Positions 1 to 64,000 of a DNA stretch of 64,000 nucleotides are shown piece by piece (the stretch's first letter is position 1; each line of letters starts with the position of its first letter). The DNA lies in assembly GCA_005222965.1 (NCBI GenBank), contig NJBG01000001.1, forward strand, positions 613,533 to 677,532, in the 5' to 3' direction. The DNA is from Candidatus Woesearchaeota archaeon B3_Woes (lineage in GTDB: Archaea > Nanobdellota > Nanobdellia > Woesearchaeales > B3-WOES). The notes beneath the pieces are model-generated. The model saw only the letters and a program-made list of their open reading frames with translations. It was not told the DNA's origin and ran no database searches. The position numbers were made by a program, and so were the translations under genes.

Positions 1-261
1 GGTAAAAAAGTAAAATTAACTAAATGCAGACTAAAAATAGAAATTGATGGAGATATGGAGATGGATTACACAGGAATGTTTGGAAAATCTAGATTTGGAA
101 AAATGCTGTATAATGTCTATTCTTTATTTATACTAAAAGAAGAAAGAGTAATGTCTGTGTGGTGGGACGAACTTTACTATAGAATCTACAAATTACAAAC
201 AATAGCAAAAGAATATCTTGATATGGAAGCAAAAGGCAATGCATATTATGATATGTATTAA
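1..261 (+). CDS. Conserved hypothetical protein, 5' end outside window
   Basis: The reading frame is open from the first base of the window and ends at 261, giving at least 86 residues, so the true start lies upstream. I do not recognise a function. The visible part resembles the C-terminal half of the next protein: a basic stretch (KVKLTKCRLKIEIDG), then an aromatic-rich helix and a Y-x-I-x-x-L segment. The two are therefore probably tandem paralogs in one transcript, 13 nt apart. It is tryptophan- and tyrosine-rich and has no evident membrane segment or signal peptide. Confidence 0.7.
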   Translation, partial: GKKVKLTKCRLKIEIDGDMEMDYTGMFGKSRFGKMLYNVYSLFILKEERVMSVWWDELYYRIYKLQTIAKEYLDMEAKGNAYYDMY

Positions 262-274
262 TATGGTGATTTAA

Positions 275-820
275 ATGGCTGAAAGAGAAGTTGTAATTGA
301 CAAGATGCGTTTAAGCTATGAAGGCTTATTCAAAGTTTCAGAATTATATAAATTAGTGGATGGTTGGCTAAGGGAAAAAGGATATGATAAAAGAGAGAGA
401 AGAATGATTGAAAACGTAACTAAAGACGGGAAATTTATTGAATGGGAAATGGAACCATGGAAAAAAATAACAGATTATGCTAATAATGTCATTAAATTAA
501 GGATTATTTTAACAGATATAAAAGAAGTTGATGTTGAAGTTGACAAAGTAAAAGTAAAAATGAATCAAGGAAAAGCTGATTTTATTTTTGATGGTTATGT
601 TGAAACAGACTATGAAAACAGATGGGATACAAAACCTTTATTTTATTTTTTAAGAACATTCTTTAATAAATATATATTCAAACCATATACAGAAGGATAT
701 GCAAGCAATGTAATAGGAGATGTAAACGATCTTCACAGCAGAATAAGATCATTCTTAAATCTGTATAGATATAGCGATGTTGCGTGGACTAAACCAGCAA
801 CAACATTTCCAACACATTAA
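275..820 (+). CDS. Conserved hypothetical protein, paralog of the upstream gene
   Basis: This is a 181-residue soluble protein of unknown function. The N-terminal 40 residues are charged and helical (LYKLVDGWLREKGYDKRERR). The middle has alternating beta-like strands (VDVEVDKVKVKMNQGKADF) and the C-terminal part is rich in Y, F and W. The KVKVKMNQGKADFIFDG stretch aligns with KVKLTKCRLKIEIDG in the partial gene upstream, which suggests a duplicated family. A weak GGTGAT motif lies just before the ATG at 275. The gene ends 45 nt before tRNA-Thr. No catalytic motif is visible. Confidence 0.75.
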   Translation: MAEREVVIDKMRLSYEGLFKVSELYKLVDGWLREKGYDKRERRMIENVTKDGKFIEWEMEPWKKITDYANNVIKLRIILTDIKEVDVEVDKVKVKMNQGKADFIFDGYVETDYENRWDTKPLFYFLRTFFNKYIFKPYTEGYASNVIGDVNDLHSRIRSFLNLYRYSDVAWTKPATTFPTH

Positions 821-865
821 GAATTTAGTAAGATTTTTAAATGATATATTAACTCAAATAGATAT

Positions 866-938
866 GCCTCCGTAGCATAGTAGCTATTGCGGCAGACTTG
901 TAATCTGCAGGTCGTGGGTGCAATTCCCATCGGAGGCT
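866..938 (+). tRNA. tRNA-Thr (anticodon TGT)
   Basis: The acceptor stem GCCTCCG (866-872) pairs with CGGAGGC (931-937). The anticodon stem GCAGA/TCTGC encloses the 7-nt loop CTTGTAA, giving anticodon TGT (Thr). The T arm contains GTGGGTGCAATTCCCAT. No intron is present and no CCA is encoded. The discriminator is T, as in archaeal tRNA-Thr. Confidence 0.95.
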
Positions 939-962
939 TTTTATCTTAAAGGAGGTTGTACA

Positions 963-1616
963 ATGAATATAGTTTTTTTAGGACCACCAAGTGTTGGAAA
1001 AGGAACATACACAAGCAGAATTAAAGAAAAATACAGAATCCTTCATATTTCTACAGGAGATATTTTTAGGGAAAATATAAAAAACAACACAAACTTAGGC
1101 CAAGAAGCTAAAAAATATATGGATCAGGGAAAATTAGTCCCTGATGAAGTCACAATAAATATGGTTAAAGATAGGTTATCTAAAGACGACGTTAAAAAAG
1201 GTTATATTCTCGATGGATTTCCAAGAACAACCCCTCAGGCAGAAGCATTAAGCGAATTCTCAAAAATAGATGTTGTAATTAATTTTACTGCAGATGAATC
1301 TGTAATAATACAAAGAGTAGGTGGAAGAATAATCTGCAAAAAATGTAGTGCTATCTTTAATATTAACAATATCCCACCAAAAGTAGAAAATGTTTGCGAC
1401 AAATGTGGTGGTGAATTATACCAAAGAGATGATGATAAACCAGAAGCAGTCAAAAAAAGATTAAAAATTTATGAAGAACAAACAGCACCTTTAATAAAAT
1501 ATTATAAAGAAAAAGGTTTGTTAAAAACAATTGATGCGAATACTGAAGATATAGATAGTATTGTACAAAAAGTAATTAAAATCTTAGATCCTATTCAGGA
1601 AAAATCTGCTTTATAG
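963..1616 (+). CDS. adk: Adenylate kinase (long form with zinc LID)
   Basis: Adenylate kinase interconverts ATP + AMP and 2 ADP in the cytoplasm. The 217-residue protein begins MNIVFLGPPSVGKGT, whose GPPSVGKGT is the P-loop. The NMP-binding part follows (STGDIFREN), then DGFPRT. The LID domain carries two Cys-x2-Cys pairs (CKKC and CDKC), a structural zinc site of the bacterial-type long enzyme rather than the archaeal AdkA type. The ATG at 963 is preferred over an alternative start at 918 because a strong AAAGGAGGT lies 8 nt upstream of 963 and the longer form would overlap tRNA-Thr. The 3' end overlaps truD by 26 nt in convergent orientation. Confidence 0.95.
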   Translation: MNIVFLGPPSVGKGTYTSRIKEKYRILHISTGDIFRENIKNNTNLGQEAKKYMDQGKLVPDEVTINMVKDRLSKDDVKKGYILDGFPRTTPQAEALSEFSKIDVVINFTADESVIIQRVGGRIICKKCSAIFNINNIPPKVENVCDKCGGELYQRDDDKPEAVKKRLKIYEEQTAPLIKYYKEKGLLKTIDANTEDIDSIVQKVIKILDPIQEKSAL

Positions 1617-2478
1617 CTTCAGTAGCATAACTCCCTTTAGACAACATAAACTTTAGAATATATCCTTTTTCTATTTTTTCAATTTCTAAATTCTTAATAT
1701 CTACAAAAACATCTCTTTCATTACCCTCTGAACTTAATTCAGGTATCTGTTTTATAATAAAATCTCTAGTAGTAATTCCCTCCTTATTAAGAATTCCTTT
1801 AATGTTTTCTGTAACTTCAGTACCAAAACCAATTATAGGAAGAGTTTTAGTATTGCATTTTGTGACCATCTCATTCCATAAATAAGATTGATAAGAATGA
1901 ACATACAATTTTAATATTTTTAATGGAATTTTTCTTAAAGCACCAATATAATCAGTTGGTTTTTTTGATAAATATTCTTCAACTAATCTTTCATTATTTT
2001 TAATAATAAGATCTACAGCTTTTTTAAAATCCCTTTTTATAATTAATTTGCCAATCTCTTTATTGTTTTTAGAAAACCGCTGCTCTCCAAAATAATTAAT
2101 CATTTTAGCAATCTTTTTTGGTTTTCTATCTGTTATAACTTTAATAACAAATTCATTTCCTTCTAAATCACCCAAAAGAATTGGATTATCTAAATACCCT
2201 TTAAACTCCAAAAAAATATCCGTTAATTCCAATTCTTTTATTCTAGAATTTTTTATAGAAATATACTGAGTTGTTACAGCAATCTTATCCTTATTCCCAG
2301 CATAACTAATAAACTTTCTAGGTATTCCTAATTTATTAGCAATTGTCTGAACAGCTCTTTCAGTTGTATAATCCCTTTTCTTAAGCAAAAAAACAGAATA
2401 AACCCCTTTATCATTTAATCTAATATTTGTTATTTCATTTACTACAAAATCTTCTGGTTTCTTCTTTATTCTATACAT
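1591..2478 (-). CDS. truD: tRNA pseudouridine(13) synthase TruD, short form
   Basis: TruD isomerises U13 of tRNA to pseudouridine. The protein starts MYRIKKKPEDFVVNEI, the family N-terminus. It has the catalytic GxKD-type motif as AGNKDKIAVTTQ (around residue 62) and a NYFGEQRFS motif near 130. At 295 residues it is much shorter than typical archaeal TruD (about 400), apparently because the inserted TRUD domain is reduced; the C-terminal LKFMLSKGSYAT motif is present. It is monocistronic, convergent with adk (26-nt overlap), and its start lies 45 nt from tRNA-Arg on the opposite strand. Confidence 0.92.
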   Translation of the reverse strand: MYRIKKKPEDFVVNEITNIRLNDKGVYSVFLLKKRDYTTERAVQTIANKLGIPRKFISYAGNKDKIAVTTQYISIKNSRIKELELTDIFLEFKGYLDNPILLGDLEGNEFVIKVITDRKPKKIAKMINYFGEQRFSKNNKEIGKLIIKRDFKKAVDLIIKNNERLVEEYLSKKPTDYIGALRKIPLKILKLYVHSYQSYLWNEMVTKCNTKTLPIIGFGTEVTENIKGILNKEGITTRDFIIKQIPELSSEGNERDVFVDIKNLEIEKIEKGYILKFMLSKGSYATEAIKQIFPE

Positions 2479-2523
2479 AATAATGAAAAGCTTATTAAAA
2501 CAATATAAATTTATTCATTATAT

Positions 2524-2613
2524 GCGCCCGTAGCTCAGTCTGGATAGAGCGATTCCCTCCTAATATTATCAGAAGAGAGGAATAGGTCGGGGGTTCAAAT
2601 CCTCCTGGGCGCG
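2524..2613 (+). tRNA. tRNA-Arg (anticodon CCT) with a 15-nt intron
   Basis: The acceptor GCGCCCG (2524-2530) pairs with TGGGCGC (2606-2612) and the discriminator is G. The D stem is GCTC/GAGC and the T stem GGGGG/CCTCC. The anticodon stem ATTCC/GGAAT encloses 22 nt, which is a 7-nt loop CTCCTAA plus about 15 nt of intron (2563-2577) at the canonical 37/38 position. Removing it gives anticodon CCT. The central BHB helix would contain one mismatch (CTCC with GAAG), so the exact cut sites are inferred. Confidence 0.88.
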
Positions 2614-2682
2614 TTTATCTTAATAAGTGAGCTTGACGAGTAAAGCTAGGAAACCCACAAAGTGTCAAGTGATTTTGCACTT

Positions 2683-2704
2683 GGTTTATATCCTCCTGGG
2701 TGCG
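2683..2704 (+). repeat. Degenerate copy of the tRNA-Arg 3' tail
   Basis: The segment ending TATCCTCCTGGGTGCG repeats the T-stem 3' strand, acceptor 3' strand and discriminator of the neighbouring tRNA-Arg (AATCCTCCTGGGCGCG at 2598-2613), followed by the same GTTTA. It lies 70 nt downstream in the same orientation. No 5' tRNA half is present. The intervening bases contain a small perfect hairpin (CAAGTG and CACTTG) but nothing I can name. It may be a partial duplication or an old integration scar at a tRNA 3' end. Confidence 0.55.
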
Positions 2705-2705
2705 T

Positions 2706-4103
2706 TTAAACCAATTTCTTAAGAATATCCATAACTGTTTTGCCATCAACCTTTCCTTTGTATTTGCCCATAACAATTCCCATATAAGCTCCAATACTTA
2801 ACCCTGGCTTTCCTTCAACAATCTTTTTAATTTCTTTTTCTAAATCACCTTTTGAAGCTGATTTATACTTTTTAACATCAAACTTGCCTTTTGAATGATC
2901 AACTATAACTTCTGCAATCATATTTTTTGATATTTGACCTTTATCTACATATAACAACACTTCTAAAACCAGTTTATCAGTCAATTTATCAAAATCAACA
3001 TTATACTTTTTACTAATATCTTTAAGAGAAGTAAAAATTGACGCGATATAAGAAGGCTTTAAATTTTTAAATCTTTTTACAGCATCTTCAAACACATCTG
3101 CGTTGTTTTTTGCAAAATAATTAGCTAAATCTCTATTTAAACCTAATTTTTCAAACCTTTTTGCTTTTTCATGAATCAATTCAGGAGCATCTGCTATATC
3201 TTTTACAGAAACCTTTAACGGAATAACATCTGTTTCAGGATACATCCTCGCCCCACCAGGCATAGGCCTTAAATAATTTGTAGTTCCATCAGAATTAACC
3301 TTTCTAACTTCAGGAGAAGATTTACTAAGTTTAATTTGCCGATTAACCTCTTTCTCAATTATAATTAGTATTGATCTTAAATCCTGGAAACCTTTCATCT
3401 CAACTCTTGATTTGCCCTTAATAGAAACATTCACATCTTGTCGTATGGTTCCAATACCTCTCTTAACTTTTCCAGTACTCCTTAAAATCATGCCAATCTT
3501 CTCAGCAACCTCTTTTGCATGTTCATTATCTTTTATATCAGGATCAGTTGCTATCTCTATTAATGGTATCCCTAATCTGTCTAATCTATACTTTGTATAT
3601 TCTTTAGTTTCCTCTGCTTTTTGAGCAGCCTCTTCTTCCAAACAAATAGTTGGAATTCCAACATTGCCTTTTGAAGTTTCTACAACACCACCATAAGCAA
3701 CCAAAGCAGTTCTCTGAAAACCAGAAACATTACTCCCATCAATAACCGTCTTCCTCATAACTTGTATTTCATCAACAATTTTGGCTTTTAACATCAAAGC
3801 AACCTGTAGTACAACATCAACAGCTTCTTTATTTATTGAGTGTGGTGGCTCTTCATCCATCTCAACTAAACAACAATCTTTAGAATCAGCTTCATAAATG
3901 AATTTTTTAGATTTCTCCATCTCATATTTTGCAGTAATATCAATCTCTCCTGTTTCTCCAACAACAGCTCTTAATCTCCTTTCAAAATGAACATCAGGTT
4001 TTTCCTTAGAATTAATAGTATGACAATCACAAAACAATTTTTTACCTTCTAATTGTTGATGTATCTCTAATCCACATTTAAATCCTAATTTCTGATAATC
4101 CAT
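2706..4103 (-). CDS. gatE: Glu-tRNA(Gln) amidotransferase subunit E, compact form
   Basis: With GatD, this converts mischarged Glu-tRNA(Gln) to Gln-tRNA(Gln), supplying Gln-tRNA in archaea. The N-terminus MDYQKLGFKCGLEIHQQL is the GatE signature, and the LFCDCHT zinc-type cysteines follow. The central ARMYPETDVIPL motif and a C-terminal helical YqeY-like tail are visible. At 465 residues it lacks the roughly 150-residue AspRS-like GAD insertion that GatE normally carries after the YPETD motif, so in length it resembles GatB. The adjacent gatD and the HQQL motif nevertheless support GatE. It starts 3 nt after gatD stops, so the pair is an operon. Confidence 0.92.
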   Translation of the reverse strand: MDYQKLGFKCGLEIHQQLEGKKLFCDCHTINSKEKPDVHFERRLRAVVGETGEIDITAKYEMEKSKKFIYEADSKDCCLVEMDEEPPHSINKEAVDVVLQVALMLKAKIVDEIQVMRKTVIDGSNVSGFQRTALVAYGGVVETSKGNVGIPTICLEEEAAQKAEETKEYTKYRLDRLGIPLIEIATDPDIKDNEHAKEVAEKIGMILRSTGKVKRGIGTIRQDVNVSIKGKSRVEMKGFQDLRSILIIIEKEVNRQIKLSKSSPEVRKVNSDGTTNYLRPMPGGARMYPETDVIPLKVSVKDIADAPELIHEKAKRFEKLGLNRDLANYFAKNNADVFEDAVKRFKNLKPSYIASIFTSLKDISKKYNVDFDKLTDKLVLEVLLYVDKGQISKNMIAEVIVDHSKGKFDVKKYKSASKGDLEKEIKKIVEGKPGLSIGAYMGIVMGKYKGKVDGKTVMDILKKLV

Positions 4104-4106
4104 TTT

Positions 4107-5387
4107 TTAATATAAGAAGCTTTTTTCATCACTTCTTTCTGTAATCTCTCCAGAAACATTAGTCAACATTAATTCCTTTACCTTGTCTAAATCTTTTGTT
4201 TGTGATAGCACAAAACCCAACTTAACATAAGCTACTTCAGGCAACATATCCTCTACAAAAATACATTTTAATTTAATTGAGAGTATTCTTAAAGCAGAAT
4301 AAACTAATGGATGGACCCTTCCATATAAAGTTTGGGAAGCAATTACAATAGGAATTTTTGCTTTAATCGCTTTTTCTATGTTAGGATATAATTTTTGAGG
4401 TGCATGACCTAAAGCAGTTGCACTTAAAACAATTCCTTTAACACCTTTTTTTACATAAAAATCAACTATTTCTGGATCCATTCCAGGATAAACATTGATT
4501 AAAGCAACCTTTTCTTCAAACTTATCAATAGCTTTAACCTTAGATTTACCTCTTTTCATAAAATTCTGATTCACTACTTCTATTTTTCCATTTTCAAACA
4601 CTTTTGCTAATGGTAATTCATTCATAGGCCTAAAAGCATCTCTTTTTGAAGTATGCATTTTACGAACATTTGTACCTCTGATCAATAAACAATAATCATC
4701 ACTTGTTGTTCCATGCATACAAGTCATAACTTCAGCACCATCAAATTTAGCAGCAGCTGTCACAGCACAAATCAAATTCATAAAAGCATCAGAACTTCCT
4801 CTATCAATACTTCTCTGAGCAGCTGTTAATACAACTGGTTTAGATAAATCTTTTAATAAAAATGATAGCGCAGCTGATGTAAAATGCAATGTATCTGTTC
4901 CTTGTGTTACAACAACACCATCTGCACCAGAGTTAAGCTCTTTCTCAACCTCTTTTGCAATTAAGACCCAATCTTTTCCATTCATATCCTCAGACATCAC
5001 AGATAGTATTTTTTTAGCTTTTAAATTAGCAATCTCAACTAATTCAGGGCACATAGAAACAAAATCTTCTGCAGTATAATCAGCATAAACACCACCTGTT
5101 TTGTAATCAATTTTTGAGGAAATTGTACCTCCTGTTGACAATATAGTTACATTAGGCAAACCTTTTTTTGGTTTTAATTCTGATTTTGAAGCTTTCTTAG
5201 GAGAATATTTTTTTACTAACTCCACCTTTTTTATCTTCTTATTATTAATACCAATATTATATCCATTATCCAGTTTAATAACAGTAATGTCCTTCTCAAG
5301 AACATCTGGACGAGGCATTAAAATACCTTCAAACACACCATCTTTTGTTGTAATCTTTACTAAATCGCCTGCTTTTGTATCTGCCAT
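4107..5387 (-). CDS. gatD: Glu-tRNA(Gln) amidotransferase subunit D
   Basis: GatD is the asparaginase-like subunit that releases ammonia from an amide donor for the GatDE transamidation. Residues 1-65 form the small beta domain typical of GatD (AGDLVKITTKDGVFEGILMP). The type I asparaginase domain begins near residue 78. ILSTGGTISS holds the nucleophilic Thr, VVTQGTDTLHFT the second Thr-Asp pair, and VVLTAAQRS follows. The length of 426 aa is normal. It is the first gene of the gatD-gatE operon and diverges from the YjbQ gene across an AT-rich promoter region at 5388-5477. Confidence 0.95.
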   Translation of the reverse strand: MADTKAGDLVKITTKDGVFEGILMPRPDVLEKDITVIKLDNGYNIGINNKKIKKVELVKKYSPKKASKSELKPKKGLPNVTILSTGGTISSKIDYKTGGVYADYTAEDFVSMCPELVEIANLKAKKILSVMSEDMNGKDWVLIAKEVEKELNSGADGVVVTQGTDTLHFTSAALSFLLKDLSKPVVLTAAQRSIDRGSSDAFMNLICAVTAAAKFDGAEVMTCMHGTTSDDYCLLIRGTNVRKMHTSKRDAFRPMNELPLAKVFENGKIEVVNQNFMKRGKSKVKAIDKFEEKVALINVYPGMDPEIVDFYVKKGVKGIVLSATALGHAPQKLYPNIEKAIKAKIPIVIASQTLYGRVHPLVYSALRILSIKLKCIFVEDMLPEVAYVKLGFVLSQTKDLDKVKELMLTNVSGEITERSDEKSFLY

Positions 5388-5477
5388 ATAAACTAATTAG
5401 ATTGTTTAGTTATTTAAGTATTTTGGTTCTTTATTAATTCATAACGTTTTTATATTACTGATTTGAATATTGTTCTA

Positions 5478-5987
5478 ATGAATTTCATATCTAAATCAAA
5501 AACATTTGATTATAAAACCAAAAAAAGACTGGATTTCATCACAATTACTTCTAATATTGAAGATTTTATTAAAGAATCCAATATTGATTCTGGTTTTGTT
5601 GTTATTCAAACACACCACACAACATGCAGCGTGTGGGTTAATGAAAACGAAAAAAAACTAATAGGAGAAAAAGGAGACCTTCAAAAAATTTTAGACAATT
5701 TTGCAGATCCTAATGCCGAATATGGTCATAATGATATAAAAGATTCTAATAATCCAAATGGAAAACGCAATACACATTTATGCGAACCAGATTCTTGTGG
5801 AATCATTTCTGAATGTAAAAATGGCCATGCACACTCCCAAGGAATGATCTTACCTTGTTCAATAATATTAATCATAAAAGACGGCAAACTTGCTAAAGGA
5901 AGATGGCAGGAGATTATGTTAGTAGAACTAGATCATAATAGAGAAAGAAAAGTTACAGTTTTAGTCCAAGGATCAGAAAAATCATAA
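5478..5987 (+). CDS. YjbQ/UPF0047 family protein
   Basis: Members of this family are small beta-sandwich proteins. Some have been reported to have thiamine-phosphate synthase activity, but the physiological role is unclear. The protein has the family motifs HTTCSVWVNE near residue 47 and NGHAHSQGMILP around 116, followed by GRWQEIMLVELDHNRERKV at the C-terminus. The His residues of the first and second motifs form the usual putative metal site. I take the ATG at 5478 (169 aa) rather than an in-frame TTG 15 nt upstream. The 3' end overlaps the Nif3-like gene by 6 nt in convergent orientation. Confidence 0.85.
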   Translation: MNFISKSKTFDYKTKKRLDFITITSNIEDFIKESNIDSGFVVIQTHHTTCSVWVNENEKKLIGEKGDLQKILDNFADPNAEYGHNDIKDSNNPNGKRNTHLCEPDSCGIISECKNGHAHSQGMILPCSIILIIKDGKLAKGRWQEIMLVELDHNRERKVTVLVQGSEKS

Positions 5988-6734
5988 ATCTGCTTTATTA
6001 TCTATAAATACAGTCTGTACATTAAATCTTTCTTTTATAAAGGGTATCAATAACTTCAAACCAACAGTTTCTGTTGCATAATGCCCTCCAACAATCATAC
6101 TTAATTTATAATCTCTAGCTCTATTATATTCACCTAAATTAATTTCTCCAACTAAAAAACAATCTAACTTTTCTTTTACATTATCTTCTATTGATGCTGC
6201 TCCTGCACCAGAAACAATACCAATTGATTTTATTTTTGTTTTTCCAAAAGAAAAAATTCTACACTTTGTTTTCAATTCTTTGTTTAATATATCTGAAATT
6301 TGATTAAGGGTTTTAGGTTTATCAAATATACCTTTATAACCTATCTTAAAACCATGATAAGAACCAAATCTTTTTATTTTACTTAACTCTAAAATTTTAG
6401 CTAATCCAATATTATGCCCATATTTATGATTTCTATCTAAAGGCAAATGTGCCCCATATAAAGAAATTTTATTTTTTTTAAGAAAATTTTCTCTATCTTT
6501 AGTCAATTTTATATATTTTTGAGGTTTCCACTTAATCCCATGATGAACAATCAATAAATCAACTTTAGCTTTTTTCGCTTTTTCAAAAGTAGACAAACAA
6601 CCATCAACTGCAAATCCAATTTTTTTAACTTCAGATTTACATTTAACCTGTAAACCATTCCTCGAACTATCTGATATTCTCTTAACTTCTAATTCTCTAT
6701 CAAGAAATCTCTTTATTTGAGTTAATTTTGCCAT
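5982..6734 (-). CDS. Nif3-like dinuclear metal-binding protein (GCH1 type 2-like)
   Basis: The Nif3/YbgI family comprises widely conserved proteins that bind two metal ions. Their enzymatic role is not settled, although some are annotated as GTP cyclohydrolase type 2. The metal ligands are visible as LLIVHHGIKW (near residue 62), GAHLPLDRN and, at the C-terminus, VGGHYATETVG. The length of 250 aa suits the single-domain form. I choose the ATG giving MAKLTQIKRFL because an upstream extension would overlap the Nudix promoter and does not look like the family N-terminus. The gene diverges from the Nudix gene 51 nt away. Confidence 0.85.
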   Translation of the reverse strand: MAKLTQIKRFLDRELEVKRISDSSRNGLQVKCKSEVKKIGFAVDGCLSTFEKAKKAKVDLLIVHHGIKWKPQKYIKLTKDRENFLKKNKISLYGAHLPLDRNHKYGHNIGLAKILELSKIKRFGSYHGFKIGYKGIFDKPKTLNQISDILNKELKTKCRIFSFGKTKIKSIGIVSGAGAASIEDNVKEKLDCFLVGEINLGEYNRARDYKLSMIVGGHYATETVGLKLLIPFIKERFNVQTVFIDNKADL

Positions 6735-6785
6735 AAATAAATGATAGAACAAAACTTTATAAACTTTAACATTTTCACCAGATTT

Positions 6786-7205
6786 ATGGAAAATAAAAAA
6801 CACATTGTTGCTATTAATGCTTTTATTAAAAGCAAATCAGGAGATAAATTCTTGATAGTTAAAAGGAATAAAGATGAGATTGCTTATCCAGGAAAATGGG
6901 TTTTTCCTGGTGGAAAATCTGAAAAAGGTGAAACAATTATGGATGTTCTTAAAAGAGAGGTACTAGAAGAAGTAGGTTTAGAAATAGAGGACAACAAAAG
7001 ATACATAAAAGATTTTACTTTTGTAAGACCCGATGGTCACAATGTTATTGGTTTTTGCTTTGAAATTAAATCTAAATCAGATGATGTTAAACTTTCAAAT
7101 GATTTTGAAGACTTCAAATGGATAACACCAGAAGAACTTTCTAATTTTGACCATATTAAAGGCATGGAAAAAGAAGTTGAAATTGTATTTAACCAAAATA
7201 ACTAG
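6786..7205 (+). CDS. Nudix hydrolase
   Basis: This enzyme is predicted to hydrolyse a nucleoside diphosphate linked to another group, as in housecleaning or sugar-nucleotide pools; the substrate cannot be read from sequence. The Nudix box is complete between residues 43 and 65: GGKSEKGET, then REVLEEVGL, including the REVLEE metal-binding helix. The 139-residue start at 6786 (MENKKHIV) is chosen because it begins just before the first beta strand. It overlaps the end of the CDC48 gene by 17 nt in convergent orientation. Confidence 0.9.
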
Positions 7206-10017
7206 GAGACTCTTCTTCCATCTGTTTAGCTGTTGAAGATTTCAAACTATCTTTAAGCTCTTCATACTTTTTTTCAATATTTTTTGTTACAGAAGGACCA
7301 ATTTCTTTTAAAGCATTCTCAAAATTTGCCATTGTAACTTCCTTTGAATTCATATCTTTTCTCAAAGCATTTATTGCTGCCTCTCTACATAAAGCTTCTA
7401 TATCAGAACCAGTATAACCCTCTGTTCTCTCAACTAACTTTTTAATATCAACACCTTCTAAAGGCATCCCTTTTGTATGAACCTTAAATATTTCTTCTCT
7501 TGTTTTTTTATCAGGTATTGGAATTAATATCAATCTATCAAATCTTCCTGGCCTTAACAAAGCAGAATCAATTATATCTGGCCGGTTTGTAGCAGCTAAA
7601 ACAACAACATCATTTAATGTTTCCAATCCATCTAACTCAGTTAAAATCTGATTTACAACAGATTCAATTACATGACTCCCTTGATTAACCCCCCTTCTTG
7701 GTGCTAATGCATCAATTTCATCAAAGAAAATAATTGTAGGGGCGGTTTGCCTGGCCTTTTTGAAAATCTCTCTAACAGCTTTTTCTGATTCACCAACCCA
7801 CTTTGACAATAATTCAGGACCCTTAACAAGTATAAAATTAGCTTTACTCTCTGTTGCAACAGCTTTAGCTAGTAAAGTTTTACCAGTTCCAGGAGCACCA
7901 TAAAGCAAAATACCTCTTGGAGGAGTTATTCCCATCTTTTTGAAATCTTTTGGATTTTTAAGAGGCCATTCAACAGCTTCTTCTAAACTCTCTTTTGCTT
8001 TATCCAATCCACCAATATCCTCCCATTTTACATTTGGTTTTTCTATTAATACCTCCCTCAATGCAGAAGGTCTAACCATCTTTAATGCTTCCCTAAACTC
8101 TTTTTGAGTTACTACTAATTTTTCCAAAACATCTTTCGAAAGCGATTGATTATCTTTTAATTTTAAATCAGGAAGAACCTTTCTTAAAACAACCATAGCA
8201 GATTCTTTTGCCAATGCTTCTAAATCAGCACCAACAAAACCATATGTTATATCAGCCATATTTTCTAAATCTCTTGGAATTCCATTCTGCCTTATAGATT
8301 GATAAAATTCTTTATTTACTACTTTCAATTCTATTAAATCAGTAATAATTAATTGTACTTCTTCTGATACTTTCCATTTCTTTAGTTCAATAAATATATT
8401 TCTTTCATCTTTTTCTTTTTCACTCCATATCTCTTTAATATGTTCGATAGATTTTATAGAATCAATACTATCATTAAGGAGACTTTTTTTCTTTTCTAAC
8501 AATTTCTTAGTTTCATCTATTTTCTTAATACTTCTTTCTAATTTAACCAACTCTTTCTCTAAGTCTTTTTGTTCATTATTCTTAGAATCAATTTTTTTAT
8601 TAACTTGACTTATCAAATTTAAAGTCTGTCCAACAAGAGATGCATCTCTCCCTTTCTTCATCTCCTCTAACTCTTTTAATTTAGTTTGAAGTTTTTTTAT
8701 ATCAGATTTAGTATCTAAAATTCTATTTTTATTCAACTCAACCTCTTTATTTAATCCATCAAATCTTTCATCTATCTTTTTAATCAATCCTTTTGCAGCA
8801 ATATCGCTGTAGAAAGATCCTTCCAAAGGCATGTTTCTTGTATGAATTTTTAATATATTCAAACGCCCTTTTTTATTAGGAACATTAATTGAAATTTCCC
8901 TATCAAACCTTCCAGGCCTTCTTAAAGCAGGATCTATTGAATTAGGAATATTTGTTGCAGCAATTACAACAACCTTGCCTCTTGATTTCAGACCATCCAT
9001 TAAAGCAAGCAACTGAGCAACAACCCTTCTCTCAACCTCTCCTTTGCTTTCCTCTCTTTTAGGAGCCAATGAATCAATCTCATCAATAAATATTATAGAA
9101 GGCGCATTCTTTTCAGCCTCTTCAAAGAATTTACGTAAATTCTGTTCAGATTCTCCATAAAACTTTGACATAATCTCGGGACCATTTATAACAGCAAAAT
9201 GAGTATCAGATTCGTTTGCAACAGCTTTAGCTAGCAAAGTCTTACCAGTCCCAGGAGGACCATGCAATAAAACCCCTTTTGGAGGTTCAATCCCCAATTT
9301 ATCAAATATCTCAGGATATTTTAATGGCAACTCTACCATCTCTCTTATTTTTTTAATCTCATTATTTAATCCACCAATATCTTCATAATTAACATCCGAA
9401 ACAATTTCTTCTTTGACTTCTACAGCTTCAGGATTAAGAACTATTTCAGTAGATTCAGTTATTATAACAGCATCTTTGGGATTAGTATCAACAACAACAA
9501 ATTTTAGGTCACCAAAACCAAAACCAACATTAAAGCTATCTTCAAGAAAGCCCTTAAACACATCATCAAAAAAAGGATTATCTGGATTATCAGCCATTGC
9601 AGTACGTCTCCTTTTTGTACCACCCATAGATATAATATCTCCTTTAATAACGGCTCTACCGAGTAATCCTTGTTTAAAAGAATTAGAAGATGCCTTTACA
9701 ATAACCCCTTTTCTAGACGGCGCTATTGTAATTTTCTTTGCTTCTTTTATTTCAGCCTTTTTTATCCCAACCAATTCACCAATACCTGTCTTGGCGTTTT
9801 TTCTTATAATTCCATCCATCCGTATTATATTAAGACCAATATCTCCTGGATAAGCTCTATCAGCAACAGCAACAGTCTTTCTATCACCATTTATTTCAAT
9901 AATATCACCTGGCTTTATTCCAGTCTCTTTCATAAAATTAGAATCAATTCTGACTATACCTTTCTCTACATCATCTGCTACAGCTTCTACAACTTTTAAT
10001 TTTATTTCTTTGCTCAT
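7189..10017 (-). CDS. cdc48: CDC48/p97-type AAA ATPase with coiled-coil insertion in D1
   Basis: CDC48 (VAT in archaea) is a hexameric unfoldase that prepares proteins for degradation or remodelling. The domains are an N-terminal double-psi barrel region (1-200) and D1 with Walker A GPPGTGKT (253-260) and Walker B IIFIDEID (308-315). D2 has GAPGTGKT (707-714) and IIFFDEID (762-769). RRPGRFD and LRPGRFD arginine-finger regions are present in both rings. The usual length is about 730-760 residues; this protein has 942. The extra stretch is about 185 residues (roughly 400-585), rich in K, E and L, placed after HTRNMPL and before the D1 helical segment [10 protein letters not shown]. It is predicted to be an antiparallel coiled coil. 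The gene is monocistronic with its start at 10017. Confidence 0.95.
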
Positions 10018-10069
10018 AAAAGCCCCATCTATTAACCTAATAGAATAATATTAAATAAAACTTTCGTTT

Positions 10070-10474
10070 TTATTTTGTTGTCTTAACTTTAGGCATGTTC
10101 AGGGTTGGTGGTAATCCAACCTCTCTACCGACAATTAATGCTTCTACATTACATTTTGTAAGCAAACTGTTCATTACCTGAGACAAAACATCATCTGGAA
10201 GTTTCTTATCTTTTTTCCATTGATTAAGAATTTCTTCTAATTTCTTTTGTTGGTCAACAATTATTGTCTCTCCTTCAATCATTATAGATCCTATATTTGG
10301 ATTATAATCAGCATTAAATTTAAATTCAATTCTTACAGATTCCTGACCAGATAATTTAAAATCATGTTTTTTAACATCAGTCACAACGATATTGTTATTT
10401 ATATTAATCTTTCCACTTATTGCAGCTTTTCTTTCAGCATTTATTTTTGTAAAGTTTATTCCTAAAACAGGCAT
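10070..10474 (-). CDS. Conserved archaeal hypothetical protein
   Basis: This is a 134-residue soluble protein that I cannot assign to a named family. It begins MPVLGINFTKINAERK and is mostly predicted beta strand up to about residue 80 (VVTDVKKHDFKLSGQESVRIEFKF read in two pieces). A helix with QQKKLEEILNQWKK follows, and the C-terminus is IVGREVGLPPTLNMPK. The ATG at 10474 is preferred over one 12 nt upstream because a GGTGAT ribosome site sits 5 nt before it. It lies 52 nt upstream of cdc48 on the same strand, so co-transcription is possible. Confidence 0.75.
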   Translation of the reverse strand: MPVLGINFTKINAERKAAISGKININNNIVVTDVKKHDFKLSGQESVRIEFKFNADYNPNIGSIMIEGETIIVDQQKKLEEILNQWKKDKKLPDDVLSQVMNSLLTKCNVEALIVGREVGLPPTLNMPKVKTTK

Positions 10475-10545
10475 TATTATCACCAAAATCAGAATTTCGT
10501 AGGGGTATTTAAAGTTTTTTATTATTCACTAGAATATCTTATATT

Positions 10546-11544
10546 CTATTTAACAATATTTATTGGTTTTTTACTAGAAAAAGATTTTATATTATCTATT
10601 GTTGTATCCAATATCCTCATTAAAGCCTCTCTGCTATTAAATGCATTATGTGGGGTAAACACAACATCCTCCATTCTAAATATCTTATGATTTCTTACAA
10701 TTGTTCTCCACTTATCGACATTCCCAGTCTCATGAAGCAATTGTTTTTCTTCTTTAATCAACTCTTCACCTTCAATAACATCTAAACCAGCGCCACCTAA
10801 TATTTTATTTTCTAAAGCAAATAATAAAGCATTTGTATCAATCAACCCCCCTCTGGATGTATTTATTAAAATAGCCCCTTTTTTCATCAACTTAATATTT
10901 TTTTTGTTTATCAAATGATGTGTATTTTTATTATATGGCACATGCAATGAAACAATATCAGATTTTTTCAACAATTCATTTAAACTAACATAATAAAAAC
11001 CAAGCTTCTTAGATAATTTTAAATCTTTATTCACATCATAAACCAGAACATTCATCTCAAAACCATTTGCAATCCTTATAACATGTATACCAATATGACC
11101 AGCACCAACAACCCCTATTGTTTTTCCTTTCAAATCAAAACCAGTCATACCTTCAATAGAAAAATCATCTTTCAATGTTCTAACATACAATTTATGTATG
11201 TACCTAGACAAAGCCAATATTAACCCAAAAGTATGCTCTGCTACAGTGTTTTCTCCATAAAATGGAACATTACATACTATTATCTTTCTTTTTTTACACT
11301 CTTTTACATCAACATGATCAAACCCAGTAGATCTTGTTGTAATTATCTTTAATTTAGGAAGTTTATTCAATATCTTTGAACCAATCTTAGAATAAATAAA
11401 AACAGAAATTGATTGACAATCTTCTATCTTGGATATATTTGAATTACCTAATGGTTCTTCAAAAAATTTTAAACTATGCTTACTTAATTTCCTCTTTAAA
11501 TACTTTTCTTCCCAGGGCTTTACCCCAAAAAACGCTATTTTCAT
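10546..11544 (-). CDS. D-isomer specific 2-hydroxyacid dehydrogenase
   Basis: This is an NAD-dependent reductase of 2-oxo acids to D-2-hydroxy acids; D-lactate dehydrogenase is a likely reading from the overall pattern. The Rossmann motif is GVVGAGHIGIHV (near residue 145). The substrate-binding Arg lies in INTSRGGLIDT, followed by GAGLDVIEGEEL, and the catalytic His in VVFTPHNAFNSREAL near residue 300. The N-terminal catalytic half has KIITTRSTGFDHVD. The length of 332 aa is standard. The neighbours give no pathway context. Confidence 0.9.
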   Translation of the reverse strand: MKIAFFGVKPWEEKYLKRKLSKHSLKFFEEPLGNSNISKIEDCQSISVFIYSKIGSKILNKLPKLKIITTRSTGFDHVDVKECKKRKIIVCNVPFYGENTVAEHTFGLILALSRYIHKLYVRTLKDDFSIEGMTGFDLKGKTIGVVGAGHIGIHVIRIANGFEMNVLVYDVNKDLKLSKKLGFYYVSLNELLKKSDIVSLHVPYNKNTHHLINKKNIKLMKKGAILINTSRGGLIDTNALLFALENKILGGAGLDVIEGEELIKEEKQLLHETGNVDKWRTIVRNHKIFRMEDVVFTPHNAFNSREALMRILDTTIDNIKSFSSKKPINIVK

Positions 11545-11587
11545 AAATATAATCTATAATTTGAATTATATAAGTTTTATGTTTATT

Positions 11588-12724
11588 CTATAATAATAAA
11601 TTAAACAAATAACCCAAGATAAAAATTTGAGGTATAGTTATAACAGGTAACCATAAAGCAGTCTTTTTCCCAATATTACTCCAAATTAATCCAATCTCTG
11701 TATAATCTGTAGCAACACCAGCCATTAAGAATGTAAAGCTATTTCCAAAAGCACCAGTCTGATTAAATATCTCAAAAGCCAAGAAAGAGCTTCCTTCTGA
11801 ACAAACTTCAATAATAGTTGCAAAAATTAGAGTTATAGCTAATCCTATTAATGTTGGTCCCATAAACTTCATAAAGAATTCATGAGGAACATATGTTCTT
11901 ACAAAAGCAGCTAATATCATTCCAATAAGAATCCACCAAACAACCATTTTAGCCAAAGCCCATGAACCTTTTAATACTCCTGTGATATCTTTTGATGAAA
12001 ATTTATGATTTTCGAACCTTTTTTTCATATCCTTTTTTATTGAAAATTTTCCATCTGTTTTTACACTATTAGGATTTTTTTCTATCTTACCTTTTCTATC
12101 TAATAACTGATAAACAAATCCAGTTATTATACCAATAACTATTGCAGACACAACCAAATATAATGCCTTTAAACCAAAAAATCCAAAAAGCAAGACTGTT
12201 ATTGGCAGATTAGCCCATGGTGAAGCTAATAAAAAAGCAATTACAGAAGCAGTAGAAGCCCCTTTTTTATATAATTGAATAGCAATAGCAAGTATTCCAT
12301 GACTACACGCGCTCATTAAAAACCCAAAACCAACAGCATAAAAAATAGACCTTTTCTTATGAGTAGCCAAAAACTTTGATATATATTCTCTTGGAATTAA
12401 ATGATCAATTATTCCACCAACAAACAACCCAAGAAGGATTGCCCACCAAATCAATTTAAAATAATCTATAAATGAATCATATAATTTACTTAACGCAGGA
12501 ATTAAATAACTTATTAAAATCAAAGCAATTGTTATTAACCCAACAACATAAAGCCTTTCTTTATACCAGGGCTTATGCCCACCTTTAATATCACAACTCA
12601 AACAACGTTTTATCTTGTTTTGCTTTTCATACTTTTCAATACAGCGATGACTACAAAAATAATGGCCATGTGCTTTAATATGGCCTTTCATCCCACAAAT
12701 TGGATCTGTTTTATCTGGTTTCAT
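11588..12724 (-). CDS. ArsP/UPF0718-type permease with N-terminal metal-binding (TRASH/YHS-like) domain
   Basis: This is a predicted inner-membrane exporter of the COG0701 permease family, whose best-known member exports organoarsenicals. Residues 1-40 hold a small Cys/His module (DPICGMKGHIKAHGHYFCSHRC) of the YHS/TRASH type, then CLSCDIKGG, suggesting metal sensing or loading. Eight or so hydrophobic segments follow. FGFLMSACSHGILA and EVCSEGSSFLAFEIF are the conserved half-repeat motifs with cysteines. I choose the ATG at 12724, 7 nt after the ArsR gene stops, over one 30 nt upstream within arsR. The operon with an ArsR repressor suggests metal- or metalloid-responsive expression. Confidence 0.85.
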   Translation of the reverse strand: MKPDKTDPICGMKGHIKAHGHYFCSHRCIEKYEKQNKIKRCLSCDIKGGHKPWYKERLYVVGLITIALILISYLIPALSKLYDSFIDYFKLIWWAILLGLFVGGIIDHLIPREYISKFLATHKKRSIFYAVGFGFLMSACSHGILAIAIQLYKKGASTASVIAFLLASPWANLPITVLLFGFFGLKALYLVVSAIVIGIITGFVYQLLDRKGKIEKNPNSVKTDGKFSIKKDMKKRFENHKFSSKDITGVLKGSWALAKMVVWWILIGMILAAFVRTYVPHEFFMKFMGPTLIGLAITLIFATIIEVCSEGSSFLAFEIFNQTGAFGNSFTFLMAGVATDYTEIGLIWSNIGKKTALWLPVITIPQIFILGYLFNLLL

Positions 12725-12731
12725 CTTATAT

Positions 12732-13016
12732 TTATTTGAAATGTTTAAAAGCATCCTTTAATATACACCAACAAAATTTATCTGATAAATGAAAATATTT
12801 TTCTCTCCCTTTTTTTTCATAAACGACAATTCCCAAAAGAGAAAGATGTTTTAATTGATGTGAAATAGCAGACAAAGTTAGTTTTTTATCCCCTACACTT
12901 TTATGAATCTCTCCTACTGTTTTATCTTTTTCCATCAAAATTCCTAATATCTTAAGTCTTGTCTCATCAGACAACGCTGAAAAAAAATCTACTACTTTTC
13001 TATTAATTTGTTGCAT
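12732..13016 (-). CDS. ArsR-family winged-helix regulator
   Basis: This is a predicted metal- or redox-responsive repressor of the permease operon. The 94-residue protein has the ArsR fold: ALSDETRLKILGILME, then TLSAISHQLKHLSLLG as recognition helix, and the wing KKGREKYFHLS. The C-terminal FCWCILKD supplies two cysteines that could serve as ligands. It directly precedes the permease gene (7-nt gap). The start at 13016 (MQQINRKVVDFFSAL) is normal for the family. The divergent interval to the PduL-like gene is 85 nt and holds a short dyad (TTGA and TCAA, around 13026-13041). Confidence 0.9.
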   Translation of the reverse strand: MQQINRKVVDFFSALSDETRLKILGILMEKDKTVGEIHKSVGDKKLTLSAISHQLKHLSLLGIVVYEKKGREKYFHLSDKFCWCILKDAFKHFK

Positions 13017-13101
13017 ATTATAATTGAATACATGCTCAACTATTTAAATGTTCCTGTTTTATATAGAAAGGCTTATAAAATTCTAAAACATTAAAAATAA
13101 A

Positions 13102-13680
13102 ATGACTAAAAAATATATAATACCAATAGAGATATCAAGCAAACATATCCATCTTTCTCAAAAACATTTAAACAAACTATTTGGAAAAGGATACGAACTA
13201 ACAGAATTAAGATATCTTAGTCAGCCAGGAGAATTTGTTGCAAAAGAAACAGTAGAACTAATAAATGAGAAAAACAAAATAATCCTAAAAATTGTTGGTC
13301 CTGTGAGGAAAAAGACACAAGTTGAACTATCTTTTACAGATATGATCAAACTTGGATTAAGAGATTTACAACTAAGACACTCAGGAGATATTATAAAATC
13401 TCCAGAATTAAAAATTAAAGGACTAAAAGAAACAATTAAAATAAAAGAAGGAGTAATGATTGCAAGAAGACATTTGCATTGTACTCCAGAAGACGCAAAA
13501 GAATTAGGCATTAAAGATAAAGAAGAAGTTAGTATTTCTATAAAAGGAGAAAGACCAGCCATATTCAAAGATATAAGTGTAAGGGTTTCTCCTAAATATA
13601 AATTAGCAGTTCACCTAGATAGAGATGAAGGAAACGCGGTTTGGATAGATTCAGTAGGAGAAGGAAGATTAGTGAAATAA
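13102..13680 (+). CDS. PduL-like phosphate acyltransferase
   Basis: PduL-type enzymes transfer an acyl group between CoA and phosphate, and can serve as an acetyl-CoA to acetyl-phosphate phosphotransacylase. Both zinc-binding barrel motifs are present: EISSKHIHLSQKHLNKLFG with LSQPGEFVAKETV, and MIARRHLHCTPEDAKELG with HLDRDEGNAVW near the C-terminus. The 192-residue length is a single minimal enzyme, without an encapsulation peptide. It has its own promoter divergent from the ArsR gene. No acetate kinase lies nearby, so the route to ATP, if any, is encoded elsewhere or absent. Confidence 0.88.
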   Translation: MTKKYIIPIEISSKHIHLSQKHLNKLFGKGYELTELRYLSQPGEFVAKETVELINEKNKIILKIVGPVRKKTQVELSFTDMIKLGLRDLQLRHSGDIIKSPELKIKGLKETIKIKEGVMIARRHLHCTPEDAKELGIKDKEEVSISIKGERPAIFKDISVRVSPKYKLAVHLDRDEGNAVWIDSVGEGRLVK

Positions 13681-13740
13681 AACATACACTAATATGACTA
13701 CAGAATAGATATCTATGATGGGAGAAAAAGGGTCAGAGTA

Positions 13741-14004
13741 ATGCTTGATGCTAATGAGGATGGAATTCTAGGGCATCATAAAAACGATAGATATTTTGTC
13801 TATGTACCAGAAGGAAGAGGACTTAGAACATATGCTGAGGAGTTTGTGATTGATGAATATAGTAAGAAATTTGAAAAATCAGATAAAAAAAATCCTATTG
13901 CAACAAGAGCCATCGAAGCTGGAAAAAAACAATTAGCAGAAGGAACACAACTCTTTCAATCAGTAGTAGAAAAGCTGAGTGTGGATTTAGAAGGAAGATT
14001 ATAA
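13741..14004 (+). CDS. Small hypothetical protein; true start uncertain
   Basis: This 87-residue protein of unknown function has a beta-rich N-terminus (DGILGHHKNDRYFVYVPEGR) and a helical C-terminus. The same frame continues open upstream to a stop at 13690-13692. It would add YDYRIDIYDGRKRVRV, which reads like genuine protein and contains no ATG, GTG or TTG. The real gene may therefore start at a non-standard codon such as ATA at 13705, or an ancestral start may have been lost by mutation or frameshift. The frame is the same as that of the PduL-like gene 60 nt upstream. Confidence 0.6.
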   Translation: MLDANEDGILGHHKNDRYFVYVPEGRGLRTYAEEFVIDEYSKKFEKSDKKNPIATRAIEAGKKQLAEGTQLFQSVVEKLSVDLEGRL

Positions 14005-14081
14005 TAATTTCTTTTTTTAATTATTTTTATATAAACTAAATTACAGAAAGGTTTAAAAAAAGCTTAGATTATTCTTTATGT

Positions 14082-15242
14082 ATGATTAAAAATAAATTTG
14101 ATAGTATTGTCATACATTATGATGAAATAGGATTAAAAGGAAAAAATAGAGGCCATTTTGAAAGACTTCTAATTAATAATATTAAGAAAAAAACAGGAAA
14201 ACTTGTAAAATCAATCAAAAGAGAAGTTGGACAAATCACTTTAACAATTGATGGGGAAAATTATTCAAAACTAAAAGATATTCTTTCAAAAATTCCAGGT
14301 ATTGCTTATTTTTCTTTTGCAAAAAAAGCAAGTTTAGATTTTAAAAAACTAAAAAAAGAAGTTATTGATTTCCTGAAAGAAACAACTTTCTCAACATTTA
14401 AGGTAGACACACACCGCCACGATAAACAATACAAACTAAACTCTATGAAAATAAACGAATTACTAGGAGAAGCAATAATAAATGCTTATAATAAAAAAGT
14501 AAAACTAACAAATCCAGATTTAATATTAAAAATAGAAATTTCACATAAAACAACATATATTTCTTATGAATCTATTGAAGGGGTTGGTGGACTTCCAACA
14601 AATCCAAATCAAAAAGTTGTTGCATTATTATCAGGAGGGTTTGATAGCCCAGTTGCATCATATCTTATGATGAAAAGGGGTTGCCAAGTAATCTTAGTTC
14701 ATTTTCAAAACAAAAACCAAGCAACTTCTGCAGTTGAAAATAAAATAATTGAATTATCCAAACAACTATCCAAATTTCAAACAAAAACACTACTTTACAT
14801 AATTCCTTTTGAAAAACTTCAAAAAGAAATTATTAAAAAAACAAAAGCAGAAACAAGAATGGTCATTTATAGAAGATTTATGTTAAGGATAGCATCTAAA
14901 ATAGCAGAAGCAAACAAAGCCAAATTTTTAGTTGTTGGAGATAGCTTATCACAAGTAGCTTCACAAACAATAGAAAACCTAAATGCAACATATCATGCAT
15001 CAAATAAAAACATATTTTCACCATTAATTGGACTGAATAAAAGGGAGATAATAGATATCGCCAAGAAAATTGAAACATATAATATCTCAGCACAACCCTA
15101 TCCAGATTGCTGCACTTATTTCCTACCAAAACACCCTATACTTAAATCAGATATAAACACTTTAAAAAAAATCGAATCCGGATTTGATATCAAAACATTA
15201 GTAGAGAATGCTATTAAGAATGAAGAAATAAAAAAATTCTGA
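14082..15242 (+). CDS. thiI: tRNA 4-thiouridine synthase ThiI (archaeal form)
   Basis: ThiI adenylates and thiolates U8 of tRNA, giving s4U. The N-terminal ferredoxin-like and THUMP regions span residues 1-170. The PP-loop is VVALLSGGFDSPVASYLM (about 180-197). No C-terminal rhodanese domain is present (386 aa), as is usual in archaea; cysteines in PYPDCCTYFLP may instead act in sulfur transfer. The start MIKNKFDSIVIHYDEIGLKGKN matches the family N-terminus. A TATA-like element lies at about 14050-14060. Sulfur could come from either of the two cysteine desulfurases encoded at 15686 and 22496. Confidence 0.93.
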   Translation: MIKNKFDSIVIHYDEIGLKGKNRGHFERLLINNIKKKTGKLVKSIKREVGQITLTIDGENYSKLKDILSKIPGIAYFSFAKKASLDFKKLKKEVIDFLKETTFSTFKVDTHRHDKQYKLNSMKINELLGEAIINAYNKKVKLTNPDLILKIEISHKTTYISYESIEGVGGLPTNPNQKVVALLSGGFDSPVASYLMMKRGCQVILVHFQNKNQATSAVENKIIELSKQLSKFQTKTLLYIIPFEKLQKEIIKKTKAETRMVIYRRFMLRIASKIAEANKAKFLVVGDSLSQVASQTIENLNATYHASNKNIFSPLIGLNKREIIDIAKKIETYNISAQPYPDCCTYFLPKHPILKSDINTLKKIESGFDIKTLVENAIKNEEIKKF

Positions 15243-15289
15243 ATTATTTCTTGGTTTTATGTTTAAATAAACCCCCCCCAATAATTATA

Positions 15290-15622
15290 TTATTTCTTTT
15301 TATGTTTGACTAACCAATTATGAGTCAACCAAAAAATTACTGAAAATATAAATACAGCCACTGCGAAATAAAATAATTTATAAAAACCCCAACTAAACAT
15401 TCCAGTACTTGCCATTCCACATACCATATTCCCTCCTCCTATTTTATTTTTAAATGAAGAATGGTCCATCATTCCACAACCATCTTTCATCATTTCTCCC
15501 ATATGCTGGTCATAAGAATTCCCAGTCTCTGTTGTTCCTTCAAACATCCCTTCTCCATGAGCTAAAACCAAACTTAAACTCAACAAAAGAAGAGCAACTA
15601 AACTAAATATTGTTTTTTTCAT
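15290..15622 (-). CDS. Secreted, Met/His/Cys-rich membrane-anchored protein
   Basis: This 110-residue protein has an N-terminal signal peptide (MKKTIFSLVALLLLSLSLVLA) and a mature part opening HGEGMFEG. A Met/His/Cys cluster follows (HMGEMMKDGCGMMDH) and then a C-terminal membrane segment (LFYFAVAVFIFSVIFWL). Methionine- and histidine-rich exported segments of this kind often bind copper or other soft metals; that function is inferred. The start at 15622 is fixed by GAGGTGG 5 nt upstream. It lies 63 nt downstream of the cysteine desulfurase gene in the same direction. Confidence 0.75.
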   Translation of the reverse strand: MKKTIFSLVALLLLSLSLVLAHGEGMFEGTTETGNSYDQHMGEMMKDGCGMMDHSSFKNKIGGGNMVCGMASTGMFSWGFYKLFYFAVAVFIFSVIFWLTHNWLVKHKKK

Positions 15623-15685
15623 ATTACCACCTCTTATTTTTCTTTGTTTAAATAACTTATAATTTCCTAAATGATACAACAAACA

Positions 15686-16888
15686 CTATAAATTTAATAT
15701 TTTTTTAACCTCATCTATGAATGTTCTAACTTCTTCTTCAGTATTGTATAAATATAAAGATGCTCTTACGCTCCCTTTCATATTATGTTTATTAAACCAA
15801 CTATGTACACAATGTGCTCCACTTCTTGTCATTATATTCTTTGATTTATCTAACATCCTTGAAATATGGTGCATATCCTTTCCTTTTATATTAAAAGAGA
15901 AGATTCCAGACCTTTTTTCAGCTTCTTTTGGTCCAATTAATTCTATCTTTTCATTATCTCCTAACTCTTCTGTAATCATTTTATTCAATTTTGTTTCATG
16001 CTCTGCTATTTTTTTTAATCCAATCTTTTTAAGATACCTACAAGCTTCTCCTAATCCAATTATTCCAGCATAATCCTGTAAACCTGCCTCAAATCTCATT
16101 GGGAGTTCTTCTTTTTTATAATCCTGATATGTTGAATCAGTTACTGTTTCCCCTCCAACAATAAACTGATCTAATTTTTCTAATAATTCTTTTTTCCCAT
16201 ACAAAACACCGGTTCCTGTAGGCCCAAGCATTTTGTGTCCTGAAAAAGCCATAAAATCAACATCGAGTTTTCTTACATCTAATTCTTTATGTGGCGCACT
16301 TTGTGCAGCATCCACTAACAATAAAGCATTATTCTGATGTGTTATTTGAGCAATCTCTTTTATAGGATTTTCAACACCATCTAAATTAGAAACATGAACA
16401 ACAGATACTAATTTAGTATTTGAAGTAAAACGATTTTTAAAGTTTTCAAGATTAAATGTATTATCTTCATTACTGTCTACTACTACAATTTTTATTCCCT
16501 TTTCCTGTAACTTTAACCAGGGAAGCAAATTTGAATTATGTTCTTTGTCACTAATAATTACTTCATCTCCTTGTTTTAATCCAAAAGAATTTGCTACTAA
16601 ATTCAACCCTTCTGTGGTGTTCCTTGTAAAAATTATTTCTGAATCATATTTAGCATTAATAAAATTCTTTACTTCATTCCGTGATTTAGCCACTTCTTCT
16701 TCAACTCTACTAGCCAGTTTATGAGAACTTCTTCCAGCACAACCAGGATATTCATTATAATACTCATTAATTTTAGATATCACTTGCTTTGGTTTTAGAG
16801 ACATACACGCACTATCAAAATAAATTATTGATTTAGACAAAACTGGAAAATCTTCTCTAATTTTTTCAACATCATATTTGAAAATCAT
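15686..16888 (-). CDS. sufS: SufS-type cysteine desulfurase (class V aminotransferase)
   Basis: This is a pyridoxal-phosphate enzyme that removes sulfur from cysteine for Fe-S clusters or tRNA thiolation. The PLP lysine is in DFMAFSGHKMLGPTG, preceded by LLVDAAQSAPH. The active-site cysteine is in TRSGAHCVHSW near residue 360, matching the SufS/CsdA group rather than the IscS group. It is 400 aa long. Its ATG overlaps the stop codon of the upstream DsbA-like gene (ATGA), implying coupled translation. No SufBCD genes are visible in the window. Confidence 0.9.
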   Translation of the reverse strand: MIFKYDVEKIREDFPVLSKSIIYFDSACMSLKPKQVISKINEYYNEYPGCAGRSSHKLASRVEEEVAKSRNEVKNFINAKYDSEIIFTRNTTEGLNLVANSFGLKQGDEVIISDKEHNSNLLPWLKLQEKGIKIVVVDSNEDNTFNLENFKNRFTSNTKLVSVVHVSNLDGVENPIKEIAQITHQNNALLLVDAAQSAPHKELDVRKLDVDFMAFSGHKMLGPTGTGVLYGKKELLEKLDQFIVGGETVTDSTYQDYKKEELPMRFEAGLQDYAGIIGLGEACRYLKKIGLKKIAEHETKLNKMITEELGDNEKIELIGPKEAEKRSGIFSFNIKGKDMHHISRMLDKSKNIMTRSGAHCVHSWFNKHNMKGSVRASLYLYNTEEEVRTFIDEVKKILNL

Positions 16889-17802
16889 TTTAACTCTTTA
16901 TTTATTATTTTTTTAAAGGTTTTAAATGGTTTTGGACCAACAATCTTTTGTTCATTTATGAAAAAAGTTGGAGTTCCAACCACACCAGCATGTAAACCCA
17001 TTAGAGAATCACTATCAATCTCTTGTTTATACCTATCATCATAAACACACTCTTTAAATTGTTCTACCTCTAATTTAAGATTCGTTGCAATTGAAAAAAA
17101 CGAATAATCATTTTTTATACTATCTTGTAAATCAAACAAAGCATTATGATATTCTACATATTTATCCTGTTCTTGAGCACAATTTACAGCCAAAGCAGCC
17201 CTATAACTTAAATTATGATGGGGTATGTAAAATGTTTTGAATTGAAAATTAACTCTACCCATATAATAATCAATAACTTCTTGAACTATTGGTTCTGCTT
17301 TTTTTGTATAAGGGCACATATAACATCCAAACTCTATTATAGTCAATTCTGCCATTTCTTCTCCTATTATAGGATCATCATCCTCAAGAGATGGATAAAC
17401 TATTTCTGATTGAATTGTTATATCACCTTCTGATATCTTGCTGTTTTCACCAGTAAGGTCAAATATACAAAAATCAGTTGATTCTGGCCCATTACAATTC
17501 CCATAATTTACGTAATTATACAACCCACTTATACTTACATAAAAACTCCATAAAAATATAATTAAAACAATCCAAGATAAAATTTTATAATGTTTATAGA
17601 CAAATTTTGCTGTTTTCGGAGAGTATCTAAGTACAGTTCCAGTAACATCAGATTTTATTTTATCATCTAGACCAGATCTACATTTTCTTAATGTTACAGT
17701 CCTAAACAAACAATCTAATGCATCTTTAGTTAATTTTCTATACTTAACACTAAATATACCAAGTACCGCAAAAATTGGTAATGCTACTAAACATAAAACC
17801 AT
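16885..17802 (-). CDS. Membrane-anchored DsbA-like thiol oxidoreductase
   Basis: This is predicted to catalyse dithiol-disulfide exchange outside the membrane. The N-terminal half has two hydrophobic segments (MVLCLVALPIFAVLGIF and ILSWIVLIIFLWSFYVS) separated by a basic loop. The C-terminal 170 residues are a thioredoxin-fold DsbA/FrnE-like domain: LTIIEFGCYMCPYTKK holds the CxxC active site and GVVGTPTFFINEQK the cis-proline loop. It is the first gene of a pair with the SufS-like gene (4-nt overlap). The CYMC spacer resembles archaeal and DPANN exported DsbA-like proteins. Confidence 0.85.
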   Translation of the reverse strand: MVLCLVALPIFAVLGIFSVKYRKLTKDALDCLFRTVTLRKCRSGLDDKIKSDVTGTVLRYSPKTAKFVYKHYKILSWIVLIIFLWSFYVSISGLYNYVNYGNCNGPESTDFCIFDLTGENSKISEGDITIQSEIVYPSLEDDDPIIGEEMAELTIIEFGCYMCPYTKKAEPIVQEVIDYYMGRVNFQFKTFYIPHHNLSYRAALAVNCAQEQDKYVEYHNALFDLQDSIKNDYSFFSIATNLKLEVEQFKECVYDDRYKQEIDSDSLMGLHAGVVGTPTFFINEQKIVGPKPFKTFKKIINKELK

Positions 17803-17859
17803 TTTTATTCATATTAGGTAATATTGAAACCCTTTTTAAAGATAACTGTGAAACTAGTT

Positions 17860-18345
17860 TCACTTAAGAACTATAATATTAGTCATGCCTCTTCTCTTTC
17901 TTTCAAGAACTTTTTTGTTTTCCATCTTGTCAAGAAGCCTGGTTACATTTACTTTTGATAATCCTGTTTCTTTAATAATATCGCTTTGATACATTGAACC
18001 TTCTTTTCCTTTTATCATATTATATATATTCTTTTCTTCTTTATTCAATTTTGAAAGATTAACCTTTTTAAATTTAGAATCACTAGCTTCTGTTTTATTA
18101 AATACCAAATAAAATCCAACCACAAGAATAACAAAAGCTATACCAAACGCCCCAACAATCAACCACGAAGTATTGTTCTTATGCACAGGACATTCTTTCA
18201 TATCCATGTCAGGAGTTTCAGAAACCAATTCACAAAGAAGAACTCCTCTTCTATCTATATCTATTTTTACAAATATAAGTACAACCATAAGAATTATAGA
18301 AAAACCAACTAAAGACCATCCAATATTCTTTTGATTGAACTCCAT
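17860..18345 (-). CDS. Membrane protein with C-terminal winged-helix DNA-binding domain
   Basis: The protein has two transmembrane segments (WSLVGFSIILMVVLIFV and WLIVGAFGIAFVILVVG) flanking an external loop with two cysteines (LLCELVS and KECPVHK). A cytoplasmic winged helix follows (EEKNIYNMIKGKEG, SDIIKETGLSKVNVTRLLD, wing KRRGMTNIIVL). It may be a one-component membrane sensor-regulator whose external cysteines sense redox state; this is inference. The ATG at 18345 (161 aa) is preferred to a TTG three codons upstream. It sits between the DsbA-like pair and the cupin operon. Confidence 0.8.
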   Translation of the reverse strand: MEFNQKNIGWSLVGFSIILMVVLIFVKIDIDRRGVLLCELVSETPDMDMKECPVHKNNTSWLIVGAFGIAFVILVVGFYLVFNKTEASDSKFKKVNLSKLNKEEKNIYNMIKGKEGSMYQSDIIKETGLSKVNVTRLLDKMENKKVLERKRRGMTNIIVLK

Positions 18346-18399
18346 TTTCTTCAAAATATCATAATTTTTTTAATATTTAAATACTTCGTTTCTATATAT

Positions 18400-18717
18400 T
18401 TAATTCGTCAACAATAACAATATTGCTAAATCTTCTTCTGCTTTTAAGGAATGAGGAGCATCCTTTGGCATAAAGATAAATATGTTTGGCTTCATTTCTA
18501 TTTCTTTATCAAATAATTTAAATATACCTTTTCCCTTAATAACTTGTACAACCCCATTTTTTGTTGAAGTATGCTCATCTATATTAGTTCCTTTTGAAAG
18601 ACACATTAAAGTATAATTATAACTATCTGATTTAGCTAAAACTTTACTAAAAATTCCCTCTTTTGGAAACCCCATAACTTCATTTAAATTTTTAAAAAAC
18701 CCTTTATCTTCTTCCAT
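18400..18717 (-). CDS. Small cupin-domain protein
   Basis: This is a 105-residue single-domain cupin of unknown substrate. The motifs are DEHTSTKNGVVQVIKGKG (a degenerate motif 1) and IFMPKDAPHSLKA (motif 2), which provide likely metal-binding His residues. It is the last gene of the rubrerythrin/superoxide reductase operon. Its start codon directly follows the stop of the 40-aa ferredoxin-like gene with no gap. The context suggests a role in oxidative stress or metal handling. Confidence 0.82.
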   Translation of the reverse strand: MEEDKGFFKNLNEVMGFPKEGIFSKVLAKSDSYNYTLMCLSKGTNIDEHTSTKNGVVQVIKGKGIFKLFDKEIEMKPNIFIFMPKDAPHSLKAEEDLAILLLLTN

Positions 18718-18840
18718 TTATACCTCTTCTATTTTTATTGCATCAACAGGACAGATTTCTTTAGCTTCCTTATTACATCCAAGTTCTTCAACTTCTTTTT
18801 TTAGAATATTATAAATCCTATCAATATCAACTTTTTTCAT
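18718..18840 (-). CDS. Ferredoxin-like microprotein (40 aa)
   Basis: This very short gene encodes MKKVDIDRIYNILKKEVEEL followed by GCNKEAKEICPVDAIKIEEV. The last part (CPVDAIKIEE) is the exact C-terminal signature of a 4Fe-4S ferredoxin half. Only two cysteines are present (C22 and C30), so it cannot ligate a cubane cluster alone; it might dimerise or be a relic. The gene is intact, ends right at the cupin start and lies 24 nt after the superoxide reductase gene, which supports it being translated within the operon. Confidence 0.65.
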   Translation of the reverse strand: MKKVDIDRIYNILKKEVEELGCNKEAKEICPVDAIKIEEV

Positions 18841-18864
18841 CTTTAAATCTAGAATGCTTATTCT

Positions 18865-19251
18865 CTATTTACTTACCCATACTCCATGAAGATTACAAAA
18901 TATTCTTGCTTTTAATCCATCTGTTTCAACTATACAACAAAAATCTGCTTCAGGTTTATCACCGGGTTTAAGTCTTTTCCCTATAATCACTTCACCATAT
19001 TTAATTAATTGAACAAGGCCGATATAATGCCCATCTTCCATTGGATGAGGCACTGAACCAATCTTTACTTTTATGCCTTTATCTGTTTTTTCTATTACAG
19101 GAACATGTTTTTCCTGTCCTTCATCATTCGTTTTTTCTTCTAATAATATCATTTCCTGACCACAACACACAATAGCAGGATCTTTTGCTTCAATAACAGA
19201 AACAACATTTCCACACAACTCACATTTATAAATTCCATTTGCTTTTACCAT
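18865..19251 (-). CDS. dfx: Desulfoferrodoxin-type superoxide reductase
   Basis: Superoxide reductase converts superoxide to hydrogen peroxide without releasing oxygen. The N-terminal desulforedoxin domain has four cysteines (IYKCELCGN and AIVCCGQEM). The catalytic domain has the Fe(His)4Cys ligands in KHVPVIEK, VGSVPHPMEDGHYIG and FCNLHGVWVS. The start at 19251 is set by AAAAGGTGAT upstream. It lies 12 nt after trxB and is transcribed with rubrerythrin, glutaredoxin and TrxB, giving a complete superoxide and peroxide detoxification set. Confidence 0.95.
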   Translation of the reverse strand: MVKANGIYKCELCGNVVSVIEAKDPAIVCCGQEMILLEEKTNDEGQEKHVPVIEKTDKGIKVKIGSVPHPMEDGHYIGLVQLIKYGEVIIGKRLKPGDKPEADFCCIVETDGLKARIFCNLHGVWVSK

Positions 19252-19263
19252 ATTTATCACCTT

Positions 19264-20169
19264 TTAATCTTTCTTTTTAGCCAAATATCTTGCAGCCTTA
19301 ATTAGTGCCATACATCCCTGACCAGCAGCAATTACATACTGGTATTCATGGCCAGATGCACAATCTCCTGCTGCAAATATTCCAGGAACATTAGTGTTTG
19401 TCTGACAATCTATAGATATATGATTGTGTTCATCTAATTTAATAACATCTTCAAAATTTTCAGTATTTGGTATCCTTCCAATTTCTATAATAACTCCTTG
19501 AACATCTATTGTTTTTTCTTCACCATCTTGCTCATACTTAACTCCTGAAACAAAATTGTCACCTAAAATCTCTTTTGTTTCAACATTGAACAAAATTTCA
19601 ACCTTAGAATTCTCTTTTACTCTTTCCTGAAGATATTCATGAGCTGTAAATTTATCTCCTCTAACTAAAAGATAAATTTTTGACACAATCTCTTTTAAAA
19701 AATCTACTGCTTCAAGCGCAGCATCCCCCCCGCCAATAATAACAACATCTTTTCCTGAAAACAAAGGACCATCACAAATAGAGCAATAAGTAACCCCTTT
19801 CTTAGCAAACTCTTCTTCTCCAGGAACACCAATTTTCCTAGGCCTAGCACCAGTTGCTATAATCACTGTTCTAGTTTCATACTCTTTTTTATCAGTTATA
19901 ACCTTGAAATTTGAACCTAATTTTTCTATTTTCTTTACCGACTCTTTTATAATATTAACATTATTAAATTTCATCTGTTCTTCCATTACAGAACTAAACC
20001 CTACACCAGTTGTTTTAACTATTCCAGGATAATTCAATATTTCTCCACTTACCATAAACTGACCGCCAATATCAGAAGAAATAATCTCAAACTTCATCCT
20101 TTTTCTTGAAGCATAAATTGCTGAACTTAATCCAGCAATCCCTGCTCCAATTATTATTGAGTCATACAT
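19264..20169 (-). CDS. trxB: Thioredoxin reductase
   Basis: This FAD enzyme transfers electrons from NAD(P)H to thioredoxin or glutaredoxin-like proteins. The FAD motif is IIGAGIAGLSSAIYAS, the redox-active disulfide is TYCSICDGPLF (near residue 132), the NAD(P)H Rossmann motif is DVVIIGGGDAALEA, and the C-terminal FAD motif is GIFAAGDCASG. The length of 301 aa is typical. It starts 1 nt after the glutaredoxin-like gene, so that protein is its likely partner. Confidence 0.95.
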   Translation of the reverse strand: MYDSIIIGAGIAGLSSAIYASRKRMKFEIISSDIGGQFMVSGEILNYPGIVKTTGVGFSSVMEEQMKFNNVNIIKESVKKIEKLGSNFKVITDKKEYETRTVIIATGARPRKIGVPGEEEFAKKGVTYCSICDGPLFSGKDVVIIGGGDAALEAVDFLKEIVSKIYLLVRGDKFTAHEYLQERVKENSKVEILFNVETKEILGDNFVSGVKYEQDGEEKTIDVQGVIIEIGRIPNTENFEDVIKLDEHNHISIDCQTNTNVPGIFAAGDCASGHEYQYVIAAGQGCMALIKAARYLAKKKD

Positions 20170-20170
20170 A

Positions 20171-20404
20171 TTATTTTGCCAATTCTGCTTCTATTGCTTC
20201 TTTGTCAAAACCCACAATCACTTTTCCATTAATCTCTATTTGTGGAACACCCATCTGTCCGGATTTTTCCATCATCTCTTTTGCAGCTTCATGATCGACA
20301 GATACATCTATATCTTCATACTCAACTTTCTTCTCGTCTAAAAATTCTTTTATCTTCACGCACCATGGACATGTTGGTGTTGAATAAACTTTTATTTTTG
20401 TCAT
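20171..20404 (-). CDS. Glutaredoxin-like protein (CPWC)
   Basis: This is a 77-residue thioredoxin-fold protein with the active site YSTPTCPWCVKIKEFL and the cis-proline motif QMGVPQIEINGKVI. The size and the GFDKEAIEAEL ending match the NrdH/glutaredoxin-like group that accepts electrons directly from thioredoxin reductase. I use the second of two ATGs because the AGGGGT ribosome site is spaced correctly only for it. The gene is immediately followed by trxB. Confidence 0.9.
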   Translation of the reverse strand: MTKIKVYSTPTCPWCVKIKEFLDEKKVEYEDIDVSVDHEAAKEMMEKSGQMGVPQIEINGKVIVGFDKEAIEAELAK

Positions 20405-20419
20405 TTTCATTACCCCTAA

Positions 20420-20521
20420 TCAATCTTTGATTTCCATTTCACATTTGCATGAATCTTCATCACATTTGCATACATTGCATACTTTTTTACTACCAAAATC
20501 AAAACATTCTTCTTTTTTCAT
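20420..20521 (-). CDS. Cysteine-rich microprotein (33 aa)
   Basis: This short gene encodes MKKEECFDFGSKKVCNVCKC followed by DEDSCKCEMEIKD. Six of 33 residues are cysteine, arranged C-x8-C-x2-C-x-C-x4-C-x-C, resembling a metallothionein or a small zinc/iron chelator. A GAGG ribosome site lies 7 nt before the ATG. Gaps of 11 and 15 nt to rubrerythrin and glutaredoxin show it belongs to the operon. Metal storage or metal buffering in oxidative stress is the likely role, by inference. Confidence 0.75.
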   Translation of the reverse strand: MKKEECFDFGSKKVCNVCKCDEDSCKCEMEIKD

Positions 20522-20532
20522 TTTTAAACCTC

Positions 20533-21078
20533 TTAATTGCAGATTTCACATCCTTCTTTAAAACACATACACTCTGGTTCATAATATTCTCTAGGATGTT
20601 TGCATGCAGGACACTTTTCTGGCGGTTCTGTTCCTTCATGAATATAACCACACTTACTGCATTTCCATCTTATTGGTTTCTCTCTTTTAAACAAAGTTCC
20701 TTTCTCAACCATCTCTAATAATTTTTTATATCTCTCTTCATGCTCTTTTTCTACCTTTGCAATCTCTCCAAACAAATGCGCAGCTTCTTTATTCCCTTCT
20801 TCTTCAGCATCTTTCTTCATATTAGGATACATTTCAGTATTCTCATAATGTTCTCCTTCAATTGCTGCTTTAAGGTTTTCAGCAGTATCTCCAATACCTT
20901 TTAGAAGTTTAAACTCTTCTTTTGCGTGTTGTTTTTCATTATCTGCTGTCTCCTCAAATATCTTCGCAATATAATAATACCCTTGTTTCCTTGCAACCTT
21001 TGCAAAATATGTGTATTTGTTTCTTGCTTGACTCTCACCAGCAAAAGATGCTTTTAGATTTTCTTCTGTTTTAGACAT
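20533..21078 (-). CDS. rbr: Rubrerythrin
   Basis: Rubrerythrin is a peroxide-reducing diiron protein. The ferritin-like domain carries the Glu/His ligands in FAGESQARNKYTYFA, FEETADNEKQHAKEEF, EGEHYENTEMYPNM and AKVEKEHEERYKKL. The C-terminal rubredoxin domain has WKCSKCGYIHEG and CPACKHPREYY. The protein is 181 aa; an extra cysteine-rich tail (ECMCFKEGCEICN) is unusual and echoes the neighbouring Cys-rich microproteins. A strong GGAGGGG site precedes the start and a TATA-like element (about 21108-21125) precedes it, so this is the first gene of the second redox operon. Confidence 0.95.
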   Translation of the reverse strand: MSKTEENLKASFAGESQARNKYTYFAKVARKQGYYYIAKIFEETADNEKQHAKEEFKLLKGIGDTAENLKAAIEGEHYENTEMYPNMKKDAEEEGNKEAAHLFGEIAKVEKEHEERYKKLLEMVEKGTLFKREKPIRWKCSKCGYIHEGTEPPEKCPACKHPREYYEPECMCFKEGCEICN

Positions 21079-21134
21079 ATATATTACCCCTCCTTAGTTT
21101 TTATTTATATAATTTAATTATATAAAAATTGTTG

Positions 21135-21281
21135 TTATCCTTTACAATAAACACAAGGATCACAACCAGCCCCACATCCTACAGTGCTTTTTGTTGAATA
21201 GGACACTTTATTTGATTTGTAATTAAGAGTACTGTACTCTCTGCTTCCTTCATAATGCTGATTTGAATAATAGATAGCCAT
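21135..21281 (-). CDS. Cysteine-rich microprotein (48 aa)
   Basis: This short gene encodes a Tyr/Ser-rich N-terminus (MAIYYSNQHYEGSREYSTLN) and a C-terminus VGCGAGCDPCVYCKG, with cysteines spaced C-x3-C-x2-C-x2-C. This is a plausible metal or Fe-S binding knot. It starts 3 nt after the DUF1858 gene stops and is the last gene of the isc operon. I know no named family for it. Confidence 0.7.
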   Translation of the reverse strand: MAIYYSNQHYEGSREYSTLNYKSNKVSYSTKSTVGCGAGCDPCVYCKG

Positions 21282-21284
21282 TTT

Positions 21285-21491
21285 CTAAAGTTTGTTTAAC
21301 TCTTTCAATAATTTTTCTGAATCTATTCCATAATTTTTACAAATATCTCCTATTTTCAAAAACCCCATCTCCATATGGACCATAGCACACCCCAAACAAG
21401 GAACATTATGTTTAGATAATACTTCATGAGAACCTTCTATCTTCATTACATCACCTAATAAACTATTCTTAGTTATTTTTGTTTTAGACAT
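21285..21491 (-). CDS. DUF1858 small CxxC protein
   Basis: This is a 68-residue protein of the hybrid-cluster-protein-associated redox disulfide (DUF1858) group. The signature is LSKHNVPCLGCAMVHMEMG with the CLGC redox motif, followed by the helix KIGDICKNYGID. Family members occur beside Fe-S and redox proteins; the precise role is not established. It overlaps the end of iscU by 19 nt, so the two are translated together. Confidence 0.9.
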   Translation of the reverse strand: MSKTKITKNSLLGDVMKIEGSHEVLSKHNVPCLGCAMVHMEMGFLKIGDICKNYGIDSEKLLKELNKL

Positions 21492-21856
21492 TTTTCCCTC
21501 TTCTTATAATTTTCAATTGCATTTTTCAAAGCTTTTGTCCCTAATATGGAGCAGTGAAATTTTATAGGAGGCACATCTCCTAATTTTTTAACAATATCTT
21601 CTGGTTTTATCTTTAAAGCATCTTCTACTTTCTTCCCTTTTGCAATCTCGCACATAGCATCTGAAGAAGCTATTGCAGCAACACAACCATAAGTCTGGAA
21701 TTTTATATCTTTTATGGTCCCTTTATCTATTTTGAGGAAGATCTTCATAATATCTCCGCATTTTACATTTCCTTCTTGTCCAACTGCATCAGGCTTTTTA
21801 ATCTCTCCTGAAAATTTTGGATTTCTAAATCTATCTAGTGTTTTTTTATCATACAT
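21473..21856 (-). CDS. iscU: IscU/NifU-N Fe-S cluster scaffold
   Basis: IscU is the scaffold on which sulfur from IscS and iron assemble into clusters. The three conserved cysteines are visible: NVKCGDIMKIFL (C33 region), QTYGCVAAIASSDAM and IKFHCSILGTKALK. The Asp after the first Cys (CGD) is conserved. The 127-residue protein ends in a lysine-rich tail with one extra Cys. It lies in an operon with iscS, separated by an HD-domain hydrolase gene; the start overlaps the hydrolase stop. Confidence 0.93.
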   Translation of the reverse strand: MYDKKTLDRFRNPKFSGEIKKPDAVGQEGNVKCGDIMKIFLKIDKGTIKDIKFQTYGCVAAIASSDAMCEIAKGKKVEDALKIKPEDIVKKLGDVPPIKFHCSILGTKALKNAIENYKKREKCLKQK

Positions 21857-22494
21857 TATAATTCACCTTTCCACTCCTTTTTAAAATGCTTAATAAAATC
21901 TTTTAAATAATCTAATCTTTCTTTACCAAACTCTCTTGCTTTTTCAGTTTTAAAAAATGAAAGTTCCATCAAAGACAACGCATACAACCAATTCAAAACT
22001 GTTTTTGGCTCTTTACTTTTATCCCTAAATCTAAATTCTTTTGGCTCTTCCTCATTTTCATCATATAACCTTCTATTGTAAAGATGTGCTGTAGCTCTTA
22101 AAATACCAATTGCTCCAAGCAGGTCTAACAAATCAGCATCATGTAAAATTTCTGCTTCTCTTGTTTTTGGTTCTAGAAATTTACCCTTTCTATGAACCAT
22201 AACACAATGTATAACATCTTCTATTTTTTCTTCTGGAAATTTATGCTTCCTTAATATCTCAGGAGCCATTCTTGCTCCTTCCTCAGCATGGCACTCAACT
22301 TCATTTTTCCATTGCTTTAATCTTGCAACATCATGCAGTAATACTGCTGCTTTTAATATATCTAAATCAACTTTTTCATCTTTAGCTAATTCCATAGCTA
22401 AATTATAAACTCTTTCAATATGATCAAAACTGTGTCCTCCCCCACTATCAAAATATTTCTGAATATCTTTTATCAATTCCTTAAAATCAAACAT
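21856..22494 (-). CDS. HD-domain phosphohydrolase
   Basis: This is a predicted metal-dependent phosphohydrolase. Metal ligands are visible as SFDHIERVYNLA (H21 area), AAVLLHDVARLKQW (HD pair), CVMVHRKGKF and EILHDADLLDLLG. The 212-residue protein resembles the small YedJ/HD family that acts on nucleotides or related phosphates; the substrate is unknown. It is embedded between iscS (1-nt gap) and iscU (1-nt overlap), an unusual companion for cluster assembly genes. Confidence 0.88.
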   Translation of the reverse strand: MFDFKELIKDIQKYFDSGGGHSFDHIERVYNLAMELAKDEKVDLDILKAAVLLHDVARLKQWKNEVECHAEEGARMAPEILRKHKFPEEKIEDVIHCVMVHRKGKFLEPKTREAEILHDADLLDLLGAIGILRATAHLYNRRLYDENEEEPKEFRFRDKSKEPKTVLNWLYALSLMELSFFKTEKAREFGKERLDYLKDFIKHFKKEWKGEL

Positions 22495-22495
22495 A

Positions 22496-23662
22496 TTATC
22501 CTTCCTTCCTTATATTCCCTATTGGAGACATTTTTCTTAACTTTTCTATTATTCCTGGTAAAATCTCCAAAACATAATCTATCTCTTTTTCTGTAGTAAA
22601 CCTACTTAAGGTTAATCTTAATGAACCATTTGCTTCTTGGTGACTTAATCCAATTGATCTTAAAACATAACTTGGTTCTAAAGTGGCTTCTGAACAAGCA
22701 GAACCAGTTGAAGAACAAACACCCTCATCATCTAAATATCCTCCAATTGCCTCTCCTTCAACACCATCAAAAGATATATTTACATTATTACACAATCTTT
22801 TATCTCCTGTTGCTCCATTAAGTCTAGAATGTGATATTTTTAACATGCCTTTAATTAGTTTATCTCTTAGTTTAGTCATATAATCTACATGTTTTTTATT
22901 TAAACCAAGGTTTACAGCTTCTGCAAAACCAACAACACCAGGAATATCCTCAGTACCAGATCTCATATTAAATTCCTGGCCACCACCACCTTGCCAGGGC
23001 ATTATCTTGGTTCCTTTTCGAATATACAACACACCAACCCCTTTTGGTCCATGTATTTTATGAGCATTTAGTGTCATTAAATCAACAGGTTGTTTTTCCA
23101 TATCTAATTCTGTTTTTGTATAACTCTGACACGCATCTGTATGAAAATAAACATTATATCTCCTACAAACATCTCCTAACTTCTTTAAATCCTGAATAGT
23201 TCCAATCTCATTATTACCATGAATTATAGAAACTAAAATTGTTTTTTCTGTTATTGCTTTTTCCAATTCTTTTGGATATACAAAACCTTCTTTATCTACA
23301 CTCAAATAAGTAACTTCAAAACCCTGTTTTTCAAGCCATTTACAGCTGTTTATAACACATTTATGCTCTACTTTTGTTATAATTATATGATTTCCTTTAT
23401 CTTTATTAGCAAAAGAGATACCTTTCAAAGCAAAATTGTTAGATTCAGTCCCGCCAGATGTAAATATTATCTCTTCTGGCTTTGCATTTATTGATTTTGC
23501 AATTATTTTTCGTGATTCCTCTAGAGCGTTTTTTGATTCTCCACCCAATGAATGAGTAGACGAAGGATTTCCATACTTTTCATCAAAATAAGGCCGAATA
23601 GCTTCAATCACTTTAGAATCCATCATTGTTGTTGCGCCATTATCTAAGTATACTTTTTTCAT
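22496..23662 (-). CDS. iscS: IscS/NifS-type cysteine desulfurase
   Basis: This PLP enzyme supplies sulfur to IscU. The start MKKVYLDNGATTMMD is typical of the family. PLP lysine is in MTLNAHKIHGPKGVGVLY, the aspartate in HTDACQSYTKTELD, and the mobile catalytic cysteine loop is SSTGSACSEATLEPS (near residue 322). The length is 388 aa. The ATG at 23662 overlaps the ArsR stop (ATGA), so I reject an upstream in-frame ATG inside arsR. Operon partners are an ArsR regulator and iscU. Confidence 0.95.
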   Translation of the reverse strand: MKKVYLDNGATTMMDSKVIEAIRPYFDEKYGNPSSTHSLGGESKNALEESRKIIAKSINAKPEEIIFTSGGTESNNFALKGISFANKDKGNHIIITKVEHKCVINSCKWLEKQGFEVTYLSVDKEGFVYPKELEKAITEKTILVSIIHGNNEIGTIQDLKKLGDVCRRYNVYFHTDACQSYTKTELDMEKQPVDLMTLNAHKIHGPKGVGVLYIRKGTKIMPWQGGGGQEFNMRSGTEDIPGVVGFAEAVNLGLNKKHVDYMTKLRDKLIKGMLKISHSRLNGATGDKRLCNNVNISFDGVEGEAIGGYLDDEGVCSSTGSACSEATLEPSYVLRSIGLSHQEANGSLRLTLSRFTTEKEIDYVLEILPGIIEKLRKMSPIGNIRKEG

Positions 23663-23961
23663 TTTTCCATCCTGCATTCATCACAACAAAATTTTGTTAC
23701 GTGTTTTTCAACAAGTTTCATCAAAGGAACCATTGTGTCTTTGTTTAATGAATAAATCCTCTTTTTTCCTTGTTGTTCTACATCTAAAAAATGGCAATCT
23801 ATAAGGCATTTCAAATTATGACTTATTTTACTCTGCTCCTCTTTTAATGAATTACATATCTCTGTCACAGACATTGGTTTTTCTTGTAATACTTCAATAA
23901 TATTTAATCTTGTTTTAGATCCAATTGTCTCAAAGAATGTATCATATGAATGACATTTCAT
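23659..23961 (-). CDS. ArsR-type regulator of the isc operon
   Basis: This is a 100-residue winged-helix protein: TIGSKTRLNIIEVLQEK, SVTEICNSLKEEQSKISHNL and the wing EQQGKKRIYSLN. Cysteines at CLIDCHF and the C-terminal KFCCDECRMEK (three Cys) could bind a metal or an Fe-S cluster, so the protein may sense cluster status. Functionally it would be an archaeal counterpart to IscR; that is inference. Its start codon lies inside a perfect inverted repeat, and it is translationally coupled to iscS. Confidence 0.9.
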   Translation of the reverse strand: MKCHSYDTFFETIGSKTRLNIIEVLQEKPMSVTEICNSLKEEQSKISHNLKCLIDCHFLDVEQQGKKRIYSLNKDTMVPLMKLVEKHVTKFCCDECRMEK

Positions 23962-23980
23962 ATGAACGATAATTCATATG
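23959..23980. promoter_or_regulatory. Putative operator of the ArsR-isc operon
   Basis: CATATGAA (23959-23966) and TTCATATG (23973-23980) form a perfect 8-bp inverted repeat with a 6-bp spacer. A third copy of CATATGAA occurs at 23943-23950 inside the coding start, and TGACAT/ATGTCA flank the arms. The repeat covers the ATG of the regulator gene (23961), so bound repressor would block both initiation and the divergent interval toward rfcL. Autoregulation is the natural reading. Confidence 0.7.
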
Positions 23981-24055
23981 TCATTTATAAATCTTTCGCT
24001 TTTTATATGCTATAACACCATAAACTTAATATATCAATCTTATTTTTATCAAATC

Positions 24056-25261
24056 ATGCAACCATATATTCAAAAATATTGTCCTGTAAAATGTTCTGAA
24101 ATAGTTGGCCAAGACAAAGTTGTAAAAGAGCTAATAAACTTCATTTCCAATTTTAAAAATCAAAAAAAGAAAGCAGCATTTATCTATGGTTCAAGCGGTG
24201 TTGGAAAAACCTGTTCTGTTTATTGCGTTGCTAATGAACTAGACTTAGAGGTTTTAGAAATTAATGCATCTGAATTTAGAAATAAAGACCAAGTACACTC
24301 TATAGTTGGGGGGGCTATTTCACAACAAAGCCTTTTTTCAAAAGGAAAAATAATTCTAGTAGATGAAGTAGATGGATTATCTGGAAGAAAAGACAGAGGA
24401 GGATTACAAGAATTAAAAAGATTAATCCAAAAAACATCTTATCCTATGGTTTTAACTGCTACAAACCCATGGGATAATAAATTTAGTTCTCTAAGAAGCA
24501 AAACACAATTAATAAAATTTGAAGAACTAACCCATGAAGATATATTCCCTGTTCTAAATAATATTTGTACTAAAGAAAAAATTAAAGCAGACAAAACCTC
24601 TTTGAAAAGCCTTGCAAGAATGACAGGAGGAGATCTAAGAGCAGCAATAAATGATTTACAACAACTAACATCTAATTCAAATAAACTAACAAAAGAAGAA
24701 TTAGAAACACTAAGCCAGAGAGAACATCAGGAAACAATAATTAATGCTCTAACCAGGATATTCAAAACAACAGACCCTAAAGTATCAATTAATGCTTTTG
24801 ATATGGTAAATGAAGACCTAGACCAAAGATTACTATGGCTTGATAAAAATCTACCAGAAGAATACACAAATCCTGAAGACCTAGCAAGAGCTTATGATAA
24901 ATTAAGCAAAGCAGACATCTTTAAAAGAAGAATAAGAAGATGGCAGCACTGGAGATTTCTAGTATATATCAATTCTCTAATAACAGCAGGTATTTCTGTT
25001 AGCAAAGATAAAAAATATGAGAATTATGTTGAATACAAGCAATCAGGAAGACTACTAAAAATATACTGGGCAAATATAAGAAACATGAAAAGAAAAGCAA
25101 TTGCATTAAAAATTGCAGAAAAAACCCACACCTCACAAAAACAAATCTTAAAAAATATGGATTATTATAAAATTATTTTTAAGAAAAACAAAGAAATGGC
25201 TTCACAAATTTCCAATGAGCTGGATCTAGATAAAGAAGAGATTATCTATCTTAAAAAGTGA
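24056..25261 (+). CDS. rfcL: Replication factor C large subunit
   Basis: With the small subunit this forms the clamp loader that places PCNA on DNA. Walker A is FIYGSSGVGKTCSVY (near residue 42), Walker B is KIILVDEVDGLSG, and GDLRAAINDLQQL matches the sensor 2 region of RfcL. The 401-residue length is on the short side. The start MQPYIQKYCPVKCSEIVGQD matches the family N-terminus, so the longer upstream reading is rejected. It is followed 33 nt later by the GlyRS gene. Confidence 0.95.
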   Translation: MQPYIQKYCPVKCSEIVGQDKVVKELINFISNFKNQKKKAAFIYGSSGVGKTCSVYCVANELDLEVLEINASEFRNKDQVHSIVGGAISQQSLFSKGKIILVDEVDGLSGRKDRGGLQELKRLIQKTSYPMVLTATNPWDNKFSSLRSKTQLIKFEELTHEDIFPVLNNICTKEKIKADKTSLKSLARMTGGDLRAAINDLQQLTSNSNKLTKEELETLSQREHQETIINALTRIFKTTDPKVSINAFDMVNEDLDQRLLWLDKNLPEEYTNPEDLARAYDKLSKADIFKRRIRRWQHWRFLVYINSLITAGISVSKDKKYENYVEYKQSGRLLKIYWANIRNMKRKAIALKIAEKTHTSQKQILKNMDYYKIIFKKNKEMASQISNELDLDKEEIIYLKK

Positions 25262-25294
25262 AGTTTTAAATATAATAATCTTTACATATTTACT

Positions 25295-26725
25295 ATGCCA
25301 GCTAAAATAACAATAGAAGACATGACTGTATTTTGTAAGAAAAAAGGATTTGTTTATTCTAGTGCTGAAATTTATGGGGGATTGGCAGGATTCTGGGATT
25401 TTGGACCATTGGGCGTAGAGCTAAAAAATAATATTAAAGCAGAATGGTGGAAATTCTTTGTTCAAAATAGAGAAGATGTTGTTGGTGTTGATGGCAGTAT
25501 TATAACTAATCCTAAAGTTTGGGAAGCCTCCGGTCATGTAGACAGTTTTACAGATGTCTATGTTGTTTGTGAAAAGTGCAAAAAACCAAACAAAATTGAC
25601 AAAGCAGAATTCGGTAAAGTTAAATGCGATTGTGGAGGAAAATACACAAACCAAGGAGACTTTAATTTAATGTTCAAAACCCAGGTAGGGCCGGGAAAAG
25701 GAGTTACTTCATATTTAAGACCAGAAACAGCTCAACTAATATTTACTAATTTTAAACTAGTTGCTGAAAACGCAAGAATGAAACTTCCATTTGGTATTGC
25801 ACAAATTGGAAAAGCATTTAGAAATGAAATTTCTCCAAGAGAATTCTTATTCAGAAGCAGAGAATTCGAACAAATGGAACTGCAATACTTTATTGATCCT
25901 GATAAGGTTGATGATTGTCCATTCTATAACAAAATAAAAAATCAAAAAATAAATATTTTAACTTCCAAAGAAAAAGTAATGAGTATTGAAGAAATGCTCA
26001 AAAATAAGATATTCAAGAACAAATGGCATGCCTATTGGTTATCTAATTCATATCAGTGGTTCTTAAGTTTAGGTATTGACAAAAATAACTTAAGATTAAG
26101 AGAACACAGAAAAGATGAACTATCACATTATGCAAACGCAGCTGTTGATATTGAATATAAGTTTTCAACAGGATGGAAAGAAATATTTGGAAGCCACGAT
26201 AGAAGCCAATTTGATTTAACACAACACGAAAAAACCTCTAAAAAAGAATTAAAAACATATGATGAAACAACAAACAAAAAAATATTACCCTTGGTAATTG
26301 AATCATCTTTTGGTGTTGAAAGAGCAATGTTAGCATTCTTATTTGATGCTTATAATGATGATAAGAAAAGAGGAAATATTGTGTTAAACCTGCACAATAA
26401 ACTAGCTCCTGTTAAAATAGGTGTGTTTTCTTTAGTAAACAAACTAAACAAAGAAACAAAACAAGTTTATGATATCTTAAAAGAAAAAGCAGCATGTCAA
26501 TACGACACAGCTGGTTCAGTAGGAAGAAGATATGCAAGAGCAGACGAAATAGGAATTCCTTTCTGTATTACTTTTGATTTTGATAGCCTAAAAGACAAAT
26601 CAGTAACAATAAGAAACAGAAACGATACAAAACAAGTAAGAGTAAAGATAGCTGAACTTAAAGACACACTAAAATCTTTACTTGATTCTGAAATAAAATT
26701 CGAAAAAACAGGTAAGAAAATATAA
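25295..26725 (+). CDS. glyS: Glycyl-tRNA synthetase (class II, alpha-2 type)
   Basis: This enzyme charges tRNA-Gly. The N-terminus has the GlyRS-specific FVYSSAEIYGGLAGFWDFGP. Motif 2 is GIAQIGKAFRNEISPREFLF and motif 3 is SSFGVERAMLAFL near residue 345. A zinc-like cysteine cluster (VCEKCKKPN and KCDCGGKY) lies near residue 95-115. The C-terminal anticodon-binding domain includes VGRRYARADEIGIPFCITFD. At 476 aa it is compact. The TATA-like element is near 25266-25275, almost immediately upstream, which suggests a leaderless message. Confidence 0.95.
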   Translation: MPAKITIEDMTVFCKKKGFVYSSAEIYGGLAGFWDFGPLGVELKNNIKAEWWKFFVQNREDVVGVDGSIITNPKVWEASGHVDSFTDVYVVCEKCKKPNKIDKAEFGKVKCDCGGKYTNQGDFNLMFKTQVGPGKGVTSYLRPETAQLIFTNFKLVAENARMKLPFGIAQIGKAFRNEISPREFLFRSREFEQMELQYFIDPDKVDDCPFYNKIKNQKINILTSKEKVMSIEEMLKNKIFKNKWHAYWLSNSYQWFLSLGIDKNNLRLREHRKDELSHYANAAVDIEYKFSTGWKEIFGSHDRSQFDLTQHEKTSKKELKTYDETTNKKILPLVIESSFGVERAMLAFLFDAYNDDKKRGNIVLNLHNKLAPVKIGVFSLVNKLNKETKQVYDILKEKAACQYDTAGSVGRRYARADEIGIPFCITFDFDSLKDKSVTIRNRNDTKQVRVKIAELKDTLKSLLDSEIKFEKTGKKI

Positions 26726-26769
26726 ACTTTTATAAATACTAATCTAATCTCAAAATAAAAGGTGGTTAT

Positions 26770-27153
26770 ATGGCAATAAAAGACTTAAAAATAAGAGAAG
26801 GAAACGTAGATTTAGTAGTAGAAGTTGTTGATAAAGGCGAAGTAAGGGAATTCCAAAAGTTTGGAAAACCCGGTCGTGTTTGTAATGCTAAAGTAAAGGA
26901 TGATTCTGGAGAAGTCACACTAACTTTATGGAATGATGAAATTGATAAAGTTAATGTTGGAGACAAACTACATATAAAAAATGGTTATGTGGGAGAATGG
27001 CAGGGAGAACCTCAACTAAGCGCAGGAAGGTTTGGTGAATTAGAAGTATTAGAAAGTAATGCTGCTGCACCAACAGAAAAACCTAAAGAAGAAAAACCAG
27101 AAGAACCAGCAGAAGAAGAGCCTTTAAACATTGAAGAAGAAAAAATAGAATAA
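26770..27153 (+). CDS. OB-fold single-stranded DNA-binding protein (RPA/SSB-like)
   Basis: This is a 127-residue protein with one OB-fold: strands from IREGNVDLVVEVVDKG, VCNAKVKDDSGEVTLTLW and KLHIKNGYVGEWQGEPQLS match the archaeal RPA-like/SOSS-B1 type. The final 35 residues are an acidic, proline-rich tail (EEKPEEPAEEEP), typical of single-strand binding proteins that recruit partners. A GGTGG ribosome site and a TATA-like element (about 26738) precede the start. The gene is followed by tRNA-Phe. Confidence 0.88.
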   Translation: MAIKDLKIREGNVDLVVEVVDKGEVREFQKFGKPGRVCNAKVKDDSGEVTLTLWNDEIDKVNVGDKLHIKNGYVGEWQGEPQLSAGRFGELEVLESNAAAPTEKPKEEKPEEPAEEEPLNIEEEKIE

Positions 27154-27209
27154 TTTTTTCTATAACGATAAATTTATAAATAATTCTAAGCTTTAGTCTA
27201 TACTATATC

Positions 27210-27283
27210 GGGAACGTAGCTCAGCCTGGGAGAGCACTACGCTGAAGACGTAGGTGTCGAGGATTCAAATTCCTCCGTTCCCA
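27210..27283 (+). tRNA. tRNA-Phe (anticodon GAA)
   Basis: The acceptor GGGAACG (27210-27216) pairs with CGTTCCC (27276-27282) and the discriminator is A. The D stem is GCTC/GAGC, the anticodon stem CTACG/CGTAG with loop CTGAAGA, and the T arm GAGGATTCAAATTCCTC. There is no intron and no encoded CCA. Confidence 0.97.
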
Positions 27284-27286
27284 CTC

Positions 27287-29479
27287 TTAACCTATTGTTG
27301 TTAAAAGAACTCTTCCTGCAATTGTATTGAAAAGCAGGATTACAACTAAAGATATAATAATATAAAGAGTTACAGATTTTGTCAAATTTATACCCATTGT
27401 ATATCTCTCATTTAATTTATCAGAACCGTTTTCAATACCATTAATTACAATAGTCAAAATATAAACTACTTGAACAACATATATTCCTACAACAATCTGA
27501 AAATAATAAGCAGGAACACCATCTCCAAACATAGTAGCAACATTTGAAGCACCAGCTATAGCAGATTCTCCCCCTTCTCCTGTTGGAAACATACTACCTA
27601 ATTTACCAAGAATAGTTGTTATCATAGATGTAATTCCAATTACAATACCAGAAACAACCGGTGTCAACATTCTAATTTGTGACCTCATAGAACCAACAAT
27701 ATCAGCCATTAAATCCTTTAATCTTTCATCTACCCTATGGATCTCTTTAATATATCTGGCAACATTGATTAGCGCCTGAGCAGCTACTTTTGGACCTTTC
27801 TTAACACTAACTGTTAAAACTTTCATAGAACTTTCTATGATATTAGAAGGAAAACTCAAAATTGCCCCTGTTTTTTTATTAAATATAGCTTCATGAACAG
27901 ACATCCCCATCTTTTTTATATTAGCACTAACAAGCCCAAAAAAATTTCCTGAAGCAGTACCTTTCATTGTATCAGAAACCCTTTCAAAAGCCAATTCAGA
28001 TGGAATTCCATCCCCTAATCTATTCCCTAGTTGAAATAGAGCAGCAGCAAACTCTTTTTCAAGATTTTTTGCATTGTTTCTTATCTCCATAACATTTTTT
28101 GATCTTAATTTAAAATACAAACCCGCCCCTACTCCTAATCCTAATGGAATCATAAGACCAAGAATAGTGGCGCCAATACCATAAGGCCCAATAATCTTAC
28201 CATAATTCGGACCTTCAGTTGCTTTACTCATCTTATACTCTAATAAACAAAAAGTACTACCACAAACACTGGTTTCACTATCTTCACCAAAACCCATATC
28301 ATAATCAGGAGCTACCATATGAATCCAAATAGGAGAAAAACCAATAAAAAAGAAAATACATATAAAAACCAAACTAATAATCATAGGAGTAGATTTTAAT
28401 TTTAAGGGGCCAAGCTCCACAACACCACTCTTTTTTTTAAGTTCAGGATTATCTTCATCCGAACTAGAATCACCATAACCTGTTGGTCTTGTTGATAAAA
28501 TATTTTTAGCCATATAAAAAATACCTAAAGGCAATAAAACATTATACAAAACAGAAAGATGATACCACTTTACCCCTTCCATAAAACTAACAACCAAAGG
28601 CAAAATAACTAATCCTAAAATTGGCATAACTACACCGAGCATATGAAGGGTTGTTATAGGAGATTGTAAATCATGGGCAAAATGAAGCATCTTTTCATAA
28701 GTTTCCTCCAACATAACATCTAGTGATTTATCTAATAACTCAACACGTCTTTGTTCTGATGATTCATACAAAGAAGATTCAACAAGATGAAAAGCTTCAA
28801 TAAATTCCAGATTCCATTCTCTCCATGTTTCAAGATAACTATCCAATGCATCTTTTATAGAGCTATACTCTTTTGTTTCAATATCCCAAAGAACCTTTTT
28901 CATATCCAAACTTAAAGGTGGAGCTAAATGATCTGATGCAAAACCAATAGCATTCTCCAAATTAGAGGTGTGCCTCATATAAGTAACAATATAGAAAATA
29001 CATATAACCATTTGATTAGAAGATTTCATTCTCCAATTATTCGCAATTAGTTCAGGAAGCGAGGACAATATCTTAATCAAAACCAAACCAACAAACAATG
29101 CAACAGTTATAAAAAAAACACCGCTTCCTAACATCAAACTAAAAAGAATAGAAACAAAAATAAAAATAATAGGACCAATAACAGAAAACGTAACAGCACC
29201 AGTTGGAGTTATATCCAAATGGGATATATTAATTAATCTTTGCAGCTTTTCTGCCATCTCTGGCTTAGGTTTTATCTCAACCACACTTTCACTAAAATTA
29301 CATGCTTTTTCATAAAGAGTTACCTTTTTTGACATAAGCTCCTTTTTAAATTCCTGATACTCTCTTGACAAAATAGGTTTTTTGATTTTCTTAACAGGAC
29401 GATCAGTCAATTCTTTATTCAATTCACCTTTATATTTACTAAAAAGCCCTTTTAATACATCTTTTGATATGTCAGCCAT
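27287..29479 (-). CDS. TadC/FlaJ-like pilus assembly membrane protein, duplicated T2SSF domains
   Basis: This is the platform membrane protein of an archaeal type IV pilus, Tad or archaellum-like system, working with the ATPase encoded just upstream. It is 730 residues with two GspF-like halves (about 60-330 and 450-730), each with transmembrane helices such as VIGPIIFIFVSILFSLML and VSGIVIGITSMITTILG. The start at 29479 (MADISKDVLKGLF) has GAGGT upstream and lies after the ATPase stop; a longer reading would overlap it. The gene begins 23 nt after the ATPase gene ends, on the same transcript. Confidence 0.9.
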   Translation of the reverse strand: MADISKDVLKGLFSKYKGELNKELTDRPVKKIKKPILSREYQEFKKELMSKKVTLYEKACNFSESVVEIKPKPEMAEKLQRLINISHLDITPTGAVTFSVIGPIIFIFVSILFSLMLGSGVFFITVALFVGLVLIKILSSLPELIANNWRMKSSNQMVICIFYIVTYMRHTSNLENAIGFASDHLAPPLSLDMKKVLWDIETKEYSSIKDALDSYLETWREWNLEFIEAFHLVESSLYESSEQRRVELLDKSLDVMLEETYEKMLHFAHDLQSPITTLHMLGVVMPILGLVILPLVVSFMEGVKWYHLSVLYNVLLPLGIFYMAKNILSTRPTGYGDSSSDEDNPELKKKSGVVELGPLKLKSTPMIISLVFICIFFFIGFSPIWIHMVAPDYDMGFGEDSETSVCGSTFCLLEYKMSKATEGPNYGKIIGPYGIGATILGLMIPLGLGVGAGLYFKLRSKNVMEIRNNAKNLEKEFAAALFQLGNRLGDGIPSELAFERVSDTMKGTASGNFFGLVSANIKKMGMSVHEAIFNKKTGAILSFPSNIIESSMKVLTVSVKKGPKVAAQALINVARYIKEIHRVDERLKDLMADIVGSMRSQIRMLTPVVSGIVIGITSMITTILGKLGSMFPTGEGGESAIAGASNVATMFGDGVPAYYFQIVVGIYVVQVVYILTIVINGIENGSDKLNERYTMGINLTKSVTLYIIISLVVILLFNTIAGRVLLTTIG

Positions 29480-29501
29480 AATTAAAATTACCTCTAATGA
29501 T

Positions 29502-31793
29502 TTATTTTCCTTTTTTGATGTTCTGCTTTTTGATATTTCTTTTAAGCCATTCATTCCATTCAAAAAAGATTCTTTTACTGTCTAAAGAACCAACCTCATC
29601 TTTTACCCTGTTAGACACCTTATGAAATTCATCATTACATTGTATAACAAATTCTGCTTCTAGCAAATGAGGCATTTTGACTTTTTTAGCAGTCTTGACT
29701 AATGTTTCTTTTAGTTTTGTTCTTAATAATATATTATCCCAGACAACATCCCAATTACCAGCCCATTCTGGCACATTACCTGCTATTAATTTTATAACAT
29801 CAGAATCACCATTCAACAAATCAGATGACGGTTCTAATTCATCTGTTTGTGGATTATATTTCATTAAATCAACAAAACCCTTTTCTAATAATGGATCCGA
29901 TTCCCAATGTTTTCTTACCTCTGTAATTTGAGTTACTCTTCTAACTCTATGAAGGCCATCAGCAGATCTAATTGGGTTAGTGATTATAACCAAATCAGTT
30001 GCCTTAAAGCTCGTTTTAGGAACACCCAAATCATTTACAACCCTATCATAGACACCATAAGGAGAATCAGCATGAATTGTACCTGCTACAACATTTGCAG
30101 AAGCACCAACCCTCATAGCTTCATAAAGTGCTTTAGCTTCAGTGCTTCTAACCTCTCCTATAATCAAAGCAGAATCGCCCATTCTTAATGTTGTTCTTAT
30201 ACCCTCATCAGCAGGAACCTCTGTTGTTGACTTTGATAATGCTGCAGCAACTTTCAATTGTTGGATATTATAATCCATCTTTCTTAATGGACCGACAGGC
30301 AGCTCTAATGTATCTTCAATTGTTATAATTCTGTATTTTCTCATTATCTCTACCAATAAAGATCCAAGAAAAGATGATTTTCCAGCACTTCTTGTTCCTG
30401 CAACAAGCAAGGCCTTTGACCCATCTATTACAAAAGAAAGAAGACCTGCTGCCAAAGAATTAATCATTCTGTTTTCTATAAACAAAGGCAGCGTCCAAGG
30501 TTTGTCCCTGTGCCTTCTAAAAGCATAAGCCAACCCAGAGGGATTTAAAGGGGGCGAAATAACCGCAATTCTAGCTCTCGCCCCAGGGATTGATAATTCT
30601 GTATCAAGTATTGGATTAGCCTCATCTAAAGGCCGGCCAGATATCATTCTTAACTTAGATGCCCAAGACTCTGCTTCTGCAACAGTAGGAATTATATTTG
30701 TTTTACAATCTCCAAATTCACCATGAATAAGAAACATCGGTGTTCTGCCCATAGGAGAATTAATAGTAATATCCTGAACCTGCTCATCATTCAACAACAA
30801 TTCAATAAGACCAAAACCAACAGTATACCTAACCAATATATTTGTTAATTCATCAACTTCTTTTGACCTTAATCTTATCCCCTTATGTTCAACCAACTCT
30901 TCTATCAAATCATGACCAACCTTATAAAAAACATCCCTCATTCTTTCAGGATCAACAAATTCTGATTTTTTAGGCTTATGCTCAGCCATGACCTTTCTTG
31001 CAGTATCCAATATGCCATATTTCTCTTCTGTTAACTTAAACTCAGGAGGGATTATATGATATAAATTCTGAACAGAATTTGGTAGTGAAAAAATTGTTAC
31101 TTCTGTATTTCCAACAGAATAAGCTCCTATCTCTTCTCCCCCTTCTGGATAAGAAGACATAAGTTTTGTAAACATAAAATCTGGCTTTACAGTCGATAAG
31201 ATTATCTTCCCATATAATGATCTGTCTCCAACCCTATAACCAATCAAATCCTCTTTTGTCATTGAGATAATCTTTGTTTTTTCCAGTAAACCAAGAACAT
31301 AGTTTAATATGGAAATATATTTTTCAGTTGCAAGAAGGTCTTTTTTATTAGTTCGTTTTTGTGCTTTTATTTTTTCATGCCTTAAAAGCCTCTTTGTTTC
31401 AACATATGCCCCTAACGGATCAGATTTAAGCACCCTAAACAAAACATTTTGCAGATCTGAATATCTTTTTGCAGAATCTGTGCCCCCCATACTAGTTACT
31501 TCATAATAGGATAATATCTTTTGTTTTATAAACTGATTATAGAGTTTAGCTATTTCCAGCAGCATTTTTGCTGTTGAATAATCATATTCATACTCTCTTG
31601 TCTGTACAAAAACAATCTTTGTTACTGTTCCGGTTGCAGCCAAGATATCTATTGCTTTTGCCATTAAAACAGGGTCATCCTCTAAAGAAGGAGTTCTGGT
31701 ATAAGTTTCACAATTAATCTTTAAAGTTATATCTTCCCCTTCTCTTATAACATCATAAGCAAATAGTTCTTTTTCTTTATCAAATAAGACCAT
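29502..31793 (-). CDS. Type II/IV secretion ATPase (TadA/FlaI family)
   Basis: This is the hexameric motor for assembly of pilin-like filaments. The 763-residue protein has a long N-terminal domain (1-270) and a PilT/VirB11 ATPase domain. Walker A is LLVAGTRSAGKSSFLGS, Walker B region IITIEDTLELP, and the Asp and His boxes are GEVRSTEAKALYEAMRVG and GTIHADSPYGVYDR. The first gene of the transcript is the small ribbon-helix-helix protein, whose stop is 1 nt away, and the TadC-like gene follows. Confidence 0.93.
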   Translation of the reverse strand: MVLFDKEKELFAYDVIREGEDITLKINCETYTRTPSLEDDPVLMAKAIDILAATGTVTKIVFVQTREYEYDYSTAKMLLEIAKLYNQFIKQKILSYYEVTSMGGTDSAKRYSDLQNVLFRVLKSDPLGAYVETKRLLRHEKIKAQKRTNKKDLLATEKYISILNYVLGLLEKTKIISMTKEDLIGYRVGDRSLYGKIILSTVKPDFMFTKLMSSYPEGGEEIGAYSVGNTEVTIFSLPNSVQNLYHIIPPEFKLTEEKYGILDTARKVMAEHKPKKSEFVDPERMRDVFYKVGHDLIEELVEHKGIRLRSKEVDELTNILVRYTVGFGLIELLLNDEQVQDITINSPMGRTPMFLIHGEFGDCKTNIIPTVAEAESWASKLRMISGRPLDEANPILDTELSIPGARARIAVISPPLNPSGLAYAFRRHRDKPWTLPLFIENRMINSLAAGLLSFVIDGSKALLVAGTRSAGKSSFLGSLLVEIMRKYRIITIEDTLELPVGPLRKMDYNIQQLKVAAALSKSTTEVPADEGIRTTLRMGDSALIIGEVRSTEAKALYEAMRVGASANVVAGTIHADSPYGVYDRVVNDLGVPKTSFKATDLVIITNPIRSADGLHRVRRVTQITEVRKHWESDPLLEKGFVDLMKYNPQTDELEPSSDLLNGDSDVIKLIAGNVPEWAGNWDVVWDNILLRTKLKETLVKTAKKVKMPHLLEAEFVIQCNDEFHKVSNRVKDEVGSLDSKRIFFEWNEWLKRNIKKQNIKKGK

Positions 31794-31794
31794 A

Positions 31795-31947
31795 CTAACC
31801 TCTTTTTTTGTTCTCTTGTTTTAATTTATTCAAAGCTATTTCAATTAAATGCGATTTATTTCTATATTTATTAGAATCTTTTAGCTCTTCATCAATCCAC
31901 TTAGTCAATTTTTCATCAATTGTTGCAGATATTGCTTTTTTCCCCAT
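31795..31947 (-). CDS. Ribbon-helix-helix regulator (50 aa)
   Basis: This short gene encodes MGKKAISATIDEKLTKWIDE followed by ELKDSNKYRNKSHLIEIALNKLKQENKKRG, which matches the CopG/NikR-type RHH pattern: a beta strand (AISATID), helix A, the turn NKYRNKSHL and helix B. RHH proteins bind palindromic operators as dimers. It ends 1 nt before the ATPase start and is the first gene of the pilus operon, so it probably regulates that operon through the dyads just upstream. Confidence 0.85.
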   Translation of the reverse strand: MGKKAISATIDEKLTKWIDEELKDSNKYRNKSHLIEIALNKLKQENKKRG

Positions 31948-31975
31948 TTTAAAATTTATTTTTTATCAAATTCAT

Positions 31976-32024
31976 GGAAATCATATAGATTTCCTGACGC
32001 AAAAAATCTTTGATTTTTTAGCGT
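31976..32024. promoter_or_regulatory. Two perfect or near-perfect inverted repeats upstream of the RHH-pilus operon
   Basis: The first dyad is GGAAATC (31976-31982) and GATTTCC (31988-31994), a perfect 7-bp repeat with a 5-bp spacer. The second is ACGCAAAAAATC (31997-32008) and GATTTTTT plus A plus GCGT (32012-32024), a 12-bp repeat with a 3-bp spacer. They lie between the RHH start (31947) and the divergent gene at 32224. They fit RHH operators; a hairpin terminator is a less likely alternative because no gene ends here. Confidence 0.6.
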
Positions 32025-32059
32025 TTTCATAAAAATTTGGCACGATACAGGTTTTCCCA

Positions 32060-32155
32060 TTTAATTTATATTATAATATATATTTTATAATATCATATAT
32101 TTATAATACTATTTTATATATTTTATAATATAATTAATATATAAATCTTCTGTTT
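32060..32155. other. Extremely AT-rich promoter interval
   Basis: Between about 32060 and 32155 the sequence is nearly all A and T, with repeated TATAAT/ATTATA and TTATATTTATAATA-like palindromic words. It separates the divergent RHH-pilus operon and the coiled-coil gene at 32224. It probably contains the TATA boxes for both directions and may be intrinsically bent or easily melted. I see no gene or RNA in it. Confidence 0.5.
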
Positions 32156-32223
32156 TTTATCAGTTTACCACTTTTGTATGCTAACATAAGTTTATTATAA
32201 CCTCTTCTTTATTACCCATTATT

Positions 32224-32664
32224 ATGACGAATGAAGCAGGATTCAATCTATTTTCACAGCAAAAAAAAGAAAAAGACCCAAAAGGAGCACAAGAAACTCC
32301 GCAACAAGATTATTCTCAGGATTTTATCCAGATTAGCAGAAGGCTCCAGGTAATGGAAGAAGGATTATCCAATCTAAGAAAAAAAATATTAGTTAACGAA
32401 CAAAACGATTTAAGCAGACATAAAAAAATATTATTAGAAGAAAAAACAACATTAGAAGAAATAAAAGATGTAAAAAAAGAAATTGACGCTATAAAAATAA
32501 CAATCAAAGAAGTTATTAGTGAACTAAAAAACAGCGCTAGAAAATCAGATGTTGACGTTTTCAAAAGATATATTGATATGTGGAATCCTGTTAATTTTGT
32601 AACAGAAAACACAGTCGAAAAAATGATTGATGAAAAACTAGGAAAGACTAATGAAGTAGAATAA
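32224..32664 (+). CDS. Coiled-coil pilus/archaellum accessory protein (FlaC/D-like)
   Basis: This is a 146-residue soluble protein: a disordered Q/K/P-rich N-terminus (1-35), then a continuous coiled coil from about 40 to 105 (RRLQVMEEGLSNLRKKIL, LEEIKDVKKEIDAIKI). It ends VFKRYIDMWNPVNFVTENTV, which resembles the WNP-x-x-FVT motif of archaellum accessory proteins FlaC/FlaD. It is divergent from the Tad-like genes and next to a second coiled-coil gene, supporting a part in the same apparatus. Confidence in the family link is moderate. Confidence 0.7.
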   Translation: MTNEAGFNLFSQQKKEKDPKGAQETPQQDYSQDFIQISRRLQVMEEGLSNLRKKILVNEQNDLSRHKKILLEEKTTLEEIKDVKKEIDAIKITIKEVISELKNSARKSDVDVFKRYIDMWNPVNFVTENTVEKMIDEKLGKTNEVE

Positions 32665-32719
32665 AAAAGAAACCTTTTTATATGCAAAATAACAAGTAAT
32701 ACTCAAAAGAGGTGTATCA

Positions 32720-33433
32720 ATGCCATTATTTAAGAAGAAAGAGGAAAAGGTCCCTCCACAACCAGGACAACCCGGAAACATACAACCACCAGGAGAACTC
32801 GCTCCACCAGAAGGGATGCCTAGTAACACACCAACAGACGCTGTTCTGAATCTACGTCAACAAGGTCTGACAAATAATCAAATTATACAAGAGCTACAAA
32901 GGCAAGGCTATAATTCGCAACAAATATTTGACGCATTAAATATAAATGAACCAACCAATGCACCTGCTGGACCTATTCCAGGCCAACCAGAACAAGCAGG
33001 ACCTCCACAAGGAATGCCTCCACCAGTGCAAGCCCCAGAAGGCATGGCTCCAGAGGGAATGCCTGCTGAAGAACCTTCTATGGATTTTGATGTCAATAAA
33101 GAAAAAATAGAAGAGATGGCCGAAGCCATTATTGACGAAAAGTGGGAAGAGCTTGTAAAAAGCATAAATAAGATTATAGAATGGAAGGAAAAGATGGAAG
33201 CAACCATCCACAAAATTGAACAGGAAATAAAAGATATAAAAGACAACTTTAATCAGATTCACGATTCTCTAATTGGTAAAATACACGAATACGATAAAAA
33301 CATACTAAACGTAGGTACTGAAATAAAAGCAATGGAAAAGGTTTTTGAAAAAGTATTGCCATCCTTCACAGAAAATGTTAGTGAATTAAACAGGATGGTA
33401 AAAGGCAAAAGAAGCACTGTTCCTAAAAAATAA
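32720..33433 (+). CDS. Pro-rich coiled-coil protein with UBA-like motif
   Basis: This 237-residue protein has residues 1-37 rich in P, E and G (KKKEEKVPPQPGQPGN). At about 40-75 there is a helical motif LRQQGLTNNQIIQELQRQGY that repeats loosely (QGLTNNQI, QGYNSQQI) and resembles a UBA or ubiquitin-like binding helix pair. A second P/G/M-rich linker follows, and 125-230 is coiled coil. GAGGTG precedes the ATG. It probably works with the 32224 protein as a soluble component of the pilus-like system; no enzyme motif is seen. Confidence 0.7.
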   Translation: MPLFKKKEEKVPPQPGQPGNIQPPGELAPPEGMPSNTPTDAVLNLRQQGLTNNQIIQELQRQGYNSQQIFDALNINEPTNAPAGPIPGQPEQAGPPQGMPPPVQAPEGMAPEGMPAEEPSMDFDVNKEKIEEMAEAIIDEKWEELVKSINKIIEWKEKMEATIHKIEQEIKDIKDNFNQIHDSLIGKIHEYDKNILNVGTEIKAMEKVFEKVLPSFTENVSELNRMVKGKRSTVPKK

Positions 33434-33442
33434 GAAGAATTC

Positions 33443-33991
33443 TTAACGCTGTACACTAAGTTTCTGAATAGTAAATGTTGCTATAAATAATATTAATAAC
33501 ATTCCCAAAACACTAGGGTGCCTTAATGTAGCAAAAAAACCACCCAACCCCCCTTTTCCAGCATCCCCTTCTTTAATCATTGATGCTGAATCTTCTGTAT
33601 CTTCATCCCACACTCTTACATTTATAATCGAAAGTATAAATATAAGCAAAAAAATACTTCCTAAGGTCCAGGCTATCCAGTTATATTTACCAGCCATTGC
33701 TTCGGCTATTTCACTATCAGTCGCTCCAAACATTTTTACAGATATCAAAATAAACACCACAAAAATAAAAATTATTACAAACCAAGGAGCAAACAAATTA
33801 ATAATCTCTCTTGATGCATCTGAGAACAGAACAACTAAAGCCAATAACAAAGCAACAAGACTATGTACAAACTTATTATCACCTAGAAATTTTGAATAAC
33901 TCAAAATACCCCAAACAATAACAAGAATAAATAAAAAAGGGAAAATAAGTTCAAATTTATTCAATAAACCCATATCTAAAAAAGTTGCCAT
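33443..33991 (-). CDS. Polytopic membrane protein, paralog 3 of a tandem triplet
   Basis: The 182-residue protein has four to five transmembrane helices (LIFPFLFILVIVWGILSY, SLVALLLALVVLFSD, WFVIIFIFVVFILISV, LGSIFLLIFILSIIN and a C-terminal one). The N-terminal layout, a helix, FPFL and a short turn before the second helix, is shared with the next two upstream genes (FPFLF versus LPFLLFFT and LPFLLVFT). It is transcribed after them with a 3-nt gap. Function unknown; the location beside Tad-like genes suggests a membrane component. Confidence 0.7.
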   Translation of the reverse strand: MATFLDMGLLNKFELIFPFLFILVIVWGILSYSKFLGDNKFVHSLVALLLALVVLFSDASREIINLFAPWFVIIFIFVVFILISVKMFGATDSEIAEAMAGKYNWIAWTLGSIFLLIFILSIINVRVWDEDTEDSASMIKEGDAGKGGLGGFFATLRHPSVLGMLLILFIATFTIQKLSVQR

Positions 33992-33994
33992 GTT

Positions 33995-34573
33995 CTAATG
34001 TTTTTTGAACATATCTCCAAATTTTTGTACAATATTCTCTCCCTCAGATGGTTTGTCGGATTTAGTTATAAACCATATTATAATTCCAAATACTAATATT
34101 ATAATTATTAGCGACACTGTATCTGATCCAAAAAAGTTATTAAACCAGCCCCATCCATCCCACCATCTTGCTGCTGCACCAAAAATCCATACAACTGCTA
34201 CTACTGCTAGTATTGCAATCATTGCTGATGGTGAACCACCAACCCATTTTGCTTCTCCCCCCCATAACCCTATTAAAATAAACAGCATAACTACTGCAAC
34301 AATAAGAAGGGATATTCCAGGAAGGAAAGCGTTTACTATATTTATAGGATCATAATTCATAGGATAGCTTCCTGTTGAATGTGGAATAACAACAGTTAAT
34401 GACATAACCAATGCTATCACAACATTAAAATTTCTTTTGTCCTCTCCTAAAATTTTTGTTTTTTGCAGAATAGCAAAAATTAAAGTAAAGAATAACAGAA
34501 ATGGTAGTAAAACATCTGTTAATCCCCACGATTCTAATGCTTGTAAAAAATTCTCAAGTCCATAATATGCCAT
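33995..34573 (-). CDS. Polytopic membrane protein, paralog 2 of a tandem triplet
   Basis: This 192-residue membrane protein begins with a signature shared with the next gene upstream: LTDVLLPFLLFFTLIFAILQ then KTKILGEDKRNFN. Later helices include ISLLIVAVVMLFILIGLWG and TVSLIIIILVFGIIIWFI. A tryptophan-rich segment (WIFGAAARWWDGWGWFNNFFG) lies between the last helices. It precedes the 33443 gene by 3 nt and follows the 34589 gene by 15 nt, all one transcript. No known function. Confidence 0.72.
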   Translation of the reverse strand: MAYYGLENFLQALESWGLTDVLLPFLLFFTLIFAILQKTKILGEDKRNFNVVIALVMSLTVVIPHSTGSYPMNYDPINIVNAFLPGISLLIVAVVMLFILIGLWGGEAKWVGGSPSAMIAILAVVAVVWIFGAAARWWDGWGWFNNFFGSDTVSLIIIILVFGIIIWFITKSDKPSEGENIVQKFGDMFKKH

Positions 34574-34588
34574 TTTAAATCCTCCTTT

Positions 34589-35182
34589 TTATTCTTTTTT
34601 AACTTCAGATATTATTTCTTTTTTAACTGTTTTTGGAGGTTTCCCCCCCTCTACTATATAAAACATAAATGCAATAATAACAATAATCAATACAACAGAA
34701 GAAACGCCGGTTGAAGACCAATTGTTTGTTAACTGTTCCCATCCCCATTCTAACCAAGGTGTTCCATCTTCTCTTTCAATTGCATGTAAAAATATTCCTA
34801 GAATGCCTATAAACATTATCCCCATAAAAAGATATTTCCAACCGCCTTCTAAAAAAGCAGGATCCCCTTCTTTGAAAAAAGATCCAACCAATAATAAAAA
34901 GAAGATTGATAATAGTAATAAAACAACAACTTGTGATGAAACCTTTGTTACAATCTCAACTAATTGGGATGAAGCAACAACCAAAAAAGCAATAGTAAAA
35001 GCAGCCATTGAATTAAGATTCTTTTTAGTTATGGTTTGGCCTTCTACTTCTTCCGTACCAAAAACTTTTGTTTTTTCTAGAATTGCAAAAACAATTGTAA
35101 AAACGAGCAAGAAAGGTAGTATAACATCATAAACACCCAATTTATCTAAAAATTCAATTACATTACCGAATGCAGTCGCCAT
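34589..35182 (-). CDS. Polytopic membrane protein, paralog 1 of a tandem triplet
   Basis: This 197-residue protein contains VYDVILPFLLVFTIVFAILE and KTKVFGTEEVEGQTITKKNL, clearly homologous to the next gene. Further helices are FTIAFLVVASSQLVEIV, VVVLLLLSIFFLLLVGS and a C-terminal SVVLIIVIIAFMFYIV, with a lysine-rich tail. Families with this LPFLLxFTxxFAIL-KTK-G pattern occur in tandem in DPANN genomes (from memory, unchecked). It is the first gene of the three-gene transcript. Confidence 0.72.
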   Translation of the reverse strand: MATAFGNVIEFLDKLGVYDVILPFLLVFTIVFAILEKTKVFGTEEVEGQTITKKNLNSMAAFTIAFLVVASSQLVEIVTKVSSQVVVLLLLSIFFLLLVGSFFKEGDPAFLEGGWKYLFMGIMFIGILGIFLHAIEREDGTPWLEWGWEQLTNNWSSTGVSSVVLIIVIIAFMFYIVEGGKPPKTVKKEIISEVKKE

Positions 35183-35291
35183 TTATAGCTACCTCTTTTT
35201 AATACTACTTTATTATGGAGAATTGTATATAAATCTTTCGTTTTTCTTTTATTAACACCACCCTCTAGAAAATAAAAACTATTTAAATATA

Positions 35292-35945
35292 TTATTTTGC
35301 ATTTTCCATCATATAAACAAAATAATTATATCCATCATATTCTTGATGGGATAAAATCTTAATTTGAGAGAAATGTTTATCCATTAGTTCATGAAAATAA
35401 CCTATATTCCCAATATCTGAAAAGATAATTATTATTTTACCATTATCTTTCAAAAATTGGGGAACATCTCTGAAAAATCTTTTCAAAACACTATTATTAT
35501 AGCTTGTAACTGTTTTTTCAAGAAGATCTTTTGGCTTTATTGAAAAGAAAGGGGGATTAAACACAATAAGGTCATATTTATTAGTTATATTAGAAAATAA
35601 ATCACTCTTAACTATCTCTATTTTATCATGTAAATTATAAAGCTCAAAATTTAATTTCGCATTTTCTAAAGCAAACGAATTAATGTCAGTAGTTGTAATT
35701 CTCTCAGCTTTTTTAGCAATAAAAAAAGATTGAATTCCACAACCAGTTCCCAATTCTAAAGCATCTTTAACATTCAAATTTATTTTATTAATGGTCTTTG
35801 CCAATAATTGAGAATCAAAATAATCTGGATCAAACACTTTTGGAAAAATTATGATTTTTTTACCTAAAACCTTATGAACTTTTAATTTTCTTATAAACTT
35901 TAATTTTCTTATCACGTTAGAAAATCTAATTTTCTCAGAATTCAT
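35292..35945 (-). CDS. Class I SAM-dependent methyltransferase (HemK/PrmC-like)
   Basis: This is a predicted N-methyltransferase acting on an amide or exocyclic amine. Motif I is DALELGTGCGIQSFFIAKK (near residue 75), the acidic loop is TTDINSFALENAKLN, and the catalytic NPPF is LIVFNPPFFS (near 138), the HemK/RsmC-type motif. The 218-residue length is minimal, without a separate substrate-recognition domain. The start at 35945 has GAGAGGT upstream, placed in the end of the SpeD-like gene, so the two are coupled. Its substrate may be the product of the radical SAM/SpeD pair. Confidence 0.85.
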   Translation of the reverse strand: MNSEKIRFSNVIRKLKFIRKLKVHKVLGKKIIIFPKVFDPDYFDSQLLAKTINKINLNVKDALELGTGCGIQSFFIAKKAERITTTDINSFALENAKLNFELYNLHDKIEIVKSDLFSNITNKYDLIVFNPPFFSIKPKDLLEKTVTSYNNSVLKRFFRDVPQFLKDNGKIIIIFSDIGNIGYFHELMDKHFSQIKILSHQEYDGYNYFVYMMENAK

Positions 35946-35946
35946 T

Positions 35947-36288
35947 TTACCTCTCAACTACAGAATAATGAAAATTCTTACTTGCAAATTTTTGTTTTAA
36001 GAAATCTAAAACTATTTCATGATCAAAACCCTTACAAGAATATATATCCAAAGCTACAAATTTCTTCTTGGTAAAACTATGAATAGAAATATGAGAAGTA
36101 TCTATAATTATAAATCCTGTAAGACCGGGGTTATTTTCAACACCTTTTATTACATAAGGAGAAGTTAATCTAATTAATGATAATTTATCTGCTAAACTTT
36201 CTAGAAGTTCGTATACAGATGAAATAGAATTAAACATAAGGTTATTGTTACAATCTGCATTTACTATCAAATGTTTTCCATTTTCCAT
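35947..36288 (-). CDS. S-adenosylmethionine decarboxylase-like proenzyme (SpeD-like)
   Basis: SpeD enzymes self-cleave before a serine to make a pyruvoyl cofactor and decarboxylate SAM or a relative. This 113-residue protein has the family pattern LTGFIIIDTSHISIHSF followed by KFVALDIYSCKGFDHE. The processing Ser, the second-motif His residues and the Cys are present, but the residue before the Ser is Thr where classical SpeD has Glu (ESH). The start at 36288 (MENGKHLIVNADCNN) lies 1 nt after the radical SAM stop. No aminopropyltransferase is nearby, so a role other than spermidine synthesis is possible. Confidence 0.82.
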   Translation of the reverse strand: MENGKHLIVNADCNNNLMFNSISSVYELLESLADKLSLIRLTSPYVIKGVENNPGLTGFIIIDTSHISIHSFTKKKFVALDIYSCKGFDHEIVLDFLKQKFASKNFHYSVVER

Positions 36289-36289
36289 T

Positions 36290-37426
36290 TTAAACAAGTG
36301 TATTTTCGACAATCCCTTTTACATAATTATAGAAAGGGACAAAAAGAGTATGTGTTTTTGCTGATCCACAATCCTGTAAACCATTAGGATAGATGTCTTT
36401 GGTTCTTTCATAATCTTCCAATTTTCGATCTAATATTCCATTATGAAATACTGCTTGTCTAAATCCCCATACTCTCTGCAAAATGTTTCCTAAAGAATCT
36501 CTTTTTACATTCCCAATTATAATTATCTTTTCAGGAAAACTTTCTCCATCAGGTTCAGTAAAATCACAACTCCCACCATATTGAGTCATCCAAACATTTC
36601 CATTATCTGCAATTTGCAAACCACAAACACCAATACAATATGGCGTTGGTTGGGCATTCCAAAAATCAATTCCTGTTTGTTCAGAACACCAATCAACAAA
36701 TCCAATGATTTTTTCTTTATCTGGAATCCTCAATGCATCCCACACCTTTCCTGTAGCTCTTCCACCTTGTTCTAATCTTGCTATTCCAAAAAAGATGTTG
36801 TTATCCCAAGCATATTCCGCCACATTTTTTATCTCTCCAATATTCTGTGTGTTTATAGAAGTCAATGTAGTAACTAAACTCAGTCTAGTGTATAATCTAC
36901 CATCAATTTCTGTTGGTTGATTATAACCAACTCTTAAAAGATTGTCCAAACCTTGGAATATTTCTTCTGAAGCATGTTTTCTTCCGAGCATTTTATCAAA
37001 AATTTCATTATTAAGAGAATCAAAATGTATTCCAAGACAAACTCCATTATCATACAATCTCTGTGCAATTTCTGGAGTAATCAAAGAAGCGTTTGAATAC
37101 ATAAACGTTTTAAGACCAGATTTAGAAGCTTTTTCAATTAATTGTAATGTTGCAGGATCTAGAAGGGGTTCTCCTTCATGACAAATTTGAAGAGATTTTG
37201 CTCCTAAATCTACAGCTTCTTCTAATAAAGAAATTTTTTCTTCAGGAGTTAGTTTTTCTTCATTTTCTTCTCCTGCATCATAAATGCAATGGGGACAAGC
37301 CATATTACAATCTGGAGATGAAGCTATGGAAACTGCTGGAAGTAAATTTCTACTCCCTTCTTCAGATTGCAAGTATTCCAAAACTCCCCTATCATTAAAC
37401 CATACAAATTCTTTATTTTTCCCCAT
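36290..37426 (-). CDS. Radical SAM protein with SPASM-like C-terminus
   Basis: The cluster-binding motif CNMACPHC lies in SIASSPDCNMACPHCIYDAG near residue 38-50 (spacing C-x3-C-x2-C). The barrel continues with SLQICHEGEPLLDPATL (the GGEP-type SAM contact appears as HEGEP). The C-terminal part holds extra cysteines (TPYCIGVCGLQIADNG and QYGGSCDFTEPDG), as expected for an auxiliary Fe-S cluster of SPASM or twitch type. The length is 378 aa, from the ATG at 37426 rather than a TTG six codons earlier. It is the first gene of the operon with the SpeD-like and methyltransferase genes. The substrate is unknown; peptide or small-molecule modification is inferred. Confidence 0.85.
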   Translation of the reverse strand: MGKNKEFVWFNDRGVLEYLQSEEGSRNLLPAVSIASSPDCNMACPHCIYDAGEENEEKLTPEEKISLLEEAVDLGAKSLQICHEGEPLLDPATLQLIEKASKSGLKTFMYSNASLITPEIAQRLYDNGVCLGIHFDSLNNEIFDKMLGRKHASEEIFQGLDNLLRVGYNQPTEIDGRLYTRLSLVTTLTSINTQNIGEIKNVAEYAWDNNIFFGIARLEQGGRATGKVWDALRIPDKEKIIGFVDWCSEQTGIDFWNAQPTPYCIGVCGLQIADNGNVWMTQYGGSCDFTEPDGESFPEKIIIIGNVKRDSLGNILQRVWGFRQAVFHNGILDRKLEDYERTKDIYPNGLQDCGSAKTHTLFVPFYNYVKGIVENTLV

Positions 37427-37467
37427 CTTATAATAAAGAAACAATGAAAACTTTAAATAATTTTGTC

Positions 37468-37481
37468 GTAGTTAAAACTAC
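37468..37481. promoter_or_regulatory. Inverted repeat between the radical SAM operon and the TrmB-type gene
   Basis: GTAGTT (37468-37473) and AACTAC (37476-37481) form a perfect dyad with a 2-bp spacer, flanked by TTTTG and AAAAA. A TATA-like TTTATAAA at about 37489-37496 lies about 26 bp before the ATG at 37518, indicating a leaderless TrmB-type transcript. The dyad is well placed to bind the divergently encoded regulator and control both directions. Confidence 0.6.
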
Positions 37482-37517
37482 AAAAAATTTATAAACAACA
37501 AAACAATTCTTTTATAT

Positions 37518-38246
37518 ATGTATGACGAACTAAAAGAAATAGGATTAACAGACAATGAAGTAAAAATTTATATAGCTTTATTAGAGCTGGATACATCAAC
37601 ACCTGCGCAGATATCAAAGAAAATAGGTTTTTCACGTTCTTATGTTTATGACGCTCTTGAAAGACTTCAAGAAAAAGAAATCGCAAACACTATTTTTATC
37701 AAAAATAAAAAACACTACCAACCATTAAACCCCAAACTTTTAATTGAACAAACTAAATCCAAATTAGAAAGAATAGAAAAAATAGTTCCAACCTTAATTA
37801 ATCTAACTAAAAAAAGAAAAGGAAACCTTCATGTTGAATTACATAAAGGGAAATATGTTTATAAAACTCTCTTAAAAGATATTGTAACAAACCTAAAACA
37901 AAACCAAGAGGTTCTTATTTTCGGCATAGATGATGGGGTTTTATCTAACCTCGATTCCCACTATCTAACGTATTTAAATATTTATTTTAATAAATTAGAA
38001 AAAAAGAAAATTAAAGAAAAGATTATTATAAAAAAAGGATCAAAAAAAATAAAAGAAGCTAAAACAACAGAATATAGAATTTTACCAAAAAAATCAATAG
38101 GTAATGTAGCCTATGAAGTTTATGGAGACAAAGTCGCTATTTTTTTATGGGGAAGCCCAAACCACCTCATCTTGATAGAAAATAAAGAAGTAGCTGAGTC
38201 TTATAGGAAACAATTTAATATACTATGGAATCATGCTAAAAAATGA
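37518..38246 (+). CDS. TrmB-family transcriptional regulator
   Basis: This is a 242-residue regulator: N-terminal winged helix (LTDNEVKIYIALLELD, AQISKKIGFSRSYVYDALERL) and a C-terminal part with LHVELHKGKYVYKTLLKDI and the C-terminal VAIFLWGSPNHLILIENKEV of the TrmB sensor. TrmB proteins bind sugars or other ligands in this domain. The divergent radical SAM operon with a shared dyad is its likely target. The gene precedes smc by 49 nt. Confidence 0.9.
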   Translation: MYDELKEIGLTDNEVKIYIALLELDTSTPAQISKKIGFSRSYVYDALERLQEKEIANTIFIKNKKHYQPLNPKLLIEQTKSKLERIEKIVPTLINLTKKRKGNLHVELHKGKYVYKTLLKDIVTNLKQNQEVLIFGIDDGVLSNLDSHYLTYLNIYFNKLEKKKIKEKIIIKKGSKKIKEAKTTEYRILPKKSIGNVAYEVYGDKVAIFLWGSPNHLILIENKEVAESYRKQFNILWNHAKK

Positions 38247-38295
38247 TTATTTCCAAAAAAGTTTATAAATACATTACACAACTTCAAAATATAAA

Positions 38296-41200
38296 ATGAC
38301 TAGAATCAATAAAATGGTGATGCATGGCTTCAAAAGCTTTGCAAATAGAACAGAATTGTTGTTTGGAGGAGATTTTAACTGTGTTCTTGGCCCAAACGGC
38401 TCAGGTAAATCAAATGTTCTTGATTCATTATGCTTTGTATTAGGAAAGTCAGGGGCAAAAGGCCTAAGAGCAGAAAAATCAGCTAATTTAATTTACAATG
38501 GAGGCAAATTAAAAAATCCAGCAAAACAAGGAGAAGTCTCTATCTACTTTGATAATAAAGACAAGACATTTCCTACAGATGATTCTGAAATCAAAATAAC
38601 AAGAATAATTACTAAATCTGGCCAAAGCAAATACAAAATAAACAATAAGACAAGAACAAGACAGCAAATTCTTGATCTGTTAGCTATAGCAAAAATAAAT
38701 CCAGACGCTTATAATATTATTTTACAAGGAGATATTGCTCATTTTACACAAATGCCTTCTACTGAAAGAAGAAAATTAATAGAAGATATCTCTGGCATAA
38801 GTATATATGAAGAAAAAAAGCATAAAGCATTATTAGAATTAGAAAAAGTTGAAACAAAACTTCAGAATGCCGGCATAATCCTAAAAGAACGTGGAAGCTA
38901 TCTAAAAGAATTAAGAAAAGATAGAGATGAAGCTTTAAAGTATAAAGATATGAATGATAAGATTAAACAAAACAAAGCTTCTTATTTGAACATACAAATC
39001 AATAAAGCAGAAACAAACAAATCTTCTCTGCAAAAAAGCATAGATTCTCAAAAAGAAAAAACAGACAATGTAGATTCTATCATTGGGAAATTACAAAAAA
39101 ACAATCTAGAAAAAAGAGAAGAATTAGAAAAGTTAAATAAAACAATTGAAGAGGGAAGCGAAACAGGCCAGGTTGAATTAACAAGAGAGATAGAAGATAT
39201 AAAAATAATCCTTGCAAAGAACCATACTCAAATAGAGCACCATAAAGATGAAATAAACAGAATAAAAAAACAAAGACAAGATTTAGGAAACGAACTTAAA
39301 CAAGCAGATGAAAAAGTATCTGATTTAGAAAAAAAGAAAGAAGAACTGCTTACTGAAAAAACAAAAAATCTTAATGAAAGAGAAGAACTTGTCAATAAGA
39401 TAAAAAAATTCAAAAACGATAATAACCCGGATGCTGCTGGTGATATTGAACAGGAAATTGTTTCCATAGATGATAATCTTGAAGAGCTGCAAAAAAAGAT
39501 ACATGAATTAAGAGAAAAACAGCAGAATATTATAAGAAAAAAAGACAATGTTGATTACCAAATCAATACATTTAATGAAAGAATAAAAAAAGTACTTCAA
39601 ATAGAAAAAGACAACAAAGACCAGGTTAATCAGCTAAAAAAACAAAGAGAAGAATTTATCAAAACAACAGCAGATCTAAACGATTTATTAAATAATGATT
39701 CTGAAATCTCTAAAAGATTAGCAGACTACAAACAATCTTTGTTTAATAACGAACAGGAATTATCAAAACTAACAGCCAAAAATATAGCCATACAAGAAAG
39801 CATTTACGGAGATATTGCAATAAAAAAGATTCTGGCTCTTAAAAATCCTAAAGTTTATGGAGTTATAGCTGACCTTGGTGATGTTGATTCTAAATATTCT
39901 TTGGCATTAGAAACAGCAGCAGGTTTAAGAATCAAAAGTATTGTTGTTGAAGATGACACAACAGCAGCAGAATGCATAAACTATCTCAAAAAAAATAGAT
40001 TTGGAATTGCTAATTTTCTTCCTTTGAATAAATTAAACATACATAAAAGAGATTTGAAATTTTCTAAAGGGGAAGGATGTCACGGCTTAGCTATTGATTT
40101 AGTCAGTTTTGATAACAAATTCAAAAAAGCATTTGAATATGTTTTTTCTGATGTTTTGGTTGTTGACGATATAGAAACTGCTCGTAAAATTGGAATTGGC
40201 AGTGCTAAAATGGTCACACTAGATGGCGATTTAACAGATATAAAAGGAGGTATGAAAGGGGGCTATAGAGATAAGAAAAAAGGCCTAGGCTTTAAAGCAG
40301 CAGACGTTACAAACCAAATCAAGAAGTTTGAATTAGAAATTTCTGAAATTCAAAATAAAATTTCTAATTCTGAAAAGAAAAGGTCCTCTAATGAAGGAAA
40401 GATTGAGGAATTAAGAAAAACCAAAGCAAATCTTGAAGGAGAGATAATTGTAAAAGAAAAAAGCCTGCATTTAGAAGATAGTGATGTTGATATTAACAAA
40501 AATCAGATTAATGAACTAAAAAACGAATTAGAAAAACAAGACAAAGAACTTGATGAAGTTATTAATAAAATAAGCTCTGTTAACAAAGAAATTGCTCAGG
40601 AAAAAATAAAAAAATCAGATCTTCGTGGAAAAATAAAACAATTGAAAAATCCACTTTTATTAGCCGAGTTAAACACCTTTGAAGATATGAAAACAACGCT
40701 TAATGAAGAAATCATAAGACTTGATACAGAGATAAAAAATATTGATGAACAAAGATCTGAAATGCACGATCCTGAGAAGCAAAAAACACACAATGTTTTG
40801 AATCAAATTGAAAAAGAATCAACTGAATTTTCTAACAAAATAAAAACACTTGAAGAACAAAATTCTGAAAAAGAAATTGTTCTAAAAGAAAAAGAATCTA
40901 AAGCCAATGAATTCTATTCTAAGTTTAAGACAATGTTTGACAAGAAAAAAAGAATAGATGAAGAGGTTAGTGGAAACGAAAAGGTCATTGATTCTAAAAA
41001 AGATGAAAAAAGAGATGTTGAAATAAAACTTAATGGTTTAAGCATTAAGATTGCTGAAATAAACGCAAAATTAGCAGAATTAAATCAGGAATTTGAAGAA
41101 TATCATGGTGTTGATATCTTAACTAATGTATCTGAAGAAGATCTTAAAAAAGAGATTTCTAAATTTGAAAAAATGAGAGAGAACATAGGAAGCGTCAATA

Positions 41201-41775
41201 TGAGATCTTTAGATATTTATGAAGATGTTGAAAAAGAGTATAATATTTTATTAGAGAAAAAGAAAAAACTATCCGAAGAAAACGAAGACGTTGTAAATAT
41301 GATGAATGAAATTGAAAGCAATAAAAAAGAGATGTTTATGAAAACATATGATGCTATAAGAGAAAAATTCAAGAAGAATTTTGCTACTTTAACTAAAAAA
41401 GGAGATGCTGATCTAGAATTAGAAGATGAAGAAACAGTATTTGAAGGGGGTGTAAATATTCGTGTAAAATTAACTGGCACCAAATTTTTAGATATCAGAA
41501 GTTTAAGCGGAGGTGAAAAAACCTTAACAGCTTTGGCTTTTATCTTTGCAATACAAGAACATGATCCTGCATCCTTTTATATTTTAGATGAGGTTGATGC
41601 TGCATTAGATAAACACAATTCTGAAAGATTAGCTGAATTGATTGAACAATACTCAAAAAAAGCACAGTATATATTAATAAGCCATAATGATTCAATTATT
41701 TCTAAAGCTTCTAAATTATATGGCGTGAGTATGACTGAAAATAATGTAAGTAAAATTATTAGCTTAGAAATCTAA
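38296..41775 (+). CDS. smc: Chromosome segregation protein SMC
   Basis: SMC dimers organise and segregate the chromosome. The 1,159-residue protein has Walker A LGPNGSGKSNVLDSL (residues 31-45), a long coiled coil (about 170-490), a hinge domain (about 500-660, with YGVIADLGDVDSKY and MVTLDGDLTDIKGGMKGG), a second coiled coil, and the C-terminal signature RSLSGGEKTLTALAFIFA with Walker B FYILDEVDAALDKHNSE. A TATA-like TTTATAAATA lies at about 38263. No ScpA or ScpB gene is beside it. The stop overlaps the Sec61-beta stop by 4 nt in convergent orientation. Confidence 0.97.
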   Translation: MTRINKMVMHGFKSFANRTELLFGGDFNCVLGPNGSGKSNVLDSLCFVLGKSGAKGLRAEKSANLIYNGGKLKNPAKQGEVSIYFDNKDKTFPTDDSEIKITRIITKSGQSKYKINNKTRTRQQILDLLAIAKINPDAYNIILQGDIAHFTQMPSTERRKLIEDISGISIYEEKKHKALLELEKVETKLQNAGIILKERGSYLKELRKDRDEALKYKDMNDKIKQNKASYLNIQINKAETNKSSLQKSIDSQKEKTDNVDSIIGKLQKNNLEKREELEKLNKTIEEGSETGQVELTREIEDIKIILAKNHTQIEHHKDEINRIKKQRQDLGNELKQADEKVSDLEKKKEELLTEKTKNLNEREELVNKIKKFKNDNNPDAAGDIEQEIVSIDDNLEELQKKIHELREKQQNIIRKKDNVDYQINTFNERIKKVLQIEKDNKDQVNQLKKQREEFIKTTADLNDLLNNDSEISKRLADYKQSLFNNEQELSKLTAKNIAIQESIYGDIAIKKILALKNPKVYGVIADLGDVDSKYSLALETAAGLRIKSIVVEDDTTAAECINYLKKNRFGIANFLPLNKLNIHKRDLKFSKGEGCHGLAIDLVSFDNKFKKAFEYVFSDVLVVDDIETARKIGIGSAKMVTLDGDLTDIKGGMKGGYRDKKKGLGFKAADVTNQIKKFELEISEIQNKISNSEKKRSSNEGKIEELRKTKANLEGEIIVKEKSLHLEDSDVDINKNQINELKNELEKQDKELDEVINKISSVNKEIAQEKIKKSDLRGKIKQLKNPLLLAELNTFEDMKTTLNEEIIRLDTEIKNIDEQRSEMHDPEKQKTHNVLNQIEKESTEFSNKIKTLEEQNSEKEIVLKEKESKANEFYSKFKTMFDKKKRIDEEVSGNEKVIDSKKDEKRDVEIKLNGLSIKIAEINAKLAELNQEFEEYHGVDILTNVSEEDLKKEISKFEKMRENIGSVNMRSLDIYEDVEKEYNILLEKKKKLSEENEDVVNMMNEIESNKKEMFMKTYDAIREKFKKNFATLTKKGDADLELEDEETVFEGGVNIRVKLTGTKFLDIRSLSGGEKTLTALAFIFAIQEHDPASFYILDEVDAALDKHNSERLAELIEQYSKKAQYILISHNDSIISKASKLYGVSMTENNVSKIISLEI

Positions 41776-41945
41776 ACACCTAACCAGCTGTTTCCCCAAG
41801 CATGAAGCATAAGCAACACTATAATTACTAAGATGCACATAATTATTATATGGCCTGGTTTAAACTCTATCTTTGACCTGTAATCATCAAAATATCTTAC
41901 TAATCCCCCCATTCCTGAGGGCATGCTGATTTTATTGTCTACCAT
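41772..41945 (-). CDS. secG: Preprotein translocase Sec61-beta subunit (57 aa)
   Basis: This is the small tail-anchored subunit of the archaeal Sec61/SecYEG channel. The protein reads MVDNKISMPSGMGGLVRYFD then DYRSKIEFKPGHIIIMCILV and IIVLLMLHAWGNSWLGV. The MPSGMGGLVRYFDD segment and the single C-terminal membrane helix are diagnostic of Sec61-beta. The start at 41945 lies 12 nt downstream of the RNase P RNA 3' end, on the same strand and with no room for a promoter, so it must be read through from rnpB. The stop overlaps smc. Confidence 0.95.
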   Translation of the reverse strand: MVDNKISMPSGMGGLVRYFDDYRSKIEFKPGHIIIMCILVIIVLLMLHAWGNSWLGV

Positions 41946-41956
41946 TTTAAATTAAA

Positions 41957-42305
41957 ATAGGGTAAGAGTAAGCCACCTTCTGTAGGAACCTTTGTGTTGT
42001 AATATTACAACGATGCTCCTTCTTAGCATTTAACTAAGCGTTTAAAACTTGCACCGACCAGGTCTCATCGTTTCATCCTTTCGTTTAAAGACGTCAACAG
42101 GTTAACTCGCCCCTGTTACCAGGAGTTTCACCGCATCATCCCATTTTAAACGTGGTTTCGTTTCTGTATGGTTGCCATCCATTACTGAATGAGGTCTTTC
42201 ACCACTGGCCATATTACTTAATTATATTAAGTAATGGTGGGCGGACTTTCCTCAGCAAATCAATACAGAAGCATCAATTCACCGTCAGCTAAGTTCTTAC
42301 CCTAT
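41957..42305 (-). ncRNA. rnpB: RNase P RNA (archaeal)
   Basis: This is the catalytic RNA of RNase P, which matures tRNA 5' ends. On the minus strand the 5' end ATAGGGTAAGA and 3' end TCTTACCCTAT form the P1 helix (42295-42305 with 41957-41967). The conserved GCTGAGGAAAGTCCGCCC (CR-I) follows about 50 nt in, and the terminal CAGAAGGTGGCTTACTCTTA (CR-V) is near the 3' end. The length is about 349 nt. A TATA-like stretch (TTTTTAAAAGG, about 42325-42335) lies about 25 bp before the 5' end. Confidence 0.95.
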
Positions 42306-42702
42306 GTTATAAAAGAACTATTGGCCTTTTAAAAAGGTTATGGTTTTAACAAAAAATATAAACCATCCTATTTTATTAAATAAATTTTTAAAAGATTATT
42401 TTAATTAAAACATTTTTCTATTTCATAACCTGTTTATGATTCAAATTTATTTAAAAAGTTATCGTTTGTGTTTTAGAAAACAACGATCAAAAAGTACATT
42501 TAATAGTATTAGTTGCAATATTACTCATGACACATCTAATTTAAAGAAAAAATAGCGAAAAATCCAATATTTATGCATATTCTTAAAGACTTACTTTTAA
42601 GGTGAAAATCTATTAGACGATAAAAGTTGAATTTTCACAAAAATCTTAAAGAATCGTAAGATTTATATATAAGATAAACACCCCTAATACAAGGGATTAA
42701 AT
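42306..42702. other. Divergent promoter region with repeats
   Basis: This 397-bp gap between rnpB and the HTH operon has no open reading frame of note. It holds an inverted repeat GTGAAAAT (42602-42609) and ATTTTCAC (42631-42638), a direct repeat TCTTAAAGA at 42581 and 42644 (63 bp apart), and CTTAC/GTAAG words next to them. A TATA box ATTTATATATAAG (about 42661-42673) lies about 36 bp upstream of the ATG at 42703. The repeats are good candidate operators for the operon's own DNA-binding proteins. Confidence 0.6.
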
Positions 42703-42975
42703 ATGCAAGAAAAACTCTTAAAACAGATGATTGAAAGAATGGATATTTTAATCAACTTAGGCATTCCACCTTTTAGCCCTGAAAAATATCCTGTTTCAGG
42801 ACTTTCCTGCGATATTTTAAAATTGTGTAATGCAGAGAATACTGTGGAAGATATAATCAAAAAAACAGGAAAAAATAGGAACCAGGTTGATGTAAATCTA
42901 AGCAAACTAAGAAGATTAGGGCTTATAAAGTCAATCACCAAAGACGGCAAAATATATTATTTAAGAATAAAGTGA
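42703..42975 (+). CDS. Small winged-helix protein, HTH array gene 1
   Basis: This is a 90-residue predicted DNA-binding protein. An N-terminal amphipathic helix (LLKQMIERMDILINLGIP) precedes a wHTH: LSCDILKLCNAENTVEDI, KKTGKNRNQVDVNLSKLRRL and a wing GKIYYLRIK. It is homologous along its whole length to gene 6 of the same array (44420-44692, also 90 aa, with IPPFS matching). The first gene of a tightly overlapping seven-gene operon, it follows a TATA box. Function unknown beyond DNA binding; the shared helix probably mediates dimerisation. Confidence 0.8.
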   Translation: MQEKLLKQMIERMDILINLGIPPFSPEKYPVSGLSCDILKLCNAENTVEDIIKKTGKNRNQVDVNLSKLRRLGLIKSITKDGKIYYLRIK

Positions 42976-42983
42976 GGTACAAA

Positions 42984-43202
42984 ATGGAATCAAATGATAT
43001 AAAAGCACTCACCAAAAGAATGGATGTAATCATAAACTTAATGATGAGAGATATAAAATTTAATGGAAATAACATAACGGACGCTGAAAAAATCAAATTG
43101 CTCAATGATATGGGTCTTAAATATACAGAAATCGCTGATATTATGGGAAAAACCCCTACTAATGTAAGTGTTGTGCTTGCAAAATTGAAGAGAAAAAAAT
43201 GA
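42984..43202 (+). CDS. Sigma-region-4-like HTH protein, HTH array gene 2
   Basis: This 72-residue protein has an amphipathic helix (DIKALTKRMDVIINLMMRD) then an HTH that resembles sigma region 4 (EKIKLLNDMGLKYTEIADIM and GKTPTNVSVVLAKLKRKK). GAGGT lies 8 nt before the ATG at 42984, so an alternative start at 42972 is rejected. It ends in a 4-nt overlap (ATGA) with gene 3. The recognition helix is very basic. It has the same architecture as gene 3. Confidence 0.78.
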   Translation: MESNDIKALTKRMDVIINLMMRDIKFNGNNITDAEKIKLLNDMGLKYTEIADIMGKTPTNVSVVLAKLKRKK

Positions 43203-43417
43203 CTGAAGCAATACTACATGAAATTAGTAAAAAATTGGACAAATTGATAGCTATAAGTGCAATTCAAGGAAAAGATGAAGATAGGCAGATAAAAATCCTA
43301 AAATCTCTTAAGTTTACATATAAAGATATTAGTAATCTAATAGGGATACCAGAAGGAACACTAAAAATAAGAGACCATAGAGAGAGGAAAAATTTAAATG
43401 CAAAATCTAAATCCTAA
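43199..43417 (+). CDS. Sigma-region-4-like HTH protein, HTH array gene 3
   Basis: This 72-residue protein has a helix (LHEISKKLDKLIAISAIQG) and HTH (RQIKILKSLKFTYKDISNLI, then GIPEGTLKIRDHRERKNL). The KLDKLIA helix is the clearest form of the motif shared across the array. It overlaps gene 2 by 4 nt and gene 4 by 20 nt. It is a probable DNA-binding partner of gene 2. Confidence 0.78.
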   Translation: MTEAILHEISKKLDKLIAISAIQGKDEDRQIKILKSLKFTYKDISNLIGIPEGTLKIRDHRERKNLNAKSKS

Positions 43418-44123
43418 AATTATCAAATATTTGGAGAAAAAAACAGGTCAAAAAGAAGCAACGATTAGAACTAACATATCATTGCTTAAAAGAACATTCT
43501 CAGGTTCTACATCCAACGCAGTTGCCCATATTTATGCTCAAAAACACGGATATTCTGTTATGAGGATGATGGATCAAGAAGACAAAACGTCCTTACCTAA
43601 CATCGAAGTCAATAAACCAATAAAAATTAGTCAAAAAAAACCAATAAAAAAAGAAAAAATCGTAAAATTCATTAATTACAATTCCTCTGATTATTTTATA
43701 AAATCACATATTTTAGAAGTTAACAGGGCCTATACAAAAGGTTGTTTAACCTCAGTCAATATATTAATAAGAAAAATCATAGAAAATCTAATAATTGACG
43801 TATTAAGAAAAAAATTTCCACCAAATGGAACTAATATTGAACTATATTATGATACAAATCGAAAGAGATACAAAGATTTTAGTGTTGTTCTTGATAGTTT
43901 ATATCAAAAAAGGACGGAGTTTGATGGCACCGATGTGGGAAAAATTATTGAAAGACTAGTGCCTCTAGCAAAAAAAATTAAAGATGACGCTAATGATAAA
44001 ACCCACTCTTGGTTTTATATAGTAAATTCAAAGAAAGAGTTAGATGATTTGTGCATTAATGATATCATAGAATTGATAAAGAAATTAGAAATGTCAGTAG
44101 GAATTCGAAAAGAAGGTGAATAA
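43398..44123 (+). CDS. HTH plus HEPN/DUF4145-like protein, HTH array gene 4
   Basis: This is a 241-residue protein, the largest in the array. Residues 1-60 resemble a small DNA-binding domain (ATIRTNISLLKRTFSGSTSN). A lysine-rich linker follows, then an all-helical domain: SHILEVNRAYTKGCLTSVNI, IRKIIENLIIDVLRKKF and a C-terminal KIKDDANDKTHSWFYIV. This layout matches the HEPN-fold DUF4145 pattern with a conserved N-x-x-H; the classical R-x4-6-H ribonuclease motif is not seen. GAGAGG precedes the ATG. It might sense nucleotides or RNA or couple to toxin-like functions; this is inference. Confidence 0.7.
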   Translation: MQNLNPKIIKYLEKKTGQKEATIRTNISLLKRTFSGSTSNAVAHIYAQKHGYSVMRMMDQEDKTSLPNIEVNKPIKISQKKPIKKEKIVKFINYNSSDYFIKSHILEVNRAYTKGCLTSVNILIRKIIENLIIDVLRKKFPPNGTNIELYYDTNRKRYKDFSVVLDSLYQKRTEFDGTDVGKIIERLVPLAKKIKDDANDKTHSWFYIVNSKKELDDLCINDIIELIKKLEMSVGIRKEGE

Positions 44124-44409
44124 AACGAACGAAAAAGAATTACTCTCGGAAATTTTAAAATGGGAAAGACTAAAAGGAATTCAAACTTTAAGGCAGATTA
44201 TACCTGAATTGATAGATACAGAAGAAAAAAGAAAGCTTTATGAAATGACTGATGGAAAAAACGGAATAAAAGAAATTCAATCAAAGGTGACGATCTCCTC
44301 TGGAAAAATCTCTTTATTGTGGAATTTTTGGTATTATAATGGTCTTTTAGAAAAAGAAGGGCAAAAATTTAAGAAGATAATCTCATTAAAGGAGTTAGGA
44401 CTAAGTTGA
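44116..44409 (+). CDS. Winged-helix protein, HTH array gene 5
   Basis: This is a 97-residue protein, start GTG at 44116, overlapping gene 4 by 8 nt. It is homologous to gene 7: KLYEMTDGKNGIKEIQSKV against RIYQLSDGKNSTNEISKKL, and the N-terminal helix LLSEILKWERLKGIQTLR against IIKELKKQNKWLRFL. The wHTH is VTISSGKISLLWNFWYYNGL with FKKIISL at the end. A tryptophan-rich recognition region is common to both. Confidence 0.72.
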   Translation: MNKTNEKELLSEILKWERLKGIQTLRQIIPELIDTEEKRKLYEMTDGKNGIKEIQSKVTISSGKISLLWNFWYYNGLLEKEGQKFKKIISLKELGLS

Positions 44410-44419
44410 GGTGATTTAA

Positions 44420-44692
44420 ATAGATAAGAAACTTGAAGACATCAAAAAACAACTAGATATTATCATTTCATTAATGATCCCTCCTTTCTCCAAGGATAAA
44501 TATAATCTTAAAGAAGGTACTCAAATGGATGTGTTAGAGTTATGTGATTTAAGTTGTACTCAACAAGATATGGCCTCCGAATTAAAAAAGACAAAAAAGG
44601 CAATAAGTAGGGCAATAGAAGAACTTAAATCAAAAAATTTGATTAGAGTTGTAAAAAGGAAAGATAGAAATATCTATTTGAGACTGAAGTAG
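44420..44692 (+). CDS. Winged-helix protein with apparent AUA start, HTH array gene 6
   Basis: The reading frame is open from 44420 to 44692 (90 aa) and would read IDKKLEDIKKQLDIIISLMIPP, which aligns with the N-terminus of gene 1 and has the same total length. The first codon is ATA, and a perfect GAGGTGA lies 5 nt upstream (44408-44414). The next in-frame ATG at 44474 would delete the conserved helix and has no ribosome site. I infer an ATA start (or a recent ATG to ATA change). The DNA-binding part has CTQQDMASELKKTKKAISRA. Confidence 0.68.
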   Translation: MDKKLEDIKKQLDIIISLMIPPFSKDKYNLKEGTQMDVLELCDLSCTQQDMASELKKTKKAISRAIEELKSKNLIRVVKRKDRNIYLRLK

Positions 44693-44700
44693 GTGTAATT

Positions 44701-45015
44701 ATGAATAATGATATAATAAAAGAATTAAAGAAGCAGAATAAATGGTTAAGGTTCTTGGCTTTTAACTCTTTGAGAGGCATATTAAGATCTTCTTTAGAAA
44801 ATAATGAACAAAAGCGAATCTATCAATTATCTGATGGCAAAAATAGTACTAATGAGATTTCTAAGAAACTACAAGAAGAAGGTATTAAAATAAGTCATAT
44901 GACTGTATATAATTATTGGAAAAGGTGGAATGCCCTAGGAATTGTTGAACCTTCAGAAAAGTATTCAGGAAGATTCAAAAAAATAGTAAATCTTGATAAT
45001 TTTAATTTAAATTGA
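44701..45015 (+). CDS. Winged-helix protein, HTH array gene 7
   Basis: This is a 104-residue protein homologous to gene 5: N-terminal helix (IIKELKKQNKWLRFLAFNSL) and wHTH (LSDGKNSTNEISKKLQEEGI, SHMTVYNYWKRWNALGIVEP) ending FKKIVNLDNF. An AGGTG site lies 7 nt upstream. It is the last gene of the operon, followed by 55 nt and then the tRNA-Ser fragment on the other strand. Confidence 0.78.
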   Translation: MNNDIIKELKKQNKWLRFLAFNSLRGILRSSLENNEQKRIYQLSDGKNSTNEISKKLQEEGIKISHMTVYNYWKRWNALGIVEPSEKYSGRFKKIVNLDNFNLN

Positions 45016-45069
45016 TTTATTGATAGAGATATTGATAAGAATTTTTATATTAAAAGAATATATTTAAAA

Positions 45070-45114
45070 CACCACCGCCCGGATTCGAACCAGGATATCC
45101 TTGCGGAAACCAGC
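45070..45114 (-). pseudogene. Intronless 3' half of tRNA-Ser
   Basis: On the minus strand this reads GCTGG, TTTCCGCAAGGATAT, CCTGG, TTCGAAT, CCGGG, CGGTGGT and G: positions 39 to 73 of the tRNA-Ser encoded at 48370-48543, differing only at positions 41 and 72. It lacks the T-loop intron that the full gene carries. No 5' half is adjacent. It is probably a truncated duplicate left by integration or recombination at the tRNA; a split-tRNA 3' half is a less likely alternative because C72 is mutated. Confidence 0.75.
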
Positions 45115-45158
45115 TTACATGCAAATGTTTAAGACTTTACTTATTTTAAAATTAGAAT

Positions 45159-46655
45159 TCACAGTTTTCTTACAATACCTTTATCAGCATCAACTTCAAC
45201 ATAATCTCCGTCTTTGAAAACTTTTGTTCCAACCTGGGTTAAAATAAGACAAGGAATCTTGAATTCTCTGGCCACAATAGAAGTATGTGAAAGTAAAGAT
45301 CCTTGGTCAGCAACAATAGCAGCCGATTTTTTAATTACTGAAGTCAATTCAGTTGTTGTATCTCTAGTAACCATAATGTTTCCTTGTTCAATTTTCTTAG
45401 CTTCATTAACTGAAGTAATAACTTTAACAATGCCCTTAACTTTTCCAGGGTAAGCAACAACTCCCTTAACTTCTTGATAATTATCAACAGATTCTTTCCA
45501 CATTAACTTATTACCCATCTCTACAGCTTTATCTCCCTGATAAATAGTTATCTCCATGTTCTCTAAAAGGATAGTTCTATGTGCTTTTCTCTCAGCAATG
45601 TCCTGCTGATTAGCTTTTGTCCCATCTCGCAGCATCTTTCTGATTTCGTCAGGAGTATTGTAACGTACATCAATCCAGTCTCCAGAATCTGTACGCTTAC
45701 CAATCTCACTCAGCAATGGTCTGGAAACATAAATCCCTTCAACTAAATCAGCCTTGGTGTAATCTAGAATAATCAAAAATTCCTGCATTGCAAAAACAAG
45801 ATTTTTAAAGAAATCTGAACAAGTGTGTGTTGCAAAGAATTCAGCCTGAAACTTTTTGGTTAGCTCAAGTCTTTCATTAGGAGACTTTAAATCCTTCCAA
45901 TCAACATTCCCTGCTTTAAATTCCTCAATTCTCTTCCAGAGATGTTTTTTATAATCTTCTATCTCCCAGGCAGTTCTAATATATTCCTGATGAAATGATC
46001 CATAAAGTTTTACTAATTGATTTAATTTTTCCTTAATCTCTTCTTTTTCACAAAATTCATTAAAAACCTCCAATTTCTTCTCACTAACAATATTCTCAAA
46101 CTCGTTTTGGATTTCAAAAAGTAACTGTTCTTCCTTCTGAACAGTTGTTAGTCTTGTTGGAGTTAACAGAAGTGCAGTAAATTCAATGATTTTACCTTGA
46201 GTCTTTTCACCGTCATTAAGAATTTTTAATAACTCTTTCTCAAATAAATCCTGCAAGTCAGAAACATAAATCGCCCACACCATTGGATGAATTGTAGCAA
46301 GGTAAAGATAATAGTATTTATTAAAGAACCCTATAAGTTCCTCATTTGTTGATTTTGAAAAGTCGATTCCTCCAAACTCTTTAATCTCCTCCAGAGCATC
46401 TTTATAGAATTTATCTAAGTTAGCAAAAAAGTCTGCAGTATATTTCCCTTCCAGCAACTCTTTTTCAGTCAAATTTCTAACTTCTTTTCTGTCATCAATA
46501 TGATAGCAAGTTCTTGCTGGAGGACCATCTGCAACCAATAATGCTTTTTTGATCATAACATCTGTCCTAGGAATTTTAGTTCTGTATGAATCTACTATTC
46601 CATAACCTTCTAAAAAAGTCTGGTTTCTGATACCCACAGTTACATATTTTTTCAT
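45159..46655 (-). CDS. PEP-utilising phosphohistidine-domain protein
   Basis: This is a 498-residue protein with a C-terminal swivelling phosphohistidine domain like that of PEP synthase: GVVAYPGKVKGIVKVITS, then GNIMVTRDTTTELTSVI and the phosphorylatable His in DQGSLLSHTSIVAREFKIPC. The N-terminal 380 residues are helical and lack an ATP-grasp fold, so it is not a complete PEP synthase. It may receive a phosphoryl group from another protein. It is the last of three genes in a cassette bounded by tRNA-Ser sequences. The upstream histidine phosphatase lies 1 nt away. Confidence 0.82.
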   Translation of the reverse strand: MKKYVTVGIRNQTFLEGYGIVDSYRTKIPRTDVMIKKALLVADGPPARTCYHIDDRKEVRNLTEKELLEGKYTADFFANLDKFYKDALEEIKEFGGIDFSKSTNEELIGFFNKYYYLYLATIHPMVWAIYVSDLQDLFEKELLKILNDGEKTQGKIIEFTALLLTPTRLTTVQKEEQLLFEIQNEFENIVSEKKLEVFNEFCEKEEIKEKLNQLVKLYGSFHQEYIRTAWEIEDYKKHLWKRIEEFKAGNVDWKDLKSPNERLELTKKFQAEFFATHTCSDFFKNLVFAMQEFLIILDYTKADLVEGIYVSRPLLSEIGKRTDSGDWIDVRYNTPDEIRKMLRDGTKANQQDIAERKAHRTILLENMEITIYQGDKAVEMGNKLMWKESVDNYQEVKGVVAYPGKVKGIVKVITSVNEAKKIEQGNIMVTRDTTTELTSVIKKSAAIVADQGSLLSHTSIVAREFKIPCLILTQVGTKVFKDGDYVEVDADKGIVRKL

Positions 46656-46656
46656 C

Positions 46657-47475
46657 CTATTTTTTCAGATAATTTTTGATCTTAACATTCCCTTCAATTG
46701 GACGTAAACTTTCTCTGCCATCACGCAGATCTTCCTTAGTATAACCTAAAACCATAACTTCATCATGGTCTTGTGGGAATATATGTCTTTGTTCACTCCC
46801 AAAATTTTTAGACATATTGCAACCAATTGTTCCAAAAGCCGAATATTCCAAATTGAATCCACTTGATGAACATGAAGAAACAACTACAATATTTAAAGGT
46901 TTAGAAGCCTTGTCTGCTTTTTCAATAACACTCCCTTGAAAATTACATACTTGCCTTTCTATTTCATCAAAAGAAGCAAGTGTTTGATCTCCAGGAAACA
47001 CTGCTTGTCGTAAATCCCTGTCAGAATAAGCTCCACTATATAAAGGGTCAAAAGGATAAATTCCCATTTTCACAGGATCAAAACTAATTTCTCTTCCATC
47101 TGGCAATTCCACATAATAAAGACCATCCCATCTTGGTTGAAATCTACTTAATTGGTATGTCTGTTCAGTTTCTATAGGTGGTTGTTCAGACATCTGTCCA
47201 GATAAGACAGCATTAAGGCTATCATCTGGAATAATAATTCCATTATATCCAACTTCTTCCTTAATTCTTTCTAAAGTCTGATTATGTCTTTTTAACGTAC
47301 CAGTTAAAATACAATTAAGATTTTCAATACTCTTTACTAATTGAGAAAGATCACTAACAGCTACTCTACCTTCTTTAGTCAATCCAGTATCTCTTTCACC
47401 AAAGCCCTGTCTATTTTGAACAGACTCTTGATGTCTTATAAAATACAAAGTTAACAATAAATTATTCTCATCCAT
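46657..47475 (-). CDS. Histidine phosphatase superfamily protein, atypical active site
   Basis: This 272-residue protein has the RHG-type motif as LYFIRHQESVQNRQGFG (normally RHGE) and an Arg-containing CILTGTLKRHNQTLERI. The second catalytic His motif of the superfamily (SHGG) is replaced by VVVSSCSSSGFNLEY, so phosphatase activity may be lost or changed. The start at 47475 lies 1 nt after the TraB-like stop. It sits between the TraB-like and PEP-domain genes; these may form a phosphoryl-transfer cassette. Confidence 0.75.
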   Translation of the reverse strand: MDENNLLLTLYFIRHQESVQNRQGFGERDTGLTKEGRVAVSDLSQLVKSIENLNCILTGTLKRHNQTLERIKEEVGYNGIIIPDDSLNAVLSGQMSEQPPIETEQTYQLSRFQPRWDGLYYVELPDGREISFDPVKMGIYPFDPLYSGAYSDRDLRQAVFPGDQTLASFDEIERQVCNFQGSVIEKADKASKPLNIVVVSSCSSSGFNLEYSAFGTIGCNMSKNFGSEQRHIFPQDHDEVMVLGYTKEDLRDGRESLRPIEGNVKIKNYLKK

Positions 47476-47476
47476 T

Positions 47477-48265
47477 TTAACAATTAAGTGCTTTTTCAAT
47501 ATGACTATATATTTCCTGTAAAAACCCTATATCCTGTGGAGTTAATTTATCTTCTCTTTTAGTTTCTAGATGTGTTCTCCAATTTGGAGCAGAGACTTCT
47601 CTTTCATCTAACACAGATTTAACAAAAGGAACATGATAATCTCCAACACACACAACAATTTTTCCATCATGTTTGTTTCTAAAATGTCTTATGTCAGGAC
47701 CCCACAATTCAAACTCTCTTACATCTCCTAAAAATTTTTCAAAATCATAACTAAAGTGATCTAAGTCTCTTTGGTCTAATTCATTTTCTTCCCAATATTG
47801 AAGTAATCTCATATAATTTTTCAAGGTTCTCTCGACATCTAAAAAACTAAATCTTCCTCTATAAACCCCAGCAAAAGCAAGAGTAGATTCAAAAGATATA
47901 TCTATTCCTTCTTGATAGCAATTTCTAACATGGACACAAGGAACAAATAGTTCAGCAATATGCTCAGGAACATACTTTAAAACAATCTCCCCAATATCTT
48001 CATCTACTCTATTCCCTGACAAATATTCAATCAGTACTTGCCCAACAGAAGCTTTAACTAATAATTCGGTTGACATAGGATGAAATTGTGCTTGAAATTC
48101 TTCTGGAGTTTCCATCATCAAAGCAGATGTATTTTCTAAAGAGGTAATTAATTCAAGCACAGAATCTTGCGGGATTTGAAATCCATGATCAATAGATCCC
48201 ACTAAGACGTATCGTCCTTTTGGATCTTTTACAATATTAGGTTTATTAGTGGTTCTTTCTATCAT
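47477..48265 (-). CDS. TraB/GumN/ChaN-like protein
   Basis: This 262-residue protein has an N-terminal motif YVLVGSIDHGFQIPQDSVLE followed by SALMMETPEEF, and a C-terminal KIVVCVGDYHVPFVKSVL. Both halves resemble the TraB/PrgY/GumN fold, in which paired GxxH and E motifs form a metal-binding or proteolytic site. The activity in this family is uncertain. It is the first gene of the three-gene cassette; the start (MIERTTNKPNIV) is 105 nt from tRNA-Ser. Confidence 0.6.
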   Translation of the reverse strand: MIERTTNKPNIVKDPKGRYVLVGSIDHGFQIPQDSVLELITSLENTSALMMETPEEFQAQFHPMSTELLVKASVGQVLIEYLSGNRVDEDIGEIVLKYVPEHIAELFVPCVHVRNCYQEGIDISFESTLAFAGVYRGRFSFLDVERTLKNYMRLLQYWEENELDQRDLDHFSYDFEKFLGDVREFELWGPDIRHFRNKHDGKIVVCVGDYHVPFVKSVLDEREVSAPNWRTHLETKREDKLTPQDIGFLQEIYSHIEKALNC

Positions 48266-48369
48266 TTTAATAATTAAGCGATTTTAATGTCACTTTATAG
48301 TGGTTATTTATTTATAAAACCTTCTATTTTATGTAATATAACTGTATATTAAACTATTATAGAATAATA

Positions 48370-48543
48370 CGCCACCGCCCGGACTTTCGATGCAAAGCAT
48401 TGAAATTTTCTTCGCTTATTCGAACCAGGATATCCTTGCGGAAACCGGCTAACCTGATATCCTATGTGGATTAACACTCAAGGCTTACGCTTCTAACCCA
48501 TACGAGCTAGAATCGGCGCAGTACCAGATTGTGCCACGGTGGC
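48370..48543 (-). tRNA. tRNA-Ser (anticodon TGA) with three BHB introns
   Basis: The acceptor GCCACCG pairs with CGGTGGC, with discriminator G as in archaeal tRNA-Ser. Three insertions must be removed. Intron 1 (48485-48513, 29 nt, position 29/30) contains TTCTA/TAGAA. Intron 2 (48451-48476, 26 nt, position 37/38) has central helix CTTG/CAGG. Intron 3 (48384-48418, 35 nt, T-loop, position about 59/60) has inner helix GCGAAG/CTTTGC. The four exons give a perfect anticodon stem CCGGC/GCCGG with loop CTTGAGA, variable arm TTTCCGCAAGGATAT and an 84-nt tRNA; 84 plus 90 intron nt equals the 174-nt span. Confidence 0.9.
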
Positions 48544-48596
48544 ATAAAGAACCTTTATTAATATTTATTTATAAATCTATTGTTATGATTTTTCTA

Positions 48597-48692
48597 AATA
48601 CAAACCTTTATATCAACCTTAATACAAAGTATAATACCAACATTAATACAAAGAGTAATACAAACCTAAATACCAACCATTATACTATTAGA
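48597..48692. repeat. Eight-unit 12-bp tandem repeat (iteron-like)
   Basis: The word ATACMAAS (or close variants) starts at 48598, 48610, 48622, 48634, 48646, 48658, 48670 and 48682, an exact 12-bp period over eight units (for example ATACAAACC, ATACCAACC, ATACAAAG). It lies just upstream of the TATA box of the small HTH gene at 48744. Such arrays usually bind several copies of a regulator or initiator. A micro-ORF (48585-48698) runs through it but its product would be only an NTNx repeat. Confidence 0.85.
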
Positions 48693-48743
48693 CGGTAGTT
48701 ATAAACTTTTATATACAACAAAAAAAGGAACTAGTATAGTTAT

Positions 48744-48956
48744 ATGGTTACCAGAAAACAGAAACTAGGTAAATCAATAGATCAGGATATTCTTAACGCT
48801 CTAAACTCCTCAAAAAACCCAATCTCAACAAGGAATTTATCAATTAAAATAAACAGAGCATGGTATTCTGTCCAAACACACTGTTTAAAATTACAATTAG
48901 AGAATAAAATCAACGGATTCAAAGTAACTAATATTAATGTATGGCAATCAAAATGA
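48744..48956 (+). CDS. Small winged-helix protein heading the surface operon
   Basis: This is a 70-residue protein: SIDQDILNALNSSKNPISTR, NLSIKINRAWYSVQTHCLK and a basic wing (INGFKVTNINVW). A TATA box (TTTTATATA, about 48707-48716) lies about 28 bp upstream, suggesting a leaderless start. It overlaps the next gene by 4 nt (ATGA) and directly follows the 12-bp iteron array, so it is the best candidate to bind those repeats. Confidence 0.78.
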   Translation: MVTRKQKLGKSIDQDILNALNSSKNPISTRNLSIKINRAWYSVQTHCLKLQLENKINGFKVTNINVWQSK

Positions 48957-50905
48957 AAAAAGCTCAAATAACACCATTTATCATAATAGGAGCATTAATC
49001 CTATTATCATCTTCTCTATTCATATACTATAGAAATTTCATAGTAGTAGAGCCGGAAATCCTTCCAGAAGATGTTGTACCAATAAAAACCTACATTGAAG
49101 CCTGTCTAAAAGACACAGGAAAAGAAGCAGCAATAAAAGCAGGAATGCAGGGAGGATACATAACTCTACCAAACCAAGTAACTCTAAACAGAGCATATGT
49201 AGAACTAACACCAGGGAGCTTCATCAAAATACCCTATTGGTCCTACAATGGAATAAGCTTTATTCCTTCTATCGATGTAATGCAAAACCAACTTTCAGAT
49301 TATATTAAAGACAATATAAAAAAATGCGTAAACCTAGAAGTCTTTGAAAGAGATTACAATTTAGAAGAAGAAGATGAAATTGAAGTTGAAACAATAATAG
49401 CAGAAAAGAATCTAGACATAAAGATGGTCTACAATATAATTGTAAAAAATAAAGCAACAGACGAACAAACAAGAATTTCACAATTCCACACAATAGTTAA
49501 TGTAAGACTCAAAAAAACATACGAATTAGCAAAGCAAATACTGGAAGCTGAGAACTCTCAGACATATTTTGAAGACATGACAATTGATTGGATTGCTATG
49601 AACAAAGATATTCCACTAAACGGCTTGGAATTCACATGCAAAGCCAATAAATGGAGAGTAAGGGATGTAAGAAATGAATTACAGGATATGATATATTATA
49701 ATGTACCTAAGGTAAGAATAAGAAATACAGATTATACAGGATTCTTAGAAGATGAAGAAGTCTATGAAAATTTACAAAAATACACAATGGAAGACATCTA
49801 TCAAGGAGGAAGACCAAGACAAAAAGCACCAGAAGATGCTTATGATTATTCACACTACTTACTTGATGTAAGAACAAGACCAACAGATCTAAGAGCAGGA
49901 TTCTTATACAGTCCAACTTGGGGAATGGACATGACAGTCAGACCAAGCGAAGGAGGCATTATGAGGTCAACAAAACAAAGCGCATCTGAACAATTTTTAA
50001 GTTTCTTATGCATAAACACACACCATTTTACATACGATGTAACATATCCAATTGAAGTTATGGTAAGAGATGATAAATCATTCAATAACCAAGGTTATGT
50101 CTTTAGATTCGCTTTCCCTGTTATGATAAATCATAATGAGCCAGACAAAGCAGGCTTCATAAATCCATTATATGTTATGGCAGGAGGAGACTTTATTGGA
50201 GAGTGTGAAGACCTAACAGGACCAACTTATGATATTAGAGCATTAGGATTAGATGAGTATGGGATAAGTAATATGGAATTAAAAGATGTCAACATAAGCT
50301 ACAACTGCTTTAGATTTACATGCAATCTTGGAACAACAAAAGCAGACCAAGGAGCATATAGACTAAGAACACAACTACCAAGCTCTTGTGCAAATGGTTT
50401 TATTAAAGCAGAAAAACCAGGTTACTTAGAAGATCAACAACAAGTTTTAGATTCTACAGATATTGATGTAGATCTAAGAAAACTAAAAACATTCAGATTT
50501 GAAGTTGTAAAAAACGATTATAATTATGGAAACATAGGAGATGATGAAATAATAGAAAAACCATACTCAACAATCATTGAACTTCAAAGTTATGATGATC
50601 CAGACCTAGTTTTCTACAGAAAATATCCACTAGAAAACAACCCATCAACAATAGATCTAATAGAGCAAAACAGCAAATACAAAGTAGACATAATGCTGTT
50701 TGATGAAGAAGATAGAATATTTATTGGTGGATATAAAGGAAACTGGAGTCTAGATTATAGAGACATAGCAGATAACAAAAGAATTGTTTTCCATGTCATA
50801 AACTACTTACCTAAGCCGCTAAACAAAGAACAAGAATCAGAAATGATAAAGTTTTTAGAAGAAGATAACACATATAAACAAACACTAAAACCAGAACTAG
50901 AATGA
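48953..50905 (+). CDS. Large pilin-leader surface protein (650 aa)
   Basis: The N-terminus MKKAQITPFIIIGALILLSS resembles an archaeal class III pilin-like leader (K-K-A-Q followed by a hydrophobic helix). It suggests processing by a prepilin peptidase and surface exposure. The rest is a large extracellular protein rich in D, E, Y and N with several cysteines (IEACLKDTG, KKCVNLEV, LEFTCKANKW, CINTHHFTYD, CFRFTCNLGT, SSCANGFI) that could form disulfides. The end has a beta-rich GGYKGNWSLDYRD domain. It is coupled to the HTH gene upstream and the FN3 gene downstream by 4-nt overlaps. Function unknown; adhesion or host contact is inferred. Confidence 0.78.
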   Translation: MKKAQITPFIIIGALILLSSSLFIYYRNFIVVEPEILPEDVVPIKTYIEACLKDTGKEAAIKAGMQGGYITLPNQVTLNRAYVELTPGSFIKIPYWSYNGISFIPSIDVMQNQLSDYIKDNIKKCVNLEVFERDYNLEEEDEIEVETIIAEKNLDIKMVYNIIVKNKATDEQTRISQFHTIVNVRLKKTYELAKQILEAENSQTYFEDMTIDWIAMNKDIPLNGLEFTCKANKWRVRDVRNELQDMIYYNVPKVRIRNTDYTGFLEDEEVYENLQKYTMEDIYQGGRPRQKAPEDAYDYSHYLLDVRTRPTDLRAGFLYSPTWGMDMTVRPSEGGIMRSTKQSASEQFLSFLCINTHHFTYDVTYPIEVMVRDDKSFNNQGYVFRFAFPVMINHNEPDKAGFINPLYVMAGGDFIGECEDLTGPTYDIRALGLDEYGISNMELKDVNISYNCFRFTCNLGTTKADQGAYRLRTQLPSSCANGFIKAEKPGYLEDQQQVLDSTDIDVDLRKLKTFRFEVVKNDYNYGNIGDDEIIEKPYSTIIELQSYDDPDLVFYRKYPLENNPSTIDLIEQNSKYKVDIMLFDEEDRIFIGGYKGNWSLDYRDIADNKRIVFHVINYLPKPLNKEQESEMIKFLEEDNTYKQTLKPELE

Positions 50906-53900
50906 AAAAAGAGGTATCACAACTAGCAGCATTGTTTTGTATAGAACTAATACTGTTCTTGCCATTTTATGTTGCAGATGTTTACGCAGATAAACCAGTC
51001 TTAAGCAATATCCAAGCCTCAACAACACACAATTCATTAAATGTAACATGGCAGACAGATGTTCTTTCTAACTCAATAGTTGATTATGGAAGAGACAGCT
51101 ATATTGAATTAACAAAACAAAGCCAACAGACAACAACAAACCATTCAATAATAATATCTCCTTTACGAACAAATCAAGATTATTATTATAGAATTGAATC
51201 CTGTACAGGAGATGGTTGTGACGCTTCTACAGTCACTAAAATCAAAACACAACCAGCACCAGCACCAGAAAAAATACAAGATATAACAAGCAAAGATATA
51301 ACACCAAGAAGCATAGAAATAACATGGCAGCAATCACTATCTCCATATTTCCAAAGCTACTTGATATATAGAAATGGAGAATTTGTAACAAATATATCAT
51401 CTAAAACACAAGTAACATATTTAGATACAGGATTAGATGGTTCAACAAGATATATGTATGAAGTTAGTGCTATAAATAAAGATTTTGTTGAAGGAGAATT
51501 ATCAGATAAATTATACGGAACAACACTAACTCCAGACACAACACCGCCCACAATACAAAACGTATCAATATCCTCAATTTCACTAGATTCAGTCACAATA
51601 GAATTTATAACAAATGAAGATGCAAACTCAACAATAGTTTATGGAATTGCAAGCTTTGATCAAATAAAATCATCCCAAGATCACACTCAAACACATTCAG
51701 TAACACTAACTAACCTGCAAAACGACACAACATACCAATACAAAATAATTGCATGTGATTTAGATGGAAACTGTGCTGAAAAATCAGATAATGATGCTTT
51801 TACCCCAACTGAAATTATAGAATTAAACATAGAATTAAATGTTCCTACTATATCTAACAAAGCAGTCATTCCTGTTTCTGGAACAGTAACACCTCATACA
51901 AAAGTAAGATTCTTTGCAAATAACATCTACAAAGGTTTAATAGGAATGGTAAGAAACCAGGATGGCGAAATTCAGTTTGATGTACCTGGTTTTTCATCTG
52001 GAAACAATACATTAAAAGTTATTATTGAAGATTCTATTGGCAATACAAAAGAACAAACATACAATATATATGTAGACCTAGCACCACCTATATTAGATAT
52101 ACCAGATCTACCAATTCAAACATCAAACCCAACTCTAATCATAGAAGGCTCTTCAAGCGAATTAGTCGATATTGATATCTACATCTCATTATCACAAGCA
52201 AAAGACACAACACCTCCTGGAAAAATATCAAACCTCCATGTTGACGAAGCAAAAGAAAACAGCATTTTACTAGCATGGACAGATGTAGAAGATGAAGACT
52301 TTAATGAATATATTATCTACAGAGATGATATACCAATCGGAACAACAGTCACATCCCCTTATCTGGATGATTACTTGGTTAGTTCTGGTAAAACATATTC
52401 ATATTCAATTGTTGCTGTTGATACAAGCTGTAATATTGGACAAAAAGTATACATAAACCAAAAAACAATAGAAGGTGGTCTTGTATACGATGAAGATGTT
52501 GAACCAGAAAACATAGAATGTATGACAGGAGAGCAATCACCAGCATACTCTCTTCAGCAACAATATCCTGGTTTTAGAGAAGAAATAACATTAAGGCAGG
52601 GTATAAATGAAATAGTTATTGAAGCAATCGATAGAGCAGGAAATTCTATTCAAAAGATTCATAGAATCTACCACGATTCAGAACCACCTGAAATTCTTGA
52701 TACAAATATTGACAGCATAACTCCAAGTTATGTAAGAGATATTACAATAACAGGAACAGTAAGTGAAGAAACATATGTCTGTATTTATGTTAATAGCGAA
52801 ATTGATGTTAAAACATATAGGGAAGAAGAGGTAGATGAAAGTGCTGAGGATATTTTTGGAGAATCTAAATACTGTGCAAGCACAGAAAATGGAACTTTTT
52901 CTATCGATATAGAATTAAGAAGAGATCCTGATTATGCTTATGACATAGAATCTCCAACATATCAGACACGATCAATGCTGATAAGAACAGGCACAGCATG
53001 GAGAAACAACATAAAGATAGTTGCAACAGATAAAGTTGGATTAAGAAATGATCCAGGACAAGGAGATGAAATATTATACTCTTTATGCGGTGGTGGAGGA
53101 GATTGGGGAATAATTGTAGATGATGTCATGCCAGCTGAAATAACACCAAGACATCTTTTAGAAGGAATGGCTCAAATAAGCTTTAGTGTTGACTTGATAT
53201 GGAGAGGTTCAGGACCAAAACCAGCAATAGCAGATATTGACATAAGAGAAGGATATCCTATGGATATGAGTGCAGATCTTGAAAAAACATTTGACGACTG
53301 GGTTTCGCAGATATATGATGATGCATGGTCTGATGAATTTGATAAAGGATATGTTTTAATTGATCTTAAAGCACAAGACCCAGATCCTAGCGATGAAATG
53401 ACAACATATGAAAAAGAGAAAAATTTATCTCAGCATAATCAAGGACAATGCTTCAATGTTCCTTTTACTGATACAAGTTACTTAGAAAAAGCAGGTTGTG
53501 TAAGAATCCCTCTGACTTTTATGATAGATTATGAACAAAAAAGAAAAGTAAGAATTAGAGATGAATTTAGAGAAAGACAAGAAACACACACACAAAAAGA
53601 ATGTATGGATGTAGAAGTCTTAATACAGCCAAGAATTCCTCCTGATATGATTCCAAATGCTTTTTTAGAAAGTTCAGTTGATTTCCTTAATGCAACAATC
53701 GAAGGTATTGATGCTGTTTTAGGTCCAGTTGAAACAGCACTTAAACTAACCACTTTAGGTTGTTTTGGTATGTGGGCAGGGTTCTATGTTAAAAAGGCCT
53801 CAGAAGGATTTGCTTGTTTAGGAGATGTTAATGTTAAAGACTGTCAATGTACTATTAAAGAAGGTGGATTAACTTGCACTGATGATGTAGATAAAGGAGG

Positions 53901-56676
53901 AGAAGGAAAATGTAATACATGTTTAACTTCAAAAATAAGTACTAAAACATTTGAACAATATATGCACTGGACATGTGATAGAGTATTATGCCCAGCAGTT
54001 CCAAGCTATGAAACTTATATAAAACAAAATAAGGATAATCCTAACTCAAATTGCGAAGGTGTTCCACAAGCAGATTATAAAAAGGATCTACCTGGAGAAG
54101 ATAAAAGATGTAAAAACGCACCAAAAGGGTTAGTTGGTAAAGATGGAAAACCAATTCAATCAGACTCATTATGTTGTGACAATGAATATATGCAGGAATG
54201 GGATGCTGGTGCTATAATGATGAATGAATTAAAAGAATCTGAAAGACTTGTAAATTCAACAAAAGACACATCATTCAGTGAAGCATGGAGGGGTATATCT
54301 GATTTTAAACTTTGCAAACCAGGCGAAAACGAACAAAGACAGATAAATTTTGGTAATGATGGATGGTATATCCTTGAACCCAATCCAAAATACGATTCTA
54401 AGAAAGATGTAGATCAACAAACAGACTTTAAAACACTTGTTTGGGAAGGAATACCTAAACAGGAACGTAGAGTCTCTTTGACAGATAGTCGTGTTTTAAG
54501 TGATAACCTATCTTTAACTAAAGGAATAAGTTTAACTGATGTTCAAAACACAAATAGCATCATAAGGTTTGAAAGATGTAATAAATATAATGTTGATGAA
54601 AGTTATAAATACAAACAAGCTTATTGGCCATCTTTTGAAACAGAAGTTTCATTAGAATCATTAACATCTTTCGTACCTGTCCAAACATTAGAAGGGTTTG
54701 AAAAAGAAAATTTACCACAAAACTATAAAATAAGTGGAACTTCAAAAACTATTACAAGTAATGGTGAAGAAATAAAAGTTCAAAAAATTCAAGATTCAAG
54801 TGGACAAAAGCATTGGTACAAAGAAGATACTTTTAATTATATTGAACCATCAACAATAAAAGAAGAAGATAGGATTCCTATTAAAACACCAAGAACATCT
54901 ACTAAGTCTAAAAAGATTTTCGTACCAGAACAAATAGTTAGAGAAGCTTGCTCAGGATTTTCAGATGAATATATAATTAATCCACCAGATAGTATTTTCA
55001 GAAGTGTACAAAGTGTATGCTTATCTGGAACATATTCTTATCTAAAGATGTACAAGAAAATACTCGGATTAATAAACAATTGTTTCCAGACAATACTAAT
55101 TACAGGAGATGGTTCTAGTGGGGTCTGTCAAGCCACACTAAGTTATTATGTTTGCGACTTTGTCTATGGTTTATTTTCATGCTTTAAAGGATACTCTGGA
55201 TTTGGAACAGAGAGAGGAAGCGGCAACCTAGGATTCTTCAAAGGCATTGTAGGAAGTGGTGCAGAAGTTCAACAAACCATCCAAAACCGTTATGGAGATA
55301 CTAATCTGTTTAATGTTATGTTTGTTGACAAAAAAATCCTACATTCAGCATGTATGGGTTTCTTTGGAGCAGACACAGACATTGACATTATGTCAATGGC
55401 AGAACAGGCAATTGAAATGCCTGTCAAAAGCACAGTAGCGCTTATGCCAGCTAACAGAAGATTTGTTGGTTACAACCCAATAGATGGCATCACAAATCAT
55501 GTCTATCATCTCGGATTAATGATAGTTTCAGGATCAGATGATATGAGATATGAAGTTGATTTAGTATGCTCAACAGACAACTCATGTGACTCAAGATATT
55601 TTGAAAATGGAAGATGTGATTGTGCATATAGTGGTGAAGAAATCACAAAAGATGTTACAAACGCTTTCGGCGGAAACGGAAGACTAGATCAATCAGAAAT
55701 CCTTAATGAAGAAGCATATGTTTCAGTAAGTTATGATATGTATGATTCAAAAGTAAGGTATGACAAAGCAAGAGTTACATACGATTATTTAAATAATAAA
55801 GGACAAATTCAACAAGAAACAGTCGAAAGAGAATTAAGCCAGATTGGTGGAGAACCATTTGCACACTGTTCATTCGATATCCTAACTGGAACATACAGAT
55901 GTAGTGTATTTGAAGAACCAACAACAGCCTGTATTAAAGATAGTCCGGACTTAAAGGTAAATAGTAGAATAATTAAAGAAGGAGAAGAACTACAGTATGA
56001 TGCAGATAAAGAACTTAAGTTTTCATTTGAAGCAAAGAAAGAAAGCAAATCAGGAAGAGAAGATTCAAGAAACTTCTTTGCAGTCTTAGAAATAAAAGAT
56101 GGAGATAATGTCATATTTACTGCTGAACAAATAATTGATGATACAACATCAAAAACCTACACTTTTAGACAAATTGAAATAAAAGATAGTTGGTTTAGTG
56201 GAGAAAGTTCTTATAATTGTTTTATCGAGCCTAAAGACGTCCAAAGTATTGGCATTGATGTATTAGATTGTGATACTGATGGGAGAATATCATGTAGAGA
56301 GGATAATGGACAATATATATTTACAATTGAAGAAGGAACTTATGAAGGTTCTTTTGCTCAAAGCAACCCACCCGTATCATATGATTGTATATTTAGTCAA
56401 GAAGGCAAACAAAATTGTGAAAGTTTTTATCTTGAGGTTAAAAATTTAGCTAACATCAAGTGTAATAATCCTATCCATGTTGATAGAAGAATTTCAACAA
56501 GCACTACATCAACAGCAACATTAAAAGAACTATATTATACTTTAACAATCTACAGACCTCAAACAGAAAACGAAAGAGCAAAATCAAAAACAGTTGCTAA
56601 ATGTGATGGTGTAAAACAAATAGAAGAAGGCAGCTTTAAAATCAATAACACAAAAATAGGAGCACAAGACGAATAA
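50902..56676 (+). CDS. Giant secreted fibronectin-type III surface protein (1,924 aa)
   Basis: The protein has a signal peptide (LAALFCIELILFLPFYVADV, then AYADK-like processing region) and several FN3-like domains in the first 540 residues (LSNIQASTTHNSLNVTWQTD, GLDGSTRYMYEVSAINKD, ISNLHVDEAKENSILLAW). An Ig-like domain (PISNKAVIPVSGTVTPHTK read as VPTISNKAVIPVSGTV) lies between. The middle (about 1000-1110) is cysteine-rich, with about 20 Cys (CQCTIKEGGLTC, GKCNTCLTSK). It continues to beta-rich repeats at the C-terminus and has no clear C-terminal anchor. It is a probable cell-surface adhesin or S-layer-associated protein, coupled (4 nt) to the pilin-leader gene. Confidence 0.88.
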   Translation: MKKEVSQLAALFCIELILFLPFYVADVYADKPVLSNIQASTTHNSLNVTWQTDVLSNSIVDYGRDSYIELTKQSQQTTTNHSIIISPLRTNQDYYYRIESCTGDGCDASTVTKIKTQPAPAPEKIQDITSKDITPRSIEITWQQSLSPYFQSYLIYRNGEFVTNISSKTQVTYLDTGLDGSTRYMYEVSAINKDFVEGELSDKLYGTTLTPDTTPPTIQNVSISSISLDSVTIEFITNEDANSTIVYGIASFDQIKSSQDHTQTHSVTLTNLQNDTTYQYKIIACDLDGNCAEKSDNDAFTPTEIIELNIELNVPTISNKAVIPVSGTVTPHTKVRFFANNIYKGLIGMVRNQDGEIQFDVPGFSSGNNTLKVIIEDSIGNTKEQTYNIYVDLAPPILDIPDLPIQTSNPTLIIEGSSSELVDIDIYISLSQAKDTTPPGKISNLHVDEAKENSILLAWTDVEDEDFNEYIIYRDDIPIGTTVTSPYLDDYLVSSGKTYSYSIVAVDTSCNIGQKVYINQKTIEGGLVYDEDVEPENIECMTGEQSPAYSLQQQYPGFREEITLRQGINEIVIEAIDRAGNSIQKIHRIYHDSEPPEILDTNIDSITPSYVRDITITGTVSEETYVCIYVNSEIDVKTYREEEVDESAEDIFGESKYCASTENGTFSIDIELRRDPDYAYDIESPTYQTRSMLIRTGTAWRNNIKIVATDKVGLRNDPGQGDEILYSLCGGGGDWGIIVDDVMPAEITPRHLLEGMAQISFSVDLIWRGSGPKPAIADIDIREGYPMDMSADLEKTFDDWVSQIYDDAWSDEFDKGYVLIDLKAQDPDPSDEMTTYEKEKNLSQHNQGQCFNVPFTDTSYLEKAGCVRIPLTFMIDYEQKRKVRIRDEFRERQETHTQKECMDVEVLIQPRIPPDMIPNAFLESSVDFLNATIEGIDAVLGPVETALKLTTLGCFGMWAGFYVKKASEGFACLGDVNVKDCQCTIKEGGLTCTDDVDKGGEGKCNTCLTSKISTKTFEQYMHWTCDRVLCPAVPSYETYIKQNKDNPNSNCEGVPQADYKKDLPGEDKRCKNAPKGLVGKDGKPIQSDSLCCDNEYMQEWDAGAIMMNELKESERLVNSTKDTSFSEAWRGISDFKLCKPGENEQRQINFGNDGWYILEPNPKYDSKKDVDQQTDFKTLVWEGIPKQERRVSLTDSRVLSDNLSLTKGISLTDVQNTNSIIRFERCNKYNVDESYKYKQAYWPSFETEVSLESLTSFVPVQTLEGFEKENLPQNYKISGTSKTITSNGEEIKVQKIQDSSGQKHWYKEDTFNYIEPSTIKEEDRIPIKTPRTSTKSKKIFVPEQIVREACSGFSDEYIINPPDSIFRSVQSVCLSGTYSYLKMYKKILGLINNCFQTILITGDGSSGVCQATLSYYVCDFVYGLFSCFKGYSGFGTERGSGNLGFFKGIVGSGAEVQQTIQNRYGDTNLFNVMFVDKKILHSACMGFFGADTDIDIMSMAEQAIEMPVKSTVALMPANRRFVGYNPIDGITNHVYHLGLMIVSGSDDMRYEVDLVCSTDNSCDSRYFENGRCDCAYSGEEITKDVTNAFGGNGRLDQSEILNEEAYVSVSYDMYDSKVRYDKARVTYDYLNNKGQIQQETVERELSQIGGEPFAHCSFDILTGTYRCSVFEEPTTACIKDSPDLKVNSRIIKEGEELQYDADKELKFSFEAKKESKSGREDSRNFFAVLEIKDGDNVIFTAEQIIDDTTSKTYTFRQIEIKDSWFSGESSYNCFIEPKDVQSIGIDVLDCDTDGRISCREDNGQYIFTIEEGTYEGSFAQSNPPVSYDCIFSQEGKQNCESFYLEVKNLANIKCNNPIHVDRRISTSTTSTATLKELYYTLTIYRPQTENERAKSKTVAKCDGVKQIEEGSFKINNTKIGAQDE

Positions 56677-56815
56677 AACATAGTTAAGAAGAATGATATT
56701 ATGGGTTAAACAAGAAATTTCATTCCCTCCAAAAATGATTGTAAGAGGAAATTATATATTCTTTGCTTTTGGTAATGATGGGATGAAACAATTGTAAATT
56801 GGCTATCTTAAAAAA

Positions 56816-57610
56816 ATGAACCAAACAAAACTCCAAACAAACAACCTAAAACAATCATTTGAACTACTTACAAAATCTCCTTTTTACTTGGCCATTCCAA
56901 TCCTACTAGATTTAATATTCTTATTTTTAGTAGGATTTATTGGAAGCATCTTCACGACAAAAGCAATTCCATACCTGCAAAACCTTGCAACAATCCAATC
57001 AACACCAGCAGCAGATACTTCTGCTATGATTGCACAACAAACTCAACTAGCATCAGCTCTAACTCATATAGTCTTAATTTTACTGCAGATCGTTTTAGTT
57101 GTTTTTATCCTATGGACAATCTTCCAGGGAATAAATTGGTTTTTGGCAACTAAATGTGTTAAAAAGAAAGTAAACATAAAAAAATATTCTCTAAATTTCC
57201 TAACACTAAATATAATATGGATAATATTAATAGCTATTCTTGCAAAATTCTTTTTTGAAATAACTCTAAAAAACCTATTAACATCAACTCCAATTGTTAG
57301 TCAATCTTTAGTAAACGCAATTGGAATTATAATATCAATAATCCTATTGTATTTCTTATTCATAGGCTACTCAATCTCCTATAAATACAAATTAAAGGAG
57401 TTCCTAAAAAATATATTCAAAATAGGGATTAAAGATTTCAAAATAATAATAGCGTATTTAATAATAGTTGTCTCATTTTGGATAGCTAAGTTTATAGTTC
57501 AGTTATTCTCACTAAGTTTTGCATCAACAATAATAGCAGGAATAATCATTCTAATGCCTTTGATAACTTTTTATAGAATATATCTTATAAAAACAATAGA
57601 AAAAAATTAA
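56816..57610 (+). CDS. Polytopic membrane protein of unknown function
   Basis: This 264-residue protein has six predicted transmembrane helices (LAIPILLDLIFLFLVGFIGS, IVLILLQIVLVVFILWTIF, LNIIWIILIAILAKFFF, IGIIISIILLYFLFIGYS, IIAYLIIVVSFWIAKFIV, TIIAGIIILMPLITFY). The first 24 residues are polar. No family motif is recognised. It follows the FN3 gene by 139 nt; the two may share a transcript. The stop overlaps the next convergent gene by 4 nt. Confidence 0.75.
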   Translation: MNQTKLQTNNLKQSFELLTKSPFYLAIPILLDLIFLFLVGFIGSIFTTKAIPYLQNLATIQSTPAADTSAMIAQQTQLASALTHIVLILLQIVLVVFILWTIFQGINWFLATKCVKKKVNIKKYSLNFLTLNIIWIILIAILAKFFFEITLKNLLTSTPIVSQSLVNAIGIIISIILLYFLFIGYSISYKYKLKEFLKNIFKIGIKDFKIIIAYLIIVVSFWIAKFIVQLFSLSFASTIIAGIIILMPLITFYRIYLIKTIEKN

Positions 57611-58275
57611 TCAGCTTTCTTATACTTCTTCTTTGCTTCTTTTTTCTTCAAATGTACTGGTTCAGGTAATCCTTGTGCTTGGTAAAAATTCTTTATGCTT
57701 TTATGTGTTAATGCATCTCCTCCTGATTTATAAGCACCATGTAAATATAATATATCTTCTACTCTCATCTTACTAGCATCAACAATATCTTCAATATCCA
57801 TATGCTTAACAAAATCTGCAGCATCTTCATCTTTTAAATGTGCTCCTGCTGATGTATTAAGCTGTTTTGCAACCTCTTTTACCAATTCATCTCTCATACC
57901 CTCGTGACTCTTAACTGTATAATTCTTACCATATGTTTGTAAATTTTTTTCAAGTTGTGTTTTAGTAACACCAGAATAAGCCTTTAATAATTGATCAACT
58001 TGCATTCTATCTTCAGGATTAATATTCATACCAAAATATTCATTAGCTCTCTGGATATAATGACCAACCATCTGATCAACAAACTTCTTTTGTATATCAC
58101 CTTTTTCTAAACGATCATAATGTACAATCCCTTTTTCATCTCTTAATACAGCATCTGCAGCAATAGTATAAGCCTCAGTATGAGATAAGGTAGTTGTATC
58201 AAGAATTTCTTTTGCTTTTTTCTTTAAAGCTTCATACTTTTTAACAGATTTAGGAGTATTATCATCTTTAGGCAT
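57607..58275 (-). CDS. Conserved hypothetical protein, paralog of 58341-58949
   Basis: This is a 222-residue soluble helical protein. The segment ALKKKAKEILDTTTLSHTEA followed by YTIAADAVLRDEKGIVHYD matches ESAKIKVDTQELAVREAFIA and ANSIRGTDGSVDYS in the next gene, and LLKAYSGVTKTQLEKNLQTY matches its LWKMYCGFDAASFYNFVK. So the two are tandem paralogs with unknown function. A lysine-rich C-terminus (HLKKKEAKKKYKKAD) suggests nucleic-acid or membrane-surface contact. It is transcribed after the paralog. Confidence 0.72.
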   Translation of the reverse strand: MPKDDNTPKSVKKYEALKKKAKEILDTTTLSHTEAYTIAADAVLRDEKGIVHYDRLEKGDIQKKFVDQMVGHYIQRANEYFGMNINPEDRMQVDQLLKAYSGVTKTQLEKNLQTYGKNYTVKSHEGMRDELVKEVAKQLNTSAGAHLKDEDAADFVKHMDIEDIVDASKMRVEDILYLHGAYKSGGDALTHKSIKNFYQAQGLPEPVHLKKKEAKKKYKKAD

Positions 58276-58340
58276 TTATATCACTTACAAGAGGAAAAAC
58301 TACTATTCAATATAAATGTTTTGTTTTTAAAAAAGAAAAT

Positions 58341-58949
58341 TTACTTAGCTAATTTAGCATAAGGTTGATTTTCAACGAATTGAGGAGTTACTACTCCTTT
58401 ATCTCCTAAATATTCCTCTAATAATTTAGACATATCTAAAACATTTGTTAGCATGTTCACATCAATAAGTTCAATAGCAGGAAGATTTACTGGATCTTCT
58501 TTTAAATAATTCACAATATTCTGTCCATCATATTCAGTTAAACCATTCATTATTGCACTATTCATTAAACTTTGTTTAATAGGTTTAAATTGCTCATCAA
58601 CTACCTTTTCAAAAATTTTTAATTCCAAATCGCTTCCTGTCTGCTTCACAAAATTATAGAAACTTGCTGCATCAAATCCACAATACATTTTCCAAAGTTG
58701 ATCCTGTTTTATCACATCAGTTGTTGTAGCACCATAATCTCTATTGATTGCAGTATTTATCGATTTACCAAAAGCATCTTCAAAAGCATCTCTATTAACC
58801 TCTTCTTCTAATATAGAATAATCAACAGAACCATCTGTCCCTCTAATTGAATTTGCAGCAGCAATAAAAGCTTCTCTTACAGCTAACTCTTGCGTATCTA
58901 CCTTTATTTTTGCACTTTCCCTTAATTCTAAATATTCTTCAACTGGCAT
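58341..58949 (-). CDS. Conserved hypothetical protein, paralog of 57607-58275
   Basis: This is a 202-residue soluble helical protein sharing the pattern described for the downstream gene, with its start at 58949 (MPVEEYLELRESAKIKV). No enzyme motif, signal peptide or membrane helix is visible. A TATA-like cluster (TATTATATAGTAATAAATAA, about 58977-58998) lies upstream and probably serves as the promoter. The 65-nt gap before the paralog suggests one transcript. Confidence 0.7.
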   Translation of the reverse strand: MPVEEYLELRESAKIKVDTQELAVREAFIAAANSIRGTDGSVDYSILEEEVNRDAFEDAFGKSINTAINRDYGATTTDVIKQDQLWKMYCGFDAASFYNFVKQTGSDLELKIFEKVVDEQFKPIKQSLMNSAIMNGLTEYDGQNIVNYLKEDPVNLPAIELIDVNMLTNVLDMSKLLEEYLGDKGVVTPQFVENQPYAKLAK

Positions 58950-59083
58950 AATATTACCTACTATAAACTATGTTACTATTATATAGTAATAAATAATATA
59001 TAAACCTTTCGGTTTCTAAGAATATACCCAAATAACCTCTTGAAACGATAGCTTTTTAAATACCCCAAATTTCCACTCATATC

Positions 59084-59341
59084 ATGAAAGGAACAATTGT
59101 TAATTTCAGACTAAGCAGACATGTACAAAAAAACAATCACATGATTATTAATGTAGAAGGCGTTTCTTCAAGAGAAAAAGCAGAGCCTTTAGTTGGAAAA
59201 GAAGTCATATGGAAAAGTCCTGCTGACAAGGAAATCAAAGGAAAAGTAGCAAGCCCCCACGGCAACAAAGGAAATATCAGAGTAATATTTGAAAGAGGAA
59301 TGCCAGGACAAAGCCTAGCTACTAAAGTAGAAATAAAGTAG
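59084..59341 (+). CDS. rpl35ae: Ribosomal protein L35Ae
   Basis: This is an archaeal/eukaryotic-type large-subunit protein of 85 aa. The start MKGTIVNFRLSRHVQKNNHM and the signature VGKEVIWKSPADKEIKGKVA with ASPHGNKGNIRVIFERGMPG identify it. A TATA-like TTTTTAAATA at about 59053 lies about 26 bp upstream, suggesting a leaderless message. It is convergent with the next small gene (4 nt apart). Confidence 0.93.
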   Translation: MKGTIVNFRLSRHVQKNNHMIINVEGVSSREKAEPLVGKEVIWKSPADKEIKGKVASPHGNKGNIRVIFERGMPGQSLATKVEIK

Positions 59342-59345
59342 AATT

Positions 59346-59606
59346 CTATTTATTTAGTTTACGAATAGCTATCTGAACACTTCTTTTAGCCTTGTACAAG
59401 TTTCCTCTGACATTTCTAACGCCTTCTTGTTTACTAACTTCTCTAGCTTTTTCACCTAAATTACTTAAGTGATTGGAAATCACACCCAAATTAGCAGAAA
59501 GATTTTTAGTTAAAGGACCACCTTTAGAAACAACACTTTTTTTAATAGGTTGCTGAGGAGCTAATTCTTTTTTCTTTCTCCGAAATAACCATCCAAAAAT
59601 TCCCAT
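59346..59606 (-). CDS. Basic hypothetical protein
   Basis: This is an 86-residue, very basic protein: an N-terminal IFGWLFRRKKKELAP, then a Q/P/K/S-rich linker and a helical KAREVSKQEGVRNVRGNLYK region. Its start is 1 nt after the pilin-like gene ends, so the two are an operon. It may interact with the membrane or nucleic acids; no family recognised. Confidence 0.7.
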   Translation of the reverse strand: MGIFGWLFRRKKKELAPQQPIKKSVVSKGGPLTKNLSANLGVISNHLSNLGEKAREVSKQEGVRNVRGNLYKAKRSVQIAIRKLNK

Positions 59607-59607
59607 T

Positions 59608-59757
59608 TTAACAAACCGGAATCTTAAAAGGTATAATGCCTTTTGTTCCTAAATACACTAAAACCAATGCAATTATAATACCCAATACAAACCCTATAAA
59701 GAAAAACTTAAGTTCAATAAAACCTAGTTGTGCTCTTTTATTTTTAAAAAGTTTCAT
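59608..59757 (-). CDS. Pilin-like microprotein (49 aa)
   Basis: This short gene encodes MKLFKNKRAQLGFIELKFFF followed by IGFVLGIIIALVLVYLGTKGI and IPFKIPVC. K-R-A-Q before a long hydrophobic helix is a prepilin-type leader as in archaeal pilins. AGGTGAT lies 5 nt upstream of the ATG. With so few residues after the helix it may be a minor pilin or a membrane peptide. It forms a two-gene operon with the basic protein downstream. Confidence 0.72.
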   Translation of the reverse strand: MKLFKNKRAQLGFIELKFFFIGFVLGIIIALVLVYLGTKGIIPFKIPVC

Positions 59758-59903
59758 TAGTATCACCTGTTTTTTTTATTAATACTTAAATTAACTCTTT
59801 TCTATATAAATATTTCGGAAATTTGTTTTCACTTCACCATAATAGAAATATTTATATAATAAACATAATATTATTAAAGATAATTGAACATAAGGTGCTT
59901 TAG

Positions 59904-61016
59904 ATGAAAAAAAAGGGACTATTCATTGTAATTCTTTGCTTATTATCTTTATTCTCTATCACTGCTTGTGATCCAAATGAATCATTAGGTCAAGATGGAG
60001 ATCTTTTTTTAACCATAAAAAATAGTGATTTAATTCAAGGTTTATTTGGGGCAAGCGATGGAACTACAAGTTTAGCCGATGACATTATAATGATGAGATT
60101 GCTATTTGCAATATTAATATTTGCAGCACTATATGGCGCTTCTCAACTTCCTCCTATTGGAAACATGGCAAAAAATCCAAGAATAGTTATTTCTATTGTC
60201 ATATCAATAATATCTGTTATTGCAATACCAGGGGACTTACTTAAAATAGCAGCTCAAACTTATGGGGGATTTATCTTATTTGTATTATTGGCAGTTCCTA
60301 TTGGTTTTGGAGCATATTTAATATTAGGAGTATTTACACAACCAACAAAAGCCCATTTTGGAATTAGATTTTTTATCTCTATGCTTTTATGGGGTTTAGT
60401 ATACAAAATTTCTGATGGAGCAATAATATCCGGTGGAGCTGAAGGTGTTTGGGGTGTTATTGGTTCTATAGCATCCTTTGCTACATGGATTTTTGCTATT
60501 ATGACATTTTACTTTTTTATCCGTATGTTTTCTGCTGGATCTGCAGTAGAAGGAAAAACATCAGAATTACCAGAAGGCACTAAAGAAACCGGAAGAAAAG
60601 TCGCATCATGGTGGAGAAGAAGGGGGGGTCCAGAATTTAATCAAATAACAGGACTAATTGGCAATCTACACAAAGCAGTTTCTACAAAAAACAAAGGAGC
60701 ACTAGCAACAGCAGTTAAAAAAATCAAAACAATAGAAACAAGAACAAAAAACCTCGAAACCTGGAGTTATAGTAAAGTAAAAGGTCTTGATTCTTCTATA
60801 AGAGACGATGCACTTACTAAAATCCAAGAAGCAACAGCAGCCCACAGGGATATAGCTGAAAAATTAAGAGGTATTAAAGCCAAAATTCCTTCTGAGGAAA
60901 AGACAGAAATTACAGATGATGTTTGGGATGAAATAGACAAAGCTGTAAAAGATATAGACGATAAATCAAAAGTTGCAAGAGCTAAAGAACTAGAATTTTT
61001 AGACCAACTAAAATAA
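59904..61016 (+). CDS. Polytopic membrane protein with signal and C-terminal helical domain
   Basis: This 370-residue protein has an N-terminal signal that may be a lipobox (LLSLFSITACDPN). Five transmembrane helices follow (LLFAILIFAALYGAS, IVISIVISIISVIAI, FILFVLLAVPIGFGAYLI, FFISMLLWGLVY, ATWIFAIMTFYFFIRM). After a basic WWRRR segment, residues 245-370 form an antiparallel coiled-coil domain (IKTIETRTKNLETWS, AHRDIAEKLRGIKAKIP). A TATA-like element lies around 59850-59860. Function unknown. Confidence 0.75.
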   Translation: MKKKGLFIVILCLLSLFSITACDPNESLGQDGDLFLTIKNSDLIQGLFGASDGTTSLADDIIMMRLLFAILIFAALYGASQLPPIGNMAKNPRIVISIVISIISVIAIPGDLLKIAAQTYGGFILFVLLAVPIGFGAYLILGVFTQPTKAHFGIRFFISMLLWGLVYKISDGAIISGGAEGVWGVIGSIASFATWIFAIMTFYFFIRMFSAGSAVEGKTSELPEGTKETGRKVASWWRRRGGPEFNQITGLIGNLHKAVSTKNKGALATAVKKIKTIETRTKNLETWSYSKVKGLDSSIRDDALTKIQEATAAHRDIAEKLRGIKAKIPSEEKTEITDDVWDEIDKAVKDIDDKSKVARAKELEFLDQLK

Positions 61017-61030
61017 TTCTTTTTTTCTTT

Positions 61031-62251
61031 TTACTCATATCTTAAAGCATCTACAGGTTTTAGTTTCGAAGCCTGTATAGATGGAATTAAACCAGAGCCT
61101 GCTCCAACTAAAAATGCAAATAACAAACAGCCAATAATAAGCCACAAAGGAAAAGCCGGTCTTAACATTGAAAGACCATATGAAGCTGCTATAAACCCAC
61201 CACCTTTAGCAATCAAATAACCAAGGAAAACACCAACAATACCACCAATTAATCCAAGCAAGCCGGATTCTATCACAAATATTAATAATATAAATCTATT
61301 ACGAGCACCAATTGATTTCATAACACCTATTTCCTGCGTTCTTTCTAAAATTGAAGCATACATTGTATTTGCTATATTAACAGCAGCAACAACTACAGAT
61401 ATTAAAGCAATTAAAACCAAAACACCATTTAGTATACCAATTATATTTGTGAATATTTCCATCATATCTTCAAACGTCTGTACAGTAAAATCTTCTTCCC
61501 CTTCCTTTTGACCACGGTGTTTTCTGAACTTTTCCTTTACTATTTCAGCTACGTAAGAAGGATTTTGATCAGGAGAGACCCTTATGTAAACATACTCATA
61601 ATCCTCTATCTCAAATATTTCTGTAAACCCTTCTTGTGAAATATAGAACTGAGCATCATCTGTCGGGCTTCCTATTTCCTCGTAAAATCCAACAACCTCA
61701 ACTTTAACATCATTTATTTCAACCTTATCTCCTACAGAAATAGGTTTCTTAAACATCTTGTTCGGAACACTATTGCTATAACCTGCAGTAGCTTTTAAGA
61801 CATCCCCTTTTTTTAGAATTCTGCCCTCTGTAATTTCTATTCCTCCAAACATTTCTTCTACTAATTTTTTTTCGCTGCTTTCAGTAGATAAACCAATAAC
61901 AAAAGGATATTTTTCTTTGAAATCTTTGAATTTTATTTTGCCTGAAGTAATCAACATTCCGGTTATTTCATCAACACCTTTTATTTTTCTAAGAAAATCA
62001 ATATCATCTTCTGTAAATAAGATGTTGCTTGTTCCAGGGGCATTAGTAATGCCTCCGCCAGGCATTAAAAATATTTTATCTGTCCCCATCTCCTCCCCAA
62101 ATTGATTCATATAACTATTAATTCCCTGGCCAAAACTAATCAAAGCAAAGATTGCTGTAATACCAATTAGAATAGATAAAATTGTAAGAAAACTTCTAAG
62201 TTTTCTATGCCATAAGTTTGATATTGAATATTTTAAAATGTCTTCTATCAT
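61031..62251 (-). CDS. MacB/FtsX-type ABC transporter permease 2
   Basis: This is a 406-residue permease with one N-terminal helix (LRSFLTILSILIGITAIFAL), a periplasmic-type domain of about 220 residues and three C-terminal helices (LIALISVVVAAVNIANTMY, LLGLIGGIVGVFLGYLIA, WLIIGCLLFAFLVGAGSGLI). It ends SKLKPVDALRYE, the FtsX-family signature. It is 4-nt coupled to its paralog upstream. The family exports peptides, lipids or lipoproteins or acts mechanically; the ATPase subunit is not in the window. Confidence 0.88.
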   Translation of the reverse strand: MIEDILKYSISNLWHRKLRSFLTILSILIGITAIFALISFGQGINSYMNQFGEEMGTDKIFLMPGGGITNAPGTSNILFTEDDIDFLRKIKGVDEITGMLITSGKIKFKDFKEKYPFVIGLSTESSEKKLVEEMFGGIEITEGRILKKGDVLKATAGYSNSVPNKMFKKPISVGDKVEINDVKVEVVGFYEEIGSPTDDAQFYISQEGFTEIFEIEDYEYVYIRVSPDQNPSYVAEIVKEKFRKHRGQKEGEEDFTVQTFEDMMEIFTNIIGILNGVLVLIALISVVVAAVNIANTMYASILERTQEIGVMKSIGARNRFILLIFVIESGLLGLIGGIVGVFLGYLIAKGGGFIAASYGLSMLRPAFPLWLIIGCLLFAFLVGAGSGLIPSIQASKLKPVDALRYE

Positions 62252-63471
62252 TTTATATGTCTCAAAGCATCTACTGGATTTAATTTTGAAGCTTGGATAG
62301 CTGGAAGTGTTCCAAAAAATGAACCAAGTATAAACGAAAATAAGATAGATCCTATAATAAGTTCAGGAGTGATGTGCGCAGATATAAGGCCGGATCCTAA
62401 AAATAATTTACCTACAAACACAAGACCAGTTGCTAATAAAAAACCCAATACAGCGCCAATTACCCCCCCAACTGACCCTAAAAAACCAGATTCAATAAAA
62501 AACAACAAAAATACACTTGAATTTCTTGCACCAATTGACTTCATTATGCCTATTTCTTTGGTTCTTTCAACAACAGATGTGTACATAGTGTTCATTATTC
62601 CAATACCCCCTACCAACAGAGAGATGCCGGCAATAATATAGATGAATATCTGTATTCCAAGCAATACATTATTCACATTTTCCAGTACAGAGGCAGGACT
62701 TTCAACAGAAAAATCTTCTTCACCCTCTTTTACATCTCTTATTTTTCTTAATTTTTTTTCAATATCATTTTGTATTTTTGTAACATCAGCACCCTCATCA
62801 AACCTCACCGCCATTATATCATAATCATCCCCTTCTCTATCAACTAATTCCCTGAGATCATCTTCATTTACAAAAACAGCACCATCCAGCTGAATATTTC
62901 CTTTTTTTTCTAAAATTCCAATTACTTTAAATTCTATATCCAGCAATTCAACTTTTGATCCAGGTAATATTGGTTTTTCAAATCCATTATCTTCTTCCAT
63001 AAAATTTGCCCCTAAAAAAACAACACCCTTGTCACCATCTTTTAGGAGCCTTCCTTTTTGAGCTTCCATATTCATTAGATGTTCCATTACTTTTCTTTCT
63101 TCTCCATCAGGCATGCTTGCAGCAAACCCAAAACCAACCATATTATTGAAAACCAATTTTCCTGATTCAATAATCCTTCCAGCAGCACCTTCTACTCCTT
63201 GTACGCCTTTTATTGCATTTAATTCCTTATCTGTTAATGGATCTACAACTCCTGTCCCAGGTGGGCCAAAACCTCCTGAAGCAGTTACACTTAAGAGATC
63301 TGTTCCTAAAAACCCAAATTGAGAATTTATTGCGTGTCTTAATCCCTCCCCTAATCCAATCAAAGATACTAATGAAGCTATTCCTATGAATATTCCGATC
63401 ATAGTCAACCATGATCTCAGCTTTCTTTTTTTTAAATTATTAATAGAAAAAATAAAAAAATCTTTTATCAT
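62248..63471 (-). CDS. MacB/FtsX-type ABC transporter permease 1
   Basis: This is a 407-residue paralog of the next gene, with the same layout and the same ending (SKLNPVDALRHI): helix LRSWLTMIGIFIGIASLVSL, an extracytoplasmic domain with AASMPDGEERKVMEHL, then three helices (IFIYIIAGISLLVGGIGIMN, LGSVGGVIGAVLGFLLATGL, LIIGSILFSFILGSFFG). It overlaps the surface-protein gene upstream and the permease downstream by 4 nt each, so all three are one operon. Confidence 0.88.
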   Translation of the reverse strand: MIKDFFIFSINNLKKRKLRSWLTMIGIFIGIASLVSLIGLGEGLRHAINSQFGFLGTDLLSVTASGGFGPPGTGVVDPLTDKELNAIKGVQGVEGAAGRIIESGKLVFNNMVGFGFAASMPDGEERKVMEHLMNMEAQKGRLLKDGDKGVVFLGANFMEEDNGFEKPILPGSKVELLDIEFKVIGILEKKGNIQLDGAVFVNEDDLRELVDREGDDYDIMAVRFDEGADVTKIQNDIEKKLRKIRDVKEGEEDFSVESPASVLENVNNVLLGIQIFIYIIAGISLLVGGIGIMNTMYTSVVERTKEIGIMKSIGARNSSVFLLFFIESGFLGSVGGVIGAVLGFLLATGLVFVGKLFLGSGLISAHITPELIIGSILFSFILGSFFGTLPAIQASKLNPVDALRHIK

Positions 63472-64000
63472 CGTTTAAGTTTTTCCTTGACTATTTCTTT
63501 AATTCTAGAAACAATCTTTGGATCTTTTTTGCCTTTCTTCTTCCTTCTATAATACCAAACTCCCCCAGCAATCAATAAGAAGAGTATGAATTTACCAAAA
63601 AAACCATTACTCTCTTTTAAACCATATTTCTTAGCTTCTGAAGAAGAGTATAGTTTCATATTAAGGATTACATCTTTCTTAAAGACCTTATTATTAGCAT
63701 CCCTGTAATCTAATCTTAGAGGAAGTTGAACCATTCTATCTCTTGTTCTTTTTACATAAAGGTTAAAATCTACACTTTCATAGTCGTCAGAATCAATATT
63801 CCCTACATATACAGCAGCTGGCGAAATAATATCATATTTTTCACTCTGCATCAACTCCACATACAAAAACTTAATATCAGACGAACCCTTATTTGTAAAT
63901 TTTAAAGATACAACACCAACTTCACCTGCTGAAACTATCTCAGAACTATCTATTGATGTAACCAAATCTGGCCGTTCTCCTATAATAAGGCTTGTATAAT
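63468..64000 (-). CDS. Cell-surface protein with C-terminal membrane anchor (partial)
   Basis: The frame stays open to the window end (64000), so the N-terminus is missing. At least 177 residues are visible. The exposed part IIGERPDLVTSIDSSEIVSA followed by GEVGVVSLKFTNKGSSDIKF is a COG1361/NEW3-type beta-sandwich repeat often found next to archaeal ABC permeases. The C-terminus has one helix (GFFGKFILFLLIAGGVWYY) and a basic tail (RRKKKGKKDPKIVSRIKE). It is coupled to the permease pair by a 4-nt overlap. Confidence 0.82.
   Translation of the reverse strand, partial: YTSLIIGERPDLVTSIDSSEIVSAGEVGVVSLKFTNKGSSDIKFLYVELMQSEKYDIISPAAVYVGNIDSDDYESVDFNLYVKRTRDRMVQLPLRLDYRDANNKVFKKDVILNMKLYSSSEAKKYGLKESNGFFGKFILFLLIAGGVWYYRRKKKGKKDPKIVSRIKEIVKEKLKR

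Follow-up and report, generated by a model that had tools for sequence, protein, structure and literature searches.

The minus strand of window positions 48370 to 48543 (the window being the whole 64,000-nt stretch that was analysed) very probably carries the genome's sole UCA-reading serine tRNA gene, with a 174-nt precursor in which three introns would be cut by the splicing endonuclease EndA at bulge-helix-bulge (BHB) motifs and the exons then ligated. The initial annotation had proposed this span, a mature tRNA of 84 nt and the lengths and positions of the introns, and all of these were right, as a splicing program found the same three introns unprompted; it had given no strand. Its wider claim, that a DPANN-like genome holds a functional tRNA-Ser(UGA) gene interrupted by three introns of BHB type, was also supported, the splicing itself being predicted from sequence. 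Three-intron tRNA genes are known in archaea (PMC4390854; PMC8450103), for example tRNA-Glu(UUC) of Pyrobaculum calidifontis and tRNA-Pro(UGG) of P. islandicum (PMC4390854; PMC4090602), and introns at 29/30, 37/38 and 59/60 have each been described in archaea (PMC4090602). What appears to be new is the Woesearchaeota-type lineage: a search of the open-access literature turned up no account of Woesearchaeota tRNA introns or of BHB motifs from DPANN archaea.

Transcript position p of the gene corresponds to window position 48544-p, and all its parts lie on the minus strand. Exon 1 (48514-48543; transcript 1-30) covers tRNA positions 1-29, that is, the 5' strand of the acceptor stem, the D-arm and the first three anticodon-stem bases, and is followed at 29/30 by intron 1 (48485-48513; transcript 31-59; 29 nt). 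Exon 2, GCCUUGAG (48477-48484; transcript 60-67), covers positions 30-37 and holds the anticodon UGA, and intron 2 (48451-48476; transcript 68-93; 26 nt) lies at the canonical position 37/38. Exon 3 (48419-48450; transcript 94-125) runs from position 38 to T-loop position 59, intron 3 (48384-48418; transcript 126-160; 35 nt) interrupts the T-loop at 59/60, and exon 4 (48370-48383; transcript 161-174) supplies positions 60-73 with the discriminator G73. Removal of the three introns left a perfect 84-nt tRNA with consensus features, which scored 30.5 in a tRNA parse, and a TATA-like TTTATAAATA was found approximately 30-40 nt upstream of the gene. The locus was not called by ARAGORN or by Rfam RF00005, because of its introns. 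We also ran a BHB-guided splicer, which enumerates BHB introns and scores the product as a tRNA without being supplied with the junctions. Its top solution consisted of exactly these three introns and scored 32.6 at beams of both 300 and 3000, and the runner-up scored 26.0 (beam 300) or 27.0 (beam 3000). A wide beam is needed, as a beam of 150 missed the three-intron solution and yielded a two-intron parse.

Orthologues were gathered by DNA search of relatives together with a 16-mer pattern search. The orthologous gene was found in nine other genomes, each with at least one of the introns and at most all three, at matching positions. All three are present in G011, G270 and G349, which belong to three further families of the order, so the complete set is kept in four families. 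The mature tRNA was approximately 85% identical on average over the ten orthologues, and the introns approximately 58-66%. Every junction also has a natural intronless counterpart, in G095, in G001, in a fragment within the window or in the five orthologues from which intron 3 is absent. In G095, a two-intron relic of the gene, truncated after the variable arm (L145, 1448-1664), is directly followed downstream by an intact intronless tRNA-Ser(UGA) whose exons match it from the D-arm up to and including the variable arm; the junctions of introns 1 and 2 can be read directly from this pair, and the arrangement suggests that the introns were lost when the gene was replaced. G001 (L036), the only genome of the same family, lacks introns 1 and 2 and has intron 3. 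Duplicated tRNA ends were also seen near some orthologues: a short 5' end about 65 nt upstream of the gene in G270 (L152), and a 3' end about 48 nt downstream of it in G350 and G351 (L156 and L157).

We took as a BHB motif a 4-bp central helix with 3-nt bulges cut after base 2, and as strict (hBHBh') the series outer helix, 3-nt bulge, 4-bp helix, 3-nt bulge and inner helix. All three junctions sit in a BHB or relaxed BHB motif. Intron 3 fits the strict form (outer helix 4.5, inner helix 5.5), with bulges AA^U/AG^U, the central helix UUCG/CGAA and the T-stem as outer helix. Intron 2, with bulges AG^U/UU^A and the central helix CUUG/CAGG, is strict or nearly so, the anticodon stem becoming its outer helix after intron 1 exits, but it has no good ungapped inner helix (-3), and this weakness counts against the splicing model. 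Intron 1 has bulges CG^A/AA^G, the central helix GCGC/GCGU and the inner helix UUCUAGC/GUUAGAA, and its outer helix is absent (-3), which also speaks against the model. The bulge cuts given by the initial annotation for introns 1 and 2 (CG|A and AA|G; AG|T and TT|A) were correct. Folding the precursor, a check proposed with those cuts, gave -63.1 kcal/mol against a mean of -48.7 kcal/mol for dinucleotide shuffles (z = -3.65), none of the 200 shuffles being as good, and the minimum-energy fold already displayed the motifs of introns 1 and 3. The motifs were also conserved. Pairs of the central helix were kept in 36 of 36 cases for intron 1 and 34 of 36 for intron 2 (nine genes each; G350 and G351 have one mismatch each in intron 2, a further point against the model), and in 19 of 20 for intron 3 (five genes), compared with 22, 24 and 15 in the best of 3000 mononucleotide shuffles. 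The inner helix of intron 1 kept 50/54 pairs in nine orthologues despite sequence change (shuffle maximum 35), and the outer helix was missing in 9/9 orthologues, which makes this a relaxed HBh' motif.

In the pathway that we propose, tRNA-Ser(UGA) would be transcribed from the TATA promoter into the 174-nt precursor, EndA would excise the three short introns at their BHB motifs, and the exons would be joined by RtcB, the archaeal tRNA ligase. Intron 3, with a complete motif on an intact T-stem, could leave at any time. The motif of intron 1 would be ready in the precursor fold, and the anatomy of the gene suggests that intron 1 leaves before intron 2, because intron 1 splits the 5' strand of the anticodon stem, which is the outer helix of intron 2. 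Adjacent tRNA introns that must leave in order are known (PMC8450103).

The enzyme is the less settled part of this model. One EndA gene was detectable in the genome, encoding 194 aa with PF02778 and PF01974, and most relatives tested, including the complete G011, also had a single one. Its neighbours were from Woesearchaeota and 'Nanoarchaeia' MAGs. Among 80 homologues, of 175-263 aa, and the EndA itself, none had an insertion at the site of the Crenarchaea-specific loop (CSL) that carries a lysine in the crenarchaeal alpha subunit; the catalytic Tyr, His and Lys were conserved in at least 97% of the 81 sequences, and a RGxKPGxDHA loop adjoining the catalytic histidine was nearly invariant. 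An AlphaFold model of the G011 homologue (L089; pLDDT 85.9) was closest to the alpha4 subunit of Methanocaldococcus jannaschii (1a79; TM 0.86/0.90), likewise the two-domain product of a single gene. The EndA type, which the initial annotation had asked to be checked, is thus that of a single two-domain gene, with N-terminal and catalytic domains and no second subunit gene found, alpha4-like and unlike any broad type described so far. Nor does its length fit an epsilon2 enzyme, a three-unit protein of approximately 390 residues.

According to a review, only (alpha-beta)2 and epsilon2 EndA efficiently remove introns with relaxed motifs, and alpha4 is narrow, as published for M. jannaschii too (PMC6379350). 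A classical alpha4 enzyme is therefore not expected to cut intron 1 (PMC6379350), yet this genome needs the relaxed HBh' cut. The earlier claim that the introns imply an endonuclease of broad specificity stood for intron 1, which demands relaxed recognition because it lacks the outer helix in every orthologue, but not for introns 2 and 3, which might suit a narrow enzyme. It follows that the specificity of this EndA is wider than expected, or else that a small divergent partner was missed. For the first we put the chance at somewhat less than even: a homotetrameric alpha4 EndA lacking both the CSL and the ASL may remove relaxed (HBh') and T-loop introns throughout the order. The lysine of RGxKPGxDHA might replace the loop lysine, which is only a suggestion. 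If the alpha4 enzyme is indeed broad, it would be an exception to the rule that efficient cutting of relaxed motifs is confined to the (alpha-beta)2 and epsilon2 types.

The other possibility, which we consider rather unlikely, is that the gene is spliced by an EndA of the Nanoarchaeum kind, an (alpha-beta)2 heteromer, with a short divergent structural subunit that escaped the searches; with such a subunit the alpha4 puzzle would disappear. The best PDB sequence match of the EndA was the catalytic subunit of the N. equitans (alpha-beta)2 enzyme (3iey_A), and among the beta chains of Crenarchaeota there are very small ones (2zyz_A has 93 modelled residues), which gave no sequence match to it. 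Profile searches, for which crenarchaeal beta chains may be too divergent, found no separate beta subunit: PF01974 and PF02778 each had one above-cut-off match in this genome and in G011, and PF02778 had one in G351. But the N. equitans beta chain was recognisable from this EndA at 4.6e-16, the EndA retains the full N-terminal domain that the N. equitans alpha chain lacks in the match, and the closest fold is the alpha4 subunit named above. The proposal that the subunit type of EndA and the variety of introns evolved together can be tested here directly, since one small enzyme and one 174-nt substrate suffice.

A partial 3' copy of the gene lies in the same orientation 3.3 kb away (45065-45121, minus strand; mature positions approximately 39-82, 98% identical). 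It is contiguous across the site of intron 3, and direct repeats that abut in it are separated in the gene by 48384-48417. We regard it as highly improbable that this fragment is a working 3' half of a split tRNA, ligated in trans to the 5' portion of the transcript made from the gene so that intron 3 is bypassed. It still pairs with the 5' exon of the gene via G-U pairs and seems to retain part of the end of intron 2, but its partner strand for the central helix is CATG rather than CAGG, which loses one pair, and no separate 5' half, as a split tRNA with complementary leaders would have, was found nearby or elsewhere in the genome. It looks like a footprint of recombination or integration. 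The disruption model for tRNA-Thr of Caldiarchaeum subterraneum (PMC3293823) likewise involves a partial direct repeat of a tRNA near an intron-bearing tRNA gene, but there the fragment is 5' and here it is 3', and here no recognised integrase was present among the three genes between the repeats (a PEP-utiliser mobile domain protein, a histidine phosphatase and an unknown protein).

The gene itself is most likely alive and essential, because it is the sole full copy found, no other UCA-cognate tRNA was detected, UCA is used and a TATA-like box is present. An intact tRNA-Ser(UGA) elsewhere had been named as a sign that this gene is dead, and the genome search for one returned the 3' fragment only. 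The remaining serine tRNAs found had the anticodons GGA, CGA and GCU, none cognate to UCA, which was the commonest serine codon in six ORFs of the window (93/263). That the gene is a decaying pseudogene, with the fragment or another tRNA serving UCA, is accordingly very hard to maintain: a partial copy does exist and a truncated copy adjoins an intact one in G095, but here the exons are perfect, no further full copy was found and the three introns persist in four families. Nor do we believe that the intron spans arose in assembly or are random insertions into a fortuitous tRNA-like sequence. The draft genome does consist of 4 contigs, of which C4 resembles contamination, but the locus lies within a 1-Mb contig and its orthologues in nine other genomes refute this reading.

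Introns of this kind are common in the lineage. In this genome, where the tRNA census was partial, at least six further tRNA genes had a T-loop intron at 59/60, namely tRNA-Val(UAC), Ala(UGC), Ala(GGC), Asp(GUC), Pro(UGG) and Ser(GCU), and other non-canonical introns were found at 53/54 (Asn), 28/29 (Arg UCU) and 30/31 (CAU) and in the D-arm (Trp), the Pro and Trp parses being less secure. All 6 matches of a T-loop intron pattern in this genome fell in tRNA genes, against 1 match of the control, and the places were verified one by one. When such a catch-all pattern was run over 353 genomes of the order, its reversed control did just as well in many of them, so it was used in this genome only. 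In the complete, one-contig genome of G011, just 14 tRNAs passed the Rfam cut-off, and the splicer found 59/60 introns in ten more tRNA genes. Thus the claim that three introns are unusual in DPANN fails for this order, in which G011, G270 and G349 share all three and non-canonical introns are many in this genome and in G011. The design of the T-loop intron is that UUCR of the tRNA forms a helix with a YGAA that the intron supplies immediately ahead of the 3' bulge. As nearly all tRNAs contain UUCR, few tRNA genes could not accommodate such an intron, which accounts for its presence in many tRNA genes of the lineage. This distribution suggests that the T-loop intron moves between genes; the T-loop introns of tRNA-Ser(UGA) and of a different serine tRNA of G019 are alike by eye (GCTTTGCATYGAAAG). 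Two introns stood out by their size, a very short one of 14 nt in the T-loop of tRNA-Ala(GGC) (L160, C1:733041 region) and an unusually long one of approximately 86 nt at 37/38 of tRNA-Glu(CUC) (L159, C1:730669 region).

Multiple introns per tRNA had been said to be known mainly from Thermoproteales, and the literature agrees, adding other Crenarchaeota. As here, a single tRNA of Thermoproteales may contain as many as three BHB introns, at the canonical site and elsewhere, but the host here is a Woesearchaeota-type DPANN archaeon, whose EndA lacks the Crenarchaea-specific loop of the crenarchaeal (alpha-beta)2 enzyme. ARMAN-1 and ARMAN-2 (Micrarchaeota; PMC4033280; PMC12397907) are also ultrasmall archaea with non-canonical tRNA introns, but their epsilon2 EndA is built of three units (395 residues in the PDB chain) and carries an ARMAN-specific loop, and the two-domain EndA described here has no such insertion. 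Thermoproteales-like saturation of tRNA genes with introns has thus also arisen in Woesearchaeota-type DPANN archaea. Most of the affected genes escape general tRNA models, as the 14 tRNAs that pass in G011 indicate, so tRNA counts used as a measure of genome completeness can mislead.

Some further RNA features were noted. The 6.3-kb contig C4 (G000:C4, L001) carries a Lys-Glu-Val-Thr tRNA cluster, some members with encoded CCA, unlike the remaining genome, and is probably bacterial contamination. A hairpin-rich repeat of approximately 75 nt lies beside tRNA-Arg(GCG) (L025, ~1400-1500) and tRNA-Val(GAC) (L012, ~1590-1680), and at tRNA-Arg(GCG) it separates a 19-nt 5' tRNA fragment from the full gene. 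Within the window, the archaeal RNase P RNA (41958-42304, minus strand; 125 bits) has extra insertions relative to the model.
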